The translations under genes and the position numbers were made by a program. A stretch of 64,000 nucleotides of DNA. It comes from Streptomyces sp. ERV7. GTDB lineage: Bacteria; Actinomycetota; Actinomycetes; Streptomycetales; Streptomycetaceae. Positions within the stretch are counted from its first letter, which is position 1; the number at the start of each line of letters is the position of its first letter. The notes under the pieces were generated by a model. It was not told the origin of the DNA. It searched no databases and worked only from the letters and a program-made list of their open reading frames with translations. Location: assembly GCF_001653515.1 (NCBI RefSeq), contig NZ_LYOY01000051.1:62001-126000 (forward strand), given 5' to 3'. This document shows, in pieces, positions 1-64,000 of the stretch.

Positions 1-623
1 TGATCATCGCCCACGACCTGTCGGTCATCCGGCACGTCTCGGACCGGATCGCGGTGATGTACCTCGGCAAGATCGTGGAGCTCGCCGACCGCAAGTCGCT
101 GTACTCGGCCCCCATGCACCCGTACACCAAGGCGCTGCTGTCGGCCGTGCCGGTGCCGGACCCCAAGCGCAAGGGCGTCAAGAGCGAGCGGATCCTGCTC
201 AAGGGCGATGTGCCCTCGCCCATCTCACCGCCGAGCGGCTGCCGCTTCCACACCCGGTGCTGGAAGGCGACGGAGGTCTGCAAGACGCAGGAGCCGCCGC
301 TGATCGCCCTGAAGACCGGCCACCAGGTGGCCTGCCACCACCCGGAGAACGCACCGGACCAGGCTCCCGGCGAAGCGGTGCTGCCGCAGGCGCGGGAGAC
401 GGTCGAGGTGGTGTCGGTGTCGGTGACGAAGACCGAGGCCGCCGCGGACGCGGACACCGACACGGAGGCTCCGGCGGAGGCCGTGGCCGAGGCGGCCGAG
501 ACCGAGGTCGTCGAAGCCGAGGCGGCCACCGGGGCGGCGGAGGCCGAAGCGACCGCCGAGGCCGCCGAGACACCCGACGCATCCGGACCGGACGCCCCCG
601 TTCAGGAGTCAACCGACAAGTAA
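1..623 (+). CDS. Peptide-type ABC transporter ATP-binding protein, C-terminal part (5' end outside window)
   Basis: Only the C-terminal part is present; reading begins at base 3 in the stretch after the Walker B motif ([20 protein letters not shown]), which carries the H-loop histidine. It continues into the oligopeptide-type extension typical of OppF/DppF ATPases ([16 protein letters not shown], then a Cys-containing segment with [11 protein letters not shown]). These subunits energise uptake of peptides or related solutes on the cytoplasmic face. After the conserved part there is an acidic, Ala/Glu/Asp-rich tail of about 80 residues with no recognisable domain, unusual for the family. The permease and binding-protein genes would lie upstream, outside the window. 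Substrate cannot be told from this part. The ATPase family call is secure. Confidence 0.9.
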
Positions 624-672
624 CGCATGACGGTTCGGCAAAGTCATGTTCACGCCGAAACGGGAGAGTGCA

Positions 673-719
673 GAGTCTGCCTGTCCGTACGCACGGAAAC
701 GCGTTCGAAGGGCAGACTC
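673..719. repeat. Inverted repeat in front of the M1 peptidase start
   Basis: A perfect 9-bp inverted repeat (gagtctgcc at 673-681, ggcagactc at 711-719) ends one base before the ATG at 720. The right arm includes the last bases of the aaggg ribosome-binding site. In RNA the hairpin (29-nt loop) would partly hide the initiation region. Regulatory meaning is inferred. Confidence 0.4.
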
Positions 720-2126
720 ATGGCACTCTCCCGTTCGGCACGTCGTACCTCGCGGCTGCTCGCCCTCGCCACCGCGGCGGCCTCGGCCTTCACCATCGCC
801 GCCGCACCCGGCGGCGGCTCGCCCGGCGCGGCCGGGATCGGCGACCCCTACTTTCCCGACCTGGGCAACGGCGGCTACGACGCCCTCCACTACGACCTCG
901 GCGTCAGCTACCACCCGGACTCCGGGCGGCTCGACGGACGTACGACGATCACCGCCCGCGCCACCCAGACCCTCACCCGCTTCGACCTCGACCTCCAGAA
1001 GCTCACGGTCGACGCGATACGGGTGAACGGCAGACCCGCCGACTTCACCCGCAACGGGGACGAGATCGTCGTGACACCCCGTCACAAGCTGCGCAAGGGG
1101 CAGGAGTTCGAGGTCACCGTCGCCTACGGCGGAGTGCCCGTCGCCCTCAACGGCCCCATCGTCTTCGGCTCCGACTACGGCTGGATGAAGACCAAGGACG
1201 GCGTCTTCGTGGCCTGCGAGCCGAACGCCGCCTCCACCTGGTTCCCCTCCAGCGACCACCCCGCCGACAAGGCCACCTACGACATCCGCATCGACGCCCC
1301 CAAGGGCCTGACCGGAGTCTCCAACGGCCGGCTGGTCTCGTCGTACGACCGGGGCGACCGCTCGTACTTCCACTGGCGCGAGAAGCGGCCGATGGCGACC
1401 TATCTGGCCACGGCGACCATCGGCAAGTTCGACGTGCGGACCGGGAAGACCCCGGCAGGCACGCCGATCTACGTGGCCGTCGACCCGGTGCTCAAGGGGC
1501 AGAACCAGGTCGACGTGTACGCGGTGACCGCCGAGGCCACCGACTACTGGTCCCAGGTCTTCGGCCCGTACCCGTTCGAGGAGACGGGCGCGATCGTCGA
1601 CGACATGCCCCAGGCGGGCTTCTCGCTCGAAGTGCAGTCCAAGCCCGCGTACTCGGCGGTCCGCAACGAGACCACCATCGTCCACGAGCTCGCCCACCAG
1701 TGGTTCGGCGACTCGGTCTCGGTGGCGCAGTGGAAGGACATCTGGCTCAACGAGGGCTTCGCGAGCTACGCGCAGTGGCTGTGGGAGGAGCACAAGGGCC
1801 GGGGGACCGCCCATGACCTGGCCCGCGCCTACTACGACCGGGTCCCGGCCGACAACCCGTTCTGGCAGCGGGAGGTCGCGGACCCGCAGCGCGACACGAT
1901 GTTCGACGGGGCCGTCTACCGGCGCGGCGCGCTGACCCTCCAGGCGCTGCGCGAGCGCATCGGCGACGGCGCGTTCTTCAAGCTGCTGCCCACCTGGACC
2001 AGGCAGCACCGGTACGGCAACGCCAACACGTCCGACTTCATCAAGCTGGCCGAGAAGATCTCGGGGCAGCAGCTCGACGACCTCTTCCAGAAGTGGATCT
2101 ACACGACCGGCAAGCCGGCCTGGTAG
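720..2126 (+). CDS. Secreted M1 family zinc metallopeptidase
   Basis: 468-residue member of the aminopeptidase N (M1) family, predicted to cleave N-terminal residues from peptides outside the cell. The ATG at 720 follows an aaggg ribosome-binding site and gives a classical signal peptide (basic start MALSRSARRTSR, hydrophobic core, Ala-rich cleavage region near residue 30), favoured over an in-frame start at 627. The zinc motif HELAH is at about residues 322-326 and the third ligand, in NEGF, at about residue 345, matching HEXXH-X18-E. In place of the usual GAMEN exopeptidase motif the equivalent segment reads AGFSLE, as in the short actinobacterial M1 enzymes. It lacks the C-terminal helical domain of full-length PepN, so it belongs to the compact (about 450-500 aa) class. 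Confidence 0.92.
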   Translation: MALSRSARRTSRLLALATAAASAFTIAAAPGGGSPGAAGIGDPYFPDLGNGGYDALHYDLGVSYHPDSGRLDGRTTITARATQTLTRFDLDLQKLTVDAIRVNGRPADFTRNGDEIVVTPRHKLRKGQEFEVTVAYGGVPVALNGPIVFGSDYGWMKTKDGVFVACEPNAASTWFPSSDHPADKATYDIRIDAPKGLTGVSNGRLVSSYDRGDRSYFHWREKRPMATYLATATIGKFDVRTGKTPAGTPIYVAVDPVLKGQNQVDVYAVTAEATDYWSQVFGPYPFEETGAIVDDMPQAGFSLEVQSKPAYSAVRNETTIVHELAHQWFGDSVSVAQWKDIWLNEGFASYAQWLWEEHKGRGTAHDLARAYYDRVPADNPFWQREVADPQRDTMFDGAVYRRGALTLQALRERIGDGAFFKLLPTWTRQHRYGNANTSDFIKLAEKISGQQLDDLFQKWIYTTGKPAW

Positions 2127-2148
2127 GGGAGCGGCTGGCGCGAGAGCG

Positions 2149-2207
2149 GGAGCACCCGACACGTTCGAGCGGGGAACATGTATCGGGGTAAAAATGTCGG
2201 GTGCTCC
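2149..2207. repeat. 13-bp inverted repeat spanning the TRIC gene start
   Basis: Perfect 13-bp arms (ggagcacccgaca at 2149-2161, tgtcgggtgctcc at 2195-2207) enclose 33 bases. The right arm covers the GTG start at 2201. It could be a terminator-like hairpin for the upstream peptidase gene, an RNA switch that hides the start, or an operator; there is no T-tract. Confidence 0.5.
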
Positions 2208-2857
2208 ACGAACTGTTCACCCCCTCCGTCCAGCATGCGCTCGACCTCGTCGGAATCTTCGTCTTCGCGATCTCCGGCGCGCTGCTCGCCGTACGCAAGA
2301 ACTTCGACGTGTTCGGCATCGCGGTCCTGGCCGAGGTCACCGCGCTGGGCGGAGGGCTGTTCCGGGATCTGATCATCGGCGCGGTGCCGCCCGCCGCGTT
2401 CAGCGACCTCGGGTACTTCATCACCCCGCTGCTCGCCGCCGTCCTGGTCTTCTTCCTCCACCCCGAGGTGGAGCGCACCCAGAACGCGGTCAACGTCTTC
2501 GACGCGGCGGGCCTCGGCCTCTTCTGCGTCACCGGCACGACCAAGGCGTACGACTACGGGCTCGGCCTCACCTCGTCCGCCGCCCTGGGCCTGGCCACGG
2601 CGGTCGGCGGCGGTGTCCTGCGCGACGTCCTGGCCAACGAGGTCCCCTCGCTGCTCCGCTGGGACCGCGACCTGTACGCCGTCCCGGCGATCGTGGGCGC
2701 CGCGATCGTGGCGCTCTGCATCCGCTTCGACACCCTGAACGCGGTGACCAGCGGCTTCGCCATCGTCACCGCGTTCCTGCTGCGCCTGGCGGCGATGCGC
2801 TACCACTGGCGCGCCCCGAGGGCGTGGAACCGCAGGAGCGCGGCGGCGGAGGAGTAG
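2201..2857 (+). CDS. Trimeric intracellular cation (TRIC) channel family protein
   Basis: 218-residue polytopic membrane protein of the TRIC/UPF0126 family: two repeated halves of three helices plus a seventh helix. The two signature segments are GGGLFRDLIIG (about residues 54-64) and GGGVLRDVLAN (about residues 139-149), each with the Gly-Gly-Gly and Arg-Asp of the family. Prokaryotic TRIC proteins form homotrimeric monovalent-cation channels; the physiological role in Streptomyces is not established. The GTG start at 2201 lies inside a 13-bp inverted repeat and its ribosome-binding site (gggg about 13 nt upstream) is poorly spaced, so initiation may be weak or regulated. An ATG at 2194 is in another frame. 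Confidence 0.9.
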   Translation: MLHELFTPSVQHALDLVGIFVFAISGALLAVRKNFDVFGIAVLAEVTALGGGLFRDLIIGAVPPAAFSDLGYFITPLLAAVLVFFLHPEVERTQNAVNVFDAAGLGLFCVTGTTKAYDYGLGLTSSAALGLATAVGGGVLRDVLANEVPSLLRWDRDLYAVPAIVGAAIVALCIRFDTLNAVTSGFAIVTAFLLRLAAMRYHWRAPRAWNRRSAAAEE

Positions 2858-2893
2858 GGGCCCGCCTCCCAGCGGAGACCTCAGAAAAAAAGC

Positions 2894-2910
2894 TACCGCT
2901 CAGTAACGTA
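2894..2910. promoter_or_regulatory. Candidate TetR operator upstream of thioesterase
   Basis: The stretch taccgctcagtaacgta lies 20-35 bases before the thioesterase start and matches the start region of the nearby tetR gene (taccactcagtaa at 4617-4629) in 12 of 13 positions. Shared control by that regulator is inferred. Confidence 0.35.
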
Positions 2911-2928
2911 CCGGTGTACCTTGGCCGC

Positions 2929-3768
2929 ATGGCACAGGCAACGATCGGGGACAGCGAGTTCGACCGGGACACCGCCGTCACCCCGCGCGAAGACGAAGAC
3001 GGCGTCTACGACGCCCATCTCTCGGCCGGATGGACGATCATCCAGGCCGTGAACGGCGGGTATCTCCTCGCCCTCCTCGGCCGCACGCTCGGTCGGGCGC
3101 TCCCGCACGCGGACCCGTTCAGCGTGACGGCCCACTACCTCACGCCCTCCGCCCCCGGCCCGGCCGTCGTACGCACCCAGCGCGTGCGCACCGGCCGCAC
3201 GCTCTCCACCGGCCAGGCCTCGCTCTTCCAGTACGACGAGAACGGCGCCGAGGTCGAGCGCATCCGCGTCCTCGCCTCGTACGGCGACCTGGACGCGCTC
3301 CCGGACGACGTGCGCACCACGGCCAAGCCGCCCGCGATCCCGCCGATCGAGCACTGCCTCGGCCCGGCCGACGGCCCCTCGCCGATCCCGGGAAGCTCGG
3401 CCATCACCGACCGGCTGATGCTGAAGCTCGACCCGACGACCCTCGGCTGGGCGGTCGGCGCGCCCTCGGGCAAGGGTGAGATGCGCGGCTGGTTCGGCCT
3501 GGCCGACGGCCGCGACGCCGACCCGTACTCGCTGCTGCTCGCGGTCGACGCCCTGCCGCCCACCGCGTTCGAGATGGGCCTGACGGGCTGGACCCCCACG
3601 GTCGAGCTGACCGCCCACATCCGCTGCCGCCCGGCCCCCGGCCCGCTGCGGGTCTCCATCACCACGCGCAACCTGGCCGGCGGCTTCCTGGAGGAGGACG
3701 CGGAGGTCTGGGACAGCGCGGACCGCCTGGTGGCCCAGTCCCGCCAGCTGGCACGGGCGCAGCGGTAG
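2929..3768 (+). CDS. Acyl-CoA thioesterase family protein (TesB-like, double hotdog)
   Basis: 279-residue cytoplasmic protein resembling the actinobacterial TesB/4HBT-like thioesterases, which hydrolyse acyl-CoA thioesters to free acid and CoA. The length fits two hotdog folds. The N-terminal half contains the helix segment GWTIIQAVNGGYLLALLGR and the strand SVTAHYLTPS; the C-terminal half contains PPTAFEMGLTGWTPTVELTAHIR. ATG at 2929 is the only sensible start, since upstream in-frame sequence overlaps the previous gene out of frame. It converges on the tetR gene at 3973 and is separated from it by a large palindrome. A match to that regulator's operator upstream suggests local control of acyl-CoA metabolism. 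The substrate is unknown. Confidence 0.82.
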   Translation: MAQATIGDSEFDRDTAVTPREDEDGVYDAHLSAGWTIIQAVNGGYLLALLGRTLGRALPHADPFSVTAHYLTPSAPGPAVVRTQRVRTGRTLSTGQASLFQYDENGAEVERIRVLASYGDLDALPDDVRTTAKPPAIPPIEHCLGPADGPSPIPGSSAITDRLMLKLDPTTLGWAVGAPSGKGEMRGWFGLADGRDADPYSLLLAVDALPPTAFEMGLTGWTPTVELTAHIRCRPAPGPLRVSITTRNLAGGFLEEDAEVWDSADRLVAQSRQLARAQR

Positions 3769-3785
3769 TCCCTAGGGGCTGTGGG

Positions 3786-3850
3786 CTGCGGGCCGTCTGT
3801 GGCGGCCCGCTCCGCCGGGGGGCGTGGTGTGACTGCGGGCCGTCTGTGGC
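3786..3850 (+). repeat. 18-bp direct repeat pair
   Basis: The sequence ctgcgggccgtctgtggc occurs at 3786-3803 and again at 3833-3850, just before and into the left arm of the large palindrome between the convergent thioesterase and tetR genes. No function is evident. Confidence 0.5.
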
Positions 3851-3944
3851 TGGTCGCGCAGTTCCCCGCGCCCCTGAGTGCTCGTGGCTGAGCCGGGTTC
3901 TCCCGCTGCCCTACAGGGGCGCGGGGAACTGCGCGACCAGCCAC
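3846..3944. terminator. 30-bp perfect palindrome, dispersed Streptomyces-type repeat, bidirectional terminator
   Basis: The left arm 3846-3875 and right arm 3915-3944 are exact reverse complements over 30 bases, with core tcgcgcagttccccgcgccc. The element lies between two convergent genes (thioesterase on + and tetR on -), the expected place for a bidirectional terminator. There is no T-run. The same core appears again in inverted orientation at 59058-59079 and 59214-59235, so it is a dispersed element. Confidence 0.6.
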
Positions 3945-3972
3945 GACGCACCCGCAGACGAACAGAACCGGC

Positions 3973-4617
3973 TCAATCCAGCCAATGCCGGCGGCCCAGC
4001 GTGACGAGCCGCAACTGCCGCCGCGCGGTGGCGATGACCGCCTCCTCGGCCCGGACGGCCGCGGCCTCCCCGTCGCAGGCGGCACCCGCCTCCAGGATCG
4101 CCGACGCCGTCATCACCATGTGATCGACGTACACCCCGGCCAGCATCCGCAGATCCTCCGCACTCCACCCCCGCGACTCCGGATCCGCCCCCAGCGCCGT
4201 GGCGACCTCCTCGCCGAACTGCTCAAGCTGCACACCGGTGGCGGCCCGCACGGGCGCCACCCCGCCATGCCGCTCCCGCGCGATGAAGCGGACGTGCGCC
4301 GGATGCGCCCGTACATGCGCGGCGATCAGCGACACGGCCCGGTCGATGCGCTCCTCGCTCCCGCCGGTCGTCACGATCGCCGCCCGGATCGTCTCGTGCA
4401 GACTCCCGAGCGCCTCCTCCACCAGCGCCACCCCGAGGTCGGCGGTGTCCTTGAAGTGCCGGTAGAACGCGGCGGGGGCGACCCCCACGGCCCGGGTGAC
4501 CTCGCGAAGCCCCAGGCTGCTGAGGCTCTGGTGCTCCAGCAGCCCGAGCGCCGCGTCCAGGAGGGCCTGACGCGTCTTCTGCTTCTGGGCCTGCCGGATC
4601 CCGAGAGTGTGGCTCAT
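3973..4617 (-). CDS. TetR family transcriptional regulator
   Basis: 214-residue TetR-type DNA-binding repressor. The N-terminal helix-turn-helix runs from about residue 12 to 58 (TRQALLDAALGLLEHQ, then LREVTRAVGVAPAAFYRHF), followed by an all-helical ligand domain without recognisable specificity. The start at 4617 is preceded by a palindromic region with repeated cagtRaacag elements (4624-4679), shared with the promoter of the divergent small membrane protein genes at 4711 and 4872. A related sequence precedes the thioesterase at 2929. The likely role is repression of itself, the two small membrane proteins and perhaps the thioesterase. Inducer unknown; a fatty acid or acyl-CoA derivative would fit the thioesterase but is speculation. 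Confidence 0.88.
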   Translation of the reverse strand: MSHTLGIRQAQKQKTRQALLDAALGLLEHQSLSSLGLREVTRAVGVAPAAFYRHFKDTADLGVALVEEALGSLHETIRAAIVTTGGSEERIDRAVSLIAAHVRAHPAHVRFIARERHGGVAPVRAATGVQLEQFGEEVATALGADPESRGWSAEDLRMLAGVYVDHMVMTASAILEAGAACDGEAAAVRAEEAVIATARRQLRLVTLGRRHWLD

Positions 4618-4623
4618 ACCACT

Positions 4624-4679
4624 CAGTAAACAGCTGTTCGCTCAATTTGGAAAGGCTAGACTGAGGAGTCAGTGAACAG
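4624..4679. promoter_or_regulatory. Candidate TetR operators between tetR and small membrane protein gene
   Basis: Two direct copies of cagtRaacag (4624-4633 and 4670-4679) lie in the divergent promoter region. The first is half of an imperfect dyad, agtaaacag/ctgttcgct (4625-4642, 7 of 9 positions paired). Spacing and position fit autoregulation by the adjacent TetR protein. Inferred from pattern only. Confidence 0.45.
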
Positions 4680-4710
4680 TCGTACTCTGAAATCGACTTG
4701 AGAGGCCACC

Positions 4711-4869
4711 ATGCTTTTCCTCGTCGCAGCCCTCCTCCTGCTGGGGGTCGTGCTGGGCTCAGCGGCGCACCTCCCGCTCCCGGTCACCCTCGCCGTCGCC
4801 GGCGCCATCGGGCTCTGGCTGATCGTCTTCGCCGTACGTGAACGCATCACCTCGCACCGGAGGGCCTGA
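4711..4869 (+). CDS. Small membrane protein (52 aa)
   Basis: A 52-residue reading frame starting MLFLVAALLLLGVVLGSAAH with a gagagg ribosome-binding site 6 nt upstream. It has two hydrophobic segments (about residues 2-18 and 25-42), a Pro-containing turn between them and a basic C-terminus (RERITSHRRA). It ends 2 nt before the ATG of the next membrane protein gene, so the two are surely co-transcribed. It is divergent from tetR and is probably its main target. No family function is recognised. Confidence 0.75.
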   Translation: MLFLVAALLLLGVVLGSAAHLPLPVTLAVAGAIGLWLIVFAVRERITSHRRA

Positions 4870-4871
4870 CC

Positions 4872-5141
4872 ATGGAACTCGTCCTGAACCGCCGCCGTGC
4901 CCGTGACAAGGACGCCGACGGCATGGCCGTCGCCGCCTTCGTCCTCGGACTGCTCGGCCTGCTGGTCATGAACGTCGTACTGGGCCCCATCGCCATCGTG
5001 CTCGCCGGCCTCGCCCTGCGGTACGGCACCGCCCGGCGCGGCCGCGCCTGGCTCGGACTCGCCCTCGGCGTCGCCGACCTCGCGGTGCTCGCGGGCCTGG
5101 TCATGGCCGACGGAACCGTCTCCTGGGGGCTCGGCGCCTGA
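4872..5141 (+). CDS. DUF4190-like small membrane protein
   Basis: 89-residue protein with a short charged N-terminus ([13 protein letters not shown]) and two long hydrophobic helices (about residues 18-48 and 58-80). The layout, charged lead followed by [14 protein letters not shown] and a second helix with [14 protein letters not shown], is that of DUF4190-type proteins of actinobacteria. Its start is 2 nt after the stop of the preceding 52-residue gene. Function unknown; probably in the cell membrane under control of the divergent TetR regulator. Confidence 0.75.
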
Positions 5142-5160
5142 GGCCGGTCCGGGTGGCTCG

Positions 5161-5166
5161 TAGAAT
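5161..5166 (+). promoter_or_regulatory. -10 element tagaat of a possible leaderless promoter for the cysteine desulfurase gene
   Basis: A good actinomycete -10 hexamer (tagaat) ends 10 nt before the ATG at 5177, and there is no ribosome-binding site between them. A transcript starting at or next to the ATG (leaderless) is therefore likely. No clear -35 element is visible. Confidence 0.4.
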
Positions 5167-5176
5167 CGGGCCCACC

Positions 5177-6346
5177 ATGGCTTACCTCGACCACGCCGCG
5201 ACCACCCCGATGCTCCCGGAGGCGGTCCAGGCGATGACCGCCCAGCTCACCGTCACCGGCAACGCGTCCTCGCTGCACGCCGCGGGCCGCCGCGCCCGCC
5301 GTAGTGCCGAGGAGGCCCGCGAGGAGCTCGCCGAGGCACTCGGCGCGCGGCCCAGCGAGGTCGTCTTCACGGCCGGCGGCACCGAGGCCGACAACCTCGC
5401 CGTCAAGGGCCTGTACTGGGCCCGCCGCGACGCCGACCCGCGCCGCGTCCGCGTCCTGGCCAGCCCCGTCGAGCACCACGCGGTGCTCGACGCGGTCCAC
5501 TGGCTCGCCGAGCACGAGGGCGCGACCGTCGAGTACCTCCCCGTCGACCGCTACGGGCGGGTGCACCCCGAAGCCCTGCGCGAGGCGATCGCGCGCGACC
5601 CCTTCGATGTGGCCCTGGCCACCGTGATGTGGGCCAACAACGAGATCGGCACGGTCCTGCCGGTGGCGGAACTCGCCGCCGTGGCGCGGGAGTTCGACAT
5701 CCCGCTGCATGCCGACGCGGTCCAGGCCGTGGGCCAGCTCGACGTCGACTTCGCCGCCTCGGGCCTGGCCGCGATGACCGTCTCGGGCCACAAGATCGGC
5801 GGCCCTTACGGAATCGGGGCGCTGCTGCTCGGCCGTGAGTACACCCCCGTGCCCGTGCTGCACGGGGGCGGCCAGGAGCGCCATGTGCGCTCCGGCACGC
5901 TCGACGTCCCGGCGATCGCCGCCTTCGCCGTGGCGGGCCGGCTGGCCGCCGAGCGCCGCGCCGACTTCGCCCGTGAGGTCGGCGGTCTGCGCGACCAGCT
6001 GGTCGAAGCCGTCCGCAAGGCCGTCCCGGAGGCGATCCTGGGCGGTGACCCGGCCCCGGGCGGCCGCCTTCCCGCCAACGCGCACTTCACCTTCCCGGGC
6101 TGCGAGGGCGACTCGCTGCTGCTGCTCCTGGACGCCCAGGGCATCGAGTGCTCCACCGGCTCCGCCTGCACGGCGGGCGTCGCCCAGCCCAGCCATGTCC
6201 TGCTGGCCACCGGCACCCCTCCCGACCTGGCCAGGGGCACCCTGCGCTTCTCCCTGGGCCACACCTCCACGGAGGCCGACGTCCAGGCCGTGGCGACGGC
6301 GATCGGCCCGGCCGTGGAACGGGCGAGGACGGCGGGGCTGAGCTGA
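5177..6346 (+). CDS. Cysteine desulfurase (IscS/NifS family)
   Basis: 389-residue PLP enzyme that removes sulfur from cysteine and passes it as an enzyme persulfide to acceptors. It opens with [10 protein letters not shown], carries the PLP-binding lysine in SGHKIGGP (about Lys206), and the catalytic cysteine in the flexible loop STGSACTAG (about Cys331). It lies 88 nt upstream of mnmA, so its likely job is to supply sulfur for 2-thiouridine formation in tRNA; general Fe-S cluster assembly cannot be excluded. ATG 5177 was preferred because the upstream in-frame start at 5153 would overlap the -10 element tagaat and add residues absent from the family. Confidence 0.93.
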
Positions 6347-6434
6347 CGCCCCACGGGGTGCGGCGCACTCCGCACCCCGCGCCGGGATACTCGCGAGCCG
6401 CCCGCCCCGCACGGCACGTACCCTGGTGGGTGCT

Positions 6435-7559
6435 ATGACGAAGACACCCCCGCGCCCCCTCCGTGTGCTCGCCGCCATGTCCGGCGGCGTCGACTCGGCC
6501 GTCGCCGCCGCCCGCGCCGCCGAGGCGGGCCACGACGTCACCGGCGTCCACCTCGCCCTGTCCGCGAACCCGCAGTCCTTCCGCACCGGCGCGCGGGGCT
6601 GCTGCACCATCGAGGACTCCCGCGACGCCCGCCGCGCCGCCGATGTCATCGGCATCCCCTTCTACGTCTGGGACCTGGCGGAGCGCTTCCGCGAGGACGT
6701 CGTCGAGGACTTCGTCGCCGAGTACGAGGCGGGTCGCACCCCCAATCCGTGTCTGCGCTGCAATGAGAAGATCAAGTTCGCCGCGCTGCTCGACAAGGCC
6801 CTCGCCCTCGGCTTCGACGCCGTCTGCACCGGCCACTACGCCACGGTCGTCCTCAACGAGGACGGCAGCCGCGAGCTGCACCGCGCCAGCGACATGGCCA
6901 AGGACCAGTCCTATGTCCTCGGCGTCCTGGACGAGAAGCAGCTCGCCCACGCGATGTTCCCGCTCGGCGACACCCTCACCACCAAGGACGAGATCCGCGC
7001 CGAGGCCGAGCGCCGGGGCCTGGCCGTCGCCAAGAAGCCGGACAGCCACGACATCTGCTTCATCGCCGACGGCGACACCCAGGGCTTCCTGGCCAAGCGG
7101 CTGGGCAAGGCCGACGGTGACATCGTCGACGAGTCCGGCACCAAGGTCGGCAGCCACGAGGGCGCGTACGGCTTCACCATCGGTCAGCGCAAGGGTCTGC
7201 GCATCGGCCACCCGGCCGCCGACGGCAAGCCCCGCTACGTCCTGGACATCTCCCCGGTGAACAACACGGTCACCGTCGGCCCCGTCGAGGCCCTGGACGT
7301 CACCGGCCTGACCGCGATCAAGCCCCGCTGGTGCGGCGACGCCCCGGTCGGCTCCGGCACATACACCGCGCAGCTGCGGGCCCACGGCGGCGAGACGACG
7401 GTGACGGCGGAGCCGGTGGGCGACGAGCTGGTGGTGAGCTTCGCCGAGCCGGTGCGCGGCGTCGCACCCGGCCAGGCGATCGTGCTCTACGACGGCACGC
7501 GGGTGGTGGGGTCGGCGACGATCGCCACGACCGCGCGCCGCACCGAGGCGCGGGCCTAG
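6435..7559 (+). CDS. mnmA: tRNA-specific 2-thiouridylase MnmA
   Basis: 374-residue enzyme that thiolates U34 of tRNAs for Lys, Glu and Gln using ATP and persulfide sulfur. The ATP pyrophosphatase P-loop is SGGVDSAV (about residues 16-23). The two catalytic cysteines are in [12 protein letters not shown] (about residue 102) and [11 protein letters not shown] (about residue 205). The C-terminal half has the family's tRNA-binding segment [20 protein letters not shown] three codons upstream (6426) is also in frame; ATG 6435 with ggtggg before it is preferred. It follows the cysteine desulfurase gene, forming a sulfur-relay pair. Its stop overlaps the stop of the convergent DUF427 gene by 4 nt. 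Confidence 0.95.
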
Positions 7560-8008
7560 TCCGCGGCGAGGCTCTCCTCGGATCCGGTGCCCGAGCCGGA
7601 GGCCGTGTCGGCCGCCGTGCCCATGAAGCACAGGTGGTCCTTTATCAACGTCACGGCCGCCAGCGGCTCGTGGTACGCCCAGGCTATGTCCGGCGCGTCC
7701 GGCAGCGACCAGTACGCCGCGATTCCCTTGTACGGGCACGTGGTTCGGGTGGTCGACGGGCTCAGCAGATCCAGCCGGACGTCCTCGGTCGGCAGGTAAT
7801 AGCGGACCGGCAGGCCGTCCTCGTGCACGAGCAGCGGGCGGGTGCTGTCGGCGAGCACCTGCCCGTCCCACAGCACGCGGACGCGGAGCGCGCCCTCCCC
7901 GGCGGCCTCGGCCGTGACGAGGTGATCCGGGTCGTAGGGCGGCGGCGGGCCCGGCGGGGGTGTGGCGGCGCCGGTGGGCTCGGCGAGAATCGTGTGCGTC
8001 GTCGTCAT
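7556..8008 (-). CDS. DUF427 domain-containing protein
   Basis: 150-residue soluble protein of the DUF427 family: core about residues 40-130 with [22 protein letters not shown], the conserved [14 protein letters not shown] and [15 protein letters not shown] containing the family's Cys-Pro-Tyr-Lys-Gly motif. Molecular function unknown. The N-terminus is Pro-rich and the C-terminus Ser/Gly-rich, both probably disordered. It is convergent with mnmA and overlaps its stop codon. Confidence 0.85.
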
Positions 8009-8112
8009 GCCCGCTCAACGGCCCATCGCCCGCCGCTTGTTCCCCCGATTCGCCGTTCGGGACACTGTTCACCCGTTCGAGTGGCAGGGGTCTCCCGGCG
8101 TACGGTTGCGCC

Positions 8113-8652
8113 ATGAACATCTGCGTCTTCCTCTCCGCCGCCGACCTCGCCGACCGCTACACCCGCCCCGCCCGCGAGTTCGGCGAGCTGCTCGGCAAGG
8201 CCGGTCACACGCTGGTCTGGGGCGGCTCGGACAGCGGTCTGATGAAGGTCGTCGCCGACGGAGCGCAGGAGGCGGGCGGCCGTCTCGTCGGCGTCTCCGT
8301 CGACTTCCTCGCCGTCTCCGCCCGTGCGAACGCCGACGAGATGCTCTTCGCCAAGGACCTCGCCGAGCGCAAGGCGCTGCTCCTCGAGAAGGCCGACGCC
8401 GTCGTGATCATGGTCGGTGGCACCGGCACCCTGGACGAGGCCACCGAGATCCTGGAGCTGAAGAAGCACGGCAAGCACACCAAGCCGGTGGTGCTGCTCA
8501 ACACGGCGGGGTTCTACGACGGCCTCAAGGAGCAGTTCCGTCGTATGGACGACGAGGGCTTCCTGCCGCTGCCTCTCACTGACCTGGTCTTCTTCGCGGA
8601 GGACGCCGTCGCGGCCCTCGCCTACCTGGAGGAGTCGGCAGGCATCCAGTAG
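8113..8652 (+). CDS. TIGR00730/LOG family Rossmann-fold protein
   Basis: 179-residue Rossmann-fold protein of the LOG (LONELY GUY) superfamily, whose characterised members cleave ribose 5-phosphate from nucleoside monophosphates such as cytokinin riboside phosphates. The core motif here is VGGTGTLDEATE (about residues 98-109), close to the PGGxGTxxE signature but with Val in place of Pro. An upstream segment LVWGGSDSGLMKVVADGA matches the nucleotide-binding N-terminal half. The ATG at 8113 has no ribosome-binding site but is preceded at 8102-8107 by acggtt, so the message may be nearly leaderless. True substrate unknown; lysine decarboxylase annotations for this family are erroneous. Confidence 0.82.
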   Translation: MNICVFLSAADLADRYTRPAREFGELLGKAGHTLVWGGSDSGLMKVVADGAQEAGGRLVGVSVDFLAVSARANADEMLFAKDLAERKALLLEKADAVVIMVGGTGTLDEATEILELKKHGKHTKPVVLLNTAGFYDGLKEQFRRMDDEGFLPLPLTDLVFFAEDAVAALAYLEESAGIQ

Positions 8653-8668
8653 TGCGAGCATGTCGGGT

Positions 8669-9354
8669 ATGGCTACACACCTGATCACTGGGGCAGGCTC
8701 CGGCATCGGCGCGGCGGTGGCGCGGCGGCTGCACGAACGAGGCGACGAGCTCGTGCTGCTGGCGCGCGACGCCGGTCGCGCCAAGGAGCTCGCGGCGCTC
8801 TTCCCCGGCGCCCGCACGCTCGTCGCGGACCTCGCCGACCCGGACCGCATCTCCAAGTCGCTCGGCATGCAGCCGATGCCGGACCACCTGGACTCCCTCC
8901 TGCACATCGCGGGCGTCGTCGACCTCGGCCCCATCGGTGAGCTCCGCCCCAGGACCTGGCACCAGCAGCTCAACGCGAACCTGATCTCGCCGGCCGAGCT
9001 CACCCGGCTCTTCCTGCCCCAGCTGCGCGCGTCGCGCGGACACGTCGTGTTCGTCAACTCCGGCGCCGGGCTCACCGCGCACGCCGAGTGGGGCGCGTAC
9101 GCCGCCTCCAAGCACGGCCTCAAGGCCCTCGCGGACTCGCTGCGCCACGAGGAGCACGCGGGCGGGGTGCGCGTCACCTCCGTCTACCCGGGGCGCACCG
9201 CCAGCCCCATGCAGGCCAAGGTGCACTCGCAGGAGGGCAAGGAGTACGACCCGGCGAAGTACATCGACGCCGAGTCGGTGGCGACCACCATCGTCATGGC
9301 GATCGACCTGCCGCGCGACGCCGAGGTCAACGACCTGACGGTGCGGCCGGGCCG

Positions 9355-9358
<4 letters not shown>
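8669..9358 (+). CDS. SDR family oxidoreductase
   Basis: 229-residue short-chain dehydrogenase/reductase. The NAD(P)-binding motif TGAGSGIG is at about residues 6-13, the catalytic Ser in VFVNSGAG, and the YxxxK pair in YAASKHGLKAL. The first acidic/basic residue after beta-2 is followed by ARDAGRAKEL, hinting at NADP(H). An ATG at 8660 (three codons earlier) is an alternative; neither has a clear ribosome-binding site. The stop codon overlaps the start of the following MetE-like gene (ATGA), so translation is coupled. Substrate unknown. Confidence 0.85.
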
Positions 9359-12607
<3,249 letters not shown>

Positions 12608-12860
12608 GAGGAGTGGAGGGCTCCTCTCGGGCGGCCCGTCATCACCCGTTCGGCGCATAGCAGACGGCTCTTGGCGGTCAGGTCGCATTCGGGCAAGAGA
12701 TGTAGACCGCTGCCCGTCAGAGCCCTCCGCGGCCTACTGTTGTGATGAGCGCCAGTCGTGCACGGCTGAAACGGGAGCTTGGGGGAGTTCCCGGTCGTGG
12801 TGGCATGACAAAGGGGGCCATCGCGTGGCATCGGCACCGCCGGCTGTGAGAGGGACGGGA

Positions 12861-15101
12861 ATGAAACCGACCGAGAGCGCCGCCCCGGCCGCACGGCTGC
12901 GCGGGTTCGCGGGATTCTCCTCCAGGCTGACCGCCGGCGTCCTCGGGACCGCCGCCCTCGCCCTGGCCCTGGGGTTCTACCGGGCCCTCGACACGGGCGA
13001 CGCCCTCTTCCCCGGCTCCACCAGGGGCTGGGCGCTGGCCGTGCTCACCGGCATCATCGTGGGCCATCTGGTCGCGCTGGGGCGGGACCGCTGGTGGGGC
13101 GGCACCGGCTCCGGCGCCGCCCTCACCCTCGCCGTGCTGCTCCTGTACGGCTGGGTCCCGGCCGGGCTCGTCTCCATGGCCGTCGTGGTGCTCGTGGGAG
13201 CCGCCCGTCGGCACCGCTGGCGCCCGGGCGTGCTGCACGGGGCGGTCGACGTCCTCGGCATCGGCGCGGCCGCGCTGGTGCTCGCCCTGTTCGGCCACCA
13301 CCCCAGCGTTCGCTCACCCTGGTGGCCCACCGACTGGACGGTCTCCTCGGCCCCCGTGGTGGTGCTCGCCGCCGGAACGTATCTGGTGGTCACCCGGATC
13401 CTGCTCTGGTACGCGATGGCGCCGCGCGGCGGCGGGCTGCCCACGGTCGCGCGGACGGCCCTGCTGCGACAGGGGCTCGTCGCCGTCGCCCTGCTCGGCA
13501 TCGCCCCGCTGATCTGCGTGGTCGCGATGGCCCTGCCGGTCCTGCTGCCGCTCTTCGCGGTGCCGCTGATCGCCCTCGACTCCACCCTGTGGATCGCCCG
13601 CGCCCGCGCCGAGGAGCAACTGCGCGACCCGCTCACCGGACTGCCCAACCGCCAGTGGCTCCTGGAGCGCACCTGGGCGGCTCTGGAGGAGGCCGAGGGC
13701 CCCGGCAACCGGGCCGCCCTCGTCCTGATCGACATGGACCGGTTCCGCTCGGTCAACGACACCCTCGGCCACCTCGCCGGCGACCGGCTGCTCCTCCAGA
13801 TCGCCGAACGGCTGCGGCTCGCCCTGCCGCGCGGCGCCGAGGCGGCCCGGCTCGGCGGCGACGAGTTCGCCGTGCTGCTGCCCGTGGCCGACTCCGCGAC
13901 CAGCACCATGCGGATAGCCCGAGGCCTGGTCGCCGAGCTCTCCTCGCCGCTCGACCTGGACGGGCTCACCCTGGTCCTGGAGGCCAGCGCGGGCGTCGCG
14001 GTCTACCCCGACCACGCGCTGGACGCGGAGGGGCTGCTGCGCCGGGCGGACGTGGCGATGTACCAGGCCAAGCGGGACCGCACGGGCGTGGAGGTGTACG
14101 AGTCGAAGCGGGACTCCAACACCCCCGACCGCCTCGGTCTGCTGGGCGATCTGCGGCGCGCGCTCGACGCGGGCGACGTGGAGCTCCACTACCAGCCCAA
14201 GGTCCGCTTCGACGGCCAGGTGGCCGGGCTCGAAGCGCTGGTGCGCTGGGTGCACCCGGAGCGCGGCCGGGTCCCTCCCGACGAGTTCATCGCCATCGCG
14301 GAGTCCTCGGGGCTGATGCCGCACCTGACCGAGTACGTCCTGGAGACGGCGCTCGCCCAGGTCGCCCGGTGGCGGGCGCAGGGGCTCACGGTCCCGGTCG
14401 CCGTGAACGTCTCGCCGCGCGACGTCCACACCCCGGGCTTCGCGGGCGCGGTGGCGGCCCGGCTGGCCCGGCACGGCGTCCCGGCGGGCGCCCTCCAGCT
14501 GGAGATAACCGAGCACGTCCTCCTGGAGGACCCGCAGCGGGCCGCCGACACCCTGGCGGGCCTGACCGGCCACGGCGTGAAGATGTCCCTCGACGACTTC
14601 GGCACCGGGTACTCCTCGCTCGTGCATCTGCGCCGGCTGCCCGTCAGCGAGCTCAAGATCGACCGCTCCTTCGTGGCCCGGCTCGCCGTCGACAACGAGG
14701 ACGCCGAGATCGTCCGCTGCACCCTCGACCTCGCCCACTCCCTCGGTCTGCTCGTCGTCGCCGAGGGCGTCGAGGACGACGAGACCTGGGAGCGCCTGCG
14801 CGACCTGGGGTGCGACGCCGTCCAGGGCTGGCTGGTCGCCGCCGCGATGCCGCCCGCCGAGGCCACCGCCTGGCTGCTCGCCCGGGGCTCGCGCGGGGGC
14901 AGCGCAGCGTCCCGCCGACCTGGAGGCGGCGGCCAAGTCCGCCGCCACAGCCGCGGCCGAGGAGCCGTCGGGCACCCCGGTGCAGTGATCGGGTGGGCCC
15001 GCCTCCGACGTCACCGTAACGCCGTAACGGCCTGGGAGGACACGGCGGTTCGGGGGCGGGGGTCGGTGCGGACCGGGCCGGTTTCCCGCGATCCCGGGTG
15101 A
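12861..15101 (+). CDS. rmdB: GGDEF-EAL cyclic-di-GMP protein, RmdB type
   Basis: Membrane protein with about six N-terminal hydrophobic helices (residues 25-240), a GGDEF diguanylate cyclase domain (LGGDEFAV, about residue 333) and a C-terminal EAL phosphodiesterase domain. EAL residues are intact: [44 protein letters not shown]. The GGDEF lacks the RxxD product-inhibition site. Position after ligA matches S. coelicolor rmdB (SCO5495) as I recall, a c-di-GMP phosphodiesterase affecting development. The 3' end looks frameshifted: after residue 680 the frame runs through GC-rich sequence to 15101, whereas shifting one base in the G5 run at 14895-14899 gives a tail ending PVQ and a stop at 14986-14988. 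GTG 12825, with aaaggggg upstream, is an alternative start. Confidence 0.88.
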
Positions 15102-15288
15102 GGGGCGCCGGCCGCTGTCGACGCCGGAAGGCACTGGGGAGGCACTGGGGAGGCGCCGCGGAGGCGCCCGGCCGCGCGGTCCCCCAGGGCCCGTCGGCCG
15201 ACCCGTCGGCCCGCTGGGATCGGTGCCCCTCGGCCCCTGATCAGGCCCCCCGGCACAAACCGTTTAGTCGAGTGGCGGCCGGGCCCCA

Positions 15289-15294
15289 TAGGAT
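15289..15294 (+). promoter_or_regulatory. Candidate -10 element for the gatCAB operon
   Basis: taggat lies 41 nt before the gatC start in the gap after rmdB. A weak -35 (tagtcg, 15265-15270) sits at 18-bp spacing. Offered as a weak candidate only. Confidence 0.3.
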
Positions 15295-15334
15295 TGGCCC
15301 CAAACCACACGCACTCACCCCTGAGGATCGCTGC

Positions 15335-15631
15335 ATGCCTGGCATCACGCGCGAGGAGGTCGCACACCTCGCACGGCTGGCGCGTCTGGAGCTGAAGCCC
15401 GAAGAGCTTGAGCACTTCGCCGGTCAGCTCGACGACATCATCGGCGCGGTCGCCCGCGTCTCCGAGGTCGCCGACCAAGACGTACCGCCGACCTCCCACC
15501 CGCTGCCGCTGACGAACGTCATGCGCGCGGACGAGGTCCGTCCGTCGCTCACCCCCGCGCAGGCGCTCTCCGGCGCCCCGGCCCAGGAGCAGCAGCGTTT
15601 CAAGGTGCCGCAGATCCTGGGGGAGGACTAA
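15335..15631 (+). CDS. gatC: Asp-tRNA(Asn)/Glu-tRNA(Gln) amidotransferase subunit GatC
   Basis: 98-residue small subunit that wraps around GatA and GatB and stabilises the amidotransferase, which converts Glu-tRNA(Gln) and Asp-tRNA(Asn) to the amidated forms. The conserved start [17 protein letters not shown] and the C-terminal LRxD-like segment [18 protein letters not shown] are present. First gene of the gatC-gatA-small gene-gatB operon; gatA begins 5 nt after its stop. ATG 15335 is preceded by tgagga. Confidence 0.96.
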
Positions 15632-15635
15632 TCAC

Positions 15636-17129
15636 ATGACGGACATCATCAGGCTCACCGCCGCCGAGATCGCCTCGAAGATCGCGTCCGGCGAGCTCAC
15701 GGCCGTCGAGGTCACCGAGGCCCACCTGGCTCGTATCGAGGCCGTCGACGAGAAGGTCCACGCCTTCCTGCACGTCGACCGCGAGGGCGCGCTGGCCCAG
15801 GCCCGCGCCGTCGACGCCAAGCGCGCGGCCGGCGAGAAGCTCGGCCCGCTGGCCGGTGTGCCCCTCGCCCTGAAGGACATCTTCACCACCGAGGGCATCC
15901 CGACCACGGTCGGCTCGAAGATCCTCGAAGGCTGGATCCCGCCGTACGACGCGACGCTCACCAAGCGGCTCAAGGCCGCCGACGTCGTCATCCTCGGCAA
16001 GACCAACATGGACGAGTTCGCCATGGGGTCGTCGACGGAGAACAGCGCGTACGGCCCGACCGGCAACCCGTGGGACCTCACCCGGATCCCCGGCGGCTCC
16101 GGCGGCGGCTCCTCGGCGGCGCTCGCCTCCTACGAGGCCCCGCTGGCCATCGGCACGGACACCGGCGGATCGATCCGCCAGCCCGCCGCCGTCACCGGCA
16201 CCGTCGGCGTCAAGCCGACCTACGGCGCGGTCTCCCGCTACGGCATGGTCGCCTTCTCGTCCTCCCTCGACCAGGGCGGGCCCTGCGCCCGTACGGTCCT
16301 GGACGCGGCGCTGCTGCACGAGGTCATCGCCGGGCACGACCCGCTCGACTCGACCTCCATCGACGCGCCGGTCCCGCCGGTCGTCGAGGCCGCCCGCAAC
16401 GGCTCGGTCGCCGGGATGCGCGTCGGCGTCGTCAAGCAGTTCTCCGGCGAGGGCTACCAGGCCGGTGTCGTCCAGCGCTTCAACGAGTCGGTCGAGCTGC
16501 TCAAGTCGCTCGGCGCCGAGATCGTCGAGCTGGACTGCCCGTCCTTCGACCTGGCGCTCTCCGCGTACTACCTGATCGCCCCGTCCGAGTGCTCGTCCAA
16601 CCTGGCCCGCTTCGACGCCATGCGCTACGGCCTGCGGGTCGGCGACGACGGCACGAAGTCCGCCGAGGACGTCACCGCGCTCACCCGCGAGGCCGGCTTC
16701 GGCGACGAGGTCAAGCGCCGGGTGATCCTCGGTACGTACGCACTGAGCTCCGGCTACTACGACGCGTACTACGGCAGCGCCCAGAAGGTCCGCACGCTCA
16801 TCACGCGCGACTTCGAGAAGGCCTTCGAGCAGGTCGACGTGATCGTCTCGCCGACCACGCCCACCACCGCCTTCCCGATCGGCGAGCGCGCCGACGACCC
16901 GATGGCGATGTACCTCGCCGACCTGTGCACCATCCCGACCAACATGGCGGGCAACGCCGCCATGTCGCTGCCCTGCGGCCTCGCGCCGGAGGACGGCCTG
17001 CCGGTCGGGCTGCAGATCATCGCCCCCGCCCTGAAGGACGACCGCCTGTACAAGGTGGGCGCCGCCGTCGAGGCCGCCTTCGTGGAAAAGTGGGGCCACC
17101 CGCTGCTCGAGGAGGCACCGTCGCTGTGA
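15636..17129 (+). CDS. gatA: Glu-tRNA(Gln) amidotransferase subunit GatA
   Basis: 497-residue amidase-signature enzyme, the subunit that hydrolyses glutamine to release ammonia for tRNA amidation. The catalytic lysine is in [11 protein letters not shown] (about Lys75), and the amidase signature [13 protein letters not shown] (about residues 150-162) carries the cis-Ser and nucleophilic Ser region, followed by [12 protein letters not shown]. Length is as usual for GatA. The stop overlaps the GTG start of a small conserved gene by 4 nt. Confidence 0.96.
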
Positions 17130-17365
17130 GTGCACTGACCAAGGCCAAGGGCTTCAAGAAGTCCAAGGCCGGTACGTACCTGTCCATCGGCACCACCGCC
17201 TTCGGCGCGTTCAGCGTGCTCAAGCAGGCCAAGAAGGCCCGCACCGAGCAGGACAAGCTGCAGCTGCTCGACGCCGTCGTCTCCGCCGCCGCCATCGCCA
17301 CCGGCGTCGCCATCCTGCTGCGCGAGCTCAAGCGCATGGGTGACGACGACGTCCTGCTGGGCTGA
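17126..17365 (+). CDS. Small conserved protein encoded between gatA and gatB
   Basis: 79-residue protein starting with GTG in a GTGA overlap with the gatA stop, so translation is coupled. It has a basic N-terminus ([13 protein letters not shown]), a weakly hydrophobic segment [16 protein letters not shown], a charged middle and a hydrophobic helix ([22 protein letters not shown], about residues 47-68). The gene after this is gatB, 16 nt downstream. The codon bias is that of a real gene and the operon position argues for co-expression with the amidotransferase. I recognise the arrangement from other Streptomyces, but no function is known to me. Confidence 0.8.
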
Positions 17366-17381
17366 GAGGGATTGTTTCACC

Positions 17382-18890
17382 GTGACCGTCACTGATCTGG
17401 TCTCGTACGAGGACGCCCTCGCGTCGTACGACCCCGTCATGGGCCTTGAGGTCCATGTCGAGCTCGGCACGAAGACCAAGATGTTCTGCGGCTGTTCTAC
17501 CGAGCTGGGCGCCGAGCCCAACTCGCAGACCTGCCCCACCTGCCTCGGCCTGCCCGGCTCGCTCCCGGTCGTCAACGCGATCGGCGTCGAGTCGGCCGTC
17601 AAGATCGGCCTCGCGCTCCACTGCGAGATCGCCGAGTGGTGCCGCTTCGCCCGGAAGAACTACTTCTATCCGGACATGCCGAAGAACTTCCAGACCTCGC
17701 AGTACGACGAGCCGATCGCCTTCAACGGCTATCTGGACGTCCAGCTGGAGGACGGCGAGATCTTCCGCGTGGAGATCGAGCGCGCCCACATGGAGGAGGA
17801 CACCGGCAAGTCGACGCACGTCGGCGGTGCGACGGGCCGTATCCACGGCGCCTCGCACTCGCTGCTCGACTACAACCGGGCCGGCATCCCGCTCATCGAG
17901 ATCGTCACCAAGCCGATCGAGGGCGCGGGCGAGCGGGCCCCCGAGGTCGCCAAGGCGTACGTCGCCGAGCTGCGCGAGCTCATCAAGGCGCTCGGCGTCT
18001 CCGAGGCCCGGATGGACAAGGGCCAGATGCGCTGCGACGTGAACTTGTCGCTGCGGCCCAACGGGACCGAGAAGTTCGGCACCCGCAGCGAGACGAAGAA
18101 CGTCAACTCGCTGCGTTCGGTCGAGCGCGCGGCCCGCTTCGAGATCCAGCGCCACGCGGCCGTCCTCAACGGCGGCGGCACGATCATCCAGGAGACCCGT
18201 CACTTCCACGAGGAAGACGGCTCCACGACGTCCGGCCGCATCAAGGACAACGCCGAGGACTACCGGTACTTCCCGGAGCCCGACCTCGTCCCGGTCGCCC
18301 CGGCCCGCGAGTGGGTCGAGGAGCTGCGCAAGGGGCTGCCCGAGCTGCCTCGGGTGCGCCGCAACCGGCTCCGCGAGGAGTGGGGCGTCTCCGAGCACGA
18401 CATGCAGTCGATCCTCAACGCGGGCGCGGTCGACCCGATCGTCGCCACGATCGAGGCGGGCGCGGACGCCGCGGCCGCCCGTAAGTGGTGGATGGGCGAG
18501 CTGGCCCGTAACGCCAACGAGCAGGGCGTCGCCCTGGACGAGCTGCCCGTCACCCCGGCGCAGGTCGCCCGGGTCGCGGCGCTCGTGGCCGCCGGTGACC
18601 TCAACGACAAGCTGGCGCGCCAGGTCATCGAGGGCGTCCTCGCGGGCGAGGGCGACCCGGACGCGGTCGTCGAGAAGCGCGGCCTCAAGGTCGTCTCGGA
18701 CGAGGGCGCGCTCGGCGCGGCCGTGGACGAGGCCATCGCGGGCAACGCGGCCATCGCGGACAAGATCCGCGGCGGCAAGGTGCAGGCCGTCGGCGCACTG
18801 GTCGGCGCGGTCATGAAGACCACGCGCGGCCAGGCGGACGCGGCCCGCGTCAAGGAGCTCATCCTGGAGAAGCTGGGCGTCGAGGGCTGA
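17382..18890 (+). CDS. gatB: Asp-tRNA(Asn)/Glu-tRNA(Gln) amidotransferase subunit GatB
   Basis: 502-residue tRNA-binding and kinase subunit that phosphorylates the misacylated tRNA before amidation. Conserved segments: [34 protein letters not shown] with the zinc-site cysteines, [18 protein letters not shown], and the C-terminal GatB/YqeY tail domain (about 350-500, including [15 protein letters not shown]). GTG 17382 with gagaggg 13 nt upstream matches the family N-terminus; an in-frame ATG at 17340 lies inside the previous gene. Last gene of the operon, followed by a strong hairpin. Confidence 0.96.
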
Positions 18891-18938
18891 GCCCCCGACC
18901 CCGGAGCGCGTTCTCCTGCGTACGTAGTACGTGAACGG

Positions 18939-18973
18939 CTCGGCCCCCGTATCCCATGGATGCGGGGGCCGAG
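18939..18973 (+). terminator. Hairpin terminator after gatB
   Basis: 16-bp stem (18939-18954 with 18958-18973, one G-T pair) with a 3-nt loop, 49 nt after the gatB stop. No T-tract follows, as is common for actinomycete terminators. Confidence 0.7.
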
Positions 18974-19050
18974 TCATATGCCATGGGCGGCGCGGAATCA
19001 AACCCTCCTGCCGGGTGACCTCGTCCCGGAAGGTCTATAGGGTGCCGAGC

Positions 19051-19563
19051 GTGGACGGGCGAGAAGCGGTGAGAGTGCTCGGGCGGCGTACGGCGCTGCG
19101 GTATCTGGCGCTGGGGGCGGCGGCCAGTGCCGTGTCGGCGTGCACCGGCGCGGGGGCGGCGGAAGGGCCCCGCAAACAGGCGTTGAAGGCGTTCGTGAAG
19201 GGCGAGTGGGCCTACCGCTCGAACCAGAGCCACCAGGGCGTCCTCACGGTCAATCCCGATGGGCGCTGGTCTGTCACCCAATGGGGTGGAATGTCCGGTC
19301 AGTGGATGCTGGACGGCGCTGTTCTCTCGGTGAGCACCGACGCCCCCACCGGCGACGCGGAGTCCGAGGCGCAGGAAGCCTTCACGCTGACGAGCATGCC
19401 GGAGAAGGTCTCCCGGTCGTTCTCGGAGCTCTTCACGCTCTCCGGCGGCTGGTCGAGCATCGGCACCGCCGTCGAGGCCGGGTACAGCAAGGGCGTGCTG
19501 ACCCTCGCCTTCCGGGGCGACGGCTCCGAGGACCTGCTCGTCACCTGCACCCGCCGCAAGTGA
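19051..19563 (+). CDS. Putative Tat-exported lipoprotein of unknown function
   Basis: 170-residue protein with a twin-arginine stretch (LGRRTALRYLALGAAAS) followed by a lipobox-like VSAC, suggesting Tat export and lipid attachment at about Cys27. The mature part is about 140 residues, rich in Trp, Ser and Gly (WAYRSNQSHQGVLTVNPDGRW, QWGGMSGQWMLDGAVLSV), giving repeated beta-strand patterns, with no family I recognise. GTG 19051 was chosen because tatagg at 19036-19041 looks like a -10 element, placing the transcript start near 19051 (leaderless). GTG 19042, with ggaagg 9 nt upstream, is the alternative. Confidence 0.65.
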   Translation: MDGREAVRVLGRRTALRYLALGAAASAVSACTGAGAAEGPRKQALKAFVKGEWAYRSNQSHQGVLTVNPDGRWSVTQWGGMSGQWMLDGAVLSVSTDAPTGDAESEAQEAFTLTSMPEKVSRSFSELFTLSGGWSSIGTAVEAGYSKGVLTLAFRGDGSEDLLVTCTRRK

Positions 19564-19709
19564 CGCGAGGGGTCGCCGGGGCTCGTGTGCGCGCTGTCCT
19601 GTGAGCAACCCCTCAGCCCCCTGTGAGTAACCCCACGAAACGGGCAAACGATCACTATTCGCTGTCAGAGTGGCAGCGCGTAGAGGTCATGCGTTCTTTG
19701 CGGGCTGTT

Positions 19710-19769
19710 CAAGTCGTGGCTGTTCACGTCGTGGCTTTTCGAGTCGTGGTTGTTCACGTCGTGGGTGCT
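19710..19769 (+). repeat. Four 15-bp tandem repeats upstream of MMPL transporter gene
   Basis: Four consecutive 15-bp units (19710-19724, 19725-19739, 19740-19754, 19755-19769) share the core gtcgtgg; two begin cacgtcgtgg. They lie 57-116 nt before the TTG start of the transporter gene, outside its likely coding part. They could bind a regulator; the period of about 1.4 helical turns would put successive copies on different faces. Confidence 0.6.
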
Positions 19770-19825
19770 CACGGAGCACCGGCTTCCCGGGCAAAGATCC
19801 ACGAACCATCCAGGGAGCACATTCG

Positions 19826-22039
19826 TTGGCAGCCATCGCACGGTGGTGCATCAGGCACCGCCTAGTCGCCGTCCTGCTCTGGCTCCTCGCGTTCGGCGGC
19901 GCCACGGCCGCCACCGCCGTCGCGGGCTCCGCGTACTCCAACGACTACGAGGTCCCCGGCACCGAGTCCGGCCGCGCTACCGCCCTGCTGGACGCAGGGT
20001 TCCACGGCGGCCGCGGCGGTGACACCGGCACGGTCGTCTGGCGCACCGACACCGGATCCGTGCGCGCCCCCGACGTACAGCAGCGCATCTCCAAGGCCCT
20101 CGGCGAGGTTGCCGAGCTTCCCGGCGTGGCCTGGGTGACCGGCCCGTACGGCCGCGACGGCGGTACGCAGATCAGCGCGGACGGGCACACCGCCTACGCC
20201 TCCGTCACCTTCGACGAGACCGCCGACGCCATCCCCGAGGACCAGGCGCGGGCCGTCGTCGACACCGCGAGGGCCGCCTCCGCCGACGGCCTGCAGGTCG
20301 CGGTCGGCGGCAGCGCCGCCGCGCTCACCGAGACCAGCTCCGCGCACCTCAGCGAGATCGTCGGCGTGGTCGTCGCGGCCGTCGTCCTCTTCCTCGCCTT
20401 CGGCTCGCTCGCCGCCAGCATCCTGCCCATAGTCACCGCGGTGATCTCCGTCGGCACCGCCTACGCGGGCATAGGACTGCTCGGCCACGCGATGACCGTC
20501 GCGGACTTCGCGCCCATGCTCGGCCTGCTCATCGGCCTCGGCGTCGGCATCGACTACGCCCTGTTCATCGTCACCCGGCACCGCCGCGGCCTGCGCCAGG
20601 GGCTCTCCGTCGACGAGGCCGCGACCCGGGCCGTGGCGACGACCGGGCGGGCGGTGGTCTTCGCGGGTGCGACCGTCTGCATCGCGCTGCTCGGCATGCT
20701 CATCCTGCGCCTCGGCTTCCTCAACGGGGTCGCCGTCGCCGCCTCGCTGACCGTAGTGCTCACCGTCGCCGCGTCGGTGACGCTGCTGCCCGCACTGCTC
20801 TCCCTCATCGGGACGCGGGCGCTCAGCCGCCGCGAGCGGCGCCGGCTCGCCGAGCGCGGGCCCCAGCCGGAGCTGCCCACCGGCTTCGCGGCCCGCTGGT
20901 CGGTGTTCGTCGAGCGGCACCCGAGGCTCCTCGGCGGCCTCGCCGCCGTGGTGATGCTGGTGCTCGCCCTGCCCACGCTCTCGCTCCATCTGGGCACCTC
21001 CGACCAGGGCAACAACCCGGCGAAGTCCACCACTCGCACCGCCTACGACCTGCTCGCCGACGGGTTCGGGCCCGGCGTCAACGGGCCGCTCACCCTCGCC
21101 GCGAAGCTCGACGGCGCCGACGACCGGCTCGCCATGGAGCGGCTGCCCGGTGTGCTGCGCTCCAGCGAGGGCGTGGCCTCGGTGAGCCCGGTGACGTACA
21201 ACGCCAGCGGCGACACGGCCGTCCTCACGGTGGTGCCCCGGTCGGCGCCGCAGTCCCAGGACACCAGCGCCCTCGTCGACCGGCTGCGCGACAAGGTGCT
21301 GCCGGCCGTCGAGAAGGGCACCTCGCTCGACGTCCACGTGGGCGGGGTGACCGCGAGCTACGACGACTTCGCGGGTGTGATCATCGGGAAGCTGCCGCTC
21401 TTCGTCGGTGTGGTCATCACCCTCGGCTGTGTCCTGCTGCTCCTCGCCTTCCGCTCGATCGGCATCCCGCTCAAGGCGGCCGCGATGAACGTGGCGGCGG
21501 TGGCCTCCGCGTTCGGGATCGTCGTCGCCGTCTTCCAGTGGGGGTGGGGGAGCGAGCTCCTGGGCCTCGGCCGGTCGGGGCCGATCGAGCCCTTCCTCCC
21601 TGTGATCATGGTCTCGGTGCTCTTCGGGCTCTCCATGGACTACCAGGTGTTCCTGGTCAGCCGGATGTACGAGGAGTGGCTGGAGACCGGCGACAACCGG
21701 CGCGCGGTCCGGGTCGGCCTCGCCGAGACCAGCCGGGTGATCAACTCGGCTGCCGTCATCATGATTTCGGTGTTCCTGGCCTTCGTGCTCAGCGGCGAGC
21801 GGGTGATCGCGATGTTCGGCATCGCGCTGGCGGCAGCCGTCGCGCTCGACGCGTTCGTGCTGCGCACCCTGCTCGTACCGGCCCTGATGCACCTGCTCGG
21901 CGGCGCCAACTGGTGGCTGCCCGGCTGGCTGGACCGACGGCTTCCGCGGATCAGCATCGAACCGCCCGAGTGCCGCCGTGCGACGATTTTGGCGCAGCGG
22001 GCCAGTGAGCCGGTCGACGAGCTCGTGGGCCAGCCGTAG
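19826..22039 (+). CDS. MMPL/RND family transporter
   Basis: 737-residue membrane transporter of the MMPL subgroup of the RND superfamily, which export lipids, antibiotics or drugs driven by proton motive force. Two halves, each with one leading helix, an extracytoplasmic domain and five further helices: first half about residues 1-330 (VVVAAVVLFLAFGSLAASILPI; GLGVGIDYALFIVTRHRRGL), second about 370-720 (GLSMDYQVFLVSRMYEEW). The paired GxxxDY segments are the proton-relay motifs. Start: TTG 19826 with ggGAG 8 nt upstream gives the normal N-terminus AAIARWCIRHRLVAVLLW. The longer in-frame start at 19670 would translate the 15-bp repeats into an Arg/Ser/Cys-rich leader without a signal character. 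Substrate unknown. Confidence 0.87.
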   Translation: MAAIARWCIRHRLVAVLLWLLAFGGATAATAVAGSAYSNDYEVPGTESGRATALLDAGFHGGRGGDTGTVVWRTDTGSVRAPDVQQRISKALGEVAELPGVAWVTGPYGRDGGTQISADGHTAYASVTFDETADAIPEDQARAVVDTARAASADGLQVAVGGSAAALTETSSAHLSEIVGVVVAAVVLFLAFGSLAASILPIVTAVISVGTAYAGIGLLGHAMTVADFAPMLGLLIGLGVGIDYALFIVTRHRRGLRQGLSVDEAATRAVATTGRAVVFAGATVCIALLGMLILRLGFLNGVAVAASLTVVLTVAASVTLLPALLSLIGTRALSRRERRRLAERGPQPELPTGFAARWSVFVERHPRLLGGLAAVVMLVLALPTLSLHLGTSDQGNNPAKSTTRTAYDLLADGFGPGVNGPLTLAAKLDGADDRLAMERLPGVLRSSEGVASVSPVTYNASGDTAVLTVVPRSAPQSQDTSALVDRLRDKVLPAVEKGTSLDVHVGGVTASYDDFAGVIIGKLPLFVGVVITLGCVLLLLAFRSIGIPLKAAAMNVAAVASAFGIVVAVFQWGWGSELLGLGRSGPIEPFLPVIMVSVLFGLSMDYQVFLVSRMYEEWLETGDNRRAVRVGLAETSRVINSAAVIMISVFLAFVLSGERVIAMFGIALAAAVALDAFVLRTLLVPALMHLLGGANWWLPGWLDRRLPRISIEPPECRRATILAQRASEPVDELVGQP

Positions 22040-22073
22040 GCATGGTCGTTACGTAGGGACGTGAAGGAGCGGG

Positions 22074-22631
22074 ATGTTCGCGATATCGCTGGGGGACGAC
22101 GGCGCGGAGCTGCGGCCGCTGGAGCCGCACCACGCCGAGGAGTACCTCGCGCACATCGACCGGGGGCGTGACTTCATCGGGCAGTTCATCATGCTCGCCG
22201 AGGTGAGCAAGGACCTGGAGTCGGCACGGGCCTTCCTCCAGGCGTACGCGGAGAAGGCGGCCTCGGACACCGGGCGCGTCTACGGCATCTGGTCCGAGGG
22301 CACGCTCGTCGGCGGCGTCCTCTTCCGTACGTTCGACGCCCGGCTCGGCACCGCCGAGGCCGGGTGCTGGCTGGAGGAGTCGGCGGTCGGGCGCGGGCTC
22401 GTCACCCGCGCGGTGCGGGTGCTGATCGACTGGGCCGTCGAGGAGCGCGGGATCCACCGTGTGGAGTGGCTCGCCGCCTCCGGCAACACCGCCAGCATCA
22501 ACGTGGCCAAGCGGCTCGGGATGACGCGGGACGGGGTGCTGCGCGAGAACTACCCGTACCGGGGCGTCCGCCAGGACACCGAGGTCTGGGCGGTGCTGGC
22601 CCCGGAGTGGCGGGCCCGCGCGGCAGCCTAG
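22074..22631 (+). CDS. GNAT family N-acetyltransferase (RimJ/RimL type)
   Basis: 185-residue acetyltransferase of the RimJ/RimL subgroup, which acetylate N-terminal amines of ribosomal proteins or small molecules. Characteristic parts: ELRPLEPHHAEEYLAHI near the N-terminus, GGVLFRTFD (strand 4), the acetyl-CoA-binding segment ESAVGRGLVTRAVRVLIDWA (about 102-121) and the RimL-type SINVAKRLGMTRDGVLREN. A ggag ribosome-binding site precedes the ATG. It stands 34 nt after the transporter gene and may be co-transcribed with it. Substrate unknown. Confidence 0.87.
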   Translation: MFAISLGDDGAELRPLEPHHAEEYLAHIDRGRDFIGQFIMLAEVSKDLESARAFLQAYAEKAASDTGRVYGIWSEGTLVGGVLFRTFDARLGTAEAGCWLEESAVGRGLVTRAVRVLIDWAVEERGIHRVEWLAASGNTASINVAKRLGMTRDGVLRENYPYRGVRQDTEVWAVLAPEWRARAAA

Positions 22632-22703
22632 GGACTGCCCGGCGGATCGTGCCCGGGACGCCCGTTAAGGCGCCTCTCAGAAAGGCCGCCTACCGTCCCC
22701 GGC

Positions 22704-23300
22704 ATGACTGCCACCCCCTCCACGACCAAGACCGACAACGAAGCCGACGCGCGGGCGACGGCTGCCGAGGAGCCCGTGGCCGCCGCCGGCACGGCCGCCG
22801 ACCCCGCCGCCGAGGCCCCGGACGATATCGCCGAGGCCGAGGCCGAGGGCGCCGACGAGGACGAGCTCGACGACGACGTGCCGCCCGCCGCTCCCGTCCG
22901 TACCGGGATCGGCGCCGGCGCCGCCGCCGTCGTCTCCGGGGCGCTCGGCCTCGCCTCGCTCACCGGCACCTGGACCGGGAAGGTCCTCTCCGAGCGCGAG
23001 ACCCTGCTCGGCCAGATCAAGACCGCCCAGGGCGGCTCGGCCTCCGCGCAGATCCACGAGATCTACGGCGACTCCTGGCACACCACCGCCGCCGTCAACG
23101 GCACCTTCGCGCTGCTCGCCCTGCTGGTCGGCGCGTTCGTGCTGGCCCGCCCGGCGTTCGGCGCCCCCGACGCCCAGCCTCAGCCCGGCTGGGTGCGGGC
23201 GGTCGCGCTCGGCGGCGTCGTACTCGGCGCGATCGGTCTGCTGCTCTCCGTCGGGATGTACTTCGACCTGTTCGCGACCCTGCCCTCGACCGGCTCCTGA
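22704..23300 (+). CDS. Membrane protein with acidic N-terminus, unknown function
   Basis: 198-residue protein: residues 1-65 are Ala/Glu/Asp-rich and probably disordered and cytoplasmic; then three hydrophobic segments at about 69-90 (IGAGAAAVVSGALGLASL), 130-150 (AVNGTFALLALLVGAFVLA) and 165-188 (VALGGVVLGAIGLLLSVGMYF). No ribosome-binding site is visible before the ATG, so a leaderless message is possible. I recognise no family; similar Streptomyces proteins are annotated as hypothetical. Confidence 0.75.
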   Translation: MTATPSTTKTDNEADARATAAEEPVAAAGTAADPAAEAPDDIAEAEAEGADEDELDDDVPPAAPVRTGIGAGAAAVVSGALGLASLTGTWTGKVLSERETLLGQIKTAQGGSASAQIHEIYGDSWHTTAAVNGTFALLALLVGAFVLARPAFGAPDAQPQPGWVRAVALGGVVLGAIGLLLSVGMYFDLFATLPSTGS

Positions 23301-23304
23301 CCAC

Positions 23305-24006
23305 TCAGAGCGCCGGGGGCGCCATCGTGAAGCGGGCCAGGACGGCGGCGCTCACGGTCTGGCGCTGAGGCTCAAGATCGAGCTCCGGGACGCTCTCCGG
23401 CGCGCCGCCGTACCCCGCCGCCGCCCGCATCATCGCGGGCGCCGCCACCGGGTACGGCCGCGCGTCCTCGGCGCCCTCGTCGGCCAGTTCGAGCAGGGCC
23501 ACCAGCTCGCTGCCGAGCGCCGTCGCGTATTCACGGGCGCGCTCCACCGCCTGCTCGACGGCCCGGCGGCGCGCCTTCCCGTACGCGGGCGAGGCCGGGC
23601 GCAGACCCCACCAGGGGCCGTCCACGCGCGTCAGTTCCAGTGAGGCCAGGCGCGAGGCCAGTTCGCCGAGCGCCGTGAAGTCACCGAGCTCCACCGTGAT
23701 CCGCACCTGCCCGTGGTACGCCCGCACCCGCTCGCCCCGGCCGTGCCTGCCCAGTTCGGGGCTGACCGAGAAGGAGCCGGTCTCCACCTGCTCCACCGCC
23801 TCCCCGTACGACTTGACGAGGTCGAGGGCGGCCGCGTTGCGGCGGGTGAGGTCGTCGAGGGCGGTACGGCGGTCGGTGCCGCGCGCGGTGACCGTCACCC
23901 CGAGCCGGGCGATCTCCGGGTCGACGTCGAGCACCGCCTCGCCCCGGACCGCGATCCGGGGGGCGTCGGGGGTGCCGTAGGGCAGGTGCGGGGACGGCTG
24001 GGTCAT
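23305..24006 (-). CDS. SIMPL (DUF541) domain-containing protein
   Basis: 233-residue protein with one SIMPL domain spanning most of its length: start RIAVRGEAVLDVDPEIARLGVTV, then RTALDDLTRRNAAALDLVKSYG and the C-terminal KARRRAVEQAVERAREYATALG. No signal peptide is visible, unlike many exported SIMPL proteins, so this copy is probably cytoplasmic. ATG 24006 with aggag 7 nt upstream on this strand is preferred to the longer start at 24075. Function unknown; some family members form large ring assemblies or act in signalling scaffolds. Convergent with the preceding membrane protein gene, 4 nt apart. Confidence 0.83.
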   Translation of the reverse strand: MTQPSPHLPYGTPDAPRIAVRGEAVLDVDPEIARLGVTVTARGTDRRTALDDLTRRNAAALDLVKSYGEAVEQVETGSFSVSPELGRHGRGERVRAYHGQVRITVELGDFTALGELASRLASLELTRVDGPWWGLRPASPAYGKARRRAVEQAVERAREYATALGSELVALLELADEGAEDARPYPVAAPAMMRAAAGYGGAPESVPELDLEPQRQTVSAAVLARFTMAPPAL

Positions 24007-24262
24007 CTCGGCTCCTGGGGTCGCTGGGTGCGCCCCACTCTTCCACCGGCCCGCCCCATGGGGCATCCACCGCACGTCTGAGTCCGATGCCTTATGCCTA
24101 GGTACCCCGGCCGGCCGGATGCCCTGCGTCTAAGGCCTCGCCGCCGCGAGGATGCGGCACTCTCCCGATGTGGCGGAACCCCCTGGGATACGAGAGTCAG
24201 GGCATCGCGGAAAGCGATGAACCACCGACTCGAGCCCCGCGAGGGGCACCAGGGAGCCCAAG

Positions 24263-24442
24263 ATGTTCACGTACCAGATGCACAAGGTGAACCAGGCCGA
24301 GCTGCTCCGCCAGGCCGCCGCCCAGCGGCTGGTCCACCAGGCCCGCGTGGCCCGCAGGACCCGGCGCCACGCGGACCACGAAGGCGAGGGGCGGGTGAGC
24401 CACCTGCGCGATCTGCGCGACCGCTTCGCGCACGCCGCCTGA
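24263..24442 (+). CDS. Small basic protein (59 aa), unknown function
   Basis: A 59-residue reading frame with a strong agggag ribosome-binding site 6 nt before the ATG and good third-position bias. It is basic and helical (NQAELLRQAAAQRLVHQARV, then ARRTRRHADHEGEG, ending LRDLRDRFAHAA) without hydrophobic segments. It stands 66 nt before the large LuxR-type regulator on the same strand and may be co-transcribed. I do not recognise a family; a nucleic-acid or protein-binding role is only suggested by the charge. Confidence 0.65.
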   Translation: MFTYQMHKVNQAELLRQAAAQRLVHQARVARRTRRHADHEGEGRVSHLRDLRDRFAHAA

Positions 24443-24508
24443 GCGCCCGCGAGAACCGCGATGACCTTGATCGTCCCCATGGGTGCCGCGGGACCGGACG
24501 GCTGTGCG

Positions 24509-27500
24509 ATGCTCGGCGACGTGGAGACCAGGTCCTTCAGCCCCGTGTTCGTCGGCCGCGCCGGTGAACTGACCGCCCTGAACGAAGCGCTCGCCCGCGC
24601 CACCGCGGGCGAGCCGCAGGCGTTGCTGGTGGGCGGTGAGGCCGGAGTGGGCAAGACCCGGCTCATCGAGGAGTTCACCAACGCCGCCTGCGACGCCGGA
24701 GCCGTGGTCGCGGTCGGCGGCTGTGTCGAGATCGGCGCCGACGGCCTGCCGTTCGCCCCCTTCTCCACCGCCCTGCGCACCCTGCGCCGCCGACTGCCCG
24801 ACGAGCTCGCCGCGGCCGCCGACGGCCAGGAGGAGGAGCTGGCCCGGCTGCTGCCGGAGCTCGGCGAGGCCAGCCGGGAGAGCGGCGAGGACGGCACCGC
24901 CCGCCTCTTCGAACTCACCGTACGGCTCCTGGAGCGGACCGCCGCCGACCGCACGGTCGTGCTGGTCCTCGAAGACCTGCACTGGGCGGACGCCTCCACC
25001 CGCCATCTGCTCGCCTATCTGCTGCGCACCCTGCGGCGCGGCCGGCTCGTCGTCGTCGCCACCTACCGCGCCGACGACATCCACCGCCGCCACCCGCTGC
25101 GCCCGCTGCTCGCCGAACTCGACCGGCTGCGCACGGTCCGGCGCATCGAGCTCTCCCGCTTCAGCCGCGGCGAAGTCAGCCGCCAGCTCACCGGGATCCT
25201 CGCCGCCGAACCCGAACAGGCCCTGGTGGACGACATCTTCGCGCGCTCCGACGGCAACGCCTTCTTCGTGGAGGAGCTGAGCGTCTGCCACGAGTCGGGC
25301 TGCGTCCCCGGCGGCCTCAGCGAGTCCCTGCGCGACCTGCTGCTCGTACGGGTCGAGACGCTCTCCGAGAACGCCCAGCTCGTCGTCCGCATCCTCGCCG
25401 AGGGCGGCTCCACCGTGGAGCACCCGCTGCTCGCCGCGGTCTGCCGGCTCTCCGACGACGACCTGGACGCGGCGCTGCGGGCGGCCGTCGGCGCCAACAT
25501 CGTGCTGCCGACCGAGGACGGCGACGGCTACCGGTTCCGGCACTCGCTGGTCCGCGAGGCCGTCAGCGACGACCTGCTGCCCGGCGAGCGCTCCCGCCTC
25601 AACCGCCGGTACGCCGAGGTCCTGGAGGCCGACCCCTCGCTGGTCCGCGCCGACGAGCACGCCACCCGCCTGGCCAGCTACTGGTACTCCGCGCACGACG
25701 CCGCCAAGGCGCTGCCCGTGGTGCTGCGCGCCGCCGTCGAGGCCCGGAAGCGGCACGCCTACTCCGAGCAGCTGAGCCTGCTCGAACGCGGTATGGAGCT
25801 GTGGGACTCGGTGCCCGCCGAAGTCCGCGCCGAGCTGCGCCCGTTGGACTACGCGGGCGCCTACCCCTCGTGCTACGCGTGCGACCCCCACACCACCCCG
25901 CTCGGCTACCTCGACCTGCTCGCCGAGGCGGCCGTCGCGGCCCGCTTCTGCGGGGAGCGCGAGCGCGCCGTGAAGATAGCCAGGCGCGCGCTGCGGATCA
26001 TCGAGGCCGAGGAGGCGGACGCCCCGCCCGGCACTCCGCACGGCGATCCGCTGCGGGCCGCCTGGTTCTGGACCGAGCTCTCCAAGCTGGTGCAGAACCT
26101 GGGGCGCGGCGACGGCTGGGACGAGATCGCCACCGCCCAGGAGCTGGTGCGCGGACTGCCGCCGTCCGCCGTGCACGCGGCGATCCTGGCCACCGCCGCG
26201 GGCTGGGGCATGCTGCACCGCCCCGGCCCCGAGTCGCTCGCCGCCGCCGAACGCGCCGTGGAGTACGCCCAGCTGGTCGACGCCGAGGAGACCGAGCTCA
26301 ACGCCCGGCTCACCCTCGGCGGCCTGATGGTCGACGCGGGCGACGCCGAGGGCGGCCTGGCCATGATGCGCGGCGTCATCGAGCGCTCCCTCGACCTCGG
26401 CCTCGTCGGCGAGGCGGCCCGCGGCTATGTGAACCTCTCCTCCAGTCTCGAATCGGTCGGCCGCTCGCAGGAGTCCGCGCGGACCGCGGCCGAGGGCGTA
26501 CGGCTCTCGCGCAAGTACGGCCTCATCGACAGCGAGTCCTGGGCCGCGGCCAACGAGTCCGCCGCCCTGCTCAGCCTCGGCCGCTGGGACGAGGCCACCG
26601 AGCGCGTCGCGTGGGTCCAGCGCTCCGGTGTGAGCGGCAAGCCCCGGGGCTACTCCGCGCTCAGGCTCTCCCAACTGGCCGTGATACGGGGCGAGTTGGA
26701 GCTCGCCGTCGAGCGCCTCGCCGACGCCGTCCGCTACTTCGGCGCCCGTGATCCGCTGCCCCAGAACGCGCTGCCCATGGCCCAGGTCGAACTGGCCGTC
26801 GCGGCCGGGCAGGGCCGGTTCGCCGAGGCACGCGCCGGGCTCGCCCGCGCCGTCGAGGCCGGCTTCCCGCCCGGTACCCAGCGCTACGGCTGGCCGCTGC
26901 TGTTCACCGCCGCCGCCGTGGAGGCCGATCTGCGCGGGCTGCCCACCGCCGGGCCCGGCCGGGACGAGGCCCTGGCCCTGATCCACTCGGCGGCCCGGAC
27001 CATGCCCACCCCGAGCGCGCTGGCCAAGGCGTACGCCCTGTGCGTCGAGGCGGATCTGGCCCGCGCCGGAGGCCGGGACGACGCGGCCCGCTGGGAGGCG
27101 GCCGCCGCCGCGCTCCAGCCGCTGGAGCGTCCGTACGAACTCGCCCGGGTCTGCCTGCGGTGGGCCGCCGCGCTGCTCGCCGAGGGCAACCGGCGCGACA
27201 CCGTCGCCACGCTGCTGCGGCAGTCGCACTCCGCCGCCGTACGGCTCGGGGCCCGGCCGCTGGTGGAGGAGCTGGAGCTGCTGGCCCGCCGGGCCCGGCT
27301 GCCGCTCACCGAGCCGGAGCCCGCCGTCCCGGACGAGGCGGCCGACCCGGCCGGGGCGCTCGGGCTGACCAGCCGGGAGCAGGACGTCCTGCGCCTGGTC
27401 GCCGCGGGGCTCAGCAACCGCCAGATCGCCGAGGAGCTCTACATCTCCCCGAAGACGGCCAGCGTGCACGTCTCCAACATCCTGGCCAAGCTGGGCGTCT

Positions 27501-27565
27501 CGGGCCGGGGCGAGGCCGCCGCACTGGCCCACCGGCTCAACCTCTTCGCCGGGACCGCCGCCTGA
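24509..27565 (+). CDS. Large ATP-binding LuxR family regulator (LAL type)
   Basis: About 1018 residues. N-terminal AAA/STAND-type ATPase: Walker A GGEAGVGKTRL (about 37-47), Walker B VLVLEDLHWAD (about 150-160). A long helical middle (about 330-920) has tetratricopeptide-like repeats. The C-terminal LuxR helix-turn-helix is LTSREQDVLRLVAAGLSNRQ (from about 950). Regulators of this architecture (MalT/LAL type) activate transcription in response to a small ligand and are common in antibiotic and carbon control; the target here is unknown. The start is uncertain: ATG 24509 was chosen because family homology begins about 10 residues later (PVFVGRAGELTALNEAL); ATG 24461 and GTG 24521 are possible. 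Confidence 0.9.
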   Translation: MLGDVETRSFSPVFVGRAGELTALNEALARATAGEPQALLVGGEAGVGKTRLIEEFTNAACDAGAVVAVGGCVEIGADGLPFAPFSTALRTLRRRLPDELAAAADGQEEELARLLPELGEASRESGEDGTARLFELTVRLLERTAADRTVVLVLEDLHWADASTRHLLAYLLRTLRRGRLVVVATYRADDIHRRHPLRPLLAELDRLRTVRRIELSRFSRGEVSRQLTGILAAEPEQALVDDIFARSDGNAFFVEELSVCHESGCVPGGLSESLRDLLLVRVETLSENAQLVVRILAEGGSTVEHPLLAAVCRLSDDDLDAALRAAVGANIVLPTEDGDGYRFRHSLVREAVSDDLLPGERSRLNRRYAEVLEADPSLVRADEHATRLASYWYSAHDAAKALPVVLRAAVEARKRHAYSEQLSLLERGMELWDSVPAEVRAELRPLDYAGAYPSCYACDPHTTPLGYLDLLAEAAVAARFCGERERAVKIARRALRIIEAEEADAPPGTPHGDPLRAAWFWTELSKLVQNLGRGDGWDEIATAQELVRGLPPSAVHAAILATAAGWGMLHRPGPESLAAAERAVEYAQLVDAEETELNARLTLGGLMVDAGDAEGGLAMMRGVIERSLDLGLVGEAARGYVNLSSSLESVGRSQESARTAAEGVRLSRKYGLIDSESWAAANESAALLSLGRWDEATERVAWVQRSGVSGKPRGYSALRLSQLAVIRGELELAVERLADAVRYFGARDPLPQNALPMAQVELAVAAGQGRFAEARAGLARAVEAGFPPGTQRYGWPLLFTAAAVEADLRGLPTAGPGRDEALALIHSAARTMPTPSALAKAYALCVEADLARAGGRDDAARWEAAAAALQPLERPYELARVCLRWAAALLAEGNRRDTVATLLRQSHSAAVRLGARPLVEELELLARRARLPLTEPEPAVPDEAADPAGALGLTSREQDVLRLVAAGLSNRQIAEELYISPKTASVHVSNILAKLGVSGRGEAAALAHRLNLFAGTAA

Positions 27566-27601
27566 GCGGGGGCGCGGTGGCCCGGACGGGGGCGTCGCGT
27601 G

Positions 27602-28759
27602 TCATGTCACCTCCAGCTCCAGGATCCTGTCGTCGCCCGGCTTCGGGGTGCCCCGGCCGTCGGTCTCGCTGGTGACCAGGAGCAGGGTGTGCGGCCCCGT
27701 CGCGATCACCGTGCGCAGCCGTCCGTAGGCGGACGTCAGGAACGCCTCGGGCGGCGCCAGCGCCTTGGTGCCGTCGAGCGGGATGCGCCACAGCCGCTCG
27801 CCGCGCAGGGACGCCATCCAGATGCTGCCCGCCGCATACGCCACACCGCTCGGTGAGGCGTCCGAGGTCTTCCACTGCTCCACCGGGTCCACGAACCCCG
27901 GCTTGCTCCCCTTGCCCTCGACCACCGGCCAGCCGTCGTTCTCGCCCGGCCCGATCACATTGAGCTCGTCCCAGGTGTCCTGGCCGAACTCCGAGGCCCA
28001 CAGCCGCTTCGCGTCGTCCCAGGCCAGGCCCTGCACATTGCGGTGGCCGTACGAGTACACCACCGAGTCCGCCTCGGGGTTGCCGTGCACCGGCTGTCCG
28101 TCCGGGGTCATCCGCAGGATCTTGCCGCCCAGCGACTTCTTGTCCTGGGCCAGGCCCCGGTCGCCGGTCTCGCCCGTGCCCGCGTACAGCATCTTGTCCG
28201 GGCCGAAGGCGATCCGGCCGCCGTTGTGGATGGTGCCCTTGGGGATGCCCCGCAGGATGGTGTCGGGCGCGCCCAGCTGCTCGCCCGCCGGACGCTTCTC
28301 GTCGTAGATCATCCGGGCGATGCGGTTGTCGGACTCGGTGGTGAAGTACGCGAACACCTGGTGGTCCGAGGCGAAGGCGGGGGAGAGGGCGAGGCCGAGC
28401 AGGCCGCCCTCGCCGCCCGGTTTGACGCCCGGCACGCTGCCGATCACGGTCTGTTTGCCGGCCGCGTCGACCCGGCTGACCGTGCCCTCGTCGCGCGAGG
28501 CGACGAGCAGGCCCCCGCCGGGCAGGGGGGCCACGCCCCAGGGCGACTTCAGTCCCTGGGCCACGGTTCTGATGACCTTCACCGAGCCCTTCGGCGGGGG
28601 GAGCTCGGCGGCGGACGCCGTGGCGGAGGCCTTCGGCGAGCTGGGCGCGGGTGTCGAGCGGGCGCCGCCCTCGGGCCGCGGCGCGGTCCCGGACGAGCAC
28701 CCGGCCGCGAGCACCAGCGCGGCAGCGGCCAACAGGGCCGTCAGAGCAGGACGTTGCAC
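27602..28759 (-). CDS. PQQ-dependent sugar dehydrogenase-like lipoprotein
   Basis: 385-residue exported protein. The signal peptide ends in the lipobox LAAGC (Cys21), followed by a Pro/Ser/Ala linker to about residue 55 and a six-bladed beta-propeller of the glucose/sorbosone dehydrogenase (GSDH) family. Typical blades: LKSPWGVAPLPGGGLLVASRD, GGEGGLLGLALSP, GTIHNGGRIAFGPD, and SYGHRNVQGLAWD with the conserved His-Arg-Asn-Xaa-Gln-Gly-Leu. Family members oxidise aldose sugars outside the cell with bound PQQ and calcium; many actinobacterial members have not been shown to do so. It converges with the LuxR-type regulator and lies apart from other carbohydrate genes. Confidence 0.85.
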   Translation of the reverse strand: MQRPALTALLAAAALVLAAGCSSGTAPRPEGGARSTPAPSSPKASATASAAELPPPKGSVKVIRTVAQGLKSPWGVAPLPGGGLLVASRDEGTVSRVDAAGKQTVIGSVPGVKPGGEGGLLGLALSPAFASDHQVFAYFTTESDNRIARMIYDEKRPAGEQLGAPDTILRGIPKGTIHNGGRIAFGPDKMLYAGTGETGDRGLAQDKKSLGGKILRMTPDGQPVHGNPEADSVVYSYGHRNVQGLAWDDAKRLWASEFGQDTWDELNVIGPGENDGWPVVEGKGSKPGFVDPVEQWKTSDASPSGVAYAAGSIWMASLRGERLWRIPLDGTKALAPPEAFLTSAYGRLRTVIATGPHTLLLVTSETDGRGTPKPGDDRILELEVT

Positions 28760-28888
28760 GGTTCGCTTCCTTTCGAGCGGCTGCGGTCTCTACGGTACTT
28801 ACACCGCCCGAGCCCCTCAGGTTCCCGATACTCCCTCTCCGACTCCGCAGCCTCCCCGATTCCCGGGATCCCTCAGTCTCAGGATCCC

Positions 28889-29887
28889 TCAGTCCCAGGA
28901 CCCCCGCGCCCCCGGCAGCCGTTCGATCTCCGCCTCGTCCCGGGCCGTCAGGGCGAGGCCCGCCGCCGCGGCGTTCTCGCGGGCCCACTCCTCGCGCTTG
29001 GTGCCCGGCACCGGCACCACGTGCGGCCCCCGGCCGAGCAGCCAGGCCAGGGCGACCTGGGCCGGGGTCACCCCGTCCCCGTGGCGCGCCGCGACCCGGC
29101 GCAGCCCCGCCACCACGGGCTGGTTGGCCGCCATCATCTCGGCGGTGAAGCGGGGGTGCCGGGCCCGTACGTCGTCCGGCTCGAAGCCCTGGCCCGGGGT
29201 GAGCGTGCCGGTGAGGAAGCCGCTGCCGAGCGGCATCGCGGCCAGGAAGCCCACGCCCCGCGCCGCGCACCACGGCAGCAGCGCGTCCAGCGCCTCGGGG
29301 GCCCACACCGACAGCTCCGCCTGGACGGCGCTGACGGGGAAGACCTGCTGTACCCGCTCCAGTTGACGTATCGTCACTTCATGAGGGGCGCCCGGCCGCC
29401 GGGCCGTCGGCGCGCCCGTCGCGCACACCCCGAGGGCCCGCACTTTGCCCGCCGTCACCAGCTCCGCCATCGCGCCCCAGGTCTCCTCGACCGGTACGTC
29501 GGGGTCCGCGCGGTGCAGCTGGTAGAGGTCGATGACGTCCGTCTGGAGCCGCCGCAGCGAGGCGTCGCAGGCGCGCTTCACATAGCCGGGCCGCCCATCG
29601 GCGACCACGTGCGCGTCGCCGCCCACCAGGAGCCCGCACTTGGTGGCGACGAAGGCGTCCGCGCGGCGCTCCTTCAGGGCGCGGCCCACCAGCAGCTCAT
29701 TGGTGAACGGGCCGTACATGTCCGCCGTGTCGAGCAGGGTGGAGCCGGCGTCGAGCGCTGCGTGCACGGCGCGCAGCGAGCGGTCCCCGCGCTGCTGCGA
29801 CCTGCTGTACCCCCAGCTCATCGGCATGCAGCCGAGGCCGATCGCGCCCACCTCCAGGGTCGCCGCACCGATAGTCCTGCGCTCCAA
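28889..29887 (-). CDS. Aldo/keto reductase
   Basis: 332-residue NADPH-dependent oxidoreductase with the AKR barrel. The catalytic tetrad is visible as Asp and Tyr in LDTADMYG (about 50-57), Lys in VATKCGL, and His in LYQLHRADPD. The start is LERRTIGAATLEVGAIGLGCMPMSWGY if TTG 29887 is used, with ggagg about 10 nt upstream. The only ATG further up (29971) would run across the start of the divergent dehydrogenase gene at 29970, so TTG is preferred. Substrate unknown; it probably reduces an aldehyde or ketone. Confidence 0.87.
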   Translation of the reverse strand: MERRTIGAATLEVGAIGLGCMPMSWGYSRSQQRGDRSLRAVHAALDAGSTLLDTADMYGPFTNELLVGRALKERRADAFVATKCGLLVGGDAHVVADGRPGYVKRACDASLRRLQTDVIDLYQLHRADPDVPVEETWGAMAELVTAGKVRALGVCATGAPTARRPGAPHEVTIRQLERVQQVFPVSAVQAELSVWAPEALDALLPWCAARGVGFLAAMPLGSGFLTGTLTPGQGFEPDDVRARHPRFTAEMMAANQPVVAGLRRVAARHGDGVTPAQVALAWLLGRGPHVVPVPGTKREEWARENAAAAGLALTARDEAEIERLPGARGSWD

Positions 29888-29969
29888 CTCCCCGTACCCC
29901 TCCGACCGCCCTGGGTGTGCCCCCCAAACTAACCTCTGGCCGCCACCGGTCCTGACATAGCCTCCGGGC

Positions 29970-30908
29970 ATGACTGCAGACGTGTGGCTCCCCTTCCCCG
30001 CCGACGAGGTCCCGGGCCTGCCCGACGGCCTTCCCTACCGCCTGTGGGACGGCGGTCCCGACTACCCCGCCGACCCCGCCGACTGCGGCTTCTACGTGGT
30101 CCCGTACATGAAGGGCACGGCCATCGCGATGCGGCCGCTCGCCGCGATGACCGGTGTACGGGTCGTGCAGACCCTGTCGGCGGGCATCGACCACGTAGAG
30201 CCGGGTCTGGGCGCGCTGCCCCGGGGCGTACGGCTCTGCAACGCGCGCGGTGTGCACGAGGCGTCCACCGCCGAGCTCACCCTCGCGCTGATCCTGGCCT
30301 CGCTGCGGGGGATTCCCTCGTTCGTCGCGGGGCAGGAGAAGGAGGAGTGGCGGTCCGGCTTCTATCCGGCCCTCGCCGACAAGTCGGTGCTGATCGTCGG
30401 GTACGGATCGATCGGCGCGGCCATCGAGGACCGGCTCGCGCCTTTTGAGTGCGCCCGGGTGGCGCGCGTGGCGCGCTCCTGGCGCACGACTGCGCGCGGC
30501 CCAGTGCATCCCCTCACCGAACTGCCCGCACTCCTCCCGGAAGCCGACGTGGTGGTCCTCTCCACGCCCCTCACCGAGCAGACGAAGGGCCTGGCGGGCG
30601 CAGACTTCCTGGGCCGCATGAAGGACGGAGCACTCCTGGTGAACATGGCCCGGGGCCCGGTCGTGGACACCAAGGCGCTCCTCGCGGAGCTGGAGAGCGG
30701 CCGCATCCGCGCCGCCCTGGACGTCACCGATCCGGAGCCGCTGCCCGCCGGACACCCGCTGTGGCGTGCGCCGAACGTTCTGATCAGCCCTCATGTCGGG
30801 GGCTCCACTTCGGCGTTCCTGCCGCGCGCGAAGGCGCTGCTCGCCCGCCAGCTGACCAAGTACGCGGCCGGGGAGCCGCTCGACAACGTGGTCCTGACCA
30901 CCGAGTAG
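29970..30908 (+). CDS. D-isomer-specific 2-hydroxyacid dehydrogenase
   Basis: 312-residue NAD(P)H-dependent 2-hydroxyacid dehydrogenase. Rossmann motif VLIVGYGSIGAAI (about 135-147); catalytic residues: Arg in NMARGPVVDTKALL, Glu in DVTDPEPLPAGHPLW and His in LISPHVGGST. Length and motif order match enzymes of the glyoxylate/hydroxypyruvate reductase branch. It is divergent from the aldo/keto reductase with 82 nt between the two starts. The exact 2-keto acid substrate cannot be told. Confidence 0.88.
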   Translation: MTADVWLPFPADEVPGLPDGLPYRLWDGGPDYPADPADCGFYVVPYMKGTAIAMRPLAAMTGVRVVQTLSAGIDHVEPGLGALPRGVRLCNARGVHEASTAELTLALILASLRGIPSFVAGQEKEEWRSGFYPALADKSVLIVGYGSIGAAIEDRLAPFECARVARVARSWRTTARGPVHPLTELPALLPEADVVVLSTPLTEQTKGLAGADFLGRMKDGALLVNMARGPVVDTKALLAELESGRIRAALDVTDPEPLPAGHPLWRAPNVLISPHVGGSTSAFLPRAKALLARQLTKYAAGEPLDNVVLTTE

Positions 30909-30974
30909 GGCGCCGCCGCCCTCGATCGGCGACTCTGCGCACCGGCCCGAATGCGGTCCGTGTCCCCAACTCCC

Positions 30975-31003
30975 TTGGTGGTCACGGAGCGTAGAGGAAC
31001 TAT
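30975..31003 (+). promoter_or_regulatory. Candidate promoter for the CdgE-like gene
   Basis: ttggtg (30975-30980) and aactat (30998-31003) are spaced by 17 nt in the 196-nt gap before the diguanylate cyclase gene. Both hexamers are moderate matches to the vegetative consensus. Weak evidence. Confidence 0.3.
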
Positions 31004-31104
31004 GTCCCTGAGTGACGAGACTGGTGTATCGTCCCGACCGGGGGCTGCGCCGCGTGTCTGGCGGCGCGGGGGAGCGATTGTCACAGCGAGGGGGGCGACG
31101 GGCG

Positions 31105-34100
31105 ATGCACGGCCAATGGACCAACGATCCGACGCGGCGGAGCCGCCGACGGCTACCCCGAGGCGCACGAGCGGGGCTTGTGAGGGACCGCACCCGGCCC
31201 AGGATCCGCGGCCGGGCCCACACCCTCCCCGACCGCCCGCCCGGCGGCCGCGAGGGCCCATCCGCCGGGCCGGACGAGCGGCCCCCGGGTGCACCGCACC
31301 CGTACCGCGACCGGACCCGGAGGGGCCCGGTGAGCGCCCCGGGTGCGGTGCTGCCCCACCGGCCCTTCCCCGGCGGCGGGACCGGCCTGGCCTCCCAGCT
31401 CGTCCTCGCGGTGATCTGCGCGGGGTACGCGACGGGGGCGGCGCTCGGCTGGGGATCCCCGGAAGTCGCCGATGTGATGGGGGACTTCGGGCTCAGCGCC
31501 GCGGCGATGACGGCCTCGGTCTCCTGCTTCCTCTACGCGCGCGGAGGCGCCGGGGAGGGGGAGAGCCGCTTTCGGCCCGCATGGCTCCTCTTCTCGTTCT
31601 CCTCCGCCATGGCGGCGAGCGGCAACGGAGTCTGGGGGTGGTACCAAGTGGTGCTTGAGCACGAGGTCCCCTCGCCCTCCATGGCCGACCTGTTCTTCCT
31701 GCTCTTCGCGCCGCCCGCGATCGTCGGGCTCCTCGTGCTGGCCAAGCGGCCGATCACCCGGGCCGGCTGGGTCTGCCTGGGCCTGGACTCCTGGCTGATC
31801 GGCGGCTCGCTGCTGACCCTCTCGTGGAGCCTGGCCCTCGCGCACACCGCGCACTTCGACGGCGAGAGCGTCGCCAGGACCGCGCTGACGCTCGCCTACC
31901 CGCTGCTCGACATCGTTCTCGTGAGCATGGTGCTCGCGCTGCACTTCCGGCGCTCCTCCGCCAACCGGTCGGCGATCAACACGGCCATCGCCGCGCTCGC
32001 CCTGACCGTGCTGTGCGACGCGCTCTACACCTCACCGCTGCTGCGCGAGCACTACCGCTCCGGCCAGCTCCTCGACGCGGGCTGGTTCGCCGCCTCGCTG
32101 CTGCTCGCCTACGCGCCGTGGGGAGCCCGCAGGTTCGCCCCGGGCCGCCCGTTCGTGCCGCCACCGCCGGTCCGGCGGCCGGGCGCGCTCCCGGCCGGCC
32201 GGCCGATCGCGGGCTCACTGGGCGCGCTCACGCCGTACCTCGCGGCCGCCGTGTGCACCCTGGGGATCCTCTACAACGTGATCGAGGGCCGCCGGGTCGA
32301 CCGCGTGGTCGTCTTCACCGGGTGCACGGTGGTGCTCGCCCTGGTGCTGCGCCAGGGGATCATGCTCGTGGACAACATCGCGCTGACCCATGAACTGGCC
32401 CAGAAGGAGAACCACTTCCGCTCCCTGGTGCAGGGCTCCAGCGACGTCATCATGATCGCCGCGCCCACCGGGATACTGCGCTACGTCAGCCCCGCCGCCG
32501 CGGGCGTCTACGGACGGGACGCGGAGGACCTGGTCGGCTCCGAGCTCGCCTCCCTCATCCACCCGGAGGACCTGGGCCGCGTCGTGCACGAGGTGCGGCG
32601 CTTCCTGGCCGCGCCCCCGATGGACGAGCCGGCCGGCCGTATCGAGTGCCGCTTCAGGTCGGGCACAGGCGAGTGGCTGAACGTGGAGTCGACCATCAAC
32701 CGCCATCAGGGCGGCCTCATCCTCAACAGCCGGGACGTCACCGAACGGGTACGCCTGCAGGCCCAGTTGCAGCACAACGCCGAGCACGACCCGCTCACCG
32801 ACCTGCCCAACCGCGCCCTGTTCACCGAGCGCGTCCGCCAGGCGCTGAGCGGCCGCCGCGCCTCCGACCCGGGCACCGCGGTGCTCTTCATCGACCTCGA
32901 CGGCTTCAAGCAGGTCAACGACACCATCGGCCATCAGGCCGGCGACGAGCTGCTGATCCAGGCGGCCCGCCGCCTCCAGGACTCGGTGCGCGCGGGCGAC
33001 ACCGCGGCCCGCCTCGGCGGCGACGAGTTCGCCGCCCTGATCCTCGGCGACGGCAGCCGCGACCGGGCGGCCCGCCAGCGCCAGGTGTGCGAGATCGCCG
33101 ACCGGCTGCGCCTGACGCTCTCGCAGCCGTACCAGATCGACGGCAACGAGGTACGGGTCGCCGCCTCCATCGGCGTCGCCTTCGCCGAGCGCGACGTCAG
33201 CGCCCGGGAGCTGATGCGCAACGCCGACCTCGCGATGTACCGGGCCAAGTCCGGGGGCAAGAACCGCGTCGAGATGTACGCGCCGCAGATGCAGGCCGAG
33301 GTGGTCCGCAAGACCGAGCTGGCCGCCCGGCTGCGGACCGCGCTGCACGAGGGCGAGTTCGCGCTGCTGCACCAGCCGGTGGTCAATCTGACCACCGGAC
33401 GGGTCGCCGCGGTGGCCGCGCAGGCGCGCTGGAGATCCGCCCAGGGGATCCTTTTCACCCCGGCCGAATTCCTCCGGGTCGCCGACGACAGCGAGCGCAC
33501 GGCGGAGCTGGGCCGCTGGCTCCTGGAAGAGGCCGTCGAGCAGGCCGCCGAGCGCGGCAGGGCCGGGCACGCCACCCCGGTCGCGGTCCGCCTCCCCGCC
33601 CGCCGGCTGCTGGACAAGTCGATGCCGCTCGGATCCGTGGAAGCCCTGCTGACCAGGCACGGGCTGCCGTCCGGCGCCCTGGTGATCGAGCTGTCCGACA
33701 GTGACCCCAGGATCTCCTTCGACGAGCTGGAGCGCCGTCTGGTGGGCCTGCGCAGGCTCGGTGTGCGGATCGCCCTGGACGGCTTCGGCAGCGGGTACGC
33801 GGCGATCAACGCCCTGCGCCGGCTCCCCATCGACGTACTGAAACTGGACAGGGGACTGGTCGAGGGCGTGGTCGAGTCCGCCCGGCTGCACAAGATCACC
33901 AGCGGGCTGCTGCGGATCGCCTGCGACCTCGGGATGCAGTCCGTGGCCGACGGCGTGGACGTGCCGGAGCAGGTCCTGGCGCTGCGGGCCATGGGGTGCA
34001 CCCATGGGCAGGGCATGGCCTTCTCCGGGCCGCTGGACGAGTACCGGCTGCGCAGGGCCCTGGTACGGGGCACCTTCCCGGTTCCCGGCGGGGCCGCGTT

Positions 34101-34179
34101 GCCCGTGCTCAGCGGCCGGGCGCTGCCCTCCGTCCGGGTCAATCACTCAAATAGTGAGACACCCGTCCCACCCACTTGA
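31105..34179 (+). CDS. cdgE: PAS-GGDEF-EAL cyclic-di-GMP protein, CdgE type, with degenerate EAL
   Basis: Up to 1024 residues: a basic low-complexity lead, about eight to ten membrane helices (from about residue 95 to 430), a PAS domain (FRSLVQGSSDVIMIAAPTG), GGDEF ([10 protein letters not shown]) and an EAL-like domain. The GGDEF domain keeps the RxxD inhibitory site (RAGD five residues before GGDEF), so it should be an active, product-inhibited cyclase. The EAL domain has lost key residues: the EAL triad is AAQ (VAAQARW), DDFG is DGFG, and AEGVE is ADGVD, so phosphodiesterase activity is unlikely. Position before ilvB matches S. coelicolor cdgE (SCO5511) as I recall. Start uncertain: ATG 31105 has gaggggg 9 nt upstream; GTG 31330 has ggagggg. 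Confidence 0.85.
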   Translation: MHGQWTNDPTRRSRRRLPRGARAGLVRDRTRPRIRGRAHTLPDRPPGGREGPSAGPDERPPGAPHPYRDRTRRGPVSAPGAVLPHRPFPGGGTGLASQLVLAVICAGYATGAALGWGSPEVADVMGDFGLSAAAMTASVSCFLYARGGAGEGESRFRPAWLLFSFSSAMAASGNGVWGWYQVVLEHEVPSPSMADLFFLLFAPPAIVGLLVLAKRPITRAGWVCLGLDSWLIGGSLLTLSWSLALAHTAHFDGESVARTALTLAYPLLDIVLVSMVLALHFRRSSANRSAINTAIAALALTVLCDALYTSPLLREHYRSGQLLDAGWFAASLLLAYAPWGARRFAPGRPFVPPPPVRRPGALPAGRPIAGSLGALTPYLAAAVCTLGILYNVIEGRRVDRVVVFTGCTVVLALVLRQGIMLVDNIALTHELAQKENHFRSLVQGSSDVIMIAAPTGILRYVSPAAAGVYGRDAEDLVGSELASLIHPEDLGRVVHEVRRFLAAPPMDEPAGRIECRFRSGTGEWLNVESTINRHQGGLILNSRDVTERVRLQAQLQHNAEHDPLTDLPNRALFTERVRQALSGRRASDPGTAVLFIDLDGFKQVNDTIGHQAGDELLIQAARRLQDSVRAGDTAARLGGDEFAALILGDGSRDRAARQRQVCEIADRLRLTLSQPYQIDGNEVRVAASIGVAFAERDVSARELMRNADLAMYRAKSGGKNRVEMYAPQMQAEVVRKTELAARLRTALHEGEFALLHQPVVNLTTGRVAAVAAQARWRSAQGILFTPAEFLRVADDSERTAELGRWLLEEAVEQAAERGRAGHATPVAVRLPARRLLDKSMPLGSVEALLTRHGLPSGALVIELSDSDPRISFDELERRLVGLRRLGVRIALDGFGSGYAAINALRRLPIDVLKLDRGLVEGVVESARLHKITSGLLRIACDLGMQSVADGVDVPEQVLALRAMGCTHGQGMAFSGPLDEYRLRRALVRGTFPVPGGAALPVLSGRALPSVRVNHSNSETPVPPT
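34143..34157. promoter_or_regulatory. Small palindrome near the ilvB leader promoter
   Basis: tcactcaaatagtga (5-bp arms) lies in the last codons of the cdgE-like gene, 55-70 nt before the leader peptide ATG, where the ilvBNC promoter must be. It could be an operator or part of the promoter; weak evidence. Confidence 0.3.
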
Positions 34180-34212
34180 CACGTCCGGGGCGCCGGGGGG
34201 AGGGTCATTGCC

Positions 34213-34254
34213 ATGCGCACCCGAATTCTCGTACTTGGAAAGCGCGTCGGCTGA
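34213..34254 (+). CDS. ilvB leader peptide (13 aa)
   Basis: Short reading frame MRTRILVLGKRVG with a very strong ribosome-binding site (gggggaggg about 7 nt upstream). It holds consecutive Ile-Leu-Val-Leu codons, the regulatory amino acids of the branched-chain pathway, and is followed 46 nt later by a terminator in front of ilvB. This is the classical layout of transcription attenuation: ribosome stalling at Ile/Leu/Val codons would prevent terminator formation. Attenuation of ilvB in actinobacteria has been proposed from comparative analysis. Confidence 0.85.
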   Translation: MRTRILVLGKRVG

Positions 34255-34299
34255 AGCCGGGCCCCTCACGCGGGCCCAGTGGACCACACCCGACGCGCT

Positions 34300-34336
34300 C
34301 CCCTCGCTTGCCTCACGGCACGAGGGGTTTTTTGTT
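34300..34336 (+). terminator. ilvBNC attenuator terminator
   Basis: Stem cccctcg/cgagggg (34300-34306 with 34321-34327), extended by tgcc/ggca inside (309-312 with 317-320 of that block), followed directly by six T residues (34328-34333). It lies between the leader peptide and ilvB. An upstream gggccc...gggccc hairpin (34259-34277) may act in the alternative fold. Confidence 0.85.
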
Positions 34337-34414
34337 GCACTGGCACCCCTCAAGCACGACAGCGATCTCGACCAAACCCCCGCATAAACCCTCAGCTTCG
34401 AGAAGAGAATGCCG

Positions 34415-36268
34415 ATGACCGAGCAGGCCACCGGGGCCCACCACCCGCAGCCGCGGGCCCGTAACGGCGGACACCAGTCCGCCACCGTTGAGCACGTCAC
34501 GGGCGCGCAGTCCCTCATCCGTTCTCTTGAGGAAGTCGGGGCCGAGACCGTGTTCGGCATCCCGGGCGGCGCCATCCTCCCGGCGTACGACCCGATGATG
34601 GACTCGACCCGCGTCCGCCACGTCCTGGTCCGCCACGAGCAGGGCGCCGGCCACGCCGCCACCGGTTACGCGCAGGCCACCGGCAAGGTCGGCGTCTGCA
34701 TGGCGACCTCGGGGCCCGGCGCCACCAACCTGGTCACCCCGATCGCGGACGCCCACATGGACTCCGTGCCGCTGGTCGCGATCACCGGTCAGGTCTCCTC
34801 CAAGGCGATCGGCACCGACGCCTTCCAGGAGGCGGACATCGTCGGCATCACCATGCCGATCACCAAGCACAACTTCCTGGTCACCAAGGCCGAGGACATC
34901 CCGCGCACCATCGCGGAGGCCTTCCACATCGCCTCCACCGGCCGCCCGGGCCCGGTCCTGGTCGACATCGCCAAGGACGCCCTCCAGGCACGCACCACCT
35001 TCTCCTGGCCGCCGCACATGGACCTGCCGGGCTACCGCCCGGTCACCAAGCCGCACGCCAAGCAGATCCGCGAGGCCGCCAAGCTGATCGTGGCGGCCAA
35101 GCGCCCGGTCCTGTACGTCGGCGGCGGCGTCCTGAAGGCCGGCGCCACCGCCGAGCTGAAGGTCCTCGCGGAGCTCACCGGAGCGCCCGTCACCACCACC
35201 CTGATGGCGCTCGGCGCCTTCCCCGACAGCCACCCGCTGCACGTGGGGATGCCCGGGATGCACGGTGCGGTCACCGCCGTCACCGCGCTGCAGAAGTCGG
35301 ACCTGCTGATCGCGCTCGGCACCCGCTTCGACGACCGGGTCACCGGCAAGCTGGACAGCTTCGCCCCGTACGCGAAGATCATCCACGCGGACATCGACCC
35401 GGCCGAGATCGGCAAGAACCGCGAGGTCGACGTGCCGATCGTGGGCGACGCCCGCGAGGTCATCGCCGATCTGGTCCAGGCCGTCCAGGCCGAGCACACC
35501 GAGGGTCACACCGGCGACTACTCCGCCTGGTGGAACGACCTGAACCGGTGGCGCGACACCTACCCGCTCGGCTACGAGCAGCCGGGCGACGGCAGCCTCT
35601 CGCCGCAGCAGGTCATCCAGCGCATCGGTGAGCTCGCCCCCGCCGACACCATCTACGCGGCCGGCGTCGGCCAGCACCAGATGTGGGCCGCCCACTTCAT
35701 CAACTACGAGCGCCCCGCCACCTGGCTGAACTCCGGCGGCGCCGGAACGATGGGGTACGCGGTCCCGGCGGCCATGGGCGCCAAGGCCGGTATGCCGGAC
35801 CGCCCGGTCTGGGCGATCGACGGCGACGGCTGCTTCCAGATGACCAACCAGGAGCTCACCACGTGTGCGCTCAACAACATCCCGATCAAGGTCGCCATCA
35901 TCAACAACGGCGCCCTCGGGATGGTCCGCCAGTGGCAGACCCTCTTCTACAACCAGCGCTACTCCAACACCGTGCTGCACAGCGGCCCGGAGGCCACCGG
36001 CAAGGAGCCCAGCGCCGGCACCCGCGTCCCGGACTTCGTGAAGCTGTCGGAGGCCATGGGCTGCTACGCGATCCGCTGTGAGCGCCCGGAGGACCTGGAC
36101 AAGGCCATCGAAGAGGCCAACTCGATCAACGACCGCCCGGTCGTCATCGACTTCATCGTCCATGAGGACGCCCAGGTGTGGCCGATGGTCGCCGCCGGCA
36201 CCTCCAACGACGAGGTCATGGCCGCCCGCGGCGTCCGTCCCGACTTCGGCGACAACGAAGACGACTGA
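34415..36268 (+). CDS. ilvB: Acetolactate synthase large subunit
   Basis: 617-residue thiamine-diphosphate enzyme catalysing the first common step of branched-chain amino acid synthesis (2-acetolactate or 2-aceto-2-hydroxybutyrate). The catalytic glutamate is in [15 protein letters not shown] (about Glu75), the FAD/middle domain follows, and the ThDP/Mg motif is [20 protein letters not shown] (about 473-492). Preceded by a leader peptide and attenuator; ilvN and ilvC follow. ATG 34415 is preferred to ATG 34409 because of better spacing to agaagag. Activity needs the regulatory subunit encoded next. Confidence 0.96.
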
Positions 36269-36291
36269 GAGAGCAGAGAGAGACCGCCACC

Positions 36292-37921
<1,630 letters not shown>

Positions 37922-37930
37922 GCCTTCGCG

Positions 37931-37959
37931 AGGGGCCGCGGCACTGCGCCGCGGCCCCT
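37931..37959 (+). terminator. Terminator after ilvC
   Basis: 12-bp perfect stem (aggggccgcggc, 37931-37942, with gccgcggcccct, 37948-37959) and a 5-nt loop, starting 10 nt after the ilvC stop, followed by ttgtcc. Confidence 0.85.
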
Positions 37960-37988
37960 TGTCCATCTCGTCCACACCCGGACGAGTG

Positions 37989-38010
37989 GTTTTCCGCCAC
38001 GGCGGAAAAC
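37989..38010. promoter_or_regulatory. Perfect 10-bp palindrome between ilvC and serA
   Basis: gttttccgcc/ggcggaaaac with a 2-nt centre, 140-160 nt before the serA start and separate from the ilvC terminator. The very short centre makes it a better candidate for a protein-binding dyad than for an RNA hairpin. The bound protein is unknown. Confidence 0.45.
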
Positions 38011-38149
38011 ACCGCCTGGAGCACCACTACACTGCTGCTCAAACACATCGCGTCAGGCCCACAGCGTCGTGCGTCTTCCACGCGGCTAGCACCCTCCACC
38101 GCCTGCGGCCGTCGGGACGGCCGTCCGCATTGGACTTGTGAGGACTCAC

Positions 38150-39739
38150 GTGAGCTCGAAACCTGTCGTACTCATCGCTGAAGAGCTGTCGCCCGCCACC
38201 GTCGACGCCCTTGGTCCGGACTTCGAGATCCGGCACTGCAACGGAGCCGACCGCGCCGAACTGCTGCCCGCCATCGCCGACGTGGACGCGATCCTGATCC
38301 GTTCCGCGACCAAGGTCGACGCCGAGGCCGTAGCCGCCGCGAAGAAGCTGAGGGTCGTCGCCCGCGCGGGCGTGGGCCTGGACAACGTGGACGTCTCCGC
38401 CGCCACCAAGGCCGGCGTGATGGTCGTCAACGCCCCGACCTCCAACATCGTCACCGCCGCCGAGCTCGCCTGCGGCCTGCTCGTCGCCACCGCGCGCAAC
38501 ATCCCGCAGGCCAACACCGCGCTGAAGAACGGCGAGTGGAAGCGGAACAAGTACACCGGCGTCGAGCTGAGCGAGAAGACCCTCGGCGTGGTCGGCCTCG
38601 GCCGCATCGGCGTCCTGGTCGCCCAGCGCATGTCGGCCTTCGGGATGAAGATCGTCGCGTACGACCCCTATGTGCAGCCCGCGCGCGCCGCGCAGATGGG
38701 CGTCAAGCTCCTCACCCTCGACGAGCTGCTCCAGGTCGCGGACTTCATCACCGTGCACCTGCCCAAGACCCCCGAGACCCTCGGTCTCATCGGCGACGAG
38801 GCGCTCCACAAGGTCCAGCCGCACGTCCGCATCGTGAACGCGGCGCGCGGCGGCATCGTCGACGAGGCCGCGCTGTACTCGGCGCTCAAGGAGGGCCGCG
38901 TCGCGGGCGCGGGCCTGGACGTGTACGCGAAGGAGCCCTGCACGGACTCCCCGCTCTTCGAGCTCGACCAGGTCGTCTGCACCCCGCACCTCGGTGCCTC
39001 CACCGACGAGGCCCAGGAGAAGGCGGGTATCGCGGTCGCCCGCTCGGTGCGCCTGGCGCTCGCCGGCGAGCTGGTGCCGGACGCGGTCAACGTGCAGGGC
39101 GGTGTCATCGCCGAGGACGTCAAGCCGGGTCTGCCGCTCGCGGAGCGCCTGGGCCGGATCTTCACCGCGCTCGCGGGCGAGGTGGCGGTCCGCCTCGACG
39201 TCGAGGTGTACGGCGAGATCACCCAGCACGATGTGAAGGTGCTAGAACTCAGCGCGCTCAAGGGCGTGTTCGAGGACGTGGTCGACGAGACCGTCAGCTA
39301 CGTCAACGCCCCGCTCTTCGCCCAGGAGCGCGGTGTCGAGGTGCGTCTGACCACGAGCAGCGAGTCCCCGGACCACCGCAACGTGGTCACCGTGCGCGGC
39401 ACGCTCTCGGGCGGCGAGGAGGTCGCGGTCTCCGGCACGCTGGCGGGCCCCAAGCACCTCCAGAAGATCGTGGCGATCGGCGACTTCGACGTGGACCTGG
39501 CGCTCGCCGACCACATGGTCGTGCTGCGCTACGAGGACCGTCCGGGCGTCGTCGGCACGGTCGGCCAGATCCTCGGCGAGGCGGGCCTGAACATCGCCGG
39601 TATGCAGGTCGCCCGCGCGGAGGAGGGCGGCGAGGCACTCGCGGTCCTGACGGTGGACGACACGGTGCCGCAGCCGGTGCTGACGGAGGTCGCGGAGACG
39701 ATCGGCGCGACGTCCGCGCGGTCGGTCAACCTGGTCTGA
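38150..39739 (+). CDS. serA: D-3-phosphoglycerate dehydrogenase
   Basis: 529-residue enzyme of the long (type I, mycobacterial-like) class that commits 3-phosphoglycerate to serine synthesis with NAD+. Substrate/NAD core: VVARAGVGLDNVDV, Rossmann motif LGVVGLGRIGVLVAQR (about 145-160), catalytic Arg in NAARGGIVDEAALY, Glu in DVYAKEPCT and His in CTPHLGAST. An intervening regulatory domain follows (about 320-455), then a C-terminal ACT domain (YEDRPGVVGTVGQILGEAG). GTG 38150 with gagga 5 nt upstream gives the standard N-terminus SSKPVVLIAEE. Has its own upstream region with a palindrome and a strong terminator after it. Confidence 0.96.
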   Translation: MSSKPVVLIAEELSPATVDALGPDFEIRHCNGADRAELLPAIADVDAILIRSATKVDAEAVAAAKKLRVVARAGVGLDNVDVSAATKAGVMVVNAPTSNIVTAAELACGLLVATARNIPQANTALKNGEWKRNKYTGVELSEKTLGVVGLGRIGVLVAQRMSAFGMKIVAYDPYVQPARAAQMGVKLLTLDELLQVADFITVHLPKTPETLGLIGDEALHKVQPHVRIVNAARGGIVDEAALYSALKEGRVAGAGLDVYAKEPCTDSPLFELDQVVCTPHLGASTDEAQEKAGIAVARSVRLALAGELVPDAVNVQGGVIAEDVKPGLPLAERLGRIFTALAGEVAVRLDVEVYGEITQHDVKVLELSALKGVFEDVVDETVSYVNAPLFAQERGVEVRLTTSSESPDHRNVVTVRGTLSGGEEVAVSGTLAGPKHLQKIVAIGDFDVDLALADHMVVLRYEDRPGVVGTVGQILGEAGLNIAGMQVARAEEGGEALAVLTVDDTVPQPVLTEVAETIGATSARSVNLV

Positions 39740-39743
39740 TCCC

Positions 39744-39783
39744 TCGACCGCGGACCGTGCGGCCACGCACGGTCCGCGGTCGA
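39744..39783. terminator. 18-bp hairpin terminator after serA
   Basis: Perfect 18-bp stem (39744-39761 with 39766-39783) and a 4-nt loop, starting 5 nt after the serA stop codon. No T-run. Confidence 0.85.
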
Positions 39784-39863
39784 AGGACCGCCTCCGGTGC
39801 GAAGCGCCGACCCCGCCATACGCACGTATTACACAGATGTATAAAACCAGGTAGGCTCCCCGC

Positions 39864-40472
39864 ATGGGACACCGTGAGGATCTGCTGGAGGGCGCCAAGC
39901 GCTGCCTCCTGGAGAAGGGCTTCGCGCGGACGACCGCGCGGGACATCGTCAAGGAGTCGGGGACGAATCTGGCGTCCATCGGCTACCACTACGGCTCCAA
40001 GGACGCACTGCTCGCGCAGGCGTACATCGCCCTGGTGGAGGGCGTCTCCGTCGCCTTCGACGCGCCCGAGCAGGTGGCGGCCACCGCGCCCGGCTCCCTG
40101 GAGCGCTTCCAGGAGGTGTGGTCGAACATCATCGCCACCATGGAGCAGCCCGGCTCGATGTGGCACCTCAGCATGGAGATCATCGCCATGGGCGACCAGC
40201 TGCCGGGGGTCCGCGACCATCTGGCGCAGGCCCAGCGCGAGGGTGCGCGCGGCATCATCCCCATGTTCATGGGCGGTGAGGAGTCCGAGGTCGGTGACGA
40301 CGAGGTCGACACGCTCGGCAAGCTCTATATGACGATGATGATGGGGCTCATCGCCCAGTGGACCTTCGACCCGGGGACGGCGGCGAGTGCGGCCGAACTG
40401 ACCGAGGGGCTGCGGCGGCTCATCGCCTCCGCCGGACTCGGGAACGGTGAGGGCAAGCCCTCACAGGCGTGA
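39864..40472 (+). CDS. TetR/AcrR family transcriptional regulator
   Basis: 202-residue regulator with N-terminal helix-turn-helix ([20 protein letters not shown], then [22 protein letters not shown], about residues 8-50) and a C-terminal helical ligand domain. An imperfect dyad, ttaca/tgtataa in ttacacagatgtataa (39829-39844), lies just before taggct (39852-39857), which may be its -10 element; autoregulation is likely. Target genes are not evident: serA upstream is constitutive-type and the PucR gene downstream is on the other strand. Confidence 0.87.
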
Positions 40473-41642
40473 GGCCTTCAGGGCCATGTGCAGCAGCAGC
40501 CGGTCCTCGCCCTCGTCGAGGTCCAGGCCGGTGAGCTGCTCGACCCGGGAGAGCCGGTAGTAGAGGGTCTGGCGGTGGATGCCCAGCGCCGCCGCCGTAC
40601 GGCCCGCCTGGCCCGCGCAGTCGAGGAACACCTCGGCGGTGCGGGCCAGTTCGGTGTGGGCCGGGGTGAGCAGGGCGCGGACCGCCACGTCCTGGGGCGC
40701 GGTGTCGGGGAGCGCGGTCAGCAGCCGGTACGGGCCGATCCCTGCCCACTGGGCGACCGGGCCGAGCCCCGGTTCGGCCAGTGCGGCCCGGGCCGCCGAG
40801 GCCGCCTCGTGCCAGGAGGCGGGCAGCTCGCCCAGGCCCCGGCGGGCGAGCGCGACCCCGGCCGCGGCGCCCGGCCCCGCCGTGGCGCGCAGCCGCTCGG
40901 CGGCGGTCAGCGCGGGCGCCGGCGCGTCGGCCGAGCGGAGCCGGACGAGCGCGCCGAGCACCTGGCCGCGCGGGGCCGCGGGCTCACCCGCCGCCTCCTC
41001 GCCGTGCGCCCCCCACGGCACCGTGCACAGCGCCGCCGTCCCGGGGACGGTCCGTACCGACGGCGTCTCCTGGGGCCAGGGGCTGACGCAGACCACCGCG
41101 TGCAGACCGTCCGCGTCCGGGCCCAGCGCCGCCCGCAGGGCCGCCGTCGCGGTGTCGCGCTGCCAGCCCCGTCCGGCGGTCAGGGCCGCCCGGAACTCAC
41201 GGGAGAGGTCGGTGCCCGCCTGTGCCTCGTCGGCGAGCAGTCCGCCGATCCGGGAGGCCACCTCCATCGCGGCGGCGAGGCGGTCCTCGTCCGGCCCGGG
41301 GTCGGCGTCCAGGAGCCACACGTAGCCGAGCACCACGCCCCGGTGGCGCACCGGAAGGCAGATCCGGTCGCGGTTGACGCCCGCCTCGGGGGCGGCCGGG
41401 ATGCGGACGGGGCCGGTCGCGCGGGTGATGCCGAACCCCTCGAACCAGGCGCGGACGGCCGGGGTGGAGCGGCGGGTCAGGATCGAGCGGGTGCGCACCG
41501 GGTCCATGGCCGAGTCGTCCTCGGAGTCGTGCGCACCGAAGGCGATCAGCCCGAAGTCCCGGTCCTCCAGGGTCGCGGGGGCACCGAGCAGCGCCGAGAT
41601 CTCATCGACCAGGTCCTGGTAGTCGCCCTTCACAGCAGCCAT
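40461..41642 (-). CDS. PucR family regulator, likely controlling proline catabolism
   Basis: 393-residue regulator with an N-terminal GAF-like sensory part ([21 protein letters not shown]) and the C-terminal PucR helix-turn-helix ([21 protein letters not shown], about 360-380). It is divergent from the proline dehydrogenase and P5C dehydrogenase genes, the arrangement seen for PutR-type activators in Streptomyces. Start ATG 41642 gives [19 protein letters not shown]; the longer start at 41693 would include the palindrome likely to be its operator. Its 3' end overlaps the 3' end of the convergent TetR gene by 12 nt. The proline effector is inferred from context. Confidence 0.87.
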
Positions 41643-41665
41643 TCTCGCGCACTTCGGCGCCGCCT

Positions 41666-41681
41666 TCAGACATCTGTCTGA
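41666..41681. promoter_or_regulatory. 16-bp perfect palindrome, candidate operator for the PucR regulator
   Basis: tcagacatctgtctga (7-bp arms, 2-nt centre) lies 24 nt upstream of the regulator start and 136 nt upstream of the proline dehydrogenase start, in the shared divergent promoter region. A second palindrome, aaggatcctt, is at 41728-41737. Confidence 0.5.
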
Positions 41682-41817
41682 GATGCGGGGCACGGATGCG
41701 TGACAGGTGTCGATGGCCGAGGATCGGAAGGATCCTTAGGTTTCACGGTGGTTCTCCGTGCCGTTCCCGGATCGTCGGGTTTCGGCCCCCTGCTACCCCT
41801 TTCCATGGAGGTGCCCC

Positions 41818-42744
41818 GTGCTGGGTCCCGTGATCCTCGCCGCGTCGCGCAGCGACAAGATGCGCCGTTTCATCTCGGCCGCCCCCGGCACCAAGCAGGT
41901 CGTCGACCGGTTCATCGCCGGGGAGACGGTCGACCAGGTCGTGCCGATCGTCAAGGACGCCGCCGGCAAGGGCCTGGAGGTCACCCTGGACGTGGTGGGC
42001 GAGGACATCACCACCGTGGAGCAGTCGTACGCCGCGCGCGACGCCTACCTCCAGCTGGTCGAGCGCCTCAAGGACCTGGACCTCGGCACCCGCGCCGAGA
42101 TGTCCGTGAAGCTGTCGATGTTCGGCCAGGCGCTGGACGGCGGCCACGAGCTCGCCCTCGCCAACGTGCGCCCGGTCGTCGAGGCCGCCGCCGCCATCGG
42201 CACCACGGTCACCCTGGACGCCGAGGACCACACCACCCTCGACTCGATGTTCGCCATCCACGAGGAGCTGCGGAAGGACTTCCCGCAGACCGGCTGCGTC
42301 ATCCAGGCGTACCTCTTCCGCACCGAGGAGGACGCCCGCCGGCTGGCCGCCGCCGGCAGCCGGGTCCGGATCGTGAAGGGTGCCTACAAGGAGCCCGCCT
42401 CCGTCGCGTACCAGGACAAGGGCGAGATCGACAAGGCGTACGTCCGCGTCCTGAAGATCCTGATGGACGGCGAGGCGTACCCGATGATCGGGTCGCACGA
42501 CCCCCGTCTGATAGCCATCACCCAGGAGCTCGCGCGCCGCGCCGGGCGCAAGCTGGACGAGTACGAGTTCCAGATGCTGTACGGCATCCGCAGCGACGAG
42601 CACGTCCGGCTCGCGGCCGAGGGCCACCGGATGCGCGTCTACACGGCGTACGGCACCGACTGGTACGGCTACTTCATGCGCCGTCTGGCGGAGAAGCCGG
42701 CCAACCTGCTCTTCTTCGCCCGCTCCATCCTCACCAAGGGCTGA
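41818..42744 (+). CDS. Proline dehydrogenase
   Basis: 308-residue FAD-dependent monofunctional proline dehydrogenase, oxidising proline to pyrroline-5-carboxylate (first step of proline use as carbon and nitrogen source). The TIM barrel carries family motifs LSMFGQALDGG (FAD pocket), VTLDAEDHTTLDS, VRIVKGAYKEPAS, PMIGSHDPRLI and EFQMLYGIR. GTG 41818 is preceded by ggagg at ideal spacing; the longer ORF start at 41758 has none. pruA follows 34 nt downstream; the two enzymes are separate here rather than fused as in enterobacterial PutA. Confidence 0.94.
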   Translation: MLGPVILAASRSDKMRRFISAAPGTKQVVDRFIAGETVDQVVPIVKDAAGKGLEVTLDVVGEDITTVEQSYAARDAYLQLVERLKDLDLGTRAEMSVKLSMFGQALDGGHELALANVRPVVEAAAAIGTTVTLDAEDHTTLDSMFAIHEELRKDFPQTGCVIQAYLFRTEEDARRLAAAGSRVRIVKGAYKEPASVAYQDKGEIDKAYVRVLKILMDGEAYPMIGSHDPRLIAITQELARRAGRKLDEYEFQMLYGIRSDEHVRLAAEGHRMRVYTAYGTDWYGYFMRRLAEKPANLLFFARSILTKG

Positions 42745-42778
42745 GCCCACCACCCCTCATCAAGGAGTTCAGAGACTC

Positions 42779-44410
42779 ATGGACGCTGTAACCCAGGTCC
42801 CCGCTCCCGTCAACGAGCCGGTGCACGGCTACGCCCCGGGTTCGCCCGAGCGCGCGCGCCTGGAGGCCAAGCTCAAGGAGCTGGCCGAGAACCCGATCGA
42901 GCTGGCGATGACCATCGGCGGCGAGAAGCGGATGGGCGGCGGGGAGCGCTTCGACGTCGTGCAGCCGCACAACCACAAGGCCGTCATCGGCACCTACGCC
43001 AACGCGACCACGCAGGACGCGCAGGACGCGGTCGACGCCGCGCTCGCCGCCGCCCCGGCGTGGCGTGCGATGTCCTTCGACGACCGCGCCGCGATCATCC
43101 TGCGCGCCGCCGAGCTGCTCGCCGGCCCCTGGCGCGAGACGCTGGCCGCCTCCACGATGCTCGGCCAGTCGAAGACCGCCCAGCAGGCCGAGATCGACAC
43201 CCCGTGCGAGCTCGTCGACTTCTGGCGCTTCAACGTCCACTACGCCCGTCAGCTGCTCGCCGAGCAGCCCCCGGCGAACTCCCCGGGCGTGTGGAACCGG
43301 ATGGACCACCGTCCGCTGGAAGGTTTCGTCTACGCGATCACGCCGTTCAACTTCACGGCCATCGCGGGCAACCTGCCGACCGCCCCGGCCCTGATGGGCA
43401 ACGTGGTCGTGTGGAAGCCGTCCCCGACCCAGACCCACGCCGCCGTGCTGCTGATGCAGCTCCTGGAGGAGGCCGGTCTGCCCAAGGGCGTCATCAACCT
43501 GGTCACCGGTGACGGTCTGGCCGTCTCCGAGATCGCGCTGAACCACCGCGACCTGGCGGGCATCCACTTCACCGGTTCCACCAAGACCTTCCAGCACCTG
43601 TGGAAGACGGTCGGCACCAACATCGAGAAGTACCGCACCTACCCGCGTCTGGTCGGCGAGACCGGCGGCAAGGACTTCGTCGTCGCGCACCCCAGCGCCG
43701 ACCGCGCCGTCCTGAAGACCGCGCTGACCCGTGGCTCCTTCGAGTTCCAGGGCCAGAAGTGCTCCGCGTCCTCGCGTGCGTACGTCCCGGCCTCGATCTG
43801 GAACGACGGCTTCAAGGAGGAGTTCGCGGCCGAGGTCGACGGCATCACCATGGGTGACGTCACCGATCTGTCGAACTTCATCGGCGCCGTCATCGACGAG
43901 CGCTCGTTCGCCAAGAACAAGGCCGCGATCGACCGCGCCGAGGCCGACGCCTCCTGCACGATCGTGGCCGGCGGCACCTACGACGACTCGGTCGGCTACT
44001 TCGTCCGCCCGACCGTCATCGAGTGCTCGGACCCCGAGAACGAGGTCTTCACGACCGAGTACTTCGGCCCGATCCTGGCGATCCACGTCTACGACGACGA
44101 GAAGTACGACGAGATGCTGGAGCAGATGGAGTCGGTCTCCGACTACGCCCTCACCGGCGCCGTCATCTCCCATGACCGCGCGGCGGCCGCGTACACGATG
44201 GACAAGCTCCGCTACGCGGCGGGCAACTTCTACATCAACGACAAGTCGACCGGTGCCGTCGTCGGCCAGCAGCCCTTCGGCGGCGGCCGCGCCTCGGGCA
44301 CCAACGACAAGGCGGGCGCCCCCCAGAACCTGATGCGCTGGACGCTGACCCGCGCCATCAAGGAGACCCTGGTCCCGCCGACCGACTACACGTACCCCCA
44401 CATGGGCTGA
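42779..44410 (+). CDS. pruA: 1-pyrroline-5-carboxylate dehydrogenase
   Basis: 543-residue aldehyde dehydrogenase that oxidises glutamate semialdehyde to glutamate with NAD+, second step of proline breakdown. Signature segments: AITPFNFTAIAGNLPTAPAL (cofactor site), HFTGSTKTFQHLWK, the catalytic Glu region GETGGKDFVVAH and the nucleophile in FEFQGQKCSASSRAYV (about Cys323). The spacing of the catalytic residues is that of PruA. Co-transcribed with the proline dehydrogenase gene and followed by a strong terminator. Confidence 0.96.
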   Translation: MDAVTQVPAPVNEPVHGYAPGSPERARLEAKLKELAENPIELAMTIGGEKRMGGGERFDVVQPHNHKAVIGTYANATTQDAQDAVDAALAAAPAWRAMSFDDRAAIILRAAELLAGPWRETLAASTMLGQSKTAQQAEIDTPCELVDFWRFNVHYARQLLAEQPPANSPGVWNRMDHRPLEGFVYAITPFNFTAIAGNLPTAPALMGNVVVWKPSPTQTHAAVLLMQLLEEAGLPKGVINLVTGDGLAVSEIALNHRDLAGIHFTGSTKTFQHLWKTVGTNIEKYRTYPRLVGETGGKDFVVAHPSADRAVLKTALTRGSFEFQGQKCSASSRAYVPASIWNDGFKEEFAAEVDGITMGDVTDLSNFIGAVIDERSFAKNKAAIDRAEADASCTIVAGGTYDDSVGYFVRPTVIECSDPENEVFTTEYFGPILAIHVYDDEKYDEMLEQMESVSDYALTGAVISHDRAAAAYTMDKLRYAAGNFYINDKSTGAVVGQQPFGGGRASGTNDKAGAPQNLMRWTLTRAIKETLVPPTDYTYPHMG

Positions 44411-44430
44411 CACGTAGTCATCTCTGAACC

Positions 44431-44473
44431 CCGCCCCCGTCCTTGGTCCCCCAACCGAGGACGGGGGCGGTTT
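44431..44473 (+). terminator. Terminator after pruA
   Basis: 12-bp perfect stem (ccgcccccgtcc, 44431-44442, with ggacgggggcgg, 44459-44470) with a 16-nt loop that can pair further (ttgg/ccaa), followed by ttt. It lies between pruA and the convergent hydrolase gene and may serve both. Confidence 0.85.
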
Positions 44474-44489
44474 CCATTTCCCCGGTGGC

Positions 44490-45356
44490 TCACAGCTTCC
44501 GGGTGAGGAAGTCGTCGATCAGCGAGGCGATCTGGGCCGCGTGCGTCTCCAGGGCGAAGTGGCCGGTGGGCAGGAGGTGGACCTCCGCCTCGGGCTGGTC
44601 GCGCAGGAAGGCGAGCGCCCCGGCCGGGACGAAGATCTCGTCGTGGGCGCCCCAGGTGGCCAGGAGCGGGACCCCGCTGGTGCGGAAGTACTCCTGGAAG
44701 GCCGGGTAGAGGTCGAAGTTGGAGCCGTAGTCGGCCATCAGGTCGAGCTGGATCGCGTCCTGGCCGTCGCGGGCCATCAGCGCCGCGTCGTGGTGGTACG
44801 CGTCCGGGCTCACCAGGGACGGGTCCGGGAGGCCGTGCAGATACTGCCACTTGATCCCCTCCAGGGAGCGGATCTCGCGCACCGGCGCCTCGGTCTCGGG
44901 CGTGCGCCCGGCGATCAGCGCGAGCGGCGCCTCCCAGGCCTCGCCCAGGCCCTCGGTGTACGCGTTGCCGTTCTGCGTGACGATCGCGGTGACGCGCTCG
45001 GGGTGCTTCAGCGCCAGCCGCAGCCCGATGGGCGCGCCGTAGTCCTGGATGTAGAGCGCGTACCGGGTGAGGCCGATCTCCTCGGTGAACTCCAGGGTCA
45101 GGGCGGCCAGATGGGCGAAGGTGTACGCGAACTCCTCGGCCGAGGGCGCCGAGGAGCGGCCGAAGCCGAGGTGGTCCGGGGCGATCACGTGGTAGCGGGC
45201 GGCCAGCTCGGGGATCAGGTCGCGGAACATGTGGGAGCTGGTGGGGAAGCCGTGCAGGAGCAGCAGGGCGGGGGCGTCGGGCGACCCCGCCTCCCGGTAG
45301 AAGATCTCCTGGCCGCCGACGGCCACGGTCCGGTAGTGGATCTGCTCCGCGCTCAT
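44490..45356 (-). CDS. Alpha/beta hydrolase, haloalkane dehalogenase/epoxide hydrolase-like
   Basis: 288-residue alpha/beta hydrolase. LLLLHGFPTSSHMFRDLIP holds the oxyanion-hole HG motif; the nucleophile elbow is IQDYGAPIG, with Asp (about Asp105) instead of Ser, as in haloalkane dehalogenases and epoxide hydrolases. The acid residue is probably in TWGAHDEIFVPAG and the histidine in LPTGHFALETHAA (about His271). No signal peptide. A perfect 10-bp inverted repeat with additional half-sites stands directly upstream, suggesting regulation by a dedicated repressor. Substrate unknown. Confidence 0.87.
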   Translation of the reverse strand: MSAEQIHYRTVAVGGQEIFYREAGSPDAPALLLLHGFPTSSHMFRDLIPELAARYHVIAPDHLGFGRSSAPSAEEFAYTFAHLAALTLEFTEEIGLTRYALYIQDYGAPIGLRLALKHPERVTAIVTQNGNAYTEGLGEAWEAPLALIAGRTPETEAPVREIRSLEGIKWQYLHGLPDPSLVSPDAYHHDAALMARDGQDAIQLDLMADYGSNFDLYPAFQEYFRTSGVPLLATWGAHDEIFVPAGALAFLRDQPEAEVHLLPTGHFALETHAAQIASLIDDFLTRKL

Positions 45357-45358
45357 TT

Positions 45359-45450
45359 CTAACCCCTCATGCTCGGTTGACCGGTTCGCTCGGTACGTGA
45401 GCAGCCAACCATGAACCGTTCTAACCGGTCAAGTGTTTTAGAAGGGTTAG
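45359..45450. promoter_or_regulatory. Nested inverted repeats upstream of the hydrolase gene
   Basis: Inner pair ttgaccggtt (45377-45386) and aaccggtcaa (45423-45432) is perfect over 10 bp; outer pair ctaaccc (45359-45365) and gggttag (45444-45450) is perfect over 7 bp. Additional aacc half-sites lie between. The layout suggests repressor binding or a looped operator. Confidence 0.5.
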
Positions 45451-45475
45451 GGGTGAGAGGGGGGTGGAGCCGGGG

Positions 45476-46180
45476 TCAGATCTCCACCAGCACCTGCTCC
45501 AGTGACTTCCTCACGAGGTCGGGGACTTCGCATTCCGGCGCCGGATAGCCGACCGGGATCACCGCGAACGCCTTCTCGTTGACGGGGCGGCCCAGCACCT
45601 CGCGCAGGAACCGCATCGGGCTCGGGGTGTGGACCAGCGCGGCCAGACCGCTCTGGTGCAGGGCGCTCAGCAGCATCCCGACCGCGATCCCGACCGACTC
45701 GTCCACGTAGTAGTGCTTGTGCTTGGTGCCGTCCTCGGCCAGCCAGTAGCGCTGCTGGAAGACCACGATCAGGGCCGGGGCGTCGGTGAGATGGCTCTTG
45801 ACGGCGTCCGTGCCCAGCGGGCGCAGCGCCGCCAGCCACTCCTCGCCGAGCCGGCCGTCGTAGGAGACCCGCTCCTCGTGCTCGGCCGCCTCCCGTATCC
45901 GCCGCCGGATCTGCGGATCGCGGACGAGGACGAAGGTCCAGGGCTGCTGGTGCGCGCCCGAAGGGGCGGTCGCCGCGCAGGCGACGGCGTCCCGGACGGC
46001 CTGCTCGGGGATCGGGTCCGGGGAGAACTGCCGTACGGTCCGGCGCTCGTCCATGGTGGTGCGCAGCCGGGCCGCTCGCGCCAGGGACTCGGTGGCGGGC
46101 ATCCGGGCGGGGCGGTAGGGGACCGGGCGGTAGGGCTCGCCGTGGGTGGGCGTCCACTGCTGCTGCGGGGAGGGTGACAT
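45476..46180 (-). CDS. Nitroreductase family protein
   Basis: 234-residue flavoprotein of the nitroreductase/FMN-dependent oxidoreductase fold. MDERRTVRQFSPDPIPEQAVRDAV and APSGAHQQPWTFVLVRDPQ (about 37-83) are the FMN-binding N-terminal motifs; GIAVGMLLSALHQSGLAALVHTPS matches the dimer helix of the BluB/iodotyrosine deiminase-like branch. The first 35 residues are Pro-rich and poorly conserved; the ATG at 46180 has no good ribosome-binding site, so an internal start is possible. Substrate unknown. Divergent from the AAC(2')-like gene. Confidence 0.83.
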   Translation of the reverse strand: MSPSPQQQWTPTHGEPYRPVPYRPARMPATESLARAARLRTTMDERRTVRQFSPDPIPEQAVRDAVACAATAPSGAHQQPWTFVLVRDPQIRRRIREAAEHEERVSYDGRLGEEWLAALRPLGTDAVKSHLTDAPALIVVFQQRYWLAEDGTKHKHYYVDESVGIAVGMLLSALHQSGLAALVHTPSPMRFLREVLGRPVNEKAFAVIPVGYPAPECEVPDLVRKSLEQVLVEI

Positions 46181-46246
46181 GAAAGCGAGTCTGGAGCAGC
46201 CGCGCCCGGCGCGTAAGAGCGCGAAGCGGCCTGCCACAGTGGGCCC

Positions 46247-46789
46247 ATGACTGAGTCTCAGCACACCGCGCACACCTCGCAGCTCGGCCCGGACGGCCTG
46301 CCGAGGATCCGCGCACTGCTCGACACCGCCTTCGACGGGGACTTCAGCGACCAGGACTGGGACCACGGCCTCGGCGGCGTCCACTCGTTCCTCGACGACG
46401 AGCAGGGGCTCGCCGCGCACGGCAGCGTGATCATGCGCCGGGTGCTGCACGGCGGCCGGTCCTACCGCGTCGGCTACGTCGAGGCCGTCGCCGTGCGCGA
46501 GGACCGGCGCCGCCAGGGGCTGGGCGGGCGGGTCATGGCAGCCCTGGAGCACGTCATCGACGAGGCGTACGAGTTCGGCGCCCTCTCCGCCTCCGACGAG
46601 GGCGCCGCGCTCTACCGGGCGCGCGGCTGGCAGGTCTGGCCCGGACGGATCGAAGTGCTGAGCCCGGACGGGGTGGTGCGCCTCGCCGAGGAGGAGGGCA
46701 CCACCTACCTCCGCCCGGCCGCGGGCGGCGCACTGCCCGACCCCGCGCAGCCGCTGGTCTTCGACTGGCGGGACGGCGACGTGCTGTGA
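46247..46789 (+). CDS. Aminoglycoside 2'-N-acetyltransferase-like GNAT protein (AAC(2') type)
   Basis: 180-residue GNAT protein whose layout closely matches mycobacterial AAC(2')-Ic as I remember it: AFDGDFSDQDWDHGLGGVHS near residue 28, the acetyl-CoA-binding strand and loop GYVEAVAVREDRRRQGLGGRV (about 77-97), FGALSASDEGAALYRARGW and the C-terminal DWRDGDVL. AAC(2') enzymes acetylate the 2' amino group of gentamicin, tobramycin and relatives; mycobacterial chromosomal copies also act on other cell molecules. The gene lies alone on its strand, not in an antibiotic cluster. Whether it gives resistance cannot be told from sequence. Confidence 0.8.
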   Translation: MTESQHTAHTSQLGPDGLPRIRALLDTAFDGDFSDQDWDHGLGGVHSFLDDEQGLAAHGSVIMRRVLHGGRSYRVGYVEAVAVREDRRRQGLGGRVMAALEHVIDEAYEFGALSASDEGAALYRARGWQVWPGRIEVLSPDGVVRLAEEEGTTYLRPAAGGALPDPAQPLVFDWRDGDVL

Positions 46790-46831
46790 CGGCGGGCCGC
46801 GGCGACGGCGGCCGGATCCACCGGACGGGCC

Positions 46832-47680
46832 CTACAGGACGCCCGCGTCCCGGGCCGTCCACACCGACGGGTACAGCGGGCGGAAGCCCAGCTCGTCCCG
46901 GATCCGCAGGGTCGACACGATCGTGTAGAACGGGTCCGGGTCGGTGCGCTGCGCCAGCTCCGGCGGCACCTCGACCCCGTTGAGCTGGTGCAGCTCGACC
47001 GCCGTCACCGGGCAGTCGTCCGCGATGTTGTACTTGCGGCCCGCCACCCCCGGCGCGTACAGCAGCCGCGTCAGACCCTGTGCCACGTCCGCGTGGTGCA
47101 CCATCGGCAGCCGCTGGTGCGCCGCCCACTGGCCCGCCCAGTGCACCGAGTGCGCCAGATGTGGGTCGCCCTCGCCGTAGACGAAGGCGAGCGCGCCCAC
47201 CCGGACGTCCAGACCGTGCTCGCGGTGCAGGGCGAACAGGCCCTCCTCGGCGGCCGCCTTGGACTCCGCGTACGTCCCCCACAGCGGGCCGCCGGGCAGC
47301 GGCGCGTCGTCCTCGGTCAGCGGGCGCCCGCGCCCCAGGCCGTACGCCAGGTTCGACGACACCTGGACGAACCGGCTCACCCCGGCCTCCAGCGACGCCC
47401 GGCCGAGCGCGAGGGCCGCGTCGCGGTTGACCCCGCGGTTCTCCTCGTCCGGCACGTCGCGGTAGGCCACCGCGAGGTTCACCACCGCGTCCACCCCCGC
47501 CAGCGCCTTGCGCACCGCCTCCTCGTCGCGCACATCGCCGACCGCCACCTCATGGGCGCCGAGGGCGGCGCCGCGGGCCTCGTCGCGCACCAGGACCCGC
47601 ACCACGTCGGCCCGCTGGACCAGCCTCGGCACGAACCTGCGGCCGACCTCGCCCGTCGCCCCCGTCACCAGAATCCGCAT
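46832..47680 (-). CDS. NAD(P)-dependent epimerase/dehydratase-like (extended SDR) protein
   Basis: 282-residue extended SDR/NmrA-like protein. Nucleotide-binding motif ILVTGATGEVGRRFVPRL near the N-terminus (glycine-rich GxxGxxG), catalytic-type YxxxK in GTYAESKAAAEEG, and VGDVRDEEAVRKALAGVDAVV after beta-3. ATG 47680 with gaggag 6 nt upstream is preferred to GTG 47683. It is divergent from an MmyB-type regulator with a perfect palindrome between; MmyB-like regulators typically control an adjacent SDR gene, so it is the likely target. Substrate unknown. Confidence 0.87.
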   Translation of the reverse strand: MRILVTGATGEVGRRFVPRLVQRADVVRVLVRDEARGAALGAHEVAVGDVRDEEAVRKALAGVDAVVNLAVAYRDVPDEENRGVNRDAALALGRASLEAGVSRFVQVSSNLAYGLGRGRPLTEDDAPLPGGPLWGTYAESKAAAEEGLFALHREHGLDVRVGALAFVYGEGDPHLAHSVHWAGQWAAHQRLPMVHHADVAQGLTRLLYAPGVAGRKYNIADDCPVTAVELHQLNGVEVPPELAQRTDPDPFYTIVSTLRIRDELGFRPLYPSVWTARDAGVL

Positions 47681-47748
47681 CACGCGCTCCTCTCGATTGC
47701 CTGGCCCCAGCGTGGCGCGAGCCGGCCGGCGGCGGGAGGGACGTCCTC

Positions 47749-47773
47749 ATCCAGGGAGCGGCACTCCCTGGAT
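47749..47773. promoter_or_regulatory. Perfect palindrome, candidate MmyB-type operator
   Basis: atccagggag/ctccctggat (10-bp arms, 5-nt centre) in the 124-nt divergent region between the SDR gene and the MmyB-like regulator, 31 nt before the regulator start. Position and symmetry are what an autoregulated divergent pair needs. Confidence 0.65.
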
Positions 47774-47804
47774 ACCTGTGGGTACCGACCGTCATGCTGG
47801 GGAC

Positions 47805-48638
47805 GTGGACAGAGAAGAACTCGCGGACTTCCTGCGGCACTGCCGGGCCCGTCTCGAACCGTCGGACGTCGGCCTCGCGGCCGGGCCCCGGCGCCGGACG
47901 GCCGGGCTGCGCAGGGAAGAGGTCGCCCAGCTCACCGGGATGTCGGTGGACTACTACACCCGGCTTGAGCAGGCCCGCGGCTCGCGCCCGTCCCGGCAGA
48001 TGCTGACCGCGCTGGCGCGGGCGCTGCGGCTCAGCCGGGACGGGCGCGATCACCTCTTCCACCTCGCGGGGGAGGAGCCCCCGCGCGAGCGGCACGGCTC
48101 GGTCCATGTGCGCCCGGGGCTGATGCTGATCCTCGACCGGCTGCACGACGCGCCCGCGCAGGTGATGAGCGACTGGGGCGAGGTGCTCGCCCAGAACGCG
48201 ATGGCGGCCGCGCTGGTCGGCGAGGCCGGTCCGGGCCGGAACATCATCCGCGGCTACTTCACCGAGCCGGTGCTGCGCCGGCTCTTCCCGCCCGAGGACC
48301 AGGCCGAGCACGCCCGCAGCCATGTGGCCCAGCTGCGGTCGGTGCTCGCGGCCCGCCCGGACGACCCGGAGCCGGCGGCGCTGGTGGCCGAACTGCGGGC
48401 GATCAGCGAGGAGTTCGCCGCGCTGTGGAACGAGCACGAGGTGGAGACGCGGCACGCCAAGGTGAAGCGGTTCCTCCACCCCGTGGTCGGCCTCCTGGAG
48501 CTGGACTGCGAGGTGCTGCTCAGCTCCGGCGAGGGCCAGTTCCTGGTGGTGCACTCGGCCCGCCCGGGCACGGAGTCCCACCAGCGCCTGGAACTGCTAC
48601 GGGTGGTGGGCCTCCAGGACCTGACGGTCAGCCGCTGA
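47805..48638 (+). CDS. MmyB-like helix-turn-helix transcriptional regulator
   Basis: 277-residue regulator: N-terminal XRE-type helix-turn-helix (RRTAGLRREEVAQLTGMSVDYYTRLEQ, about residues 27-55) and a C-terminal MmyB-like ligand-binding domain with PAS fold (VMSDWGEVLAQNAMAAALVG, FHPVVG-like segment RFLHPVVGLLELDCEVLL). Proteins of this group often regulate a divergent SDR gene and can bind fatty-acid-like ligands. GTG 47805 has gggga immediately upstream. Its stop codon lies in the first of three 15-bp tandem repeats. Confidence 0.9.
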   Translation: MDREELADFLRHCRARLEPSDVGLAAGPRRRTAGLRREEVAQLTGMSVDYYTRLEQARGSRPSRQMLTALARALRLSRDGRDHLFHLAGEEPPRERHGSVHVRPGLMLILDRLHDAPAQVMSDWGEVLAQNAMAAALVGEAGPGRNIIRGYFTEPVLRRLFPPEDQAEHARSHVAQLRSVLAARPDDPEPAALVAELRAISEEFAALWNEHEVETRHAKVKRFLHPVVGLLELDCEVLLSSGEGQFLVVHSARPGTESHQRLELLRVVGLQDLTVSR

Positions 48639-48680
48639 CCGATCGGCCCCTGACCGATCGGCCCCCTGACCGGTCGGGCC
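48635..48680 (+). repeat. 15-bp tandem repeats at the end of the MmyB-like gene
   Basis: ctgaccgatcggccc occurs at 48635-48649 and 48650-48664, with a diverged third copy at 48666-48680 (ctgaccggtcgggcc). The first copy contains the stop codon. Each holds a short palindrome (ccgatcgg or gaccggtc). The remaining bases to 48794 show no gene. Confidence 0.6.
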
Positions 48681-48794
48681 ACTCACTGGCCGGCCCCTGA
48701 CCGACGCCTCCCGGTCTCGATGGGGCCGGTGCACCGGCGCGCCCGCGCCGAGTGCCGCGAACCCCTGCGGCTGATCGGTGCCGTCCGCCTGCCT

Positions 48795-49568
48795 TCACGC
48801 GGCTGTGCGGGGGATCGGGCCGGGGTCCTCGACGCCCTTCGCGACCTCGCGCTTGACGCGCTGCCAGGCGAGCACCAGCGCCACCGGCAGGGTCACCGCC
48901 GCGCCGATGAGCGCCCCGTAGGCCGCTCCCTCGCCCGCGTAGTGGATGGCGAGGGCGGTCACCGTGCCCGAGGCGACGCCCGCCGCGATCATCTGCTTGA
49001 GCTTGCCCCGGTACATGCCGCTGAGGAACAGCTGCTTGGCGGGCGGTGCCACCAGCTCGTCGAGTCCGGCCGCGGGCCCGGCGCTCGCCGCCTTGGGGCG
49101 CTTGAAGTACATGAAGAACATCCACTGCCCGCACGGCTCCCAGCCGTCCGGGGCGAGCCCGGCCGTGACCGACTCGCGCTCGGCCGCGCTGTTGGCGCTC
49201 TCGCGGCGGTACTCCCACCGCATCGCCGCCGCCGGGTCGCGGCGGCAGACGAACCGGCCGACCCGGTCCAGGCCCTCGACCTCCCAGCCCTGGTCGCCGT
49301 AGTGGTTGAGGTGCTTGCGGTCGGTGTAGATGTCGGCGGTCCACTTCCAGGTCTCCGCCTCCGCGCCCGGCTCCTGCGCGGCCCGGCCCCCCGTGAGCCG
49401 GGCCGCGAAGTCCTCCGGCGCGCCGAACTCCTCGTACGGGTCGGCGGACCCCGACTCCGCCAGATAGCCGGTGAGCTCGGCGACGGTCGCCGCCACCTCG
49501 CTCTGCCGCATCCCACCGGCGCGCAGCTTCTCGGTGAGTGCCCCGAAGTAGTCGCTCTGCTCGCTCAT
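48795..49568 (-). CDS. Membrane protein with HAAS-like N-terminal domain, partner of a PadR regulator
   Basis: 257-residue protein. The N-terminal about 60 residues (YFGALTEKLRAGGMRQSEVA, then YEEFGAPEDFAARL) resemble the HAAS/DUF1700-type helical domain often encoded after PadR regulators. The middle has many aromatic residues (WEVEGLDRVGRFVCRRDPAAA, EPCGQWMFFMYFKRPK), resembling DUF2812. Two hydrophobic segments near the C-terminus (about 195-213 and 215-235) anchor it in the membrane. Its start overlaps the stop of the padR gene by 4 nt, so the two are coupled. Function unknown; likely a membrane sensor or stress protein controlled by the PadR protein. Confidence 0.72.
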   Translation of the reverse strand: MSEQSDYFGALTEKLRAGGMRQSEVAATVAELTGYLAESGSADPYEEFGAPEDFAARLTGGRAAQEPGAEAETWKWTADIYTDRKHLNHYGDQGWEVEGLDRVGRFVCRRDPAAAMRWEYRRESANSAAERESVTAGLAPDGWEPCGQWMFFMYFKRPKAASAGPAAGLDELVAPPAKQLFLSGMYRGKLKQMIAAGVASGTVTALAIHYAGEGAAYGALIGAAVTLPVALVLAWQRVKREVAKGVEDPGPIPRTAA

Positions 49569-49915
49569 GACGCTCGTCCCCCTGGTGTCGCGCTGGTCAG
49601 CATGGTCTGTACGGCGGTGTGGAACTCCAGCCAGGACGCGCCCTGTTCGGCGAGTGCCCGGTGGCCCTCCTCGGTCAGCCGGTAGTACCGGCGGCCCGGC
49701 CCGCGCTCGGCGGCGCGGAACTCCCCGACGGCGAGCCCGGCCTCTTCGAGCCGGTTCAGGACGGGATAGAGGGTCCCGCCCTTGATCTCTCCGAGCCCGG
49801 CCGTGGCCAGGGTCTTGGAGATCTCGTAGCCGTAGCTCTCACCCCCGGTGAGGCAGGAGAGAACGAGGAGGTCGAGGACGCCTTTGAGCCAACTGGATCT
49901 GCGGTCTGCGGCCAT
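49565..49915 (-). CDS. PadR family transcriptional regulator
   Basis: 116-residue winged-helix regulator with the PadR signature: LLVLSCLTGGESYGYEISKTL, IKGGTLYPVLNRLEEAGLAV (recognition helix region) and RRYYRLTEEGHRALAEQ with a long C-terminal dimerisation helix. It overlaps the following membrane-protein gene by 4 nt. attcc/ggaat elements (49922-49926 and 49940-49944) in the promoter form an imperfect dyad that may be its operator; this lies within the last codons of the upstream permease gene. Confidence 0.88.
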   Translation of the reverse strand: MAADRRSSWLKGVLDLLVLSCLTGGESYGYEISKTLATAGLGEIKGGTLYPVLNRLEEAGLAVGEFRAAERGPGRRYYRLTEEGHRALAEQGASWLEFHTAVQTMLTSATPGGRAS

Positions 49916-49934
49916 GCGTGTATTCCAGCACCAG

Positions 49935-51206
49935 CTAGATAGGAATGCAAACTAGGTGGTGGTGTTGGGGTAGGTGGCGGTGCTGAGTGGGGGCTTCGCG
50001 CGAGGGTGGGTGGTACCAGTACGCCCCGCCCCGAGAACGCCGGTTGAACACCTGGAGGGCGTCCGCGTCGTACACCCCGCGGCAGCGGACGAAGCCGATC
50101 AGGGTGATGACCGCCCACGGCGTGCCTATCGCCGTGAGGAGGAGCACGAACGACGTCATCGCCGCCTGCGCGTCCCACGCGTAGTGGCCCGCGAAGACAC
50201 ACACCGTCGCGACCGCCGCCACCGCGAACGTCGCCTGCGTACGCGACGCGCGCGGCAGGATCGCGTCCAGGTCCAGGCCCATGGAGTAGAGCATGAGGCC
50301 CGCGTTGCCCACCGAGCCCGCCGACGCCGCGAGGAGCAGCGGGACCAGGTACCAGCCGGGGGCCGCCGCCACCAGCGGGCCCGCGTAGTCCGCCGCCGCC
50401 CGCGTCGCGTACGCCGTGAACGTGCCGAACAGCTGCGGCACCAGGAGTCCGGCCGTCAGGCCCAGCCAGGTCGCGTGCAGTACGCGGCGAGGGGTGTGGC
50501 GGGCCGGGGAGATGTACCGCGTGTAGTCGCCCAGGAGCGTGATGAAGGCGATCGGGCCGCTCAGGCCCGCCGCCACCAGCGCCAGCAGCCACGTCGGCCA
50601 GAACGAGCCGAGCAGGTAGCCGCCCGCGTCCGGCAGCGCCGCCGTCGTGAAGTGCGGGGCGTACGCCGCCACGCCCAGGATCAGGAGTGCCGTCATCGCG
50701 ACCGCCAGGATCCGGGACAGCCGCAGCAGCACCCGGTACCCGTACACCGCGCCGATCACCGTCGCCGCCGCGAGCACCGCGTACACGATCCCGTACGAGA
50801 GTCCTCCCGTGGGCAGGCCGAAGAGCCGGTGCAGCACGCCCGTCATCGCGTCGCCGCCGATCCAGACGGTGAGCGCGGTGTAGCCGAGGGACAGCAGCAG
50901 ACCCACCACCGAGCCGACCAGCCGGCCCCGCACCCCGAACTGCGCTCCCGACGACGTCGACAGGTTCGTCGCGGTGCGCAGGGACACCAGTGCCAGCGGG
51001 GCCGTCAGCAGCGTGCCCACCAGGGTGCCCGCGACGACCGCGCTCACCGACGCCCACCAGCCGAGGCCGAAGGAGACCGGGAGCCAGCCGAAGACGATCA
51101 CGCCCAGACAGAGGTTGGAGCCCAGCAGGATCGACACCAGGTCGCGTGGGCCGCTGGTGCGTTCCGCCTCCGGGATCGTGTCGACTCCGCGCTGTTCGAT
51201 CTGCAT
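49935..51206 (-). CDS. NCS1 family permease (cytosine/purine/allantoin type)
   Basis: 423-residue membrane protein with about twelve hydrophobic segments. Segment LVSILLGSNLCLGVIVFGWLP (helix 1) and FGVRGRLVGSVVGLLLSLGYTALTVW match the NCS1 nucleobase-cation symporters. The C-terminal about 35 residues are Pro/His-rich and cytoplasmic. Family members import cytosine, purines, uracil, allantoin or hydantoins. The gene is divergent from ureAB-ureC with 146 nt between starts, which suggests import of a nitrogen-rich compound for the neighbouring urease-like and deiminase enzymes. Substrate unknown. Confidence 0.83.
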   Translation of the reverse strand: MQIEQRGVDTIPEAERTSGPRDLVSILLGSNLCLGVIVFGWLPVSFGLGWWASVSAVVAGTLVGTLLTAPLALVSLRTATNLSTSSGAQFGVRGRLVGSVVGLLLSLGYTALTVWIGGDAMTGVLHRLFGLPTGGLSYGIVYAVLAAATVIGAVYGYRVLLRLSRILAVAMTALLILGVAAYAPHFTTAALPDAGGYLLGSFWPTWLLALVAAGLSGPIAFITLLGDYTRYISPARHTPRRVLHATWLGLTAGLLVPQLFGTFTAYATRAAADYAGPLVAAAPGWYLVPLLLAASAGSVGNAGLMLYSMGLDLDAILPRASRTQATFAVAAVATVCVFAGHYAWDAQAAMTSFVLLLTAIGTPWAVITLIGFVRCRGVYDADALQVFNRRSRGGAYWYHPPSREAPTQHRHLPQHHHLVCIPI

Positions 51207-51320
51207 GGGCTGCCCCTGACGCTCGATGGCCTGATTTCGACGTTCCGGTAGTTTGAGTGGCGTTCAATGTGGGCTATGCGCGGCGGGCCCGTCAACCCCT
51301 TGTGTTGAGTGATTGTGCGG

Positions 51321-51337
51321 TTAGAGTGGTGCTCTAA
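51321..51337. promoter_or_regulatory. Inverted repeat in the permease-ureAB intergenic region
   Basis: ttagag/ctctaa with a 5-nt centre, 16 nt before the ureAB start. A related imperfect element, ttgagtggcgttcaa (51253-51267), lies earlier in the same gap, and ttgagtg recurs at 51305-51311. Together they suggest several sites for one regulator; possibly the TetR encoded at 54887 or a nitrogen regulator. Confidence 0.4.
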
Positions 51338-51352
51338 TCGGAGGTGTGGTGC

Positions 51353-52066
51353 GTGCGACTTACCCCTACAGAACGTGACCGGCTGCTGCTCTTCGGCGCC
51401 GCCGAGCTCGCCCGGGCCCGCCGGGCGCGCGGCCTGAGACTGAACGTCCCCGAGGCGACCGCGCTGATCGCGGACACCGTCTGCGAGGCGGCCCGCGACG
51501 GGCGCAGGCTCGCCGAGGCGATCGCGGCGGCCCGGAGCGTCCTCGGCCCCGACGACGTCCTGCCGGGGGTCGCGGACGTGGTCACCGAGGTGCACGTCGA
51601 GGCCGTCTTCGACGACGGTTCGCGGCTCGCCGTGGTCCCGGCGCCCATCTCGGACGCCGCCGGGCTCGGCCGGGACGCGCCCGGCGCCGTGCTGCCCGGC
51701 CCGCAGGGCCCTGAGCCGGAGCCCGCCGTCCGGCTCGCCGTACGCAACACCGCCGCCGTCCCCGTCAGCGTCACCTCGCACTTCCACTTCTTCGAGGCCA
51801 ACCCGCGCCTCGACTTCGACCGCGCCGCCGCGTACGGGATGCGGCTGTGCGTACCGGCCGGGTCCTCGGTCCGGTTCGACCCCGGCGGCGAGGGCGAGGT
51901 CGGGCTCGTACCGATCGGCGGCGCCCGTGTCGCCATCGGCTTCGCCGGACTCGTCGACGGGCCGCTGGACGCGCCCGGCGCCAAGGAAGAGGCCCTGCGC
52001 CGGGCCGCCGCCTGCGGCTACCTCGGCGTCGGTGAGGCCACCAGCCCCGAAGGAGGACCGGCATGA
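51353..52066 (+). CDS. Urease gamma/beta fusion subunit (divergent paralog)
   Basis: 237 residues. Residues 1-100 match urease gamma (RLTPTERDRLLLFGAAELAR, LNVPEATALIADTVCEAARDG, VLPGVADVVTEVHVEA); residues about 115-237 match urease beta (SVTSHFHFFEANPRLDFDRA, PAGSSVRFDPG). GTG 51353 has ggagg 8 nt upstream. The 3' end overlaps ureC by 4 nt. In urease these subunits scaffold the active-site alpha subunit. The beta part is divergent from the common sequence. No ureD, E, F or G genes occur nearby, so nickel loading, if it happens, must use proteins encoded elsewhere. Confidence 0.88.
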   Translation: MRLTPTERDRLLLFGAAELARARRARGLRLNVPEATALIADTVCEAARDGRRLAEAIAAARSVLGPDDVLPGVADVVTEVHVEAVFDDGSRLAVVPAPISDAAGLGRDAPGAVLPGPQGPEPEPAVRLAVRNTAAVPVSVTSHFHFFEANPRLDFDRAAAYGMRLCVPAGSSVRFDPGGEGEVGLVPIGGARVAIGFAGLVDGPLDAPGAKEEALRRAAACGYLGVGEATSPEGGPA

Positions 52067-53796
52067 GCAGGCCCAGCAGCCACAGCGACCACTGCGCGCC
52101 CGGCAGCCGGCACATCGACCCGGACGAGTACGCGGCCGTCTTCGGGCCCCGGGCCGGTGACCGGATCCGGCTGGGCGACTCCGGGCTCACCGTCCGGGTG
52201 GAGTCCGACGCCCAGCGGCCCGGCGACGAGTTCCTCGCCGGGTTCGGCAAGACCGCCCGCGACGGGCTGCACCTGAAGGCCGCCGCCGTCCGCGAGACCT
52301 GTGACGTCGTGATCAGCAACGTGGTCGTCATCGACGCGGTGCTCGGCATCCGCAAGGTGTCCATCGGCATCCGCGAGGGCCGTATCCACGCCATCGGGCG
52401 GGCCGGGAACCCGGACACCCTCGACGGGGTGGACGTCGTCGTCGGCACCGGGACCAGCATCGTCTCCGGCGAGGGGCTCATCGCCACCGCCGGCGCCGTG
52501 GACACCCACGTCCATCTGCTCTCGCCGCGCATCATGGAGGCCTCGCTCTCCTCCGGTGTCACCACGCTCATCGGCCAGGAGTTCGGGCCGGTGTGGGGCG
52601 TCGGAGTCAACTCGCCCTGGGCGCTGCGCAACGCCTTCGCGGCCTTCGACGCCTGGCCCGTCAACATCGGCTTCCTGGGCCGGGGTTCGTCCTCCGACGG
52701 CGCCCCGCTGGTGGAGGCGCTCGCCGAGGGCGGCGCCTGCGGCTTCAAGGTGCACGAGGACATGGGCGCGCACACCCGTGCCCTGGACACGGCCCTGCGG
52801 GTTGCCGAGGAGCACGACGTGCAGGTCGCCCTGCACAGCGACGGGCTGAACGAGTGCCTGTCGGTGGAGGACACCCTCAGAGTGCTCGACGGGCGGACCA
52901 TCCACGCCTTCCATATCGAGGGGTGCGGCGGCGGCCACGTACCGAACGTGCTGAAGATGGCGGGCGTGCCCAACGTCATCGGCTCGTCCACCAACCCGAC
53001 CCTGCCCTTCGGCCGGGACGCGGTCGCCGAGCACTACGGGATGATCGTCTCCGTACACGGCCTCAAGCCGGACCTGCCCGGCGACGCCGCCATGGCGCGC
53101 GACCGCATCCGGGCCGGGACGATGGGCGCCGAGGACGTGCTGCACGACCTGGGCGCGATCGGCATCACCTCCTCCGACGCCCAGGGCATGGGCCGCGCGG
53201 GCGAGACCGTGCGCCGCACCTTCGCCATGGCCGGGAAGATGAAGGCCGAGCTCGGGCCCCTGGAGGGCGACGGCGAGGGCGACGACAACGCGCGCGTGCT
53301 GCGCTACATCGCCAAGCTGACCATCAACCCGGCCCTCGCCCACGGCCTGGCGCACGAGATCGGCTCCATCGAGGTCGGCAAGCTGGCCGACATCGTGCTG
53401 TGGCGGCCCGCCTACTTCGGCGCCAAGCCGCAGATGGTGCTCAAGTCCGGATTCCCCGCGTGGGGCGTCACGGGCGACCCGAACGCGGCCACCGAGACCT
53501 GCGAACCGCTGGTCCTCGGCCCGCTCTTCGGCGCCCACGGCGCCACCCCCGCCGAGCTCTCCGTCGCCTTCGTGGCCCGCGCCGCCCTTGACCGGGGAAG
53601 CGATCTGATGCCGACCCGCAGGCGCCGGGTCGCCGTGCGCGGCACCCGGGGCATCGGCCCCGCCGACCTCGTCCTCAACTCCCGCACCGGAGCCGTGGAC
53701 GTGGACGGCCGCACCGGTCTGGTCACCCTCGACGGCGACCCGCTGCGCTCGGAACCCGCCGACTCCGTCTCCCTCAACCGCCTCTACTTCCTGTGA
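52063..53796 (+). CDS. Urease alpha subunit-like amidohydrolase (divergent paralog)
   Basis: 577-residue amidohydrolase aligned throughout with urease UreC. Metal ligands are kept: His149 and His151 (VDTHVHLL), carbamylated Lys229 and His231 (GFKVHEDMGA), His258 (ALHSDGLNE), His284 (IHAFHIEGCGGGH) and Asp372 (SSDAQGMG); the catalytic flap His is His332. The flap cysteine (Cys319 in Klebsiella) is Val331, and the following His is Gly. Residues 1-15 are an extra Ser/His-rich lead. It therefore probably binds two metals and hydrolyses a C-N bond, but differs at the flap. In S. coelicolor a second urease-type locus exists besides the main one, as I recall. It is coupled with ureAB and agmatine deiminase; substrate may be urea or a related amide. 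Confidence 0.87.
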   Translation: MSRPSSHSDHCAPGSRHIDPDEYAAVFGPRAGDRIRLGDSGLTVRVESDAQRPGDEFLAGFGKTARDGLHLKAAAVRETCDVVISNVVVIDAVLGIRKVSIGIREGRIHAIGRAGNPDTLDGVDVVVGTGTSIVSGEGLIATAGAVDTHVHLLSPRIMEASLSSGVTTLIGQEFGPVWGVGVNSPWALRNAFAAFDAWPVNIGFLGRGSSSDGAPLVEALAEGGACGFKVHEDMGAHTRALDTALRVAEEHDVQVALHSDGLNECLSVEDTLRVLDGRTIHAFHIEGCGGGHVPNVLKMAGVPNVIGSSTNPTLPFGRDAVAEHYGMIVSVHGLKPDLPGDAAMARDRIRAGTMGAEDVLHDLGAIGITSSDAQGMGRAGETVRRTFAMAGKMKAELGPLEGDGEGDDNARVLRYIAKLTINPALAHGLAHEIGSIEVGKLADIVLWRPAYFGAKPQMVLKSGFPAWGVTGDPNAATETCEPLVLGPLFGAHGATPAELSVAFVARAALDRGSDLMPTRRRRVAVRGTRGIGPADLVLNSRTGAVDVDGRTGLVTLDGDPLRSEPADSVSLNRLYFL

Positions 53797-53816
53797 GAAC
53801 CCCTGTGAGGACACCT

Positions 53817-54869
53817 GTGACGACCGCTGCCGCCGACGGCTTCCGGATGCCCCCCGAGTGGGCTCCGCACGAGCGCACCTGGATGGCGTGGCCCGGCCCC
53901 AACGTCACCTTCCCGAACGAGGGCGAGCTCGCCGAGTCGCGCGCGGCCTGGGCGTCCGTCGCCCGGACCGTACGCCGCTTCGAGCCGGTCACCGTCGTCT
54001 GCGGCCCCGGCCAGAGCGCCGGGGCGGCCGCCCTGCTCGGCCCGGACATCGACCTCGTGGAGCGCGAGCTCGACGACGCCTGGATGCGTGACATCGGCCC
54101 CACCTTCCTGACCAACGGCTCCGAACTGGCCGCCGTGGACTGGACGTTCAACGGCTGGGGCGCCCAGGACTGGGCCCGCTGGGAGCACGACGCCAAGATC
54201 GGCGCGTATGTCTCGGACCTGGCCGGGGCGCGTACGTACACCTCGCGCCTGGTCAACGAGGGCGGGGCGATCCACGTCGACGGCGAGGGCACGGTCCTGC
54301 TCACCGAGTCCGTGCAGCTGGGGCCGGAGCGCAACCCCGGCTGGACGCGCGAGCAGGTCGAGGCGGAGATCCACGGGAAGCTCGGCACCCGCAAGGCGAT
54401 CTGGCTGCCGCGCGGCCTGACCGCCGACTATCCCCCGCACGGCTACGGCACACTGGGCCACGTCGACATCGTCGCCGCCTTCGCCCGCCCCGGCGTGGTC
54501 GTCGCCCACACCCAGCCGGACCCCGCCCACCCCGACCACGAGGTGTGCAGGGAGAACGTGGCACTGCTGCGCGGCCAGACCGACGCCCGGGGCCGCACCA
54601 TCGAGGTCGTGGAGGTCCCCGCCCCGACCGTCCTCACCGACGACCACGGCTGGGTCGACTACTCGTATATCAACCACTACCTCTGCAACGGCGGCGTCGT
54701 CCTGTGCGGCTTCGACGACCCGAGGGACGAGAACGCGGCGGGCATCTTCCGCCGGCTGTTCCCGGAGCGGACCGTGACCCTCGTCGACGCACGTACGATC
54801 TTCGCGGGGGGCGGTGGCATCCACTGCATCACCCAGCAGCAGCCCAGGGTGGGATCCGCCCGGGTGTGA
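53817..54869 (+). CDS. aguA: Agmatine deiminase family protein (peptidylarginine deiminase-like)
   Basis: 350-residue pentein-fold enzyme. MPPEWAPHERTWMAWPGP opens the domain; DAWMRDIGPTFL, NEGGAIHVDGEGTVLLTESV and GTLGHVDIVAAF carry the acidic and His residues of the active site; the nucleophile is in GGGGIHCITQQQP (about Cys337). The characterised reaction is agmatine to N-carbamoylputrescine plus ammonia. Starts: GTG 53793 overlaps the ureC stop, but GTG 53817, with gagga before it, matches the family N-terminus and is preferred. It forms an apparent operon with ureAB-ureC and the following tetR gene. No N-carbamoylputrescine amidohydrolase gene is next to it. Confidence 0.88.
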   Translation: MTTAAADGFRMPPEWAPHERTWMAWPGPNVTFPNEGELAESRAAWASVARTVRRFEPVTVVCGPGQSAGAAALLGPDIDLVERELDDAWMRDIGPTFLTNGSELAAVDWTFNGWGAQDWARWEHDAKIGAYVSDLAGARTYTSRLVNEGGAIHVDGEGTVLLTESVQLGPERNPGWTREQVEAEIHGKLGTRKAIWLPRGLTADYPPHGYGTLGHVDIVAAFARPGVVVAHTQPDPAHPDHEVCRENVALLRGQTDARGRTIEVVEVPAPTVLTDDHGWVDYSYINHYLCNGGVVLCGFDDPRDENAAGIFRRLFPERTVTLVDARTIFAGGGGIHCITQQQPRVGSARV

Positions 54870-54886
54870 TCCAGGAGGCAGAGGAC

Positions 54887-55504
54887 ATGGCCGGTCCGGC
54901 CCGCGCGCGCAGGAACGCGCCGCCGCGCGAGGAGGTGCTGGCCGCCGCCATGGCCACCATCGCGGACGGCGGTCTGGACGGGCTGACCATGGCCGGGCTC
55001 GGCCGCGAGGTCGGAATGTCCAGCGGCCACCTCCTCTACTACTTCCGCAGCAAGGACGAGTTGCTCCTGGAAACCCTGGAGTGGAGCGAGGGCCGCCTCG
55101 GTGCCGAGCGCCGGGCCCTGCTCTCCCGGCCCGGCACGGTCCGTGAGCGGCTCGACGCCTATGTCGACCTGTACGTGCCGGACCGGGCCCGCGATCCGCA
55201 CTGGATCCTGTGGCTGGAGGTCTGGAACCGCTCGCAGAACGCCGACGGCGACGCCCGCGCCCGCCAGGCCGCCATCGAGGGCGCCTGGCACCGCGACCTG
55301 GTCGCGATCATCGCGGAGGGCGTCTCGCGCGGCGAGTTCCGCCCGGTCGACGCCGACCGTTTCGCGGCCCGGCTGCGGGCGCTGCTCGACGGCTTCAGCG
55401 TCCATGTGGCGGTCGGCATACCCGGCACCGGACGGCCCCAAGTCCTCGACCACGTGCGGGAGTTCGTGGACGAGTCACTGACGGAGCATCAGCCGGGGCG
55501 CTGA
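54887..55504 (+). CDS. TetR family transcriptional regulator (BetI-like C-terminus)
   Basis: 205-residue regulator. Helix-turn-helix at about residues 10-58 (AAMATIADGGLDGLTMAGL, then VGMSSGHLLYYFRSKDELLLE); the C-terminal part (LDAYVDLYVPDRARDPHWILWLEVWNRSQ) resembles the TetR_C_6/BetI-type domain. ggagg 9 nt before the ATG. It is the last gene of the ureAB-ureC-deiminase cluster and lies just before an MFS symporter gene, so it probably regulates the cluster. A small dyad, cgtac/gtacg (55522-55535), is found between it and the MFS gene. Confidence 0.87.
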   Translation: MAGPARARRNAPPREEVLAAAMATIADGGLDGLTMAGLGREVGMSSGHLLYYFRSKDELLLETLEWSEGRLGAERRALLSRPGTVRERLDAYVDLYVPDRARDPHWILWLEVWNRSQNADGDARARQAAIEGAWHRDLVAIIAEGVSRGEFRPVDADRFAARLRALLDGFSVHVAVGIPGTGRPQVLDHVREFVDESLTEHQPGR

Positions 55505-55521
55505 CCGGGCGCTGAACACAA

Positions 55522-55535
55522 CGTACGCAAGTACG
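55522..55535. promoter_or_regulatory. Small dyad upstream of MFS gene
   Basis: cgtac-gcaa-gtacg, 61-74 nt before the MFS start and within a 91-nt gap after the TetR gene. Possible operator of that TetR protein; weak. Confidence 0.3.
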
Positions 55536-55595
55536 CCTTATCGTTGCGTCCGCGACCCTTGTCGGCCGCATCGGCCTGGGCCACCGTGATCTTCC

Positions 55596-56975
55596 ATGGG
55601 ACGAGAGCAGTGGAAGAAGATCTGGGTCGGCTCGGCCGGCAACATGGTCGAGTGGTTCGACTGGTTCGTGTACGCCACCTTCGCGGTGTACTTCGCCGAC
55701 GCCTTCTTCCCGAAGGGGAACGAGACCGCGAACCTCATGAACACGATGGGGATCTTCGCCGTCGGCTTCTTCATGCGGCCGGTGGGCGGCTGGCTGCTCG
55801 GCCGCATCGGCGACCGCCGCGGCCGCAAGGCGGCGCTGACCCTGACCGTCACCCTGATGTCCGCCTCGGCGATCCTGATCGCGGTGGCGCCGACGTACGG
55901 CGTCGCCGGATACGGGGGAGTGGCTGTCCTGCTGGTCGCCCGCCTCCTCCAGGGCCTGTCGGTGGGCGGTGAGTACGCGGCCAGCGCCACCTATCTGACC
56001 GAGGCGTCCGCCCCCGAGCGGCGCGGCTTCGCCTCCAGCTTCCAGTACGTGTCGATGACCGCCGGCCAGCTCGTCGGCCTCGGCCTCCTGATCGTCCTGC
56101 AGCGCACGATGTCCGAGGACGCGCTGCACAGCTGGGGCTGGCGGATCCCCTTCGTCGTCGGCGCGCTGGGCGCGGCGATCGTGTTCTACCTCCGGCGCAA
56201 CATGCTGGAGACCGAGGTGTACGAGGAGTCCGGCGCGGCACGGGACGAGGACCGGGGCACGCTGAAGGCGCTGTGGCGGCACCGCAGGGAGGCGTTCCTC
56301 GTCATCGCGCTGACGATGGGCGGCACGGTCGCGTACTACACGTACACCACGTATCTGACGAAGTTCCTCTCCAAGAGCGCGGGCATGCCGAAGCCGACGG
56401 CCTCGCTGGTGTCGTTCTGCGCGCTGTTCGTCTTCATGTGCCTGCAGCCGCTGGCGGGCATGCTGTCGGACCGGATCGGCCGCCGTCCGCTGCTCATCAC
56501 GTTCGCGGTCGGCTCGACGTTCCTGACCGTGCCGATCATGACGATGCTGAAGCACGCGGGCACGTTCTGGCCGGCCTTCGGCCTGGCGCTGCTCGCCCTG
56601 GTGGTGGTGACGGGCTACACGTCCATCAACGCGTGTGTGAAGGCCGAGCTCTTCCCGACCGGCATCCGCGCCCTGGGAGTGGCCCTCCCGTACGCCATCG
56701 CCAACGCGCTGTTCGGCGGTACGGCGGAGTATGTGGCGCTCTGGTTCAAGAAGGGCGGCATGGAGTCGGGGTTCTACTGGTACGTGGCCGGGTGCGCGGC
56801 GGTGAGTCTGGTGGTGTACCTGACGATGAGGGAGACACGGGACATCGATCTGCAGCGGGTTGTGCCTGCGGGTACGGGTGCTGCCGGTGCTGGTTCGCCT
56901 TCCGCTTCTGCCCCCGCTGTGGTCAGTCGTTCCGCCGGGGCGGAGCCCCAGGGGAACGGGGTGCCCGCATCCTGA
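55596..56975 (+). CDS. MFS transporter, metabolite:proton symporter type
   Basis: 459-residue major facilitator with twelve hydrophobic segments. NMVEWFDWFVYATFAVYFA (helix 1), the A-motif GRIGDRRGRKAALTL between helices 2 and 3, and GLSVGGEYAASATYLTEASAPERRGF (helix 4 and loop) match the metabolite:H+ symporter subgroup of KgtP, ShiA and ProP. Such proteins import dicarboxylates, shikimate, betaine or similar small organic solutes. The C-terminal about 40 residues are Ala/Ser/Gly-rich. It may serve the neighbouring amine-catabolic cluster, but its substrate cannot be read from the sequence. Confidence 0.88.
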   Translation: MGREQWKKIWVGSAGNMVEWFDWFVYATFAVYFADAFFPKGNETANLMNTMGIFAVGFFMRPVGGWLLGRIGDRRGRKAALTLTVTLMSASAILIAVAPTYGVAGYGGVAVLLVARLLQGLSVGGEYAASATYLTEASAPERRGFASSFQYVSMTAGQLVGLGLLIVLQRTMSEDALHSWGWRIPFVVGALGAAIVFYLRRNMLETEVYEESGAARDEDRGTLKALWRHRREAFLVIALTMGGTVAYYTYTTYLTKFLSKSAGMPKPTASLVSFCALFVFMCLQPLAGMLSDRIGRRPLLITFAVGSTFLTVPIMTMLKHAGTFWPAFGLALLALVVVTGYTSINACVKAELFPTGIRALGVALPYAIANALFGGTAEYVALWFKKGGMESGFYWYVAGCAAVSLVVYLTMRETRDIDLQRVVPAGTGAAGAGSPSASAPAVVSRSAGAEPQGNGVPAS

Positions 56976-57019
56976 GATCCCGGTCCACCCCGTGGTGCCT
57001 CTGTGGCAGACTGACGACC

Positions 57020-57076
57020 GTGCTCGCTTTCATGATGATTATGGACAGCAGCGCGCCGGTCCGCAGTGACCGCTGA
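57020..57076 (+). CDS. Candidate cimA leader peptide (18 aa)
   Basis: Short frame MLAFMMIMDSSAPVRSDR (GTG start, or internal ATG 57032) placed before a terminator and the citramalate synthase gene. It contains Leu, Ile and Val codons and three Met codons. No strong ribosome-binding site is visible, which lowers confidence. By analogy with ilvB in this window it may sense amino acid supply; the unusual Met-Met-Ile-Met block could link to isoleucine or methionine. Confidence 0.5.
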   Translation: MLAFMMIMDSSAPVRSDR

Positions 57077-57127
57077 ACCCGCGGCAAACCCCCGCGGCAG
57101 CGGACATCGTGCCCCAGACCCGCGCGC

Positions 57128-57156
57128 AGACCCTTCGCACCCGCGAGGGGTCTTTT
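57128..57156 (+). terminator. Terminator between leader ORF and cimA (candidate attenuator)
   Basis: 11-bp stem (57128-57138 with 57143-57153, one G-T pair), loop accc, then four T residues and cgttt. It lies 102 nt before the cimA start and 51 nt after the leader stop. Because it precedes rather than follows a gene, transcription attenuation is likely. Confidence 0.75.
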
Positions 57157-57258
57157 CGTTTCCCGGCCCACCATGGCCGGACGCGAGCCGCACGCGATGA
57201 TGGGGGCAAGTGGAGCCAGAAAATCCGGAGCCACTCACCCGACAGGAGTCACACCAGC

Positions 57259-58899
57259 ATGACGGCCAACGAGGCACCTGAAGAGAGCCATCGCGTCGAT
57301 CGCGTCGATCGCGTCGACGATGGATTCCACGTCTTCGACACCACGCTGCGCGACGGCGCCCAGCGCGAGGGCATCAACCTCACCGTCGCGGACAAGCTGA
57401 CGATCGCCCGGCACCTGGACGACTTCGGGGTGGGCTTCATCGAGGGCGGCTGGCCCGGCGCCAACCCCCGCGACACGGAGTTCTTCGCCCGCGCCAAGCA
57501 GGAGATCACCTTCAGGAACGCCCAGCTGGTGGCGTTCGGGGCGACCCGCCGCCCGGGCGGCAGCGCGGCCACGGACCCGCAGGTCAAGGCACTGCTGGCG
57601 TCCGGCGCGCCGGTGATCACGCTGGTCGCCAAGTCCCACGACCGCCATGTCGAGCTCGCCCTGCGCACCACGCTGGACGAGAACCTGGAGATGGTCCGGG
57701 ACACGGTCTCCTATCTGCGGGAACAGGGCCGCCGCGTCTTCGTCGACTGCGAGCACTTCTTCGACGGGTACCGGGCCAACCCCGAGTACGCCAAGTCGGT
57801 GGTCCGGGCCGCGAGCGACTCCGGCGCCGACGTCGTCATCCTCTGCGACACCAACGGCGGCATGCTGCCCGCCCAGATCCAGGCCGTGGTGGCCACCGTA
57901 CTCGCCGACACCGGCGCCCGGCTCGGCATCCACGCCCAGGACGACACGGGCTGCGCGGTCGCCAACACCCTCGCGGCGGTCGACGCGGGCGCGACCCATG
58001 TGCAGTGCACGGCGAACGGCTACGGCGAGCGGGTCGGCAACGCCAACCTGTTCCCGGTGGTGGCGGCCCTGGAGCTGAAGTACGGCATGAAGGTGCTGCC
58101 CGAGGGCGCGCTGGCCGAGATGACCCGCATCTCGCACGCGATCGCCGAGGTGGTCAACCTGACCCCGTCGACGCACCAGCCGTACGTGGGTGTCTCCGCC
58201 TTCGCCCACAAGGCGGGACTGCACGCCTCGGCGATCAAGGTCGACCCGGACCTCTACCAGCACATCGACCCGGGCCTGGTCGGCAACCGCATCCGGATGC
58301 TGGTCTCGGACATGGCGGGCCGCGCCTCCATCGAGCTCAAGGGCAAGGAGCTCGGCGTCGAACTCGGCGACGACCGCGAGCTGGTCGGCCGTGTCGTCGC
58401 CCGGGTCAAGGAGCGGGAGCTCAAGGGCTACACGTACGAGGCGGCCGACGCGTCCTTCGAACTCCTCCTGCGCGCCGAGGCGGAGGGCCGGGCCCGCAAG
58501 TACTTCCGCATCGAGTCCTGGCGCGCCATCGTCGAGGACCGCCCCGACGGCACGCACGCCAACGAGGCGACGGTGAAGCTGTGGGCCAAGGGCGAGCGGA
58601 TCGTGGCGGTGGCGGAGGGCAACGGCCCGGTCAACGCGCTCGACCGCGCGCTGCGGGTCGGCCTGGAGCGCATCTACCCCCAGCTGGCCAAGCTGGAACT
58701 GGTCGACTACAAGGTCCGCATCCTGGAGGGCCGCCATGGCACGGACTCCACGACGCGGGTCCTGATCACGACGACGGACGGGTCGGGGGAGTGGGCGACG
58801 GTGGGGGTGGCGACGAACATCATCGGGGCGTCTTGGGGGGCGCTGGAGGATGCGTATACGTATGGGCTGCTGCGGGCTGGGGTGGAGCCGACGGAATAG
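57259..58899 (+). CDS. cimA: Citramalate synthase (2-isopropylmalate synthase-like)
   Basis: 546-residue enzyme of the LeuA-like family, TIGR00977 branch, predicted to condense pyruvate with acetyl-CoA to citramalate, an entry to isoleucine independent of threonine. The HMGL-like barrel carries FDTTLRDGAQREGINLTV (metal-binding Arg-Asp, about 28-45) and the metal His region SAFAHKAGLHASAIKV; the C-terminal LeuA dimer/regulatory domain (about 410-540) contains GRHGTDSTTRVLI. An N-terminal triple repeat (Arg-Val-Asp) comes from a 9-bp tandem repeat. ATG 57259 with acagga about 10 nt upstream. Preceded by a leader ORF and terminator. Confidence 0.9.
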   Translation: MTANEAPEESHRVDRVDRVDDGFHVFDTTLRDGAQREGINLTVADKLTIARHLDDFGVGFIEGGWPGANPRDTEFFARAKQEITFRNAQLVAFGATRRPGGSAATDPQVKALLASGAPVITLVAKSHDRHVELALRTTLDENLEMVRDTVSYLREQGRRVFVDCEHFFDGYRANPEYAKSVVRAASDSGADVVILCDTNGGMLPAQIQAVVATVLADTGARLGIHAQDDTGCAVANTLAAVDAGATHVQCTANGYGERVGNANLFPVVAALELKYGMKVLPEGALAEMTRISHAIAEVVNLTPSTHQPYVGVSAFAHKAGLHASAIKVDPDLYQHIDPGLVGNRIRMLVSDMAGRASIELKGKELGVELGDDRELVGRVVARVKERELKGYTYEAADASFELLLRAEAEGRARKYFRIESWRAIVEDRPDGTHANEATVKLWAKGERIVAVAEGNGPVNALDRALRVGLERIYPQLAKLELVDYKVRILEGRHGTDSTTRVLITTTDGSGEWATVGVATNIIGASWGALEDAYTYGLLRAGVEPTE

Positions 58900-58976
58900 C
58901 CCTTTCGCTCTCCCCCACCCCGCCCGTTCCCTCAAGCCCTGGGCGGGCGGCCGGGTGGCGGGCTCGGGTCGCGCTG

Positions 58977-58995
58977 CCGGGGGCTACGCCCCCGG
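58977..58995 (+). terminator. Hairpin after cimA
   Basis: 8-bp perfect stem ccgggggc/gcccccgg with loop tac, 78 nt after the cimA stop; no T-run. Confidence 0.5.
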
Positions 58996-59057
58996 ACCAC
59001 TGTTGCGGGGCCTGCGGCCCGCTTTCGTGTTGACCTGCGGCTCCGGTGGTGGGTTGC

Positions 59058-59235
59058 TCGCGCAGTTCCCCGCGCCCCTCAGACACCTCCGGGCCGAGGC
59101 ACCTTCAGCCCCTCGGGCGGCAGTGAGTCAGCCCCAGCGGCTGGGCATCCGGCGGGAAATGCAGCCTCTCCGGCGTTTGAGGAGCGGGGTCCGGGGCGGA
59201 GCCCCGTTCCTTTAGGGGCGCGGGGAACTGCGCGA
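59058..59235. repeat. Second copy of dispersed palindromic element
   Basis: The 22-base core at 59058-59079 is identical to 3854-3875 and its exact reverse complement is at 59214-59235. Here the arms are 134 bp apart rather than 39 bp. The intervening sequence includes gcctctccggcgtttgagga, which I know as widely repeated between genes in Streptomyces. Confidence 0.65.
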
Positions 59236-59282
59236 CCAGCCCCCACCGGGCCGCAGGTCACCACGAAAGCGGGGTGCGGAAC

Positions 59283-59361
59283 GTCCCACCGGCCCGCGGG
59301 CAAAGACCGGGCCCCGGAAGGGCGTCCCACCGGCCCGCGGGCAAAGGCCGGGCCCCCGGAT
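59283..59361 (+). repeat. 41-bp period tandem duplication before rplM promoter
   Basis: Two copies of a 37-38 bp sequence beginning cgtcccaccggcccgcgggc, at 59283-59319 and 59324-59361, differ at a few positions. They end 11 nt before the -35 box of the rplM promoter. Confidence 0.7.
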
Positions 59362-59372
59362 CGGGGTCGTTT

Positions 59373-59402
59373 TGACCCGCGCGGGGGAGCGCGGGTATTC
59401 TT
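59373..59402 (+). promoter_or_regulatory. Vegetative promoter of rplM-rpsI
   Basis: -35 ttgacc (59373-59378), 18-nt spacer, -10 tattct (59397-59402), the best vegetative-type promoter in the window. It would give a 5' leader of about 175 nt before rplM, long enough for autoregulatory structure, though none was identified. Confidence 0.6.
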
Positions 59403-59585
59403 CTGGTTCGTTATGCGTATTGGCTTGGTCGTTCTCACGCGAGGGGCCATTACGTAGTTCTCTGGAGCAGTTACCAGTGGCTCGCATACGGGCAGCGTCC
59501 CCGGCATTGTGAGTCCCAGCTGCATGATCGCTTCAGGGTGCAATGTGTCTGGACCCCATCCACTGAAGAAGCGAAGGCTACGACC

Positions 59586-60029
59586 GTGCGTACGTACAGC
59601 CCCAAGCCCGGCGACATCACTCGCCAGTGGCATGTCATTGACGCCCAGGACGTCGTCCTGGGCCGTCTGGCGACGACCGCTGCCAACCTCCTCCGGGGCA
59701 AGCACAAGCCTGTGTATGCGCCCCACATGGACATGGGTGACTTCGTCATCATCATCAACGCCGACAAGGTTCACCTGTCCGGCAACAAGCGCGAGCAGAA
59801 GCTGGCCTACCGCCACTCCGGCTACCCGGGCGGTCTCCGCTCGGTGCGCTACGACGACCTTCTGGCGAACAACCCGGAGAAGGCCGTCGAGAAGGCCATC
59901 CGCGGCATGATCCCCAAGAACTCCCTGGGCCGTCAGATGATCTCGAAGCTGAAGGTCTACTCGGGCGACCAGCACCCCCACGCTGCCCAGCAGCCGGTGC
60001 CGTTCGAGATCACCCAGGTCGCGCAGTAG
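59586..60029 (+). CDS. rplM: 50S ribosomal protein L13
   Basis: 147-residue L13, an early-assembly protein of the large subunit. GTG start 59586 gives [20 protein letters not shown], the normal actinobacterial N-terminus. Signature parts: [37 protein letters not shown] and [20 protein letters not shown]. First gene of the rplM-rpsI operon; rpsI starts 44 nt later. Confidence 0.98.
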
Positions 60030-60073
60030 TTCCGGCCACACCCCCAAAGACAGAAAAGAATCTGAGGAGCATC

Positions 60074-60592
60074 GTGGCCGAGACCACTGTCGAGACCCCC
60101 GTCGAGGGCGAAGAGACCTACGCGGAGGTCACCACCTTCGAGTCCGAGGTCCCCGTCGAGGGCGAGTACACCACCGAGTCGATGGCGTCCCGCTTCGGCG
60201 ACCCGCAGCCGGCCGCCGGCCTGGGCCGTCGCAAGAACGCCATCGCCCGCGTCCGGATCGTTCCGGGCACCGGCAAGTGGAAGATCAACGGGCGTACGCT
60301 CGAGGACTACTTCCCGAACAAGGTCCACCAGCAGGAAGTCAACGAGCCCTTCAAGGTGCTCGAGCTCGACAACCGCTACGACGTCATCGCCCGCATCTCG
60401 GGTGGCGGCGTGTCCGGCCAGGCCGGCGCCCTGCGCCTCGGCGTGGCCCGCGCGCTGAACGAGGCGGACGTCGAGAACAACCGCCCGGCGCTGAAGAAGG
60501 CCGGCTTCCTCTCCCGCGACGACCGTGCGGTCGAGCGCAAGAAGGCCGGTCTCAAGAAGGCCCGCAAGGCCCCGCAGTACAGCAAGCGCTAA
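60074..60592 (+). CDS. rpsI: 30S ribosomal protein S9
   Basis: 172-residue S9 with the acidic N-terminal extension (about residues 1-45, Glu/Thr/Val-rich) usual in actinobacteria. The core starts [19 protein letters not shown] and contains [16 protein letters not shown]; the C-terminal tail ends QYSKR, whose Arg contacts the tRNA anticodon loop in the P site. GTG start with aggag 7-8 nt upstream. A strong terminator follows. Confidence 0.98.
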
Positions 60593-60621
60593 ATCGCGCC
60601 TGCCGCCTGTACGGCTCTCGT

Positions 60622-60670
60622 CCGCCCCGGCAGCACTCTTCGTGCTGCCGGGGCGGCGTTGTTTTTGGCA
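60622..60670 (+). terminator. Terminator after rpsI
   Basis: 15-bp perfect stem (60622-60636 with 60642-60656), 5-nt loop, followed by cgttgttttt. One of the few T-rich terminators in the window. Confidence 0.9.
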
Positions 60671-60723
60671 CCAGTGGTGGGCGCCCGGGTGCGGCGCCTG
60701 GCGGATCTCAATGGAGGACAGCA

Positions 60724-62082
60724 GTGGGACGACTCTTCGGTACGGACGGTGTACGCGGCGTGGCCAACGCCGATCTGACGGCTGAGCTCGCGCTCGGCCT
60801 CTCGGTCGCGGCGGCGCACGTACTGGCCGAGGCGGGTACCTTCGCGGGCCATCGGCCCACCGCGGTGGTCGGGCGCGACCCCCGCGCGTCCGGGGAGTTC
60901 CTGGAGGCCGCGGTCGTCGCGGGCCTCGCCAGCGCGGGCGTCGACGTGCTGCGCGTCGGTGTGCTGCCGACCCCGGCCGTGGCGTACCTCACGGGCGTGC
61001 TCGGCGCGGACCTCGGCGTGATGCTCTCCGCCAGCCACAACGCCATGCCCGACAACGGCATCAAGTTCTTCGCGCGCGGTGGCCACAAGCTCGCCGACGA
61101 GCTGGAGGACCGTATCGAGCGCGTCTACGAGCAGCACCGCACGGGCGAGCCGTGGGAGCGGCCGACCGGCGCCGGTGTGGGCCGCGTCCGCGCGTACGAG
61201 GAGGGCTTCGACAAGTACGTCGCCCACCTCATCGGCGTGCTGCCGAACCGCCTCGACGGTCTGAAGGTCGTCCTCGACGAGGCGCACGGCGCGGCCGCCC
61301 GGGTCTCGCCGGAGGCGTTCACGCGGGCCGGGGCCGAGATCGTCACGATCGGCGCCGAGCCGGACGGCCTCAACATCAACGACGGCTGCGGCTCGACCCA
61401 CCTCGACCTGCTGAAGGCCGCCGTCGTCGAGCACGGTGCCGACCTCGGCATCGCGCACGACGGCGACGCGGACCGCTGCCTGGCCGTCGACGCCGAGGGC
61501 AACGAGGTCGACGGCGACCAGATCCTCGCCGTGCTCGCGCTGGCCATGCGCGAGGCGGGCACCCTGCGCGGCGACGCGGTCGTCGGCACGGTCATGTCCA
61601 ACCTCGGCTTCAAGCTCGCCATGGAGCGCGAGGGCCTCCAGCTGGTCCAGACGGGCGTCGGCGACCGCTATGTGCTGGAGTCGATGAAGGAGCACGGCTA
61701 CGCGCTGGGCGGCGAGCAGTCCGGCCACGTGATCATCCTCGACCACGCCACCACCGGCGACGGCACGCTCACCGGTCTGATGCTGGCCGCCCGCCTCGCC
61801 GCGACCGGCCGCACCCTGGCCGACCTCGCGGGCGTCATGGAGCGCCTGCCGCAGGTCCTGGTCAACGTGCCGGACGTCGACAAGTCCCGGGTGGCCACCT
61901 CGGCCGAGCTGACCACCGCGGTCACCGAGGCCGAGCGCGAGCTGGGCGCCACCGGCCGGGTGCTGCTGCGCCCCTCGGGCACCGAGCCGCTGGTGCGCGT
62001 GATGGTCGAGGCCGCCGACATCGACCAGGCGCGGTCGGTGGCGGGCCGCCTGGCGGACGTCGTGAAGTCCGCGCTGGGCTAG
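60724..62082 (+). CDS. glmM: Phosphoglucosamine mutase
   Basis: 452-residue enzyme converting glucosamine 6-phosphate to glucosamine 1-phosphate for UDP-GlcNAc and peptidoglycan synthesis. GTG 60724 with ggagga 4 nt upstream gives [15 protein letters not shown]. Active-site serine in MLSASHNAM (about Ser104, phosphorylated), metal-binding DGDADRCL (about 245-252), sugar-binding GGEQSGHVI and phosphate-binding [12 protein letters not shown]. It lies 131 nt after rpsI with a terminator between, so it probably has its own promoter. Confidence 0.97.
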
Positions 62083-62117
62083 GACCAGCTGCGTACTTCG
62101 TACGCTTCGTAAGCTCA

Positions 62118-62160
62118 ACGAGTGGGCCCGCCGGGGGAGTTCCCCGGCGGGCCCACTCGT
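62118..62160. terminator. 19-bp hairpin between glmM and coaA
   Basis: Perfect 19-bp stem (62118-62136 with 62142-62160) and a 5-nt loop, midway between the convergent stops of glmM and coaA; bidirectional terminator. Confidence 0.9.
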
Positions 62161-62174
62161 GTTGAGGCGCTCGG

Positions 62175-63161
62175 TCAGAGCTTGCGCAGGGACAGCTTCT
62201 GGACCTTGTGGTCGGGGCCCTTGCGCACGACCAGGGTGGCGCGGCCGCGGGTCGGCGCCACGTTCTCCACCAGGTTGGGCCGGTTGATGGTCCGCCAGGC
62301 GGTGCGCGCGTAGTCCAGCGCCTCCTCCTCCGAGACCTGGGTGTACTTGCGGAAGTACGAGGACGGGTCCTGGAACGCCGTCTCGCGCAGCTTGCGGAAA
62401 CGATTCAGGTACCAGGTCTCGATGTCCTCGGCCCGGGCATCCACGTACACGCTGAAGTCGAAGTAGTCGGCGAGACCGACCCGGGTGCGGCCGTCCTGGC
62501 CCGGCAGGGCGGGCTGGAGGACGTTCAGGCCCTCCACGATGAGGATGTCCGGGCGGCGCACGGTCAGCAGCTCGCCGGGCACCCGGTCGTAGATCAGATG
62601 GGAGTAGACGGGCGCGGTGACCTCGTTCTTGCCCGCCTTGATGTCGGCGACGAACCGGGTCAGCGCGCGCCGGTCGTACGACTCGGGGAAGCCCTTGCGC
62701 GACATCAGGCCGCGCCGCTGGAGCTCGGCCATCGGATAGAGGAAGCCGTCGGTGGTGACGCGCTCCACGCGCGGGTGCTCGGGCCAGCGGGCGAGCATCG
62801 CCTGGAGGAGGCGGGCCACCGTGGACTTGCCGACGGCGACGGATCCGGCGACGCCTATGACGAACGGGGTGCCGCGCTGGGCGCCGTGCCCGTTGCCCGC
62901 GTCGCCGAGGAACCGGTTGAGGGAGCCGCGCAGCTCGGCGGTGGCCTGGACGTACAGGTTGAGCAGCTGGGACAGCGGCAGATAGATGTCCCGTACCTCG
63001 TCGAGGTCGATGACGTCGCCGAGTCCGCGCAGCCGCTCCAGCTCCTCGGCGGTCAGTGGCAGCGGCGACTTGTCCCGCAGCGCGCTCCACTCCTTGCGGG
63101 TCAGGTCGACGTACGGGGTGGAGTCCGCCCGATGGGCGCTTCGTGGCGGCGAAGTGATCAC
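62175..63161 (-). CDS. coaA: Pantothenate kinase (type I)
   Basis: 328-residue kinase that phosphorylates pantothenate, the first and controlling step of coenzyme A synthesis. P-loop [18 protein letters not shown] (about 103-120), [19 protein letters not shown], the substrate-binding [30 protein letters not shown] and the C-terminal [20 protein letters not shown]-like tail. GTG start at 63161. Feedback by CoA is known for the type I family. Immediately upstream on the opposite strand lies the truncated alpha-mannosidase gene, about 30 nt from this start codon. Confidence 0.96.
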
Positions 63162-63190
63162 AGGCCCATTGTCGGGGCTGGCGGCCGGAT

Positions 63191-64000
63191 GTGGGGGGTG
63201 GGGCGCTGGACGCGGTGGACCTCCAGGACGTGGGCGGCAGCGCCGCCGCGGCCCGCGCCGAGCTCGCCGACGTCCTCGCCGTGCCCGCCGGACCGACCGC
63301 CCACCGCATCAGCGCGGTGGGGCACGCGCACATCGACTCGGCGTGGCTGTGGCCGCTGCGCGAGACCGTGCGCAAGGTGGCCCGTACGACGTCGAACATG
63401 ACGGCGCTCCTGGAGGACGAGCCGGACTTCGTCTTCACCATGTCGCAGGCGCAGCAGTTCGCCTGGATCAAGGAGCACCGGCCCGAGGTCTACGCGCGCG
63501 TGAAGAAGGCCGTCACCGACGGGCGGTTCGTTCCCGCGGGCGGCATGTGGGTGGAGTCGGACACCAACATGCCGGGCTCGGAGGCGATGGCCCGTCAGTT
63601 CGTGCACGGCAAGCGGTTCTTCCTCGACGAGTTCGGCGTCGAGAACGACGAGGCCTGGATGCCGGACACCTTCGGCTTCGCCGCCGGACTGCCGCAGATC
63701 ATCAAGGCGGCGGGCGCCAAGTGGCTGCTCACCCAGAAGATCTCCTGGAGCCAGACCAACAAGTTCCCGCACCACACCTTCCAGTGGGAGGGCATCGACG
63801 GCACCCGGATCTTCACCCACTTCCCGCCCGTCGACACCTACAACTGCTCGATGAAGGGCAGCGAGATCGCCCACGCCGCCCGCAACTTCAAGGACAAGGG
63901 CGCCGCCCGGCACTCGCTGGCCCCGACCGGCTGGGGGGACGGCGGCGGCGGTACCACCCGCGAGATGATCGCCAAGGCGGCCCGGCTGCGCAGCCTGGAG
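63191..64000 (+). CDS. 5'-truncated GH38 alpha-mannosidase (runs off window)
   Basis: Open frame from after the stop codon at 63155-63157 to the window end. It carries the GH38 catalytic core of the Ams1-type branch: zinc ligands in [15 protein letters not shown], the nucleophile region [11 protein letters not shown], and [15 protein letters not shown]. In this branch about 200-250 residues of N-terminal domain normally precede the HxD motif; here at most about 55 residues are available and coaA occupies the opposite strand upstream. Homology begins abruptly around 63200 ([10 protein letters not shown]). Only GTG 63191 or 63215 could start translation. Either the gene is a decayed remnant fused next to coaA or the locus is misassembled. 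Type kept as CDS since no internal stop is visible. Confidence 0.7.

Follow-up and report, generated by a model that had tools for sequence, protein, structure and literature searches.

A divergent urease of Streptomyces sp. ERV7, consisting of the fused gamma/beta subunit UreAB and the alpha subunit UreC2, is encoded in a tightly joined cluster with an agmatine-deiminase-family enzyme, and UreC2 belongs to a clade of UreC that retains the metal site and has a changed pocket. Based on sequence comparison, we hypothesize, with close to an even chance of being right, that UreAB-UreC2 (UreABC2) may be a urease-derived metallohydrolase catalysing the second of two steps, the first being that of the co-translated deiminase. 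This enzyme would act on a guanidine compound (most likely agmatine), releasing ammonia and an N-carbamoyl product, a mono-substituted urea that is most likely N-carbamoylputrescine. UreABC2 would then split the ureido group of this product, yielding the amine (putrescine), CO2 and ammonia, a task performed by AguB elsewhere. In this model we infer the substrate, the reaction order, the metal and the import route of the UreABC2 system.

Table 1. Genes and predicted regulatory sites of the ureABC2 locus (positions in the window).
Feature	Position	Strand	Basis
NCS1-family permease (cytosine/purine/allantoin type), divergent	49935..51206	-	Pfam PF02133, 295.9 bits
Second operator-like palindrome TTTGAGTGGCGTTCAAT	51252..51268		69 bases upstream of the main site
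Predicted TetR operator TTAGAGTGGTGCTCTAA, ureAB promoter region	51321..51337		Palindrome search, upstream comparison
ureAB, fused urease gamma/beta subunits	51344..52066	+	Pfam PF00547, PF00699; NCBIfam NF009671 314 bits (cut-off 243)
ureC2, divergent urease alpha subunit	52063..53796	+	Pfam PF00449, PF01979; NF009686 749 bits (cut-off 354)
aguA-like, agmatine-deiminase-family enzyme	53793..54869	+	Pfam PF04371 359 bits; TIGR03380 298 bits (below cut-off 381.8)
TetR/BetI-type regulator	54887..55504	+	Pfam PF00440, PF13977
Metabolite:H+ symporter (MFS), optional member	55596..56975	+	TIGR00883/NF007710 family matches, below cut-off

Gene neighbourhood, regulation and the deiminase partner

All genes lie where a first-pass annotation of the window (the whole stretch of DNA analysed, 64,000 nucleotides) had placed them, and their families were verified by Pfam and NCBIfam models. 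The overlap of ureAB and ureC2 described there is real and comprises 4 bases (ATGA), and the cluster is joined more tightly than had been stated, as ureC2 and aguA also overlap by 4 bases (GTGA). The genes ureAB, ureC2 and aguA lead contiguously into tetR, which has an alternative GTG start at 54866, and a conserved palindrome precedes ureAB. Matches to this palindrome with up to two mismatches are found nowhere in the window beyond the intergenic region upstream of ureAB (mean expected by chance 0.20). A palindrome score of at least 11 out of 12 is reached in 73 of 76 distinct upstream stretches (76 of 79 loci), and shuffles reach 10 at most; the second palindrome recurs at similar spacing in many upstream stretches among those listed. 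The TetR regulator is predicted to pair with this palindromic operator, by which the Streptomyces operon would be controlled.

A deiminase gene is found near UreC2 in all 27 copies of a first sample (the window and 26 loci); in locus L066 the distance is about 1.1 kb. In the named scan it lies within 300 bases of UreC2 in 57 of 57 Streptomyces-type loci, 3 of which repeat loci of the first sample. tetR is present in 56 of these 57, the NCS1 permease in at least 38 and the MFS symporter gene in at least 20, both being lower bounds because some flanks are truncated. From the six genes that the first-pass annotation had grouped together, ureABC-aguA-tetR thus emerges as conserved in Streptomyces, and permease and symporter are not fixed members. 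The suggestion of a dedicated guanidine or carbamoyl route, rather than housekeeping urea use, gains from the constant deiminase in Streptomyces, the clade-wide rebuilt pocket and those clade members whose genomes yielded neither UreF nor full UreG (see below), and has to give up the notion of six genes as one fixed unit.

Among the more distant clade loci L113-L141, 12 of 29 contain a deiminase and 17 show none within the fetched stretch. In the other (non-Streptomyces-type) loci of the named scan, several of them short and 4 repeating L113-L141, no deiminase is found in 17 of 23. A genome-wide search retrieved no PF04371 protein in 7 of the 22 genomes with a UreC2-like protein as the only UreC; the UreC2 carrier G349 has none either. 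Three Streptomyces-type genomes (G005, G015, G036) hold aguA-tetR at the locus and lack ureABC there, so that the deiminase can do without UreC2.

UreC2 is accompanied by three separate deiminase lineages. The cut-off of the agmatine deiminase model TIGR03380 is passed by the enzymes of L121 (552 bits) and L119 (518 bits), near other UreC2-like genes. Of the seven other deiminases scored, the remaining five miss it, as does the window enzyme, which leaves room for a guanidine other than agmatine as the substrate. The window enzyme carries the catalytic Cys-His-Asp motifs of the PF04371 family (GGGIHC, GHVD and DDAWMRD), and its type has a motif set of its own, in common with homologues in Arthrobacter, Fuscovulum and Tsukamurella. 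The same two-step logic might hence apply to a different guanidine (e.g. 4-guanidinobutyrate, arcaine or a heterocycle-derived compound entering via the NCS1 permease), with UreABC2 acting on its ureido product. Besides the low AguA score and the separate motif set, this would be consistent with Arthrobacter, where NCS1, a TetR and the deiminase stand together and no urease is annotated in the 19-kb stretch, and with the deiminase-free UreC2 loci, which also allow a different ureide. However, in Tsukamurella a deiminase of the same motif type (64% identical to the one beside the UreC2 of L071, and adjoining a nitrilase-related gene) has genes for a primary-amine oxidase and for an aminobutyraldehyde dehydrogenase in its vicinity, as expected for putrescine, and a guanidine other than agmatine appears rather improbable to us.

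The UreC2 clade and its active-site pocket

UreC2 proteins form a well-supported clade whose members are 52-92% identical to the window protein, whereas ordinary UreC reaches 45-50% (8 ordinary rows aligned). A copy is present in 25 of 61 genomes scanned, and in 21 of 37 within the genus Streptomyces. Constraint on UreC2 is similar to that on the neighbouring cimA (pN/pS 0.18-0.21 versus 0.19-0.20, three within-genus pairs). The gamma, beta and alpha urease domains (PF00547, PF00699, PF00449, PF01979) are all over cut-off in the window proteins; UreC2 passes the wider subfamily model NF009686 and misses the urease equivalog TIGR01792 (649.3 bits, cut-off 680).

The window protein retains H149, H151, K229, H231, H258, H284, D372, H332 and R348. 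That all metal ligands are kept, as the earlier reading of the window had it, is also true for 65 of 65 clade members aligned, which keep the catalytic residues as well. V331-H332-G333 aligns with the classical C319-H320-H321 (Klebsiella numbering), in agreement with the earlier assignment of Val to the flap Cys position, a conserved flap His and Gly in place of the next His. Val at the flap, raised there as a possible clade marker, does not define the clade: members carry V, A, S, T or C at the position of Cys319, and D, G, A, S, R or Q at that of His321. The clade is marked instead by a new Trp (65 of 65 UreC2 versus none of 8 ordinary UreC), by a pocket loop of 10 residues (65 of 65) where 7 of 8 ordinary proteins have 14, and by the loss of Trp222 and the second flap His throughout the 65 sequences.

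In our preferred reading, the active site would keep the dinuclear centre of urease, built on a presumably carbamylated lysine, in rebuilt surroundings: a wall loop four residues shorter, the new Trp, and flap residues that are smaller or acidic. Such a pocket could have room for an alkyl-ammonium tail and hold it in place.

Accessory proteins and metal

As already noted in the first-pass annotation, the window contains no ureD, ureF or ureG; each has one match in the genome, on another contig (C1, the window being on C51), together with an ordinary second urease. The description of the system as accessory-less therefore fits the locus and not the cell. UreF and UreG were sought in 30 genomes, 22 with a UreC2-like protein as the only UreC and 8 with another UreC. 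Neither UreF nor a UreG over cut-off is found in any of the 22, and both are found in all 8; G338 has a UreG-like match (199.7 bits) at a contig edge. In some lineages UreABC2 would thus be assembled without UreF and UreG, in which case the metal may load spontaneously and need not be nickel. Three other genomes with UreC2 as sole UreC (G040, G045, G047) keep ureF, ureG and ureD away from UreC2 (UreG of G040 scoring below cut-off), which suggests nickel chaperone use there. These three genomes, together with the 7 of 22 that have no deiminase, are real counter-evidence to our preferred reading.

The chaperone genes of these three genomes and of the window's own genome would fit an ordinary second nickel urease, i.e. 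UreABC2 splitting urea after being matured in trans with the help of accessory proteins encoded at the main urease locus. The metal ligands, the flap His, Arg and Asp are all kept, and the flap Cys is not essential, so that its loss need not abolish urease activity. However, the 22 genomes with neither UreF nor full UreG, the missed TIGR01792 cut-off, the clade-wide pocket change and the deiminase found at every Streptomyces-type locus examined argue against this explanation, which we consider unlikely, although it could hold for this strain, whose genome has the accessory genes. We regard it as possible, though more doubtful than the two-step model itself, that UreABC2 represents a new enzyme class in the urease family, a hydrolase that needs no chaperones, might not use nickel and acts on N-carbamoylputrescine or a related ureido-polyamine, with a sister lineage recruited into non-ribosomal peptide gene clusters, where it would carry out a different reaction on ureido or carbamoyl groups.

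Relation to known systems and significance

The AguA-AguB agmatine pathway resembles the UreC2 loci in the deiminase family, the adjacent second hydrolase, and the polyamine transport or catabolism genes of some loci; the second enzyme of the UreC2 loci is urease-derived, whereas AguB is a nitrilase. In other genomes an AguB-like nitrilase can occupy the slot beside the deiminase: deiminases of the type that accompanies the second UreC2 copies of G004 and G012 adjoin a nitrilase in all five g3 genomes with a PF04371 match. Of the 29 loci L113-L141, 7 have PotABCD-like genes next to UreABC2 (family-checked in L115 and L127 only, with one PotA model over cut-off and PotD matches below). Kribbella catacumbae and a Mycolicibacterium MAG carry a deiminase and PotB/C/D-like genes divergent from UreAB-UreC2. 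AguB (TIGR03381, cut-off 410.25) is found in none of 52 genomes scanned, the best matches reaching about 265 bits, also in deiminase-free genomes. Nitrilases below the cut-off are present in all 52 and could already perform the N-carbamoylputrescine step, which counts against our preferred reading, as does the fact that NCS1 permeases are, to our knowledge, not polyamine carriers.

This context also bears on a guanidine-to-urea route, in which the deiminase would free urea from guanidine or a small guanidine compound and UreABC2 would be a specialised urease removing it. Deiminase and urease chemistry would link directly, and the three genomes with aguA-tetR but no ureABC at the locus carry an ordinary UreC elsewhere that could take over the urea. 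On the other hand, the polyamine transporter and amine-oxidase contexts, the AguA equivalogs in L119 and L121, the rebuilt pocket and the nitrilase as alternative partner speak for a different substrate, and the window has no Rfam hit that reaches the gathering score, i.e. no known guanidine riboswitch. Hence, we judge this route quite improbable.

Canonical nickel urease, UreABC with UreDEFG (EC 3.5.1.5), has its subunits, fold family, metal ligands, lysine, flap His, Arg and Asp in common with UreABC2. UreC2 differs by the shorter loop with its Trp and by the missing Trp222, second flap His and, mostly, flap Cys, and its loci differ by the lack of ureD, ureF and ureG nearby (in the window) and by the deiminase partner (in Streptomyces). 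Bacillus subtilis, with structural genes and no accessory genes, resembles the situation of UreC2 in some genomes; its urease is an ordinary urea-splitting enzyme, reportedly active without known accessory proteins according to the title of the original paper, and we know of no deiminase partner or rebuilt pocket there. The solved relatives include 3qga/3qgk ('Urease subunit beta 2'), presumably the iron urease UreA2B2. Like UreABC2 beside the ordinary urease in the window's genome, UreA2B2 of Helicobacter mustelae is a second paralogue; it acts on urea, and no deiminase link is known to us. Passages of published work describe very low urease activity in B. subtilis, whose genome has no accessory genes (PMC8600894), and a second, iron-containing paralogue using another metal in H. 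mustelae and relatives (PMC11541087). Likewise, an ure(AB)C-only cluster is mentioned for S. coelicolor and S. avermitilis (PMC2492869), and SCO5525-5526 are listed among urea-utilising genes, with SCO5527 as a homologue of the arginine decarboxylase pathway (PMC3293853); in the relevant passages of these two papers there is no mention of a substrate, of independence from accessory proteins, of an altered pocket or of a connection between ureABC and the deiminase. The window locus and SCO5525-5526 (with SCO5527) are probably orthologous.

Urease is the classic textbook example of a nickel enzyme, dependent on dedicated assembly proteins and with essentially one substrate. If UreABC2 is indeed a new enzyme class of this kind, it would exemplify a urease that has abandoned urea, and agmatine degradation would gain a further finishing route beside AguB and putrescine carbamoyltransferase. 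A widespread branch that keeps the metal site while UreF and full UreG are missing in many genomes, and that accompanies a deiminase in Streptomyces, would allow the need for chaperones to be addressed directly, as well as the questions which metal a urease site takes unaided and how a pocket made for urea can be adapted to a substituted urea. The annotation as urease in Streptomyces and other actinobacteria, which now implies urea use, would also be corrected, and polyamine nitrogen would gain a route.

Gene order and predicted operator at the window locus

The order of the genes agrees with the first-pass annotation: an NCS1 permease on the minus strand, the ureAB fusion, ureC, an agmatine-deiminase-family gene (aguA; PF04371), a TetR/BetI-type regulator and an MFS symporter, with a citramalate-synthase-like gene, presumably cimA, 3′ of the symporter. 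The joins are closer than described there, as ureAB and ureC overlap in ATGA, ureC and aguA overlap in GTGA, and tetR starts at the aguA stop codon or about 18 bases beyond. The genome has two UreC genes, one in the window, which is part of contig C51, and an ordinary copy on contig C1, which also carries ureF, ureG and ureD; hence the term "accessory-less" is apt for the cluster but not for the cell. The closest relatives of the window UreC in a scan of named organisms are mostly from Streptomyces. Coordinates of the features are collected in the table.

Coordinates of features at the window locus and at related loci
Feature	Location	Position (strand)	Remarks
NCS1 permease to MFS symporter	window	49935-56975	
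PadR regulator and DUF2812-like pair	window	48795-49915	downstream of the NCS1 gene; similar pairs also in fetched flanks of L051, L058 and L244, PadR-like gene only in L065
5_ureB_sRNA match	window	52389-52529 (-)	inside ureC2, antisense; 30.6 bits against a gathering score of 40
mir-648 match	window	48519-48598	
Ordinary urease genes of the same genome	contig C1 (L003)	645000-664000	ureC-ureF and ureG-ureD about 6.5 kb apart; phosphate-transport-like genes between them (named by reading translations); the split may be a rearrangement or an assembly join
Second PF04371 deiminase of the same genome	contig C40 (L249)	L249:8251-9408	secreted-lipoprotein-like start; adjoins TetR-like and amino-acid-permease-like genes (translation reading)
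Deiminase stretch beside UreC2, Thermoactinospora rubra	L230	L230:9653-10642	a single stop codon in frame within the aligned part

Immediately 5′ of ureAB is a 17-base palindrome, TTAGAGTGGTGCTCTAA, and a second such copy is found 69 bases further upstream; no other match with up to two mismatches occurs in the window beyond the ureAB/NCS1 intergenic region. Of 79 loci, 76 have a site with a score of 11 or 12 out of 12, corresponding to 73 of 76 distinct stretches with the window included, and shuffled sequences reach at most 10; as the window supplied the pattern, shuffling preserved base composition only and the loci are related rather than independent, the 73/76 figure displays conservation but does not establish TetR binding. 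Scores of 10 or 11 are reached ahead of ureAB in six loci of one group of relatives (f19) and in Thermoactinospora; another group (f3) and more distant loci have no site above 9.

At the gathering score, Rfam returned no guanidine or other riboswitch in the window, and a guanidine-to-urea route composed of the deiminase and UreABC2, whose reactions would join directly, appears quite improbable to us. Under laxer settings, 48500-57300 matched 5_ureB_sRNA and mir-648, both below threshold, the former probably reflecting just urease sequence similarity.

The UreC2 clade and its active site

Among 61 genomes, 25 carry this type of UreC, in 27 copies with 78-100% identity to the window protein, and the next match is at 50%. 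Across 394 genomes of the class the identity series is graded from 92% to 53%, and 57 genomes, not 58, are counted as members of this clade (termed UreC2, or UreABC2 together with the ureAB fusion): a tree places the protein of G340 (locus L142), which passed the E-value limit at 50% identity, among ordinary UreC, although on a long branch of unsure placement. This tree comprises 44 of 73 sequences, picked by hand and holding part of the 57 clade genomes, with "AguA" and "Pot" labels assigned by us from locus reading; it splits the clade from seven ordinary UreC with 100/100 support.

In all 65 aligned clade members, spanning 52-92% identity to the window UreC, the metal ligands H134, H136, K217, H219, H246, H272 and D360 are present, as are H320, R336, D221 and G277 (classical numbering). 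From sequence, fold membership of UreABC2 is clear. The same 65 proteins share a loop of 10 residues with a new Trp after the GP motif, and all of them miss Trp222 and the second flap His. The loop of eight ordinary UreC has 14 residues (n=7) or 11 (n=1), with E, D or a gap at the position of the new Trp. Gly replaces A363 in 62 of the 65 and in one of the eight ordinary rows. That UreABC2 is an ordinary second urease, for which the complete set of metal ligands speaks and against which the clade-wide changes of the pocket speak, is in our view unlikely.

The position of flap Cys319 holds V, A, S or T in 63 members and C in two. Val331 and Gly333, highlighted in the first-pass annotation, were read correctly in the window UreC, but are one state of a variable position, and a flap Val is ruled out as a clade marker. 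In three within-genus pairs, pN/pS of UreC2 (0.18-0.21) equals that of cimA (0.19-0.20), by which measure UreC2 is under purifying selection.

UreAB-UreC2 has a sister lineage, at 66-67% identity, which resides within a non-ribosomal peptide gene cluster on plasmids of Streptomyces anulatus, Embleya and Streptomyces sp. NBC_00637 (L077, L078, L082, L083). There it lies between the gene of a 528-aa protein that matches no Pfam family and a 2OG-Fe(II) oxygenase-like gene, and genes for APH-type kinases are close by; a fourth copy occurs in Kitasatospora. The UreC of this lineage has the Trp loop of UreC2, keeps A363 and reads V-H-R at the flap.

Maturation genes and deiminase partners

The class search supplied 30 genomes, in 22 of which the sole UreC is UreC2-like, and neither UreF nor UreG over the cut-off was found in any of these 22; sub-cut-off UreG matches occur in G338 (199.7 bits, at a contig end) and G077 (weak, 46). 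The eight genomes with a second UreC all have UreF and UreG. As completeness of the 22 genomes is 93-100%, missing contigs are unlikely to explain all 22 absences. On the other hand, G040, G045 and G047, where UreC2 is the only UreC, retain ureF, ureG and ureD elsewhere (UreG of G040 being below the cut-off, and reading frames inspected in G045 only), in fetched stretches with no UreC or UreAB homologue. UreC2 may therefore mature without chaperones in certain lineages and with their help in others. G044, also a carrier of UreC2, has a second ureF-ureG-ureD set without adjacent UreC (L072-L075 cover these four genomes).

The deiminase is present in all 26 fetched loci of the first sample and in the window, and in the genus sample a PF04371 protein occurs in 21/21 genomes with UreC2 versus 4/16 without. 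The scan of named organisms kept 80 loci, of which 57 with UreC2 more than 85% identical were tabulated jointly and 23 were read singly; seven of the 80, three of them among the 57, repeat loci fetched earlier. Its count of 588 relatives is not used because one of two search patterns also fits ordinary ureases, which the count may include. All 57 loci have a deiminase within 300 bases, and 56 have TetR; flanks being partly cut, cimA is found in at least 50, NCS1 in at least 38 and MFS in at least 20 of them. G005, G015 and G036 hold aguA-tetR-cimA at the syntenic place without ureABC (MFS in two, NCS1 in one), and the operator still precedes aguA in the two of these loci inspected. Dependence of UreC2 on the deiminase is one-way in the Streptomyces-type group. 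A six-gene module does not hold as such, with NCS1 and MFS being optional and ureABC itself missing at three syntenic loci.

The link loosens with distance from the Streptomyces type: among 29 more distant clade loci (L113-L141), 12 have a deiminase in the fetched stretch, as do 6 of the 23 loci read singly (some stretches short; four repeats), and 7 of the 22 genomes with UreC2 as sole UreC have no deiminase of the PF04371 family. Further deiminase-family genes were seen in L052 (three) and L066 (one).

In a tree of 30 deiminases the UreC2 partners fall in three separate lineages. One is agmatine deiminase by curated score (L121, 552 bits; L119, 518 bits; cut-off 381.8), its genes lying near a UreC2-like gene on the opposite strand, two genes apart in L121. 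In the other two, a close relative adjoins an AguB-like nitrilase instead. Such a nitrilase is beside the deiminase in all five genomes of group g3 with a PF04371 match (L238-L242), none of which has UreC2, and in Tsukamurella, with a primary-amine oxidase and an aminobutyraldehyde dehydrogenase nearby; against the AguB model the Tsukamurella nitrilase scores 186 bits, below the cut-off of 410, and among the matches listed AguB exceeds its cut-off in 0 of 52 genomes. Since each adjoins related deiminases, nitrilase and UreABC2 seem to replace each other.

Proposed substrate of UreABC2 and prior record

PotABCD-like genes accompany UreABC2 in 7 of the 29 distant loci, in differing order (PotC not called in L131). 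In L115, PotA is over the cut-off of one family model and the PotD-like protein below, the latter as in L127; a flavin amine oxidase, a class III aminotransferase and an aldehyde dehydrogenase nearest succinate-semialdehyde types are also found in L115. In Kribbella catacumbae (L204) and a Mycolicibacterium MAG (L188), UreAB-UreC2 is arranged divergently from a series of genes for a deiminase, an ABC-ATPase-like protein (by translation reading only) and PotD-like and PotBC-like proteins. Both the transport and the oxidation genes are indicative of polyamines.

Twelve of the 29 loci also have a YtcJ-like amidohydrolase (PF07969) alongside UreABC2. In L127 (G385) and L128 (G424), genomes of 1.6-1.8 Mb without PF04371 deiminase, UreABC2 belongs to an extended gene series that also includes diol-dehydratase, formamidase-like, C45 acyltransferase-like, FAD-oxidase and PotABCD-like genes, the families having been verified for L127 alone.

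The deiminase product would be a mono-substituted urea, a group which a urease-type centre could hydrolyse, provided that the pocket admits it. Based on this chemistry, the clade-wide pocket change, the AguB-like nitrilase in the partner slot elsewhere and the transport and oxidation genes, our tentative candidate for the substrate is N-carbamoylputrescine or a closely related compound, at nearly even chances. The NCS1 permease does not suggest polyamines, and like the genomes with UreC2 as sole UreC but no deiminase it is left unexplained by this reading; another ureido substrate is rather improbable.

Streptomyces coelicolor SCO5525-5526 is described as a second ure(AB)C (PMC2492869) and counted among urea-utilising genes (PMC3293853), and SCO5527 is listed as an agmatine-pathway-type homologue (PMC3293853); these are likely orthologues of the window genes. 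In PMC2492869 the Streptomyces ure(AB)C is grouped with ureEF(AB)CGD ureases of Proteobacteria, namely P. syringae PSYR2197 and Bradyrhizobium BTAi1. SCO5526 in PMC4991794 denotes a different operon and was set aside. Among the titles and abstract beginnings listed from the open-licence PMC literature, outside which most subscription papers lie, none joins SCO5525-5526 with SCO5527 or gives a function. UreABC2 remains within the urease superfamily; if both the proposed substrate and chaperone independence are true, it would represent a new activity.
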